A stretch of DNA of 28,602 nucleotides, taken from a virus. Below, piece after piece: positions 1 to 28,602 of this stretch. The notes under the pieces were generated by a model. That model was not told the origin of the DNA. It made no database searches and saw only the letters and a program-made list of their open reading frames with translations. Position 1 is the stretch's first letter. Every line of letters begins with the position of its first letter. The translations under genes and the position numbers were made by a program. Where the stretch lies: IMG/VR virus record IMGVR_UViG_3300042894_004804, positions 1 through 28,602 of that record. The stretch is one strand, 5' to 3'.

Positions 1-1
1 A

Positions 2-1750
2 ATTAGACAACATAGAAACCAATGGTTAAAATCAATGAACGAAAGGGATTTAGCGGCAAATGTTTATTTTACGGTTAAAGATAGCCCTTATAATGTTTTC
101 CTTAATCCAGATTTAGATGCAGTGCGTATTGCTACTGAAAATGCTTATAATAAAGCTAATCGTGAGGTATCGTTTAGCCAACCAGCATATATTTTTGGTG
201 TAACACCAAAACCTAATGAATACCAATATTTAGACGAACCAACACCTCGAATACTTAAATGTGATTGTGGTGATTTGATGATTATTAACTCATCTGATGT
301 TTTTATTTATTTTTTATCTAACAATAATGATGAATTAGAAGTTTATATCCAAGATATAACAGCTACATTAGAACCTACAAATGTTTTAGTTAGTTTAAAT
401 AGTTATATAAATGAAGGTAACCCTAATCAAATTAAAGCTTATAGTGGTACACCACAATTATTTTGTTCAGTAATTGGTGGTTACATAAATGATTATACCG
501 CTTATGCATTTAATTATAATAATTATGTTGTAAATGATAATGTAAATACAAAAGGAAATGGTAATTTATTTGATTATCGTGATTTATTTACGGTTCAATG
601 GGATTCAACCAAAAGAAAATGTATGGCTAAAAATAAGGATGCAATACCAGAAGCTTTTAGTGTTAATTTTTTAAAACAAGATTATATTACCTTTTGTAAA
701 TATTACGCTATTAATGGTAATGATTATAATCAATGTGTTGCTGATTTTTCTGGTGATATAACTTATAATTTTAGTATTCAATCTAATTTAATAACTACAA
801 TAACTGGTATAACAACATTTTTAAGTGGTGGTAATTATGTAATTAGCGGTGTCTCTGATACATCAATGGTGTCTTTTGGTAATTATGTTTATGGTGATGG
901 AATAACATTTGGTGCTAGTGTTGTGTCAAAAACAATTGATACGATAACGATAAATAAAATATGTACTTTAACATTAGATAATGTAACTATAGATATAAGA
1001 GACAATGATTTAGGTATTAAATATAGTAATATGAATACTAGGGTTAGAGAATATCGAAATGTTAATAATATAATGGGTATTGAAATCTCCCAATCAAAAA
1101 AAAGATTATATTTAACAGCTATACAAGACATAAACGGTAATAGACCATTAGAACCATTCAACGGGTTAACTTATGATTATATCCCAATTGATGTTACCAC
1201 AACAATAAGAAAAGGTTCGATAAATGGTCCAATTGTTTATCAAGAAGAATATAGACTTAACGACCCTTCATCATCTGGTTTAGGGTTACCTTATGTTAGT
1301 AGTACTTCAATTCGTGGGTTATCTCGTCTTAATATACCAATTGGTGTTGCTGATACAAATGGTTTTCAATATAATACAAACCCATTAGCATCTGATTATT
1401 CAACAAATGATAATGAAATACCTTTTGGAACATATATCACTGGTAGTACTTCTGGTATGCCGTTTTTTGATTCTGGGAATAATACTGTGGATGCTATTGA
1501 TTTTAATGATAATTATTATGTACATTTAGATATTATAGATACATCTGGTAATACTTATTATGCAACAAACAATGATTTTAATTTAAAAGATGGTAATAAA
1601 TTGATTAAATTTCCAACCACTGCATCAACTCAAACTTTTGATGTGAATGATGCTATTGGAAGTATTGAAAATAAAAAACAAGAATTTTTAGCTGCTAGAG
1701 ATTACGTGTTAACATTGATTACAAGAAATGGTTTGTATATTAATGGATAA
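2..1750 (+). CDS. Virion structural protein (tail/baseplate), 5' partial
   Basis: The reading frame is open to the left edge of the window, so the gene probably starts upstream. The first ATG in frame is at 35 (571 aa from there), but no clear ribosome site marks it as the true start. The protein is rich in Asn, Tyr, Thr and Gly with many short beta-like stretches, typical of tail or baseplate proteins. About 190 residues after that ATG it carries a W-D-x5-K-C-M-x2-N motif that recurs in the next gene (WD at 134-135, KCMSRN at 140-145), so the two probably share a domain. The C-terminus is charged and probably helical. It lies in a + strand run of structural genes. I do not recognise a named family. 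Confidence 0.6.
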   Translation: MRQHRNQWLKSMNERDLAANVYFTVKDSPYNVFLNPDLDAVRIATENAYNKANREVSFSQPAYIFGVTPKPNEYQYLDEPTPRILKCDCGDLMIINSSDVFIYFLSNNNDELEVYIQDITATLEPTNVLVSLNSYINEGNPNQIKAYSGTPQLFCSVIGGYINDYTAYAFNYNNYVVNDNVNTKGNGNLFDYRDLFTVQWDSTKRKCMAKNKDAIPEAFSVNFLKQDYITFCKYYAINGNDYNQCVADFSGDITYNFSIQSNLITTITGITTFLSGGNYVISGVSDTSMVSFGNYVYGDGITFGASVVSKTIDTITINKICTLTLDNVTIDIRDNDLGIKYSNMNTRVREYRNVNNIMGIEISQSKKRLYLTAIQDINGNRPLEPFNGLTYDYIPIDVTTTIRKGSINGPIVYQEEYRLNDPSSSGLGLPYVSSTSIRGLSRLNIPIGVADTNGFQYNTNPLASDYSTNDNEIPFGTYITGSTSGMPFFDSGNNTVDAIDFNDNYYVHLDIIDTSGNTYYATNNDFNLKDGNKLIKFPTTASTQTFDVNDAIGSIENKKQEFLAARDYVLTLITRNGLYING

Positions 1751-1776
1751 TGATAATAAATAAATAAAATAGATAT

Positions 1777-2799
1777 ATGTATTTTTACGATAATAGTTAC
1801 TATGGTGATATAAGTGCGGCAATGATTACTGGAATTGGTGATGGTTGGTATAGTCATTATGAATTTGGTAATTATATTTACACAAATAATCCAGATGGAA
1901 CATTTGGTGTTTACTACAGTTCTAGTAATTTTACTGGTAGTACATATGATATACAGAATTTTACAAGTCAAATAACCGAAACTTCATGTAATGTAATGAA
2001 TAATAAGTTTAATGAAATGAGAAATGATGTAACAAATGCTATGAAAAGTGGTATTGAACAATTCCCATCAGTTCCAACATCATATTTTGATTCTTATTTT
2101 TATATTGGTTATCCAGCAAATACTGAAGTTTATACAAATACAAATTATTTAAATAAGTCATTCCCTAGTGTTTATTGGGATAAAAAGACTAGTAAATGTA
2201 TGTCTAGAAATGGTAGATTAGGTTATTTATCTGACAATATAGATGATTGTTGTAATGGTGATGAATCAGTTGATTTTAATTTATTAATGACACAACCATT
2301 ATCAGCAGTTACAACAATTGAAGATTTCGAATATTATTTAACTTCTGAATTAATAGATGCTAAATCTAGAAAGGTTTTATCTGGTTATCCAACACTTAGA
2401 GCATTATACGATAGATATACTAATAGTTCAGAATATTGTCCAACAACTAGTTCAGCTTTTGATTATGTTAATATGGATGAGTTTTCACATTTAATTGATT
2501 CATATTGGGTTGATATTGTTGAACAAGTTGTACCAGCAACTACGATATGGGGTAGTGTTAAGATTTATGGGAATACAATATTTGACCAACAAAAATTTGC
2601 TTATAAAAAAAGTAATTTATATACATGTATTAAACCAAAAAATGATGTTGAATATATCGGAATAGACACCAATGTTGGTGTTGATTTAAAAGTATTAGGT
2701 AATGTTAACACACAAAAATGTACTGGTGTTTATATTAAAAAAATAGATAATGGTTCAGAATACTTGGGTACAATTGAGATAATTCAAAATAACCAATAA
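1777..2799 (+). CDS. Virion structural protein (baseplate/tail-associated)
   Basis: This 340-aa protein is acidic and rich in Tyr, Asn and Ser. It shares the WDxxxxxKCMxxN motif (residues 134-145) with the preceding gene. Near residues 245-280 it has the segment YWVDIVEQVVPATTIWG followed by GNTIFDQQKFAYK. From memory, similar segments recur in structural proteins of Bacteroidetes phages. Several cysteines (for example CC after residue 155, and C-terminal TCIK and QKCTG) could bind metal. It follows the previous gene by 26 bases and precedes a small ORF by 28, so it belongs to the structural operon. The start is the first ATG after the upstream stop, with an A-rich leader and no Shine-Dalgarno. 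The exact virion role is unknown. Confidence 0.6.
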   Translation: MYFYDNSYYGDISAAMITGIGDGWYSHYEFGNYIYTNNPDGTFGVYYSSSNFTGSTYDIQNFTSQITETSCNVMNNKFNEMRNDVTNAMKSGIEQFPSVPTSYFDSYFYIGYPANTEVYTNTNYLNKSFPSVYWDKKTSKCMSRNGRLGYLSDNIDDCCNGDESVDFNLLMTQPLSAVTTIEDFEYYLTSELIDAKSRKVLSGYPTLRALYDRYTNSSEYCPTTSSAFDYVNMDEFSHLIDSYWVDIVEQVVPATTIWGSVKIYGNTIFDQQKFAYKKSNLYTCIKPKNDVEYIGIDTNVGVDLKVLGNVNTQKCTGVYIKKIDNGSEYLGTIEIIQNNQ

Positions 2800-2815
2800 T
2801 AATAGTTAAAAAAAC

Positions 2816-2824
2816 ATATTTATA
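2816..2824 (+). promoter_or_regulatory. TATTTATA-type box (candidate phage promoter)
   Basis: ATATTTATA ends 3 bases before the ATG at 2828. The same box, preceded by AAC-A as at 4548 and 23626, recurs upstream of structural and lysis genes. If it is a -10 element, transcripts would be nearly leaderless here. Inference from recurrence only. Confidence 0.4.
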
Positions 2825-2827
2825 GAT

Positions 2828-3076
2828 ATGCCACAATTAATAAGAAATATACAAGGTGAAATACATACAACTCCAGTTGGTGAGGTTGTGTTGGTTAAAT
2901 CTATTACTGGTGAAGTACAATTAGAAGACTATATATCTATGAATGGTTTTATAGCAATTTTACAAAATTTAACTAGAGCAGAATATACTGAAGCGTTAAC
3001 CATTCCAATTACTTTTGGATTGAAAAATAAATATAATTATAATTTACCAATGGTAACACTAGAAATAAGCTACTAA
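2828..3076 (+). CDS. Small conserved-looking structural-operon protein
   Basis: This 82-aa protein has no recognised family. It has no signal peptide and no membrane segment. Its C-terminus (PMVTLEISY) is strand-like. The stop codon overlaps the start of the next gene by one base (TAATG), so the two are probably translationally coupled. Position between tail-type genes suggests a minor virion or assembly role. That role is inferred from context only. Confidence 0.55.
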   Translation: MPQLIRNIQGEIHTTPVGEVVLVKSITGEVQLEDYISMNGFIAILQNLTRAEYTEALTIPITFGLKNKYNYNLPMVTLEISY

Positions 3077-4503
3077 TGAGATACCAAGAGAGAATATACA
3101 TACAAAATGATAACGGTGCTGTTAGAAATAGGGATATATTGAATGTTAATATGAGTTCAGATATTTCTGTTTTCGAAAACCCAATGTTTAATTTAAGTGG
3201 TGCTTCAAAAATCGATTGCAGCAGAAATACTGGTACAACATATGTTATAACTACAGCAACAACAATACCATTAACTTTCCAATTTACAGCCAATACCAAT
3301 TCATTCACAGCAAATTCAGCTACATTCAAATATGAAATATATAAATATAATACGGATGCTGAAATGTTCTACATTCCACCTATGTATAAATCTGAAGTAT
3401 TACAATATTCTGGTTTTAGTGCAACAAGTGCGACAACTCAAATAATACCATTAAGTGGTTTATCTTTGGATGGTGAATACTTAGTTAAAGGATATTTTGA
3501 ATTCAATGTTTCTAGTGAATATATGAATAAATTAGGTAAAACTGTGGATACATTACTATATAGAAGTGGTTCTGAATATGGGTTATATGATGGAAATGAT
3601 GACTTTTTCTTTAGAGCTATAAAAGCAGCTGAAGTTCCAATATTCCAAACAACAACGGATAATGTTATCCCAGCTAAAGGGATAAATCAATTAATAATAT
3701 TCCCAGAAGCTAAAATAACAAATATTGTAATACCTACAACAATTGTTGGCAATGTGTTAATAACTCTTAACGGTCTAATATTGGCTAAAAACTACGATTA
3801 TGTAGTTAATGGTGATATCATAACACTTTCTGGTGAAACAGTCTCAGATGACATAATAACGATTATTTCTGGTACTGATGGTGTTGCTAATAACTTACAA
3901 GGTGATACGATATTCATATCGGTCCCAATTGTTAGTGGTTCAACAAATGGTGAAGGTACCAATAGAGCATATTATAATTCTGAAACTGATAAGTACGAAA
4001 TTTATACGAATGTAACACCTACAGAAACTAACACGATGATTGTTATGATAAATGGTGCTACATTAGCGAATGGTATTGATTATTATCAATCAACAACAAA
4101 TCCAAATAGAATTATACTAGAAGGGGATTTATTATTGGATGATATAATTACATTAGCATATTACGCTAAAACAAACGTTGTAAATGGTATTTACACAAAC
4201 AGACCATTAGTGTCATGGACATTAAAAACAGCACCAGAATTAAATAATGGGTTTTTCTCATTGGAAGTAAGTAGTGGTAAAACATTTAGTAATTTATATT
4301 ATAGTGGTAACACACCTTATATTGTTGGTCATCCAGCTTATAACGATACATTTACAGCAACGGGTACTGTTGGAACTACACTATACTATAGAGTCAAGAA
4401 TAGTAAAAATTATAAAACTATATGTGGTGATATAATCAATGATACTACATATAGTGAAATAATACCAATTATAATACAAACGAATTCAATAAATTCGTAC
4501 TAA
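3076..4503 (+). CDS. Tail fibre/baseplate adhesin-like structural protein
   Basis: This 475-aa protein contains two tandem beta units at about residues 227-264 and 321-362. Each has the pattern hhhxLNGxxLxxxxDYxxxxxxIxLxxxxxxDDIITL. Such LNG...DY...DDII repeats are typical of phage tail fibre and receptor-binding proteins, where they form small beta-sandwich modules. The rest is Ser/Thr/Asn-rich and strand-like. Its start codon overlaps the upstream stop by one base, so it is in the same operon as the 82-aa gene. A host-recognition or fibre-attachment role in the virion is likely. The specific ligand cannot be read from the sequence. Confidence 0.6.
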   Translation: MRYQERIYIQNDNGAVRNRDILNVNMSSDISVFENPMFNLSGASKIDCSRNTGTTYVITTATTIPLTFQFTANTNSFTANSATFKYEIYKYNTDAEMFYIPPMYKSEVLQYSGFSATSATTQIIPLSGLSLDGEYLVKGYFEFNVSSEYMNKLGKTVDTLLYRSGSEYGLYDGNDDFFFRAIKAAEVPIFQTTTDNVIPAKGINQLIIFPEAKITNIVIPTTIVGNVLITLNGLILAKNYDYVVNGDIITLSGETVSDDIITIISGTDGVANNLQGDTIFISVPIVSGSTNGEGTNRAYYNSETDKYEIYTNVTPTETNTMIVMINGATLANGIDYYQSTTNPNRIILEGDLLLDDIITLAYYAKTNVVNGIYTNRPLVSWTLKTAPELNNGFFSLEVSSGKTFSNLYYSGNTPYIVGHPAYNDTFTATGTVGTTLYYRVKNSKNYKTICGDIINDTTYSEIIPIIIQTNSINSY

Positions 4504-4519
4504 TATTATTTACTATTGA

Positions 4520-4528
4520 ATATTTATA
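4520..4528 (+). promoter_or_regulatory. TATTTATA-type box (candidate phage promoter)
   Basis: ATATTTATA followed by ACTAAAATAA lies 32 bases before the ATG at 4561, in the short gap after the adhesin gene. The right flank matches that of the box at 27771 (ACTAAAC). It is the first of two copies in this gap. Confidence 0.4.
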
Positions 4529-4547
4529 ACTAAAATAAGATAAAAAC

Positions 4548-4556
4548 ATATTTATA
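4548..4556 (+). promoter_or_regulatory. Second TATTTATA-type box before 4561
   Basis: ATATTTATA preceded by AAC ends 4 bases before the ATG at 4561. Its flanks (AAACATATTTATA) match those at 2816. Two copies 28 bases apart in one 57-base gap is more than expected by eye, though the genome is very AT-rich. Confidence 0.4.
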
Positions 4557-4560
4557 ACAT

Positions 4561-4636
4561 ATGAGTTACATTATAAAAAATACAAATCCATTCGTTAGTA
4601 TTAAATTAACGGAGAAAGGTCGTGAACAATTAGCAC
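4561..4636 (+). pseudogene. Displaced 5' end of the tail gene now at 5550
   Basis: The first 25 codons of this frame encode MSYIIKNTNPFVSIKLT and then GRE-x-LA. They match the first 25 codons of the tail gene at 5550 at 22 of 25 residues and 61 of 75 bases, without gaps. Similarity stops abruptly after GCAC at 4636, where endonuclease sequence begins. It is best read as the original gene start, cut off when the endonuclease cassette inserted near codon 25. It still has upstream box motifs and an intact ATG, and it is in frame with the endonuclease, so it may be translated as a fused leader. Confidence 0.75.
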
Positions 4637-5562
4637 TTTTCTGGTTTCGTGTATATTTATTAGTAAATAAAAATATGAGTAAAAAATTAACAAATGAAAC
4701 GTTTATTGAAAAAGCAAAATTAATTCATAACAACAAATACGATTATTCTTTAGTTGACTACAAAAATAATAAAACAAAAATAAAAATAACATGTCCAACT
4801 CACGATATATTTGAACAAGAACCAAATAGTCATTTAAGGGGTTATGGTTGTTTAAAGTGTTCTGGTGTTAATAAAACAACCGAATCTTTTATAAAAGAAT
4901 CAGTTAATTTACATAACAACAAATACGATTATTCTTTAGTTGACTACAAAAATAATAAAACAAAAGTTAAAATAATATGCTCAGTTCATGGCACGTTTGA
5001 ACAAGAACCAAATAGTCATTTAAAGGGTCATGGTTGTTTAAAGTGTTCTGGTAGACAATTAAACAGTGAAGAATATATTAATAAAGTTAAAGAAAAACAC
5101 GGTAATAAATATGATTATTCATTAGTGAATTATAAAGGTTCGTTTAAAAAGATAAAAATAATTTGTCCTATCCATGGTGAATTTGAACAATCTTCAGATA
5201 AACATATTAAAGGTCATGGTTGTTTATTATGTAAAGAATCAAAAGGTGAGCGTGAGATAAGGGTTATTTTAGAAGATTATAAAATTAAACACATACAACA
5301 ATATGTTTTTAGTGGTTGTAGGGATAAATACCCATTACCATTTGATTTTTACCTCCCAGAGTTGGATATATGTATTGAATATGATGGTAGACAACATTTT
5401 GAAATAATTGATAGATGGGGTGGTGTTAATGGTTTAATTGACCAAGAAAAAAAAGATAATATAAAAAATAAGTTTTGTCTTGAAAATAAGATAAAATTAA
5501 TTAGAATTTCATATAAAGAAAAAATAAAAAATAAATTAAAAGAAAACTTATGTCATATATAA
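4561..5562 (+). CDS. Homing endonuclease, zinc-finger repeats plus Vsr/PD-(D/E)XK-like nuclease
   Basis: The frame is 333 codons, but its first 38 are a tail-gene fragment plus a short linker. The native start is probably the ATG at 4675 (295 aa). From that start there are three roughly 62-residue repeats containing KYDYSLVxYK. Each carries a CxxH...CxxC zinc site (C40/H43/C59/C62, C102/H105/C121/C124, C164/H167/C183/C186), the DUF723-like treble-clef arrangement common in phage endonucleases. The C-terminal domain has FDFYLPE (223-229) and E-Y-D-G-R-Q-H (235-241), as in Vsr-like homing nucleases. The family would cut a tail-gene allele lacking the insert so that repair copies the cassette. 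The last 13 bases overlap the start of the restored tail gene at 5550. Repeats 1 and 2 share a perfect 54-base stretch, indicating recent duplication. Confidence 0.85.
   Translation: MSYIIKNTNPFVSIKLTEKGREQLALFWFRVYLLVNKNMSKKLTNETFIEKAKLIHNNKYDYSLVDYKNNKTKIKITCPTHDIFEQEPNSHLRGYGCLKCSGVNKTTESFIKESVNLHNNKYDYSLVDYKNNKTKVKIICSVHGTFEQEPNSHLKGHGCLKCSGRQLNSEEYINKVKEKHGNKYDYSLVNYKGSFKKIKIICPIHGEFEQSSDKHIKGHGCLLCKESKGEREIRVILEDYKIKHIQQYVFSGCRDKYPLPFDFYLPELDICIEYDGRQHFEIIDRWGGVNGLIDQEKKDNIKNKFCLENKIKLIRISYKEKIKNKLKENLCHI
4726..4965 (+). repeat. Perfect 54-base direct repeat inside the endonuclease gene
   Basis: Positions 4726-4779 and 4912-4965 are identical over 54 bases, 186 bases (62 codons) apart. 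Further near-identical stretches follow, such as the FEQEPNSHL region. The repeat corresponds to the first two zinc-finger units of the endonuclease. A third, diverged unit follows. Confidence 0.9.
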
Positions 5563-7697
5563 TAAAAAATACAAATCCATTTGTTAGTATTAAATTAACT
5601 CAGACTGGGCGTGAAATGTTAGCACAAGGAAAACTTAATTTTACATATTGGGCTATCGGTGATTCTGAACTTAATTATAATAGAGAAGCTATCGTAGATG
5701 CAGCAATTAATGTTGGTGATACTACACTTAGTGAAACTAGTAAAATACTAAGACCATTAGATAGACAACCAAATTTTAAATCGTATATTACTCCAAGTAA
5801 TGCAGCAACACCTTATCAAGATTTAACTAACACTAACTTAAATGTTATAAAAGCTGTTGTAAATAATCAAGCTGAAGAAAGAGGTTTTTTTACTTATTCT
5901 GGTGGTAATTATACAACAAAATCTACTGAAACTTATGTTGCTTTCACTAATTTAATAAGTAATTTAATATTAGATGGAACAACAAATTTAAATATTGGAC
6001 CAACATCGGCATTTACAATTGGTGATATAGTTTTGATTAAGGTAGCTAATGATTATTCTGGAACTATAATACCAGATGAGAATACTAGACCGTTACCAAA
6101 TCTATGGTTTAAAATACAAGATATTATTGATATGTATAACATTACTATCGATAGAAATTTACCTAATTATTCTAGTTTCACTGGTAATTCACAAGTATTT
6201 GTTTATAGAGGTGGTGAAGTATATGATACGATAGCTACTGGAAACACAACTGCATATTGGGATTCTGGAACACTTTCATTCGATTCAGCTTCAAACATTA
6301 CATGTCATGATGTACCAGTTTGGAATATGAATAATGTTTGGTGTGAAGATTTAGCTGGTGTAACTGGTTTAACAAAAACTAAATTGTATGAAAATTACAC
6401 TAAATTTGGTTCTTATACTTATTTGGGTGAGAAAAACCCATACTTAGAATATTTATGTCAAAGCACTGCTACCACATTATCTTTTAGTTGTAATGGACCT
6501 GGGATTAGTTATCCAGATGATATTAGTAAATCAGTGTCAATCATTCATTATACTAATAACACTATTTCTAACCTATATGGTGAATTTTTCTATGTAGATA
6601 CACAAAATGGTAAAACGGTTAGTATTGTTATGCCAGACCTTATGTATCATAGAAGTGCTTACGCAACTGAAAGTGGTACTACAATGGGTATGAAATTTAC
6701 AGCGAGTGGTCTGACACAATATATTGGTACTAGTGATATTGAATACATGGATTTATATGAGGATTCTTCATATCTTTCAAATTCAGCAACACCAATGGTT
6801 GTTGGTAGAGTATATCCACAATTAAAAACTATTGTTTTACACGATGATGAGATAGTGGCTGCTACATCTTACAAATCAAATAGAAATTGGACACTTCCAG
6901 AATTATCTGCAACGATTTCTTCACCTTCTGGTGGTACTTCTACTGGTATTTTACCTATAAACAGTACAATCTATTTAACTTATAGCCTTGAAAATGAAAT
7001 AGGAACTGGTTTAACTTCTAGTATGCCTTGTCAGAAATATGTAAAATTAACAAACGAATCAAATACTGCTAAGGATGTAGCATTTAAAATCAATTCAACT
7101 GATTTATTACCATTTATGCGTAAATATGAATCGGCTACATATGATGGTTACGGTTTTTACGCTAAGAAATTTAAATTATTATACCAAATAATTCCAGACT
7201 CAACAACTAGACCAGATGCTGGTTCATGGAAACAAGTTGATTTAACCTCAACAGCTATTACTGGTGTTTCTGGTGAAACTATTGACCCTAAATTACTTGA
7301 AGGTCAAGTACCATCAACAACTGGTTTTGTTTTAGACATGATAAATGGTGCGACATCAACTACTTTTGACCTTATCAGTTTATTAAATTTAGCTGCTAAT
7401 ATGACACCAGATGCATTACAATTTGGTGATGAAAGATTATTTTATGGAAACTTAAATACATACATTGGTGCTACAATATATAAAACAATTTTTAATGTAA
7501 ATGTAAATTCATCAACATTTAACTCTACTACAAATCCAACTAGAAGTAAAGATATGTCAACTAACCCACCTAATATTAAGATTAGTGAAGTTGGTATTTA
7601 TGATACTGATAAAAATCTAGTATGTGTTGGTAAAGTAAGTACACCAATCACTCTTGCATCAAACACAATAACAATTGAACTTAGTATGGATTTTTAA
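5550..7697 (+). CDS. Tail/baseplate protein with restored 5' end
   Basis: This 715-aa virion protein is paralogous to the next gene. Both begin with a KLTxxGRxxL motif followed by GDSxxNYN (residues 38-45 here), and both end with a SEVGxYDxxxNLxxxxK segment. The C-terminal segment resembles that of phage tail-fibre/collar proteins (EIGLYD-type), which suggests a baseplate or fibre-anchoring role. Its first codons overlap the end of the endonuclease gene by 13 bases. The first 25 codons are a diverged duplicate of 4561-4635, so this 5' end was probably brought in with the endonuclease. Having no separate promoter visible, it probably depends on transcription and translation through the endonuclease gene. 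Confidence 0.75.
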   Translation: MSYIIKNTNPFVSIKLTQTGREMLAQGKLNFTYWAIGDSELNYNREAIVDAAINVGDTTLSETSKILRPLDRQPNFKSYITPSNAATPYQDLTNTNLNVIKAVVNNQAEERGFFTYSGGNYTTKSTETYVAFTNLISNLILDGTTNLNIGPTSAFTIGDIVLIKVANDYSGTIIPDENTRPLPNLWFKIQDIIDMYNITIDRNLPNYSSFTGNSQVFVYRGGEVYDTIATGNTTAYWDSGTLSFDSASNITCHDVPVWNMNNVWCEDLAGVTGLTKTKLYENYTKFGSYTYLGEKNPYLEYLCQSTATTLSFSCNGPGISYPDDISKSVSIIHYTNNTISNLYGEFFYVDTQNGKTVSIVMPDLMYHRSAYATESGTTMGMKFTASGLTQYIGTSDIEYMDLYEDSSYLSNSATPMVVGRVYPQLKTIVLHDDEIVAATSYKSNRNWTLPELSATISSPSGGTSTGILPINSTIYLTYSLENEIGTGLTSSMPCQKYVKLTNESNTAKDVAFKINSTDLLPFMRKYESATYDGYGFYAKKFKLLYQIIPDSTTRPDAGSWKQVDLTSTAITGVSGETIDPKLLEGQVPSTTGFVLDMINGATSTTFDLISLLNLAANMTPDALQFGDERLFYGNLNTYIGATIYKTIFNVNVNSSTFNSTTNPTRSKDMSTNPPNIKISEVGIYDTDKNLVCVGKVSTPITLASNTITIELSMDF

Positions 7698-7699
7698 TC

Positions 7700-8911
7700 A
7701 TGGGATTTAATAACACAGCAACAACTATATCGTTAACAGCAAAGTTAACACCAATAGGTAGACAATTACTTGTCTCAACAAATAATACATTAATTACTAG
7801 TTTTAGTCTTGGTGATTCAGATGCTAACTACAATGCTGTTAACTCATTGGGTAGTGGTCAAGTCCCATCTTTAGGTGGTGAAATAGGACCTAATTCAACA
7901 TTAGGTAATGGAACTAACCCAAATACTAATTTTAGAAGTGTATTGGTTGTTAATACTACTGGTTCATTAACAAAACCAGTTGAAACTCAATCTACACAAA
8001 TAATTAGTGATGTTTTATATAATGGTGTAACAACTGTTTCTGGAACTTCATTGACACAAAATTTAATCGATAGGAATAACAATGCAACAGACCCATTGGT
8101 TAATTTATTTTATTCATTCGGTTTATCATTAGGTTCAACTGAAGATATAAATTATACTGGTGTTACATTTAGTAATGGTGGTTTTTCAGATACAGCACTT
8201 TCTGGTATTGCACAATCAAACATACTAGTTATGGGAATAAATAATGTATCATATGGTGAATTAATTGATGGAAAAACTATTAATTTAAGTTTACCTACCT
8301 CAGCTGGTACGTATAATATTTATAGTACTTATGAAAACAAAGGTAGTTCATTAAATATTGAAGATGCTAATCTTAGAGACACATCTTTAACAACACAATT
8401 TTTAGGTGATAATATAGCCTTGTTATTTTCGGATTCAATCATGAAACCAAATGGTGGTGATGCATCTTTAAGTTGGGGTACTGGTTACAACACTGATAAA
8501 CCTTTCAGTAGTAATGGTAAACAACTATATAATTTAACAACCAATAGTAATATTGCTAAAACAGCTGATACTATAGTTGGTATCGCTTATTTAGATAAAG
8601 GATTCTTGGTTATCACAGACCCAACAATAGTTAATAATATTGGTGGTGTATTAACGGGGGCAACAACAGCGTCTACAGTCACTTTTAATAGCGTATCCAC
8701 TTCAGTGTATCAAAGCATTAATTGTATTGCGGCTAGAGGTGAATTTGGGGCATCTACAAACGTTACGTTTACTGGTAGTGATATCCCTAGATTTAGTGAA
8801 GTTGGGTTATATGATTCTTTTGGTAATTTAATAGCTATGGCTAAGACTGATAGACAAATAAACAAAAATATAAACGAATTTTTAGCATTATCGATAAAAA
8901 TCACGCTTTAA
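7700..8911 (+). CDS. Tail/baseplate protein, paralogue of the preceding gene
   Basis: This 403-aa protein starts two bases after the preceding stop and shares its plan. KLTPIGRQLL lies near the N-terminus, GDSDANYN at about residues 38-45, and SEVGLYDSFGNLIAMAK near the C-terminus. It is shorter, lacking much of the middle of the 715-aa protein. Composition is Asn, Thr, Ser and Gly-rich. The pair probably arose by duplication and occupies related positions in the tail or baseplate. It is the last gene of the structural run, followed by a palindrome at 8931-8952 and then the resolvase. Confidence 0.7.
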   Translation: MGFNNTATTISLTAKLTPIGRQLLVSTNNTLITSFSLGDSDANYNAVNSLGSGQVPSLGGEIGPNSTLGNGTNPNTNFRSVLVVNTTGSLTKPVETQSTQIISDVLYNGVTTVSGTSLTQNLIDRNNNATDPLVNLFYSFGLSLGSTEDINYTGVTFSNGGFSDTALSGIAQSNILVMGINNVSYGELIDGKTINLSLPTSAGTYNIYSTYENKGSSLNIEDANLRDTSLTTQFLGDNIALLFSDSIMKPNGGDASLSWGTGYNTDKPFSSNGKQLYNLTTNSNIAKTADTIVGIAYLDKGFLVITDPTIVNNIGGVLTGATTASTVTFNSVSTSVYQSINCIAARGEFGASTNVTFTGSDIPRFSEVGLYDSFGNLIAMAKTDRQINKNINEFLALSIKITL

Positions 8912-8930
8912 GACTTTATTTTTTCGTAAG

Positions 8931-8952
8931 GTTTTATACATTGGTATAAAAC
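8931..8952. promoter_or_regulatory. Perfect 9-bp inverted repeat between structural and replication blocks
   Basis: GTTTTATAC and GTATAAAAC are perfect reverse complements separated by a 4-base loop (ATTG). No T-run follows on the + strand, so it is a poor intrinsic terminator. It sits 10 bases before the resolvase ATG, which suits an operator or an mRNA hairpin controlling that gene. Confidence 0.45.
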
Positions 8953-8962
8953 AAAGAATTAT

Positions 8963-9622
8963 ATGTCAAAAGAACCAGAATTTTTATTAGCATTGGATGT
9001 GTCAACAAGTTGCATAGGTATTGCGTTATTCCAAGATATGGGTGACCATGGTGAATTAAAATTATTACACCATGTATCACCAAAAGTTAAACCACAACCA
9101 CAAAGTAAGATGGAAGAATTGTTCCGTAAGGTTGAAATATTTGAACAAGAATTTTTAGCTAATTATAGTGACTTTGGTATTACTAAAGTTGTTATTGAAG
9201 AACCATTATTACAATCAAATAATGTGTATACTATTGCAACTCTTTTACGTTTTAATGGTATGATATCAAAATCTGTTTACGATACAGTTGGTGTTGTTCC
9301 AGATTTTATTTCATCATATGATGCACGTAAATATGCATTCCCAGAATTAATGGCAATTAGAAAATTTAAAAAAGATGGTACACCATTAACTGAAAAAGTC
9401 ATTGCTAAAAATACACCAGTATTATTTGGTGATTATTCTTTTGATGTTGATAAGAAATATGTGTTATGGGAAAAGGTTGCTGAATTAGAACCACAAGTAG
9501 CTTGGTTTTACGATAAGAAAAACAAACTCAAAAAAGAAACATTTGATACTTCTGATGCGTATGTAGCTGGTATTGGATATATGCAAAAAAATGAGTTATG
9601 GAAAGTGAAACAAATAAATTAA
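8963..9622 (+). CDS. RuvC-like Holliday junction resolvase (RNase H fold)
   Basis: This 219-aa protein begins with a first RNase H-fold strand, LALDVSTSCIGIALF (catalytic Asp12). A second acidic strand, KVVIEEPL, follows (Glu79/80), and a C-terminal DTSDAYVAG (Asp195, Asp198) completes the acidic cluster. This order and spacing fit RuvC-type resolvases, which bind and cut four-way DNA junctions with divalent metal. In phages they resolve branched concatemers during recombination or before packaging. The length is somewhat above bacterial RuvC (about 170 aa). The start is the first ATG after a palindrome, with an A-rich leader. No TAnnTTTG promoter is visible directly upstream. Confidence 0.8.
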   Translation: MSKEPEFLLALDVSTSCIGIALFQDMGDHGELKLLHHVSPKVKPQPQSKMEELFRKVEIFEQEFLANYSDFGITKVVIEEPLLQSNNVYTIATLLRFNGMISKSVYDTVGVVPDFISSYDARKYAFPELMAIRKFKKDGTPLTEKVIAKNTPVLFGDYSFDVDKKYVLWEKVAELEPQVAWFYDKKNKLKKETFDTSDAYVAGIGYMQKNELWKVKQIN

Positions 9623-9849
9623 TTGATAATACAATTGATGAAGATTTGATTATTGTCAAATCAGTTGTTGATTTTCACATTACATATTTTGAGTTAAATT
9701 ACACATTAGAATTAAGGAATCAAACAATACTAGATATTTTTGATATGGTTAGAAAGAAATACATTGCAACCAATAATTCAAAGTATTATTCAGACAAACG
9801 TACAACCATAAATTTATTGGTTAAATCTTTTATTTTAAAAAAATTCTAA
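9598..9849 (+). CDS. Small hypothetical protein overlapping the resolvase end
   Basis: This 83-aa product has no recognised family. Its ATG lies 25 bases inside the resolvase gene in another frame, indicating translational coupling. The protein is charged, with alternating Ile/Leu/Phe and Lys/Asn, probably helical at its C-terminus (TTINLLVKSFILKKF). No signal peptide or membrane segment is seen. It precedes the primase promoter. Confidence 0.5.
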   Translation: MESETNKLIDNTIDEDLIIVKSVVDFHITYFELNYTLELRNQTILDIFDMVRKKYIATNNSKYYSDKRTTINLLVKSFILKKF

Positions 9850-9856
9850 TAAAAAG

Positions 9857-9887
9857 TTGTAAAATCAATAATAAATTAGTAATTTTG
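9857..9887 (+). promoter_or_regulatory. Bacteroidetes-type promoter for primase
   Basis: TTG at 9857-9859 and TAATTTTG at 9880-9887 are separated by exactly 20 bases, fitting the Bacteroidetes consensus with TAnnTTTG at -7. The primase ATG at 9892 is only 4 bases beyond the box, so the mRNA may be leaderless or nearly so. Confidence 0.8.
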
Positions 9888-9891
9888 CGGT

Positions 9892-10848
9892 ATGTCAGTA
9901 TTATTAGTAGATATACTCGAAGGTTTTCTAGGTGAAAACAGAAAACACAATGAAGATACTGGACAAATCTCTTTTGATTGTCCAGCGTGTTCGTATGAGA
10001 AAAATATGTTCGAAGGTGATGGTAAAGGTAACTTAGAAATAAACTATAATAGAAGTGTTTTTCACTGTTGGTCTTGTGGTGAGGTAAACAACATGCAAGG
10101 GCCAGTTACCAAACTAATCAAAAAATACGGTTCACAAAAAAATTTACGTGATTACTTACTATTAAAACCAGATGCTGACACCATGGTTGGTAAAGAACGT
10201 AAAGAAGTTATTGTTGAATTACCAGAAAGTTATAAAAAGTTATCCGAATCCACATCCAAAAATTTTAAGTATGATATGGCCATGACATATCTAAGAGAAC
10301 GTGGTATTACAGATGATATAATCAAAGAATTTGATATAGGTTATACTATCAAGGGTAAACATTTTAATAGAATTATTATCCCATCTTATGATAGTGAAGG
10401 TAAATTAAATTATTTTATCGCTAGATGGTTTGCAAAAGAGAAAACCAAATTAAAATATTTAAATCCAGATGTTGAAAAACAAGAAATAATTTTCAATGAG
10501 TCTAAAATTAATTGGGATGCTACAATATATCTTGTTGAAGGTGTTACTGACCATATAGTAGTACCGAATTCAATACCAATGTTAGGTAAATACATATCAC
10601 CAATCTTGTTAGAAATGATTTATGATAAATCATCATCTAATATTGTGGTGTTATTAGATGATGATGCACTAAAAGATGCGATACACTTATACAAACAATT
10701 AAATTTTGGTGATTTATACGATAGAATTAGAATATGTATCCCACCAGAAGGGTATGATGTTAGTTTAATAAATCAAGTATATGGGTCAAAAGGTGTTATT
10801 AAATTGCTTAGAACAACAAGAAAGTTAAAATATGATGAGTTAAATTAA
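9892..10848 (+). CDS. dnaG: DnaG-like DNA primase with a replaced C-terminus
   Basis: The 318-aa protein has an N-terminal zinc-binding domain (C30-x2-C33 ... H58-C59-x2-C62) and a Toprim catalytic core (VEGVTD with Glu216, and DDD at 256-258). It would make RNA primers for phage replication. It lacks the helicase-interaction domain of bacterial DnaG, as expected for compact phage primases. From about codon 284 (PEGYD onward) the 3' end has a diverged twin at 11451-11557, beyond an inserted HNH gene. The last 34 residues therefore probably arrived with that endonuclease. The gene ends 9 bases inside the convergent HNH gene. A host-type promoter lies immediately upstream. Confidence 0.88.
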   Translation: MSVLLVDILEGFLGENRKHNEDTGQISFDCPACSYEKNMFEGDGKGNLEINYNRSVFHCWSCGEVNNMQGPVTKLIKKYGSQKNLRDYLLLKPDADTMVGKERKEVIVELPESYKKLSESTSKNFKYDMAMTYLRERGITDDIIKEFDIGYTIKGKHFNRIIIPSYDSEGKLNYFIARWFAKEKTKLKYLNPDVEKQEIIFNESKINWDATIYLVEGVTDHIVVPNSIPMLGKYISPILLEMIYDKSSSNIVVLLDDDALKDAIHLYKQLNFGDLYDRIRICIPPEGYDVSLINQVYGSKGVIKLLRTTRKLKYDELN

Positions 10849-11409
10849 GTTATCCTTTTTAATATCTCTATTTATTTTACTACACAATGGTTGAAGATTC
10901 GTATAGTGATTCAATCTAATCACATCTTCTTCAGTTATAGCTGAAGATATTGGTATAATATGGTCTATATCCCAACCATGGTTTAATTCACCATTATATT
11001 TACCTTTATTACCCCAATCCATCCATGTTTCAAACTTTGATTCTAGATATGACTTGAATTCATTAAATGAGCAACCAAGTATGGTAATAGTTTTTGAGTT
11101 TTTATCGAACCCTTGTCTTTTTATTGAAACACCAATTAAGTTTCTAATGTTTTTAATCATTTTAAATAATGGGTCAATCTCCATTCTATTTTTTTCGTAT
11201 TCTCTTTTATATGTATTAATTTTCTCTTTATTATTTAATGCGTATATTTTTTGGTTTTCATTAATTTTTTCTTTATTTTTATCTCGATATTTTTTATTAT
11301 TAATTTTTTTATTTTTATTTTCTTTATTTTGTAAAATTAATTTTTCTTTATTATTTTCATAACGTTTTTTGTTATGTGCTTTTTTATCTTCTGGGTTCTT
11401 ATAAGGCAT
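10840..11409 (-). CDS. HNH homing endonuclease inserted at the primase 3' end
   Basis: The 189-aa protein has a Lys/Asn-rich N-terminal half with repeated NKEK-type units (about residues 13-75), common in DNA-contacting arms of phage HNH proteins. A C-terminal HNH nuclease follows: GWDIDHIIP (Asp149, His150), then HYTNLQPLC and KINRDIKK with Asn171 and Asn180. ILGCSFNEFKSYLE before it is typical of the same family. It is on the minus strand and its stop lies inside the last codons of the primase. The displaced primase end lies just upstream of its start. A TATTTATA box (11423-11430, minus strand) precedes it. It probably cuts primase alleles without the insert. Confidence 0.88.
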   Translation of the reverse strand: MPYKNPEDKKAHNKKRYENNKEKLILQNKENKNKKINNKKYRDKNKEKINENQKIYALNNKEKINTYKREYEKNRMEIDPLFKMIKNIRNLIGVSIKRQGFDKNSKTITILGCSFNEFKSYLESKFETWMDWGNKGKYNGELNHGWDIDHIIPISSAITEEDVIRLNHYTNLQPLCSKINRDIKKDNLI

Positions 11410-11422
11410 TTATATGTTTTAA

Positions 11423-11431
11423 TATAAATAC
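11423..11431 (-). promoter_or_regulatory. TATTTATA-type box upstream of the HNH gene
   Basis: On the minus strand this reads GTATTTATA followed by TTAAAACATA, ending 13 bases before the HNH ATG. The right flank is nearly identical to that of the + strand box at 25834. The box keeps its orientation relative to the gene, which supports function. Confidence 0.45.
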
Positions 11432-11450
11432 ATATAATTTACTTAAAAGT

Positions 11451-11557
11451 CACCAGAAGGTTATGACCCATCTAAATTGTTTGAACAATATGGGTCTAAG
11501 GGTGTAGTTGCTTTACTTAGAACATCCAGAAAATTAAATTATAATGAATATAGTTAA
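11451..11557 (+). pseudogene. Displaced original 3' end of the primase gene
   Basis: In frame, this segment encodes PEGYDPSKLFEQYGSKGV and then LLRTSRKLNYNEYS before a stop. It aligns without gaps to the last 34 residues of the primase (21 of 34 identical). Both copies are exactly 107 bases from CACCAGAAGG to the stop. It has no start codon and no upstream coding sequence, so it is a relic cut off by insertion of the HNH cassette. Its stop overlaps the end of the convergent minus-strand gene, probably the arrangement the primase had before insertion. Confidence 0.85.
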
Positions 11558-12720
11558 TTCAACGGTTCAATAGATATAACATCAACACCTCTACCTTTAT
11601 TTTTAAGGGTTATTTCTTTTTCATTAGGATATAATGCATTATTATCCATAGTAGTTTTTATATCCACCAAAGATTTTTTAGCATCTACAGTCGCCAAGAA
11701 GTATTTTTTACCTTTTAAAAAGCTGTGTGTTCTTAATAGATTATTTTTATCCATTGAATAATGATAACCTAAGAATGTTGTATCGATATCTTCTATTGAA
11801 TCAGCAACAAGTATTCTGTATAATCTAATCACATCTGGTAATTTAGCCATAAAAGTAACCTTATCGGATTTCTTAGCTTTCTTTGGTTCAAAAAAATCCA
11901 TATCATCATAATCAAAATCATCATAATACTCAGTTAATGAAGGTTCTTCAAATTCTTGTTTTTGTGGAACAACACTTGGTTCAGTTCTATCGATTGGTTT
12001 ACTTATAATTGGATTTTCAGCTTGTGATTTAGGAACTAAAACCTTATCAACAATCACATAATTATCATCATCAATTAGACCTACCCTTGTGTAATCAAAA
12101 CCTTTTAATATAGCTATTTTTTGTTTAGGGTAAGAATTAGTTACTATTGTTGTTGATGCTTGTCCAACCACTTCAGTAAACAACGCTGGTATTGCTGCAT
12201 TAGGTGCCATTTTAGCGTGTAAATTATAACAAGCTATTTCACCCTTAGCACCAAAATCATGATTACCTAATATATGAGCAATGTAATCATGAACACTTCT
12301 AAATACAATATTATCTTTAACACTTAATATAGGGTGTTCAGAATAATCCATACTAATTTTAAGTATACCAGTTTCATTGAATGAATTTTTCATCTCACTT
12401 TGAGTATTATACTCATCACCAAGTTCTGCTAATTTAACTTTATAAAGTTTACCATTTATTTCAATAGAACCAACTTTATTCTTATCTGAAGTTATGAAGA
12501 TTAAATTAACCTTTGATAAGATTCTATTAAATAATGTATAATTAGATTGATTAAGAGCATTCCAAGCGTTTACAACACTAGCATCGAAGTCTGGTGCTTC
12601 AGCATAAGCCTTAGCTACCAATTGAATATATAAATCCCAATCTTTAAGCATTAATTTCTCTTTCAATAACGCTTCGTTTAATTTTTGTTTTATAAAATTT
12701 TTCATATTACTATTTACCAT
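11554..12720 (-). CDS. ADP-ribosyltransferase-like protein with putative capsid-targeting peptide (Alt-like)
   Basis: The C-terminal hundred residues of this 388-aa protein show an R-S-E ADP-ribosyltransferase plan: LYRIL (Arg302), GYHYS (Ser322) and YPNEKEITL (Glu367-x-Glu369). Such enzymes move ADP-ribose from NAD to arginine in target proteins. Residues 140-200 form a second domain, with HDYIAH (144-149), GE (160-161), His168 and Glu183, whose function I do not recognise. An acidic linker (about 255-280) joins them. The N-terminus, best read from Met6, is MKNFIKQKLNE followed by A. This resembles the T4 internal-protein capsid-targeting peptide cut after x-x-E by prohead protease. Like T4 Alt, it may be packaged and injected to modify host proteins such as RNA polymerase. 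A TATTTATC box precedes it. The target is unknown. Confidence 0.7.
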   Translation of the reverse strand: MVNSNMKNFIKQKLNEALLKEKLMLKDWDLYIQLVAKAYAEAPDFDASVVNAWNALNQSNYTLFNRILSKVNLIFITSDKNKVGSIEINGKLYKVKLAELGDEYNTQSEMKNSFNETGILKISMDYSEHPILSVKDNIVFRSVHDYIAHILGNHDFGAKGEIACYNLHAKMAPNAAIPALFTEVVGQASTTIVTNSYPKQKIAILKGFDYTRVGLIDDDNYVIVDKVLVPKSQAENPIISKPIDRTEPSVVPQKQEFEEPSLTEYYDDFDYDDMDFFEPKKAKKSDKVTFMAKLPDVIRLYRILVADSIEDIDTTFLGYHYSMDKNNLLRTHSFLKGKKYFLATVDAKKSLVDIKTTMDNNALYPNEKEITLKNKGRGVDVISIEPLN

Positions 12721-12733
12721 ATAATATTTTATA

Positions 12734-12742
12734 GATAAATAC
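12734..12742 (-). promoter_or_regulatory. TATTTATA-like box upstream of the ADP-ribosyltransferase gene
   Basis: On the minus strand this reads GTATTTATC followed by TATAAAA, one mismatch from the TATTTATA core. It lies 13 bases before the ATG at 12720. It overlaps no coding sequence and shares the gap with the divergent host-type promoter at 12743-12773. Confidence 0.35.
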
Positions 12743-12773
12743 TTGCATGTAAGTTAAAAAAATGGTATATTTG
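12743..12773 (+). promoter_or_regulatory. Bacteroidetes-type promoter for the recombination operon
   Basis: TTG at 12743-12745 and TATATTTG at 12766-12773 are separated by exactly 20 bases. A run of twelve A residues (12778-12789) follows just before the ATG at 12792, the A-rich initiation context typical of Bacteroidetes. It probably drives genes from 12792 to 18194. Confidence 0.8.
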
Positions 12774-12791
12774 TAATAAAAAAAAAAAATA

Positions 12792-13574
12792 ATGAGTAAA
12801 GCGAAATTATGGGTTGGTCCAGTTTACCTTGAACCAATAGAACATAAATATCATCATAGGGAAACTGGTAAAACATATAAGTCGGTAACTACGACACTTT
12901 CATCCATTGAACCTCATTTTGATTCTGAATCTGTTTCATTGGCAATATTTAATCAATTAGATAACGCAAAACAAGAACGTTACGTTGGTTTGTCACAACA
13001 AGAAATACTTGATTTTTGGCAAAAATTAAATGATGATGCTAATATATATGGGTCAAAAGTCCATGATATAGTTGAGCGTTATTTATTAGCTAATAAATGG
13101 TATTTTCCAGATGAGTCAGAAGATGGGTTATTTGAACAAAAAGTTATTGAAGGTTATGAAGCATTGAAGATTAATGAAGGTATTGCTATGTGGCCAGAAA
13201 GAATCCTTTTTTCTGAAGAATATGAGTTAGCTGGTATGTCGGATTTAATAATAGATATAGACCCAATTTTCTTTGATGTATGGGATTGGAAAACAAATAG
13301 AGTATTTAACTTCTTCAATGAATTTGGTTATCAGACACTTTTTAAACCATTTGACCACTTACAAGCATGTCAATGGTCAATTTATACATTACAGTTATCT
13401 GTGTACGCTTATATGTACGAATTAGAGCACCCAAATCGTAAATGTCGTCAAATATGTGTTGGTTATTGGGATAAAGAGAAAATGTCATTCGAAAAGATTC
13501 AAATAATGTATTTAAAACACGAAGCTAAAAAACTTATTGAAATGCACCACTATAACATAATGAAAAACGCTTAA
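12792..13574 (+). CDS. RecB/Cas4-like PD-(D/E)XK exonuclease
   Basis: This 260-aa protein carries the motifs of the RecB-type nuclease superfamily in order. YGSKVHDIVERYLL (His91) is first, then ELAGMSDLIID (Asp151), DVWDWKTNR (Asp165-x-Lys167), and a late QLSVYAYMYE helix (Gln201, Tyr205). These residues bind metal and catalyse phosphodiester hydrolysis. In phages, members act in recombination or replication-end processing. It opens an operon with the gp47- and gp46-like genes, which fits a role in DNA end processing. There is no iron-sulphur cysteine cluster visible, so it is closer to phage PDDEXK exonucleases than to Cas4. The start follows a host-type promoter and an A-run. Confidence 0.8.
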   Translation: MSKAKLWVGPVYLEPIEHKYHHRETGKTYKSVTTTLSSIEPHFDSESVSLAIFNQLDNAKQERYVGLSQQEILDFWQKLNDDANIYGSKVHDIVERYLLANKWYFPDESEDGLFEQKVIEGYEALKINEGIAMWPERILFSEEYELAGMSDLIIDIDPIFFDVWDWKTNRVFNFFNEFGYQTLFKPFDHLQACQWSIYTLQLSVYAYMYELEHPNRKCRQICVGYWDKEKMSFEKIQIMYLKHEAKKLIEMHHYNIMKNA

Positions 13575-13575
13575 T

Positions 13576-13911
13576 ATGTTCAAAACTGGTAAAGACTTAA
13601 AATTAGGTGATACAATTTATTACGTTGATGATAAAAATTTTACTATAGTAGAGTTAATGATTGAAGGTCTTGAATTAAGTATGGGTAGTTGTGAATACCG
13701 TGAAATAAAAAGTGAATGGAATGGTATTCGATTAAGTTTCGGTAAACAATGGGAGAAAAAACCAGAAATTATTAATGATGGAAATAAATCTGTTGGTTTT
13801 GGAATTTTTATTTATATAGAAGATGCTATTTTTTCTTTAAATGAATATATTAATAAAGAAGTTGAAAAACTTAATGGACAAATAAAAAGATTAAACGGAT
13901 ATAAAAAATAA
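13576..13911 (+). CDS. Hypothetical protein in the recombination operon
   Basis: This 111-aa protein starts one base after the exonuclease stop. LKLGDTIYYVDD near the N-terminus looks like a small beta-barrel opening, and the C-terminus (EYINKEVEKLNGQIKRLNGYKK) is probably a short coiled coil. No membrane segment or catalytic motif is seen. Its position between two nucleases suggests an accessory role, but no function can be assigned from the sequence. Confidence 0.6.
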   Translation: MFKTGKDLKLGDTIYYVDDKNFTIVELMIEGLELSMGSCEYREIKSEWNGIRLSFGKQWEKKPEIINDGNKSVGFGIFIYIEDAIFSLNEYINKEVEKLNGQIKRLNGYKK

Positions 13912-13917
13912 TTATAA

Positions 13918-14730
13918 ATGGTAAAGAAAATTATACACATGGCTGATATTCATATCAGAACAATGAGACTACATAATGAGTATAAAGAGGTTTTTAGAAA
14001 CCTATATAAAGACATTATCGAGTTGGTTGAAGGATATGAAAAGGATGAAGTTAGAATACTTGTTGCTGGTGACTTGGTTCATCAAAAGATTGTTATATCA
14101 AATGAACAACTTATGTTAGGGACATGGTTTCTAAGAAAATTGGAAGAGATAGCACCAGTTATAGTTATCGCTGGTAACCATGATTTATTAGAGAATAATA
14201 AAGACCGTATGGATAGTATCACACCAATGGTACAATTCTTACCAGATGCAAATATAAATTATTTCAAAGAGTCTAAATGTTATTTGGATGACAATATTGT
14301 TTGGTGTGTATATTCAATATTTGAAGATAATAGTAAACCAGATATTGAAAGTGCTAGAATTGAATTTGGTGATGATAAAACATACATTGGGTTGTTCCAT
14401 GCACCAATAATGAATGCTAAAACAGATATTGGTTATGATTTTGACCATGGTGCTGGTTTAGATATATTTGAAGGGTGTGATATTGTTATGTTAGGTGATA
14501 TACATAAAAGACAATCATTTATCCATAAAGGTATTCCAATTGCTTACCCATCAAGTCTTATTCAACAAGATTTTGGTGAAAACGTTACTAAGCATGGTTT
14601 TTTGTTTTGGGATATTGAATCAAAAACATTTACAGAACATGATGTTGATAATAGATTTCCTTATTATCAATTTAGAATAAAATCACTTGAAGATATTGAA
14701 AGTGGTTCTGAGAAAATTACTAATTTATGA
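13918..14730 (+). CDS. gp47/SbcD/Mre11-like recombination nuclease subunit
   Basis: This 270-aa protein has the metallophosphatase motifs of the Mre11/SbcD family. They are DIHIR (Asp10, His12), AGDLVHQ (Asp52), GNHD (87-89), His161 and GDIHKRQ (Asp194, His196). With the gp46-like ATPase encoded downstream it would form the Mre11-Rad50-type complex that resects DNA ends for recombination-dependent replication. It is shorter than T4 gp47 (about 339 aa) and ends soon after the phosphatase core, so it has little or no capping domain. An ATGA overlap joins it to a GIY-YIG-like gene. I found no displaced C-terminal fragment nearby, so the short end may be native. Confidence 0.88.
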   Translation: MVKKIIHMADIHIRTMRLHNEYKEVFRNLYKDIIELVEGYEKDEVRILVAGDLVHQKIVISNEQLMLGTWFLRKLEEIAPVIVIAGNHDLLENNKDRMDSITPMVQFLPDANINYFKESKCYLDDNIVWCVYSIFEDNSKPDIESARIEFGDDKTYIGLFHAPIMNAKTDIGYDFDHGAGLDIFEGCDIVMLGDIHKRQSFIHKGIPIAYPSSLIQQDFGENVTKHGFLFWDIESKTFTEHDVDNRFPYYQFRIKSLEDIESGSEKITNL

Positions 14731-15242
14731 TTATTACTTATTTAATGGAAGCCAATGGTTTATACAAGATTGGAAAAACGGATAATATAGATAGAAGATA
14801 CAAACAAATAAGAGCCAATAACCCGACACTTATTTTAATTGGTATTTCAGAAATACCAGAAATTGAATTACATAATAGGTATAGTAGACATAGGATATTA
14901 GCTGTTAATGAAAACTCTGGTAAAACAAGTAGAACCGAATGGTTTAGAATACCAGAGTTTGAATTAGAAGAATTAATTAACTTATTCACACCATACTTAA
15001 TAGAGGAAAGTGTTGAAAGTATAGACTATTCATTAGAGATAGATAATGGTTTAGAAATCATAAATGATATTGCTAAGGAACTTTTAGATAACTTCAACCA
15101 AAACTCAGCTATTGAATTTTTAGATTCTACATATAAAACATTAAAACCAAATCGATTAGAAAAATTACTTAGTCAGTATGAAAATGTTAAAAAATTAAAA
15201 ATGAAGATAAATGAAGTTAACAGAATTAAAAACGTACATTAA
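14727..15242 (+). CDS. GIY-YIG-like (T5orf172/MUG113-type) endonuclease
   Basis: The N-terminus of this 171-aa protein reads TYLMEANGLYKIGKT, then DRRYKQI and NNP. This is the T5orf172/MUG113 branch of the GIY-YIG fold, with Tyr13 and Arg23/24 as likely active-site residues. A conserved TEWF (glutamate before the aromatic pair) follows. The C-terminal half is helical and charged and may bind DNA. It starts within the gp47 stop (ATGA) and overlaps the next gene by 32 bases, so it is wedged between the gp47-like and gp46-like genes. It may be a free-standing homing or intron-type endonuclease, but no duplicated flanking exon is visible here. Confidence 0.7.
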   Translation: MIITYLMEANGLYKIGKTDNIDRRYKQIRANNPTLILIGISEIPEIELHNRYSRHRILAVNENSGKTSRTEWFRIPEFELEELINLFTPYLIEESVESIDYSLEIDNGLEIINDIAKELLDNFNQNSAIEFLDSTYKTLKPNRLEKLLSQYENVKKLKMKINEVNRIKNVH

Positions 15243-15450
15243 TAGCATTCCAGCTGATATGGATGACTTTATCATTGTAAATGGTGAGTTCGGATTAGCT
15301 AGAGATGGAAATACTTATGTTATGACAAATAACAAAGTTTTGACGGTATATGTGGATACCAACAACGGAGAAATTCAATTTCTTCACCAAACAGATAAAG
15401 ATGTTAAAGATTTAATATTAGGACTAGATGGAGATACCGAAGAACCTTAA
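15211..15450 (+). CDS. Small conserved-looking protein in the gp47-gp46 operon
   Basis: The product is 79 residues, acidic, with ELKTYINSIP at the start and QFLHQTDKDV near the end. No family is recognised. It overlaps the GIY-YIG gene upstream by 32 bases and the next gene downstream by 23 bases, each in different frames. That dense packing suggests coupled translation. Function is unknown. Placement suggests a role with the recombination nuclease. Confidence 0.6.
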   Translation: MKLTELKTYINSIPADMDDFIIVNGEFGLARDGNTYVMTNNKVLTVYVDTNNGEIQFLHQTDKDVKDLILGLDGDTEEP

Positions 15451-15832
15451 AGATGAGATTTGGGATTATTGTAGAGTCAATGATATCTCAAATATTGATG
15501 AATTTATAATAAAATTAATCAAACAAGGCTTTACTGCTGAAAAATTTGGTTCATCACCAATAGCTCAACCAAAAGATAAAATAATTGAGAAGATTGTAGA
15601 AGTACCAGTTGAAAAGATTGTGGAAGTTATAAAAGAAATTACAGTTGAAAAAGAAGTTTATATAACTGACGATTCACAAACAAAAGAACTATCTGAAAAG
15701 GTAACAAAACTTGAAGGGGAACGTGATTCTTATAAGAAAGATTCTGAACATTTTCAAAAAGAATGGAATAGTACGTTACAAAAGTTAGAATTAGAACGAA
15801 ACAAAAATAAAAGAGATTTTTATGGAGAATAA
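15428..15832 (+). CDS. Coiled-coil protein with a possible ribbon-helix-helix-like N-terminus
   Basis: The first 35 residues of this 134-aa protein (IPKNLKDEIWDYCR ... FIIKLIKQGF) have a helix-turn-helix-helix rhythm seen in small DNA-binding or dimerisation domains. Residues 47-80 contain heptad-like repeats of IVEVPVEKIVEVIKE, and residues 85-130 are a charged coiled coil. It overlaps both neighbours (23 and 11 bases), so it is probably co-translated with the gp46-like ATPase. A scaffold or partner role for that complex is possible but inferred. Confidence 0.6.
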   Translation: MEIPKNLKDEIWDYCRVNDISNIDEFIIKLIKQGFTAEKFGSSPIAQPKDKIIEKIVEVPVEKIVEVIKEITVEKEVYITDDSQTKELSEKVTKLEGERDSYKKDSEHFQKEWNSTLQKLELERNKNKRDFYGE

Positions 15833-18194
15833 TATTGAAACACTAGATAAAACAATGATATCAACACACTCTAAAATTAAAGTGTATTGGGATGATTTAC
15901 CACATAATTACAGTAAAGATAATAAGATTAAAATTAGAAACTATTTTGCTTCTAAATACGGTGTGAATAGGAACAATATTAATGTTGTCTATAGACCAGT
16001 TAAGAAGAATGAAAAGGGTGAATTAATTGAAATTAGTGGTGCTGGTATTGAAAATATCATGGATGTTAATTACCAAAGAGCTCTTATGAAAGAGATTATT
16101 GAAAGAGATGGTAAAGTTATCGATTTTGATAGAATAATAGCTTTGGATAACAAAGTTAATGGTGAGCTAAATGTGGATTTAAATTCTTCACAACATAAAA
16201 CATGGTCAATGAAATGGCTTATGGTTAATAATTTCTTATGTTTTGGTGAGGATAATTATGTTCCATTTTCTAAATTAAAAGGTTTAACAGTTGTTAATTC
16301 AGTTCCAGCTAATCAAGGTGGGAAAACTACATTCACAATTGATGGTATTAAATTCTTGTGTCATGGTACAACAACCAAAACAGATAAGAATGAGCAAATT
16401 TTTAATACATATAGTGATAAAAATGAATTAGTTGTGCGTGGTATGATTGATTTAGAAGGTGATGAAGTCATTATAGAGCGTAAAATGAGACGTTCACAAA
16501 AGAAAACTGGTGAATGGACAGTTACGAATAAAGTTAATTACTATGAGTTATTACCAGATGGTACTGAAAAGGAATTAAATGAGGAAGATGCTAAAGCAAC
16601 TACTAAAAAATTAAAAGAAACTATTGGTACTGAAAAAGATTTTGAGATGCTTGTATTGGCAACTGAAAATAATTTAGATGATTTGATTGGTTTAACAACA
16701 ACAGAATCTGGAAAGATACTTACTAGACTTATTGGTCTGGAAGTTTTAGAAATGAAAGAAGCTGCTGTTAGAACTATGTATAATGAATTTGCTAAAAAGA
16801 AAAAATCTAATGATTTTGATGTGATTACATTAAATCAAGAAATTGATGACCACAAAGAAAAAGGTGTTTTAGCAGTTGAATTAGAAAAAACATTAAATGA
16901 ACGTCTTGAATCAACCAAAAAAGAAATTACTGATTTAAGTAATGAGAATGATAGATTGTTAAATAGTAAAGAAAAAATAGATGTTACTATTTCTGAGCTT
17001 AATCCATCTAAATTAGAAGGTGATATTAAAACAATAACCGAAAATGGTAAAATATTATTAGCTAACTTTAACAAAGTTGTTGATGAAATTAAAGAGATTG
17101 GTGAAGTTAGTTTTGATGAGGACCGTCACCACGAATTAACAAAAGATTTAACAACACAAACATCTGATAAGGCCGTTAAGAGTGCCGAGGTTAGTCGATT
17201 GGAAATAGTTGTTGATGATTTGGTTGCTGGTGGTATTTGTCAATCATGTAACAGAAAATTAGATGATGTTGATAACTCTGAACACATAGATGGTCATAAA
17301 AAACAAATCGAATTAATCAAAAGTGATGTAACCAAATTAGGTTTATTAATCAAAAGTATCAATGAAGAATTAGAATCTTTAAACACTATCAAAGAAGTAA
17401 TCGATAATAAAAATAAATTAGAATTAAGTAGAGATAGAATTGATGTTGAAATTGGTGCTTTAAGAAACGATGTTTCATCTAAGATGAATGAACTTAAGAA
17501 GTATAAACTTAACAAAGAAGCTATTGAACTAAACAAAAGAGTTGATAGTGAAGTTGAGAATGTTAAAACTAAATTAGTTGTTTCTAATAGAACCAAAGAT
17601 GATACAATAACCAATATTGAAAGAGTTGGTAATGATATTAATTTAAATAAATCTTCAATTGAGATTAAAAATAAATTGATTGAAACAATTAAAAAAGAAG
17701 AAGAGGTAGAAAAAGTATTTAAGGTCTATATTGATTTGGTGGGTAAAAAAGGTATTAGTAAATTAGTATTACGTTCAGTATTACCAATTATTAACTCTGA
17801 GGTTCAAAGATTATTAGAAGATGTGTGTGATTTCGAAATCGAGATATTTATGAATGATAAGAATGACGTTGAGTTTTTAATAATCAAAGATGGAGTATCT
17901 AAATTATTGAAATCTGGTAGTGGGTTTGAAAAAACGGCATCTAGTTTAGCATTGAGAGGTGTACTAGGTAAAATATCCACATTACCAATGCCTAATTTCA
18001 TCACATTTGATGAAGTGTTAGGTAAAGTAGCACCAGAAAACATTGAAAAACTTAAACCATTGTTTGATAAAATAAAAGATATGTATGATATTGTATTCTT
18101 AATTACGCACAATGACTTGGTTAAGGATTGGGCAGATAACGTTGTTACAGTTGTTAAAGGTAATGATAATATATCAAGCTTAAATTTAAAATAG
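15822..18194 (+). CDS. gp46/SbcC/Rad50-like recombination ATPase with an N-terminal extension
   Basis: This 790-aa protein is longer than T4 gp46 (about 560). Residues 1-125 form an extra domain (IKVYWDDLPHNY, KYGVNRNNINVVYRPV) before the ATPase lobe begins. The P-loop at 162-169 reads P-ANQG-GKT, with Pro where the first Gly is usual. Long coiled coils flank a zinc hook CQSC (Cys473, Cys476). The ABC signature is SGSGFEKTASSLAL (from residue 698), Walker B is ITFDE (Asp730, Glu731), and a switch histidine lies in FLITHND. With the gp47-like nuclease it would process DNA ends for recombination and replication. It closes the operon that starts at 12792. Confidence 0.88.
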   Translation: MENNIETLDKTMISTHSKIKVYWDDLPHNYSKDNKIKIRNYFASKYGVNRNNINVVYRPVKKNEKGELIEISGAGIENIMDVNYQRALMKEIIERDGKVIDFDRIIALDNKVNGELNVDLNSSQHKTWSMKWLMVNNFLCFGEDNYVPFSKLKGLTVVNSVPANQGGKTTFTIDGIKFLCHGTTTKTDKNEQIFNTYSDKNELVVRGMIDLEGDEVIIERKMRRSQKKTGEWTVTNKVNYYELLPDGTEKELNEEDAKATTKKLKETIGTEKDFEMLVLATENNLDDLIGLTTTESGKILTRLIGLEVLEMKEAAVRTMYNEFAKKKKSNDFDVITLNQEIDDHKEKGVLAVELEKTLNERLESTKKEITDLSNENDRLLNSKEKIDVTISELNPSKLEGDIKTITENGKILLANFNKVVDEIKEIGEVSFDEDRHHELTKDLTTQTSDKAVKSAEVSRLEIVVDDLVAGGICQSCNRKLDDVDNSEHIDGHKKQIELIKSDVTKLGLLIKSINEELESLNTIKEVIDNKNKLELSRDRIDVEIGALRNDVSSKMNELKKYKLNKEAIELNKRVDSEVENVKTKLVVSNRTKDDTITNIERVGNDINLNKSSIEIKNKLIETIKKEEEVEKVFKVYIDLVGKKGISKLVLRSVLPIINSEVQRLLEDVCDFEIEIFMNDKNDVEFLIIKDGVSKLLKSGSGFEKTASSLALRGVLGKISTLPMPNFITFDEVLGKVAPENIEKLKPLFDKIKDMYDIVFLITHNDLVKDWADNVVTVVKGNDNISSLNLK

Positions 18195-18225
18195 TTGATT
18201 TGTTAGATAATTATTAGTATCTTTG
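18195..18225 (+). promoter_or_regulatory. Bacteroidetes-type promoter
   Basis: TTG at 18195-18197 and TATCTTTG at 18218-18225 are separated by exactly 20 bases, in the gap after the gp46-like gene. The ATG at 18243 is 17 bases beyond the box, after an A-rich leader. Confidence 0.8.
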
Positions 18226-18242
18226 TTAAAAATAAAGTTATT

Positions 18243-18773
18243 ATGAAATTTAGAAATTATTGTATAGTTATAATGGGTGCTAACACCCATGGTAGTATTA
18301 AATTAGAAATCGAAAAAGTTTCGGATTCTAAAATTAATTTATTAGATGCTAGAGGTATTTTACTAGCTACATTCACATCAGCATTAACACCTAAAGAGTT
18401 AAGTGATTTTTTTAAGTTGAACCAAAGGAACTTTTTATTATTTGATTTAAATGAGGAAAATTCTGGTTTTAATATCAATAAAAAAGAAGTTAATGATGGG
18501 TTATTTGGTTTTTTAAAAGAAATGGCTGAAAGTGATTTAGATGAAAGAGCTGTTGAATTCTTAAAAGATGTTGAGATGTCATCAAGTACAAAAGATATTA
18601 AAAGTCATATTAGACCATTAAGACAATCTTTAAAAACTGATAGACTAACCAAAGACGATATAAGTAAAATGACTCATAAAGAGAAGAACGACTTACAAGA
18701 TAAAATAATAGATAATGGTGTTGAAAATATGAGTGAATATGAAAAAGAAATTTTAAGTTTTTTATGGATTTAA
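18243..18773 (+). CDS. Hypothetical protein (conserved-looking, own promoter)
   Basis: This 176-aa protein has no named family. The N-terminal half is strand-rich (NYCIVIMG, KINLLDARGILLATF, then LTPKELSDFFKLNQRNFLLFDL) and looks like a small alpha/beta domain. The C-terminal part is charged and helical, with DDISKMTHKEKNDLQDKIID resembling a short regulatory or protein-binding tail. It has its own host-type promoter and is followed by a hairpin, so it is monocistronic. It sits between the recombination operon and the sigma gene, which suggests early or middle expression. Confidence 0.65.
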   Translation: MKFRNYCIVIMGANTHGSIKLEIEKVSDSKINLLDARGILLATFTSALTPKELSDFFKLNQRNFLLFDLNEENSGFNINKKEVNDGLFGFLKEMAESDLDERAVEFLKDVEMSSSTKDIKSHIRPLRQSLKTDRLTKDDISKMTHKEKNDLQDKIIDNGVENMSEYEKEILSFLWI

Positions 18774-18779
18774 TATGCT

Positions 18780-18804
18780 AAAACCCTTGACTTTTAAGGT
18801 TTTT
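18780..18804 (+). terminator. Hairpin overlapping the sigma-gene promoter
   Basis: AAAACCCTT and AAGGTTTTT pair with one bulged C around a 7-base loop, ending in a run of five T residues. It follows the 176-aa gene by 6 bases and would act as an intrinsic terminator. The TTG of the next promoter (18787-18789) lies inside the hairpin. Confidence 0.5.
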
Positions 18805-18817
18805 ATGCGTATATTTG
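18787..18817 (+). promoter_or_regulatory. Bacteroidetes-type promoter for the sigma factor
   Basis: TTG at 18787-18789 (within TTGAC) and TATATTTG at 18810-18817 are separated by exactly 20 bases. The sigma ATG is at 18861, giving a leader of roughly 35-40 bases that contains a five-codon ORF (18851-18868). Confidence 0.85.
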
Positions 18818-18860
18818 TATAATACAAAAATAACGAAAAGATAAGAAATTATGAATTTTA

Positions 18861-19688
18861 ATGAGTAAAAAATACGTAAATTTTGACAATGATGATAGCA
18901 TAGGTAAATATTTTAAAGATGTTAGAAAATCAACAATATTAACACCTATACAAGAAGTTGAATTAGCTAAGAAAATAAAAAATGGTGATGATAAAGCAAT
19001 GCATGAATTGGTTCAAGCTAATTTAAAATTTGTAATTTCTGTTGCTAAAGAATATCAAGGACAAGGATTACCATTATCCGATTTGATTAATGAGGGTAAT
19101 TATGGTTTAATAAAAGCTGCTTCTAGATTTGACCATAAACGTGGTTTTAGATTTATCTCTTACGCTGTTTGGTGGGTTAGGCAATCAATCATACAAGGTC
19201 TTAACGATAATGCTAGAATGGTTAGATTACCAGCAAATGTAATTAACAAAATATCATATTTAAATAAAGAAATTGCTAAATTTGAATATGAAAATGAAAG
19301 AGAACCAGTATTTGGTGAAATCAAAGATAAAGACAAAGACACTTCAAGTATGTTATACTTCCCTAAATGTGCATCTTTGAATGAGAGTATCAATGAAGAA
19401 GGTGATGAATTGATTCAATTAATAGCTAGTGAAGTTGAAGAAGAAGAATTAATAATCGATAAAAGAGTTAAAGACCAAATAAATAAAACTCTTAGTGTTT
19501 TAGATGATAGAGAAAGAGAAATTATTGAATCTTATTTTGGTGTTAATACACAATGTGAAGCAATGACACTTGAAGCTATAGGTGAAAAATATAGTTTAAC
19601 AAAAGAAAGAATTAGACAAATCAAAGAAAAGGCACTTAGAAAATTAAGACATAATGCACATGATTTGTTCACTTTAATTAATGATTAG
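18861..19688 (+). CDS. Phage-encoded primary-type sigma factor (sigma70 family)
   Basis: This 275-aa protein has the full sigma70 core. Region 1.2 is IGKYFKDVRK and LTPIQEVELAKKIKNGD. Region 2 is ANLKFVISVAKEYQGQG, DLINEGNYGLIKAASRFD and GFRFISYAVWWVRQSI. A shortened region 3 follows. Region 4 has LDDREREIIESYFG and a helix-turn-helix, MTLEAIGEKYSLTKERIRQIKEKALRKL. Length and sequence resemble the short Bacteroidetes RpoD (about 290 aa), so it was probably taken from a host and diverged. It would bind host RNA polymerase and redirect it to phage promoters. Its own promoter is host-type, fitting early or middle expression. The next gene has a TATTTATA box just after its stop. Confidence 0.92.
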   Translation: MSKKYVNFDNDDSIGKYFKDVRKSTILTPIQEVELAKKIKNGDDKAMHELVQANLKFVISVAKEYQGQGLPLSDLINEGNYGLIKAASRFDHKRGFRFISYAVWWVRQSIIQGLNDNARMVRLPANVINKISYLNKEIAKFEYENEREPVFGEIKDKDKDTSSMLYFPKCASLNESINEEGDELIQLIASEVEEEELIIDKRVKDQINKTLSVLDDREREIIESYFGVNTQCEAMTLEAIGEKYSLTKERIRQIKEKALRKLRHNAHDLFTLIND

Positions 19689-19696
19689 TATTTATA
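19688..19696 (+). promoter_or_regulatory. TATTTATA-type box before the lysis/structural operon
   Basis: GTATTTATA followed by ATTAAAATA begins at the sigma gene stop and ends 15 bases before the ATG at 19712. It may drive the tightly packed genes 19712-23569. Confidence 0.45.
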
Positions 19697-19711
19697 ATTA
19701 AAATATATACA

Positions 19712-20965
19712 ATGAAAATTAGGTTTAGTTATGTAATGTTGGTGTTAGCATTAGCCGTTGCTGGTTGTGCTGCATATTTTTCTATATGGGGTCTTAGTCA
19801 GTTATTTGCTGGTGCTAGTACAGCTGTTATTATAATGGCCAGTGTTTTAGAATTAGGTAAAATAGTTACAACAACAGCATTACACACGTATTGGGATAAA
19901 TTAGCAACAACACTTAAAATTTATTTAACTATAAGTGTTGGTGTACTTATGATTATAACATCTGCTGGTATTTATGGCTTCTTATCAAACGCATATCAAA
20001 AGACTGCGAATAAATTAGAGATTCATGAAGGTGAGGTTGATGTTTTAATAGCTAAAAAAGAAATATTTGATAAATCAATAACTGAAAATAAATCAATAAT
20101 TGAAACTAAAACTAAACGAATAAATCAATTATCTGGGTTAAGAACAAACCAAGAAAATAGAATTGATAACACCCAAGGTAACTACAGTAAAGATAAGGTA
20201 AGGAGAGATATCGAAGGTTCAAATAAAGAGATTCAAAAATTATCACTTGAGATTGATGAATTAAATACTAAAAATATCTCATTATCTGACTCAGTTAGTA
20301 AATATAATGTACAAGCATTAGAATTAAAAGCTGGTAGTGATGTAGCTGGTGAAGTTGGACCATTAAAATATATTTCTGGGTTAACTGGTATACCAATGGA
20401 TAATGTTGTTAACTATATGATTTTACTACTTATATTTGTTTTTGACCCATTGGCAATAGCATTGATATTAGCAACCAATAGAATCTTTCAACTAGAAGGT
20501 AAACAAACACCACTAGAACCTAAACTAACACAAACAGAAATGAAAGTTTGGGATGGGATTCCAGACCCAGCAACACCAAATGTTTACATGAGACATGATG
20601 TTGAAAATGAAGAAACCATAGAACCACAAGTGCCATCATCTTGGTTAGCTATTAATGATGCCGTAAGTGATACTCCAAATGATGCTGTAAATGAGGGTGT
20701 AGAAGTTATTGAAGAAGTTATTGAAGAACCAGAAATAACAACATTTGTTAGTGAAAAAGAAATAGAGGTTCCAATTTATAAAAAAGAACCAGTAATACCT
20801 AATGGGAAAATACAAGTTGAAGATATTAAAGAGGTTAAAGAGAATAGAGGTTATTCAGTTCCAGTTCCTCCATCAAAAGGTACAAACACAATTGAAAGGA
20901 TAGGTTCAAACAAACACATCAAGGATGGTGATAACAACAAGTTTTTTTTCAGACGTAAACAATGA
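19712..20965 (+). CDS. Phage membrane protein with coiled coil
   Basis: This 417-aa protein has three N-terminal membrane segments (about 7-28, 32-55, 69-91). A long charged coiled coil follows (about 95-205), then a fourth membrane segment (about 232-255, including FDPLAIALILA) and an acidic, Pro-rich cytoplasmic-type tail ending in a basic FFFRRK. No enzyme motif is seen. Its stop overlaps the amidase start by 4 bases (ATGA), so the two are translationally coupled. The context with amidase and possible spanins suggests a role at the envelope, perhaps in lysis or membrane remodelling. It is far larger than a normal holin, so I do not call it one. Confidence 0.65.
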   Translation: MKIRFSYVMLVLALAVAGCAAYFSIWGLSQLFAGASTAVIIMASVLELGKIVTTTALHTYWDKLATTLKIYLTISVGVLMIITSAGIYGFLSNAYQKTANKLEIHEGEVDVLIAKKEIFDKSITENKSIIETKTKRINQLSGLRTNQENRIDNTQGNYSKDKVRRDIEGSNKEIQKLSLEIDELNTKNISLSDSVSKYNVQALELKAGSDVAGEVGPLKYISGLTGIPMDNVVNYMILLLIFVFDPLAIALILATNRIFQLEGKQTPLEPKLTQTEMKVWDGIPDPATPNVYMRHDVENEETIEPQVPSSWLAINDAVSDTPNDAVNEGVEVIEEVIEEPEITTFVSEKEIEVPIYKKEPVIPNGKIQVEDIKEVKENRGYSVPVPPSKGTNTIERIGSNKHIKDGDNNKFFFRRKQ

Positions 20966-21573
20966 TAATTGATGAGATTAAATATAAATTACCATCTAGT
21001 AATTATTTGCAAATTGAAAATACTAAAAAACAAATAGTTATAGGTCACACCAATAATAATGAGATGAAACATTATAATGGTTGGTTACATAGATATAATG
21101 GTAAATACCAAAAAACAGCTGCATTTACAATTGATGCGGCTGGTTCTATTTATAAACACTTTGAACCAAAATTTCAATCCAAATATTTTGGTGATAAAGA
21201 ATTAGAGGATAAAAGTATTGTGATATTATTAGACAATGATGGTTGGTTGTTGAAAGATAAAATAAAAAACCAATATATTACATGGGTTGGTCATATTTAT
21301 AAAGAACCAATTAAAATAATTGAAAAAAAATGGAGAGGTTATAATTATTGGACACCATATACTGAAGAACAAATGGAGTCAGCTAAAGATTTAGTTAAGT
21401 TATTATGTAATGAATTCGATATACCAATGACATCTATAATACATAATACAAAGGTTGAAAATTTCAATGGTTATGAAGGTGTTATTTATAAAAGTAATTT
21501 AGAAAGACACTTTACTGATTTATCACCAGCTTGGGATTTTCAAGAGTTTAAAAATAAAATAGAAACAAACTAA
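20962..21573 (+). CDS. N-acetylmuramoyl-L-alanine amidase-like endolysin (Amidase_2 type)
   Basis: The protein is 203 aa. IVIGHTNN (His29) is the first zinc-binding strand, followed by TAAFTIDAAGSIYKHFEP, SIVILLDNDGWL, and a C-terminal FTDLSPAWDF (Asp186) matching the KTDPGPxFDW end of AmpD and T7-lysozyme-like amidases. These enzymes cut the bond between muramic acid and the peptide stem. The expected second zinc ligand, a GH about ten residues before the TDxxP motif, is not evident. The matching stretch reads EGVIYKSN, so the metal site may differ or activity may be reduced. No signal peptide is seen, so export would rely on a holin. It lies between the membrane protein and a possibly packaged protein. 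Confidence 0.7.
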   Translation: MIIDEIKYKLPSSNYLQIENTKKQIVIGHTNNNEMKHYNGWLHRYNGKYQKTAAFTIDAAGSIYKHFEPKFQSKYFGDKELEDKSIVILLDNDGWLLKDKIKNQYITWVGHIYKEPIKIIEKKWRGYNYWTPYTEEQMESAKDLVKLLCNEFDIPMTSIIHNTKVENFNGYEGVIYKSNLERHFTDLSPAWDFQEFKNKIETN

Positions 21574-21576
21574 AGT

Positions 21577-22113
21577 ATGAAAGAAAATATAAACGAACAC
21601 GACAAAACCAAAGAAATGATGGAAATCATCAGAAATGGTTTTAAAAGCAAATTAATCACTGAAGCTGATGAAATTGCTGAACCTCAAATGGCACCTAATA
21701 ATGTGGTACCATTAGAAGCTGGTGATGATTTACCAGAACCAATAGATAACAATGAACCAAAAGAAATTGAAGGTGATACTATATCACCAGTATCTGGAGA
21801 TGCGGTATTTAATGATGAATTGAAAAAACTACAAGATACTGTAGACCCAAGAGTTAAAATAAATAACTTCAAGATTTACCCAATAGACCAAAATGTTATT
21901 ATTGAAGGTACATTCTTACAAAGACAAAGTGAAGATTCTGGTATTCATTTTAAAATGGATTTAGCTGCTGGTGATATACAAACTACTATGAAAGATATTG
22001 AACTAGATGACAAAGTTAGTTTAGTGTTACAAAAATTAAGAGGTTATTATGAAAATTGGGTTGATGAATGGGCCTTAAAACTTACTAACGAATACAAATC
22101 AAATAATAATTAA
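21577..22113 (+). CDS. Virion-associated protein with putative capsid-targeting peptide
   Basis: This 178-aa protein has an N-terminal helix ending FKSKLITE followed by ADE (Glu29/Ala30). That matches the T4 prohead-protease pattern of a hydrophobic residue, one residue, Glu, then Ala or Gly. A Pro/Glu/Asp-rich linker follows (about 30-75). A C-terminal folded domain follows, with KINNFKIYPIDQNVIIEGTF, HFKMDLAAGD and a helical LRGYYENWVDEWALKL. No enzyme motif is recognised. It starts 3 bases after the amidase stop. A structural or internal head protein role is inferred from the N-terminal peptide and the neighbours. Confidence 0.55.
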   Translation: MKENINEHDKTKEMMEIIRNGFKSKLITEADEIAEPQMAPNNVVPLEAGDDLPEPIDNNEPKEIEGDTISPVSGDAVFNDELKKLQDTVDPRVKINNFKIYPIDQNVIIEGTFLQRQSEDSGIHFKMDLAAGDIQTTMKDIELDDKVSLVLQKLRGYYENWVDEWALKLTNEYKSNNN

Positions 22114-22114
22114 T

Positions 22115-22471
22115 ATGAAATTAGATATAAAAACCATAATGATATTAGTTTTGGGATTTTTATTGGTGTTAAATTTTATTTTAAATAGTAAAACACCACC
22201 AATAGATAATCAAACTGAAATAACTGGTTTACATGAATCTAATAAAAAATTGATTAGTGGAAATAATCAATTAAATGATTCTATTAAAAAATTAAATATT
22301 GAATTCATTAAAGCTAAAGCGTTATTAAATATTAATAATGATAAAATAGATGAATTGAAACTACAAATACAAAAACTTAAAAATGAAAAAAATAAAATTA
22401 AACCTACTGTTAATCGCATGTCTGCTAATGTCGTTGCAAACACTTTCACAAACTATCTCAATAAAAGATAA
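22115..22471 (+). CDS. Membrane-anchored coiled-coil protein (possible inner-membrane spanin)
   Basis: This 118-aa protein has one N-terminal membrane segment (about residues 7-24, TIMILVLGFLLVLNFIL) followed by a charged coiled coil (about 38-95). This N-in, periplasmic coiled-coil plan is that of Rz-type inner-membrane spanins. Its 3' end overlaps the next gene, in another frame, by 89 bases, reminiscent of nested Rz/Rz1 genes. It follows the amidase and one further gene, a natural place for lysis functions. Sequence similarity to known spanins cannot be judged here. Confidence 0.5.
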   Translation: MKLDIKTIMILVLGFLLVLNFILNSKTPPIDNQTEITGLHESNKKLISGNNQLNDSIKKLNIEFIKAKALLNINNDKIDELKLQIQKLKNEKNKIKPTVNRMSANVVANTFTNYLNKR

Positions 22472-22850
22472 TAGAGTAACTGCGGTGGTTATTAATGGTG
22501 ATACGTTAATACAATTTAAATTATCTGATGCGAAGATAATATTAGCTGATGTTTTAGAAAAACAAAAATTAGACAGTCTAGTTAGATATTATGAAATAAA
22601 TGACTCACTTAAAGATGTAACTGTAGGTTTTCAATTTTCTATGCTTAGAGATATGCAAACAAAAAGTGAACTACAAATTAAGGTTGTTAACAATTTAAAT
22701 GATATTATAACAAACAAAGATAAAGAAATTTCATTACTTAATGAAACAATAAAAAAACAAAAAAAAGAAATAATAAAACAAAAAGTCTTAAAAATAATGG
22801 GGTTTACAGCAGCTATTGTAGCACCAATAATCGTTTTAATTTATAAATAA
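22383..22850 (+). CDS. Exported protein with C-terminal membrane segment (possible spanin partner)
   Basis: The N-terminus of this 155-aa protein (KKIKLNLLLIAC, then LLMSLQTLSQT) is signal-like. LIAC fits a lipobox, but the residues after Cys stay hydrophobic, so ordinary signal-peptidase cleavage after TLSQ is an alternative. The middle is coiled-coil-like (residues about 105-135) and the C-terminus is a membrane segment, GFTAAIVAPIIVLIYK. It starts 89 bases inside the preceding gene in a different frame. A spanin-like role joining the membranes during lysis is plausible but unproven. The stop overlaps the next start by one base. Confidence 0.5.
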   Translation: MKKIKLNLLLIACLLMSLQTLSQTISIKDNRVTAVVINGDTLIQFKLSDAKIILADVLEKQKLDSLVRYYEINDSLKDVTVGFQFSMLRDMQTKSELQIKVVNNLNDIITNKDKEISLLNETIKKQKKEIIKQKVLKIMGFTAAIVAPIIVLIYK

Positions 22851-23569
22851 TGGAAAATCAAGAACAACCAAAACCTAAAAGAAGGTATAAAAAAAGAACC
22901 AAAAAGGTAATCCCATCTACACAAGGGTTATTAACTGATGCTCCAAAAGAAGCTAGAGAGATACCAATGTACGACCCATACACTGGTGAAGCCAACCCAC
23001 ATTATGAGGAATTGACTGGGAAACCTAATCCTTTGAGCACACGTAAAGGCTTTACAATTGATGGTATTGCAGACAAATCTAGAAAAGAAATGCTTGGTAA
23101 ACCAATCTTTGTTACTGGTATTGATAAAAAAGTTGATGTAGAACCTAAGAAAGATTATGTAGACGTTAAGAGTAACACTAGATTCATCGTAGTATTTCCA
23201 CAAGAATTAGGGATAAGACAAAATCAAGTAAAATCAATATCTAGACCTACAATAACATTTGATGAGAAACGATTCCTAGGGTTAAAGATTAGTTCTAAAC
23301 CAAAGATATCACTAATAGTAGTTGATTTATACGATTTAATCACAAATGATGATGTCAAATTAAACGTTAGGTTAAATGAGATGTTGGTTAATAAACATAG
23401 TTTTAACTTTATAATAAAAACACTAGGACCAAACAACGATGTATTGGAAACTATTTTATTGGATGATTGTAGTATTGATGGGATTGGTTTCTCTAGACTT
23501 ACATATGGTGACGATAATGTTTCAACTACTAGTATTAAAATACAACCAAGAAAGTATAGTATCGTATAA
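22850..23569 (+). CDS. Virion protein, C-terminal tail-tube-like domain (tentative)
   Basis: The 239-aa protein starts with a basic, Lys/Arg-rich segment (PKPKRRYKKRTKKV) and a flexible Pro-rich stretch. The C-terminal part (about 125-239) is beta-rich: LGLKISSKPKISLIVVDLYD, FNFIIKTLG, then ETILLDDCSIDGIGFSRLTYG and IKIQPRKYSIV. That L-x-D-x-x-I-x-x-I-x-F-x-x-L-x-Y order resembles the tube-fold domains of gp19/gp54-type tail proteins, but I cannot confirm it without structure comparison. Its start overlaps the previous stop by one base. A terminator follows. Confidence 0.5.
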   Translation: MENQEQPKPKRRYKKRTKKVIPSTQGLLTDAPKEAREIPMYDPYTGEANPHYEELTGKPNPLSTRKGFTIDGIADKSRKEMLGKPIFVTGIDKKVDVEPKKDYVDVKSNTRFIVVFPQELGIRQNQVKSISRPTITFDEKRFLGLKISSKPKISLIVVDLYDLITNDDVKLNVRLNEMLVNKHSFNFIIKTLGPNNDVLETILLDDCSIDGIGFSRLTYGDDNVSTTSIKIQPRKYSIV

Positions 23570-23589
23570 TTTATAAAACACAATAAAAT

Positions 23590-23613
23590 AAAGCCCTTGA
23601 TTGGGTTTTTTTT
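23590..23613 (+). terminator. Intrinsic terminator after the 19712-23569 operon
   Basis: AAAGCCC and GGGTTTT pair (one G-U) around TTGATT, followed by a long T run to 23613. It lies about 20 bases after the stop of the virion protein and before the TATTTATA box at 23626. Confidence 0.65.
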
Positions 23614-23625
23614 GTTTTAGACAAC

Positions 23626-23634
23626 ATATTTATA
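23626..23634 (+). promoter_or_regulatory. TATTTATA-type box after the terminator
   Basis: ATATTTATA preceded by AAC and followed by TATAAAACAATATG ends 11 bases before the ATG at 23646. It sits directly after a terminator, where a new promoter is expected. Confidence 0.5.
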
Positions 23635-23645
23635 TATAAAACAAT

Positions 23646-23900
23646 ATGGTACCCCAAAACAATAAAAAAATTAATGAAGAATTAACAAAGTCTGATATAT
23701 CCAAAGAACTTAAGGTATATATGAATACTAGTGAATTTAAAACTAAGATTGAAAAAATTGTTAAGGATAAACTTAAAGATGACAAAGAGCTTGAAGATAA
23801 AATTGTTGAAATAACTGGAAATGTTATTTCTAGTTTATATAAGACACTTTGGAATAAAAGAAGCCTTTGGCAGAATAACTTAAGCAACAAAAGTAGCTAA
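23646..23900 (+). CDS. Small charged helical protein upstream of acidic virion protein
   Basis: The product is 84 residues and very Lys/Glu-rich, probably one long helix with a final LYKTLWNKRSLWQNNL. No named family is recognised. It is followed after 5 bases by the 635-aa acidic protein and probably shares its transcript. Context suggests a small head or assembly protein, inferred only. Confidence 0.6.
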   Translation: MVPQNNKKINEELTKSDISKELKVYMNTSEFKTKIEKIVKDKLKDDKELEDKIVEITGNVISSLYKTLWNKRSLWQNNLSNKSS

Positions 23901-23905
23901 TAAAT

Positions 23906-25813
23906 ATGAAAAAGATTAAAATTACTGAAAGACAAGCTGAACTTTTAGGTTTAAATAAAAACACTAAAAATACACTTAAAATCACTCAAGAACAATATGA
24001 TAGGATTTTTGGTTCTAAAATATTAAAAGAAGATAAAGATAAAGCTATCGATAAAGACCCTTTATATGTTGAATACTATAAAGAAATGTCTGGTGAAGAA
24101 CCTTTTGAGATGAACGGTAATAAATATCAATATGTTTGGGCTAAATATCCAGATGGTAAAGTTGATGTTGGTACTTACGCTTTTGGTCAAGATTTAGTTT
24201 ATGCTTACGATAAGTTTAAAACAATGCATAAGCTTCAAGAGGATTCCGATATAAAAGGTGGTGAAGCTAGAGTTGATAAAGCATTTAAAAAAGAAATGCC
24301 AGTATCAAATGATGTTGTTAGTTTAAAACCAGTTGATGAAGAAGCTGAAGGTAAAGATTTTAACATAAAACAAAAAACTTCCGATGCACCTTCAGCAATA
24401 CAAGATTTTGGTAAACCAATATCTGAAGAATCAGAAGGTAATATCAAAACTGAAATGAAAGGACTTATAGCAAGACTATACGGTAAAGCTAACGAACTTT
24501 CACCATATTGGGAGAAGAAAGGGTTAACTTTTGATAAAATATGCTTAGAATTGCTTAAAAACAACCCACCATTAATTAAGAGCTCTGGAGATAATACTTA
24601 TGTTATTACGAAATCGATGGGTGATAAAGACCAAACCTTACAAGCAATTGAAGATAAATTAACATCAATTTCTGAAGGTATTGACACAACAGTTGACCTA
24701 CAAGAAGGTGATTGGTTTGATTCACACTCAGAACATCCAGCTAACCAATCAAATCAACAATACACAAAAAGAAGTATAGCACCAACATCTGATTTTGAAA
24801 CAATAGCTTTCAATAAAGAAGTTGCTATAATGAAACATAGAAATGATTTATGGTGTTTTAATTATTTTTATTTAACTAGTGAAGATGAAAAAGGTTTTGC
24901 TAGTGTTGCTTCAGATTTAGGTAAAGTACCTATGGATTCTGATGGCCAAGATGAAGAAGGTTTCGCTGATTATACTTATGGTGAATTTGATATGGATGGT
25001 GAGATTTTATCAACATATGTTGATGAGAATTTAAACTCATTATCAAAAGGTATAGGAGTACAAGGTTGGGAATCTGATGCTAATTTGGTTAAAATTGATG
25101 ATACATTAAGAGCTGAATTACTTGATATCTATGATAAAGATAAAAACATAACCAACGCTTTAAATCCAATGCAAGAAAGTGATGATAGTTTTGTTAAACA
25201 TGCTATTGATAGAGAAAAGATTAAACAAGATTTAGGTAAAGGATTTACTGGTGAGCCTAGTGTTAAATCAGATGAAGAAAAAGCTGCTACCTTACAAAAA
25301 ATAAAAGATATTAGAGCTAAAGAATTAGCTAGAAGAAAAGAATCTGGTGAGATTGATGAAACAACTGCTGCTTCTTCTGGTGCTTTTACTGCACCATTGT
25401 TTGGAAAAATGAGAGAAGAAGAAGAAGAAGAAGAAGAAGAAATGATTCGTAGAGAATTAAAAGAAACAACTAGTGGTTCTGATTCAACTGGTGAATATAC
25501 AGTACCAGCATTTAAGATGAAAAAAAATCATACTGATTTTTCTGACGTTACAACCAAAGCTGAAACAACCCCACAATGGGCTGGCGGTGCTTTTGTTGAC
25601 CAACCAGAATGTTCTAAACCCAATAACAATAAAGAAGCTCAAAATGGTGGTTGTAACTCTGGTGCTTCATCATTAAAAGTTAAATATAAAAAAGGTTCTA
25701 TAAATGCACCATCTTTAGGTGAGAACAAAATATATGAAACAATTGCTAAAAAAACTGGTAAAACAGTTGAAGAAGTGATAACTATAATAAAAACAAAAAA
25801 CAATAAAGCCTAA
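23906..25813 (+). CDS. Large acidic virion or scaffold-like protein
   Basis: The first 42 residues of this 635-aa protein have two short helices that both follow a K-I-T-x-x-Q pattern (KIKITERQAELLGL, LKITQEQYDRIFG), then SKILKE. Such N-termini may be targeting peptides. The middle has folded-looking segments rich in aromatic residues (YQYVWAKYPDGKVDVGTYAFGQDL, written here only in part as a motif zone at about 70-100). Later parts are Glu/Asp-rich with a run of nine Glu from a (GAA)9 tract at 25415-25441. The C-terminus has KKTGKTVEEVITIIK. The acidic, low-complexity make-up resembles head core or scaffold proteins. No enzyme motif is recognised. Confidence 0.55.
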   Translation: MKKIKITERQAELLGLNKNTKNTLKITQEQYDRIFGSKILKEDKDKAIDKDPLYVEYYKEMSGEEPFEMNGNKYQYVWAKYPDGKVDVGTYAFGQDLVYAYDKFKTMHKLQEDSDIKGGEARVDKAFKKEMPVSNDVVSLKPVDEEAEGKDFNIKQKTSDAPSAIQDFGKPISEESEGNIKTEMKGLIARLYGKANELSPYWEKKGLTFDKICLELLKNNPPLIKSSGDNTYVITKSMGDKDQTLQAIEDKLTSISEGIDTTVDLQEGDWFDSHSEHPANQSNQQYTKRSIAPTSDFETIAFNKEVAIMKHRNDLWCFNYFYLTSEDEKGFASVASDLGKVPMDSDGQDEEGFADYTYGEFDMDGEILSTYVDENLNSLSKGIGVQGWESDANLVKIDDTLRAELLDIYDKDKNITNALNPMQESDDSFVKHAIDREKIKQDLGKGFTGEPSVKSDEEKAATLQKIKDIRAKELARRKESGEIDETTAASSGAFTAPLFGKMREEEEEEEEEMIRRELKETTSGSDSTGEYTVPAFKMKKNHTDFSDVTTKAETTPQWAGGAFVDQPECSKPNNNKEAQNGGCNSGASSLKVKYKKGSINAPSLGENKIYETIAKKTGKTVEEVITIIKTKNNKA

Positions 25814-25832
25814 TAACTTTAGTAAAAAGTTA
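25814..25832. other. Short hairpin before the next box
   Basis: TAACTTT and AAAGTTA pair perfectly around AGTAA, starting just after the stop at 25813. No T run follows, so it is at best a weak terminator or an mRNA 3' end stabiliser. Confidence 0.35.
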
Positions 25833-25833
25833 G

Positions 25834-25842
25834 ATATTTATA
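25834..25842 (+). promoter_or_regulatory. TATTTATA-type box before the acidic repeat protein
   Basis: ATATTTATA followed by TTAAAACATA ends 16 bases before the ATG at 25859. Its right flank matches the minus-strand box before the HNH gene. Confidence 0.45.
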
Positions 25843-25858
25843 TTAAAACATACTAATA

Positions 25859-27712
25859 ATGGATAAAAACATAATAAAAAAACACTTAAATAGTAAATTT
25901 ATCACAGAGGAAACAGTACCTGGAATTTCGGTAACAGCTGCTGTCAATAAAGAATCTGGTAAATTTAACAAAGACGGTGTTAAAGCTATTGAGAAAGATG
26001 TCACAGCATTTGAGAAAAATGTTAAAGCTGACAAAAATGAACAAGAAATGGCTCAGAACAAATTTAATTATGATGATGATTTTGAGAAAACATATCATGA
26101 AGAAATGGAAATCATGAATGGTCAAGAAATGCTTCAATATGACAGTAAACCAGATGATAACTTTAAAAAGAGAGCTGAAGAGGCAATCGAAGGTAGTACT
26201 AGAATGGGTAATAACCCAGAATGGGCTAATGTAATACCTAAACAACAAGGGTTTACTGGTCCAGACTTTGGTAAAAATTTGGTTAAACGAGTTAAAGCAT
26301 CAACTGAAAAAAGAAATAATCAAACTCCAACACTTAACCTTAGAGGTAGAGACATCCAAGCTGATTTAAAGGATACTGGTCATAGACCTTATGCTTTAGA
26401 TGAGAATATTGAAACTCCAGAAGAAAAAAACGCTAGAATCATAAGTGGTTGGATAGCTGAAACTGGTGTTGATAAAGTAGCTGAAAAATTATTAAATAGA
26501 TACAGTGAAACTGGTATGTTATCTGATATGCCAGATAGTATGGAATATGGTAATGCTATTAATAAGATAATTTCTTTATTAAATAAAAAACAATTTACTT
26601 TAGCAATGCAAACTGCTAAAAAATCAGCTACCAAGTTAGATAAAAAAGCTATGAAAGGTGGTATGTTCGAAAATAATGATAACAACAAAATACAAATAAA
26701 AGAAGGAATGAAAAGACTTAAATTTAAAAAAGAGTTTAACGGTGTTGGAAATGCACTTAAAATGATACCAGAATCTTACAGAGTAGATAATAAACAATTC
26801 GAAATGACAGATGGTAATGAAACTTATAAAATCCGTTGGGAAGGTAACTTAACTGAAGGTAGAGCTGTTGTACTTATGGCATCTGATAAGAAAATGGTAT
26901 CTGAAGATATGGCTCACATGAAACACCTTATGGGTTATAAATCAACTGAAACTCTTGGTCTTTTAAAAGGTAATGCTAGAATCAATGAAAACGCTGTTTT
27001 TGGTGATATCTATAGCAAATCAAAAATGTTGTTAGAAGGTGAAGATATTGAAAACGCAAAAGCTAAAACTGGTGAATGGGATGGTATAACTAAAAAAGCA
27101 CCAGAAGCTACTAAACATGTAGAAGGTTCTGTATCTAAAGATAAAGGAACTCAAGCACCAGCTGCAAAAGAAGGTGATTTAGATGATGCTGTATCTCACG
27201 CTGCTGAAGCTAAAGCTCATGTAGAAGGTTCTGTATCAACTGAAAAAGGTACAAAAGCACCAGCACCTAAAAAAGGTGAATGGGAAAATGTTAAGAAAAA
27301 ATCTGCTGATGCAACTAAACACGTAACAATGAAAGAATCTTTTAACCAAGAAGAAGAAGAAGAGGAAGAAGAAGGTGTTGAAGATGTAACAACTGAAGAA
27401 GTTGAAGAAACTACTAAAGTTAAAACTGAAGGTGAAAACATTGAAGGTAAAAAAGCTAAAGCTGGTCATTGGGAAGATATAAATGTACCTCATGCTGCTG
27501 AAGCTAAGAAACATATCCATATGGGTAAAGAATCTACAGCTAACCAAGAAACTGTTGCTAAAGAAGAAGCAATAACTGAAGGTATTACGTTAGGTGGTGT
27601 TAGATTTGAACCAATCAACGAATCTTATATGGAAGAAGAATCTGAAGAAGAATCTGAAGAAGAAGAAGAAGGTGTGGTTAAAGAATCACAAGAAGAAGAC
27701 GAAGAAGAATAA
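25859..27712 (+). CDS. Acidic repeat-containing virion or scaffold-like protein
   Basis: This 617-aa protein has an N-terminal peptide, IIKKHLNSKFITE then ETV, that resembles the targeting peptide of the 178-aa protein (KSKLITE). Residues about 398-560 hold four tandem units of the form xGxWxxxxxxxAxxAxKH, the first two followed by VEGSVSxxKGTxAPA. The C-terminus and one internal stretch are almost pure Glu with Ser. EAITE followed by GIT near the end also fits a T4-type prohead-protease site. The composition suggests a head core, scaffold or internal head protein that might be processed during maturation. No enzyme domain is seen. A strong terminator follows. Confidence 0.55.
   Translation: MDKNIIKKHLNSKFITEETVPGISVTAAVNKESGKFNKDGVKAIEKDVTAFEKNVKADKNEQEMAQNKFNYDDDFEKTYHEEMEIMNGQEMLQYDSKPDDNFKKRAEEAIEGSTRMGNNPEWANVIPKQQGFTGPDFGKNLVKRVKASTEKRNNQTPTLNLRGRDIQADLKDTGHRPYALDENIETPEEKNARIISGWIAETGVDKVAEKLLNRYSETGMLSDMPDSMEYGNAINKIISLLNKKQFTLAMQTAKKSATKLDKKAMKGGMFENNDNNKIQIKEGMKRLKFKKEFNGVGNALKMIPESYRVDNKQFEMTDGNETYKIRWEGNLTEGRAVVLMASDKKMVSEDMAHMKHLMGYKSTETLGLLKGNARINENAVFGDIYSKSKMLLEGEDIENAKAKTGEWDGITKKAPEATKHVEGSVSKDKGTQAPAAKEGDLDDAVSHAAEAKAHVEGSVSTEKGTKAPAPKKGEWENVKKKSADATKHVTMKESFNQEEEEEEEEGVEDVTTEEVEETTKVKTEGENIEGKKAKAGHWEDINVPHAAEAKKHIHMGKESTANQETVAKEEAITEGITLGGVRFEPINESYMEEESEEESEEEEEGVVKESQEEDEEE
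27050..27540 (+). repeat. Four tandem protein-coding repeats
   Basis: Within the 617-aa gene, four units begin KTGEWDGI, KEGDLDDA, KKGEWENV and KAGHWEDI. Each continues to A-[ED]-A-[TK]-[KA]-H-[VI]. The first two also share VEGSVS..KGT.AP. Between units 3 and 4 lies an eight-residue Glu run (27350-27373). Confidence 0.8.
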
Positions 27713-27730
27713 TTAAATATAAATAAAATA

Positions 27731-27761
27731 AAAAAAGGTACTCATAACGGGTACCTTTTTT
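27731..27761 (+). terminator. Strong intrinsic terminator
   Basis: AAAAAAGGTAC and GTACCTTTTTT form a perfect 11-bp stem with a 9-base loop (TCATAACGG). It lies 18 bases after the stop at 27712. The A/T-symmetric stem could terminate transcription from either strand. Confidence 0.85.
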
Positions 27762-27770
27762 ATTTAAAAG

Positions 27771-27779
27771 ATATTTATA
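27771..27779 (+). promoter_or_regulatory. TATTTATA-type box before the lysozyme
   Basis: ATATTTATA followed by ACTAAACAATAA lies 9 bases after the strong terminator and ends 17 bases before the lysozyme ATG at 27797. The position between a terminator and a gene is a strong argument for promoter function. Confidence 0.55.
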
Positions 27780-27796
27780 ACTAAACAATAATAATT

Positions 27797-28258
27797 ATGG
27801 AAAAAATTACAAAAACGGGTAGTGAAGGTATCGAACTAATCAAAAAGTTTGAAGGGTTTATGTCTAAACCATATAAGTGTCCAGCTGGGATTCCAACAAT
27901 AGCATACGGAGCGACCTTCTACCCTAACGGTAAAAAAGTTACAATGGCTGATAAACCAATGACTGAAGCAGAAGGTGTTGAACTACTAAAAGATATGTTG
28001 TCAAAATTTGAACAATATGTTGACTCATATTGTATAGATACAATCACACAACACCAATTTGACGCACTAGTATCATTTTGTTACAACTTAGGACCATCAA
28101 ACCTAAAATCGTCAACATTATTGAAGAAAGTCAACAAAAACGCAAAAGATGAAACAATAAGAGCTGAGTTCATGAAATGGACAAAAGCTTCAAATAAAGT
28201 TTTAAAAGGCTTAGTATTAAGAAGGCAAGCTGAAGCTGATTTATATTTTAAAAAATAA
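27797..28258 (+). CDS. GH24 lysozyme (T4/P21-type endolysin)
   Basis: This 153-aa protein carries the GH24 catalytic pattern. Glu19 lies in KKFEGF, eight residues before Cys28, and Thr34 lies five residues further on, in the Cys variant of E-x8-(D/C)-x5-T. IAYGAT and TQHQFDALVSFCYNLG are typical family motifs. It cuts the MurNAc-GlcNAc bond of peptidoglycan. The length is normal for the family. No signal peptide or SAR segment is visible, so export would need a holin, unless it acts from the tail during entry. It is the second wall hydrolase in the window. A putative promoter box and a terminator lie upstream. Confidence 0.9.
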   Translation: MEKITKTGSEGIELIKKFEGFMSKPYKCPAGIPTIAYGATFYPNGKKVTMADKPMTEAEGVELLKDMLSKFEQYVDSYCIDTITQHQFDALVSFCYNLGPSNLKSSTLLKKVNKNAKDETIRAEFMKWTKASNKVLKGLVLRRQAEADLYFKK

Positions 28259-28262
28259 AACT

Positions 28263-28602
28263 ATGTATACAAGAGAACAAATTGAAGCGGCATTGTCTTC
28301 AAAAGGTTATGTCTATTTTAATGACATAAAAAATAAATCTTATGATGTAAACATCGTAGGTGTTAGAAACTCATCAACTGCAAATAAAGTAACAAACGTA
28401 TTTGATGATATGATTACAATATCATATAAAGATGAGACTGGTAATTGGGTTTATAAAGAATGGATGAACACAACAGAACCAGGTAAGAAAGGTGTAATGG
28501 AATATCACAACGCTAAAGGTGTTGCTAGACTTGTTGAAGGACAATATAGAGGTTCACATGCGTTAGGTCTTCACCAAGGTAAGTACGAGGCCTTAAAACA
28601 AG
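28263..28602 (+). CDS. Unidentified phage protein, 3' partial
   Basis: The frame opens with ATG 4 bases after the lysozyme stop and runs 113 codons to the window edge without a stop. It begins MYTREQIEAALSSKGYVYF, continues with YDVNIVGVRN, VFDDMITISYKDETGNWVYKEW and then GQYRGSHALGLHQGKYEAL. From memory, similar sequences occur in Bacteroidetes phages, but I cannot name a function. Close linkage to the lysozyme suggests co-expression and possibly a lysis or wall-related role. Confidence 0.6.
   Translation, partial: MYTREQIEAALSSKGYVYFNDIKNKSYDVNIVGVRNSSTANKVTNVFDDMITISYKDETGNWVYKEWMNTTEPGKKGVMEYHNAKGVARLVEGQYRGSHALGLHQGKYEALKQ

Follow-up and report, generated by a model that had tools for sequence, protein, structure and literature searches.

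The stretch of viral DNA analyzed here, which we call the window, comprises 28,602 nucleotides of IMG/VR record IMGVR_UViG_3300042894_004804 (positions 1 to 28,602). Its plus strand carries a gene for a DnaG-type primase (9892–10848), identified by Pfam DNAG_N and by a match to phrog_47 (DNA primase). The final 107 bases of this gene (10742–10848) have a gapless twin on the same strand at 11451–11557, hereafter the orphan tail, and a minus-strand endonuclease gene lies between the two copies. The twins are identical at 74/107 nucleotides (~69%), whereas the next-best ungapped match to the primase tail in the whole window reaches 53/107, or 50 on the opposite strand. They agree at 22 of 35 codons, stop included, with 24/35, 27/35 and 21/35 identities at the three codon positions. 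The edges of homology are sharp: the inner edge is CACCAGAAGG, which occupies 11451–11460 in the plus-strand orphan copy, and the outer edge is the stop codon, TAA in both copies. The stop of the orphan tail overlaps by 4 nt a convergent minus-strand gene of 388 amino acids (11554–12720), which we interpret as the normal right neighbor of the native primase end. The same structure recurs on another IMG/VR contig (72,646 bp) that is 99.99% identical to the window over 16.9 kb, which argues against an assembly error; together with the match statistics, this rules out chance or misassembly as the origin of the twin tails.

Most of this arrangement had been described in an initial annotation made without database searches, and our analysis bears it out: the 107-base gapless twin, the common start and terminal stop of both copies, the minus-strand HNH gene ending inside the intact copy and the overlap of the orphan with the downstream gene. 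The 21 of 34 matching residues given there are consistent with our count of 22 of 35 including the stop. The convergent gene had been called an ADP-ribosyltransferase, a label that found no backing in Pfam, where no family scored above cut-off, or in PHROGs, where the only matches (including phrog_3170) are of unknown function.

The gene between the tails (10840–11409, minus strand) overlaps the intact primase tail by 9 nt and encodes a 189-aa protein that matches phrog_1035, endonuclease VII (E = 1.9e-6). Its Pfam HNH match falls below the cut-off (16.8 bits), and no solved structure matches its profile. The catalytic motif is intact: D-x-D-H-x-x-P and H-Y-x-N-x-x-P-L-C-x(3)-N are invariant across 20 homologs, with D147, D149, H150, P153, H168, N171, C176 and N180 as the invariant residues. 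The gene is stand-alone: the window and its twin contig have it, whereas the relatives surveyed lack it immediately downstream of the primase. None of the HNH homologs was located at a primase with twin tails, and no second carrier of the primase cassette was found. A relative of the protein, 59% identical, sits within a 5′-end replacement of an unrelated gene (L326:10220–12149), indicating that one HNH family acts at two different targets.

Two in-frame tails that start at the same codon could suggest an intron, or some other spliced or programmed element for switching between alternative primase tails. The upstream tail closes with a stop codon, however, and the HNH gene, which overlaps that tail, is encoded on the opposite strand. 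Rfam searches of window positions 4000–16000 returned no intron family even at E values up to 1, and by the same searches no group I or group II catalytic RNA core surrounds the HNH gene. We dropped the intron reading for lack of an Rfam match and attach next to no credence to tail swapping in general.

To judge which of the two tails is native, we fetched fifty-odd primase relatives and scored both tails against 32 main-clade and 6 outgroup primases. In a tree of primase bodies, the body of the window's primase (9892–10741) falls in the main clade. Main-clade primases score the orphan tail higher in 27 cases and the in-frame tail in 4, with 1 tie, whereas all six outgroup primases score the in-frame tail above the orphan. 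The best placement of the in-frame tail is beside the outgroup primase L048, and that of the orphan is beside the main-clade primases L014 and L021. The initial annotation had predicted both orphan-like tails in uninvaded relatives and discordant descent of the primase body and its in-frame tail, and these patterns match it on each count. Its further prediction, that uninvaded relatives carry a single tail set against a convergent gene, was borne out in many relatives. Uninvaded relatives have a single primase tail, after which comes either an exonuclease gene directly or any of several convergent genes, and the same 4-base overlap of the primase end on a convergent gene recurs in eight contigs (L017, L019, L024, L029 and L031–L034), but the convergent gene itself differs. 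A twin tail is absent from all relatives that could be read through the primase 3′ end, except the near-identical record.

Several features limit the power of this comparison. The relatives share ancestry, so the 27, 4 and 1 are not independent counts. Placing the tails on the body tree favors the orphan by ~6 log units, but equal differences are common when the tails of relatives are swapped, and we therefore give the likelihood result little weight. Moreover, the primase bodies of the relatives are all at most 73% identical to that of the window, with no close relative among them, so that the native copy must be judged on 34 residues. As far as an alignment of this length allows, with only moderate power, the native tail is most likely the orphan, and the tail now in frame is most likely foreign. 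The interpretation that an insertion displaced the real primase tail and supplied a diverged one is thus supported, within the limits of those 34 residues and the weak likelihood calibration. An affinity scan along the primase, using a comparison group picked post hoc, suggests that the foreign tract may start ~10–15 codons upstream of the homology edge (residues 273–296); conversion may begin a few codons upstream of 10742. No donor carrying the in-frame tail together with the HNH gene was found, the core motif of either tail occurring in no other viral contig.

The slot between the primase and exonuclease genes is a hot spot for cargo, holding varied convergent or codirectional genes or none (11554–12720 in the window; L014–L060). 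Separately, the exonuclease gene that follows the primase bears an in-frame insert, intein-like in some relatives (L006, ~9960–10990; L031, L033 and L046).

Variable cargo would fit the converse assignment of the two tails, in which the in-frame tail would be native, and the HNH gene, the orphan tail and the 388-aa gene would have been imported together from another phage by exchange at the conserved tail, with the endonuclease marking the boundary. Homologs of the 388-aa gene do occur away from a primase, and nuclease genes often lie at the boundaries of phage–phage exchange according to one study (PMC10448857), in which a term search revealed no duplicated gene ends. This import scenario is difficult to reconcile with the 27-to-4 preference of main-clade primases for the orphan, the in-frame tail being consistently preferred only by the outgroup. 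It also conflicts with the cases in other phages described below, and we consider it unlikely. We therefore return to the reading in which the orphan is the displaced native end.

The window contains a second case, at a baseplate-like tail gene on the plus strand (5550–7697). The first 75 bases of this gene (5550–5624) match 4561–4635 at 61/75 nucleotides and 88% of 25 residues, and an endonuclease gene (4675–5562, plus strand; Pfam DUF4379 and DUF723; phrog_559) lies between the copies. The upstream copy (MSYIIKNTNPFVSIKLTEKGREQLA) is in frame with the endonuclease. Relatives lack the DUF723 insert, and blastn places the junction at 4629|5545. In 7/7 relatives the stranded 5′ copy outscores the in-frame copy, marking 4561–4635 as the displaced native end and 5550–5624 as its replacement. 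The tail-gene case (4561–5624) is a mirror image of the primase case, with the 5′ rather than the 3′ end replaced.

Other endonuclease genes occur in the same phage. Just beyond the right end of the window is a third cassette, in which a GIY-YIG enzyme lies between two copies of the 3′ end of a gene that starts near the window's end; the copies agree at 88% of 41 residues (L209:15286–16613). We also considered a T5orf172 (GIY-YIG) gene at 14727–15242 as a further case in the window and rejected it, as no twin end was seen. This gene lies between a gp47-like gene and the next gene and is absent from the relative L004; no homolog was detected in the viral contigs scanned, the twin record excepted.

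The most direct evidence on what moves with such an endonuclease comes from a pair of other phages, G006 and G011, in which one and the same GIY-YIG element occupies a shared host gene. Their endonucleases are 97.4% identical, as are, at 97.6%, the first 85 codons of the host gene, which form the replacement end. Identity is 70.5% over the remainder of the host gene, 72.0% between the stranded 5′ ends and 42% in the upstream flank. This contrast indicates that the endonuclease and the in-frame gene end moved jointly and that in either phage the resident end was retained as the stranded fragment. It is the in-frame end, not the orphan, that travels with the endonuclease here, contrary to what import of the orphan would entail.

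An endolysin gene in phage G013 allows a test against the window's phage, whose own endolysin is uninvaded and whose endolysin is 90% identical to that of G013 in the body. The stranded 5′ end of the G013 gene scores 157 against it and the in-frame 5′ end 112. The 3′ end of the G013 endolysin is an exception, the intact copy being the one that matches the relative. Several further cases that have relatives also favor the orphan copy as native, again in conflict with the import scenario. At one endolysin locus (L335:1364–3340), the gene is flanked on both sides by a GIY-YIG-type enzyme and a stranded gene end, and its 3′ side breaks the rule that the orphan is native.

Stacking was observed as well. 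In G021 the order is gene, endonuclease, stranded tail, second endonuclease and second, shorter stranded tail, an arrangement expected from repeated homing insertion. On the contig IMGVR_UViG_3300016665_000509, the stack consists of a gene, a DUF723 endonuclease, a stranded tail, a second DUF723 endonuclease and a shorter tail (L227:12425–14992).

How general this organization is was addressed at two scales. Further cases first emerged when 129 endonuclease loci were put through a flank test, and a census of partial same-strand protein duplications covered 19 phage contigs (2.65 Mb). Because an unfiltered whole-contig repeat scan was dominated by repeats, we used a filtered census and an ORF-based control in which the same flank test was applied to every ORF of 90–450 aa. 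Flanking by a shared gene end was found for 19/83 endonuclease-like ORFs vs 16/1,925 others (Fisher p = 1.5e-18; odds ratio 35), and the 16 positives among the other ORFs are largely repeats. The endonuclease set had been partly seeded with census hits; after relabeling without self-matches, 18 of the 19 positives remain endonuclease-like. The enzymes between duplicated ends in the census are of the GIY-YIG, HNH, DUF723 and LAGLIDADG types, and the host genes hit encode a lysozyme-like endolysin, SmpB, a glycosyltransferase, a NUDIX protein, metallophosphoesterases and others (names read from sequence, without Pfam). End replacement is thus a general pattern, affecting about a fifth of endonuclease-like genes in the related phages searched, and the general model holds when tested independently in other phages. 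It is not universal: scans of T4, ICP1, Flavobacterium phage FpV4 and Klebsiella phage KP13-7 revealed no case around an endonuclease, which may explain why work on model phages did not bring end replacement out.

This enrichment also weighs against another origin for the primase arrangement, in which the primase end was duplicated locally in tandem and an HNH gene later inserted between the copies by chance. The arrangement alone, two copies in tandem, would fit such a history. The copies are just 69% identical, however, partial duplications of this kind occur around endonucleases far more often than around other ORFs, and the endonuclease and gene end of G006 and G011 were transferred jointly; we regard tandem duplication as highly improbable.

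Our preferred reading, to which we assign a probability of roughly 85%, is that the primase stretch is an end-replacing homing endonuclease cassette, a mobile unit consisting of a replacement primase 3′ end and an HNH gene. The HNH enzyme would cut the primase gene of an uninvaded phage at a conserved coding motif near CACCAGAAGG, a position inferred only from the sharp break in homology. The break would be mended from a co-infecting phage that bears the cassette, the left arm of repair being provided by recombination within the primase body. On the right, the donor's displaced tail beyond the endonuclease would serve as homology, an inference from a yeast model and from the breakpoints in G006 and G011. 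The recipient's primase would emerge as a chimera ending in the donor's tail, presumably resistant to recutting, while its own tail would be moved beyond the endonuclease gene and remain as a detached fragment against the next gene. The data themselves establish both tails, an intact HNH gene, relatives with a single tail, the kinship of the orphan with these relatives and joint transfer in another phage pair. Cutting and self-transfer by the HNH enzyme, and resistance of the rebuilt gene to recutting, are inferences.

On balance, we favor the broader proposal that large phages host a widespread selfish class made up of an endonuclease and the 5′ or 3′ end of the gene that it attacks, in which the stranded end becomes the next homology arm and homing swaps the ends of essential genes and stacks dead ends. 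Models of phage endonucleases rest on T4, where these genes lie between other genes or split them. End-replacing endonucleases insert into coding sequence yet leave the gene whole, because they supply a spare end, which explains how conserved coding motifs can serve as their targets. Nearby endonucleases make it possible to predict chimeric ends of essential genes, and the inner edges of stranded ends mark likely cut sites. For annotators, short orphan gene ends beside endonucleases are probably displaced native ends.

The free-standing seg and mob endonucleases of T4 lie between conserved genes, and their homing proceeds by break repair that co-converts the flanks (PMC2988022). They are described as intergenic or gene-splitting in that review, which makes no mention of duplicated gene ends, and unlike the window's phage, the T4 genome has no duplicated ends around an endonuclease by our scan. 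We found no account of end-replacing elements in phages in the searchable literature, most subscription journals lying outside our search. The kind of element is known from yeast and mitochondria; its occurrence in phages is apparently undescribed.

The worked-out model is provided by the WHO elements of Torulaspora and Lachancea yeasts, in which a free-standing endonuclease brings along a substitute 3′ end for its target gene FBA1, the old 3′ end is left as a fragment on the far side and stacks on repeated homing, and cleavage occurs slightly upstream of the 5′ ends of the fragments (PMC7282813). The primase locus shares with them a replacement end that adjoins the endonuclease and a displaced fragment on the far side. 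Co-transfer of the replacement end with the endonuclease, as for WHO, is seen in G006 and G011; for the primase cassette no second carrier was found. WHO elements reside in the yeast nucleus, encode an intein-like LAGLIDADG–zinc finger protein and have one main target gene, whereas the phage cassettes use HNH, DUF723, GIY-YIG or LAGLIDADG enzymes against many targets, at 5′ and 3′ ends and on either strand. A WHO-type LAGLIDADG zinc-finger protein is found at neither locus of the window, the enzyme being HNH at the primase and DUF723 at the tail gene. By analogy, the primase cassette appears to work like a WHO element and is not one.

A second parallel is offered by fungal mitochondrial mORFs with C-terminal duplications, in Allomyces atp6 and in Glomus atp6, atp9, cox2 and nad3 (PMC3630166). 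These share with the primase cassette a foreign C terminus in frame with the host gene, followed by an endonuclease ORF and, downstream, the native C terminus. They differ in being mitochondrial, and in the four Glomus cases it is the 3′ end that is replaced, by elements with LAGLIDADG or GIY-YIG enzymes; neither HNH nor DUF723 enzymes nor 5′ ends are involved there. Because the window is a virus record with phage genes, it does not meet the mitochondrial residence of mORFs, to which the primase cassette is analogous in layout without being a member. Phage, yeast and mitochondrial elements, so far described separately, thereby become linked.
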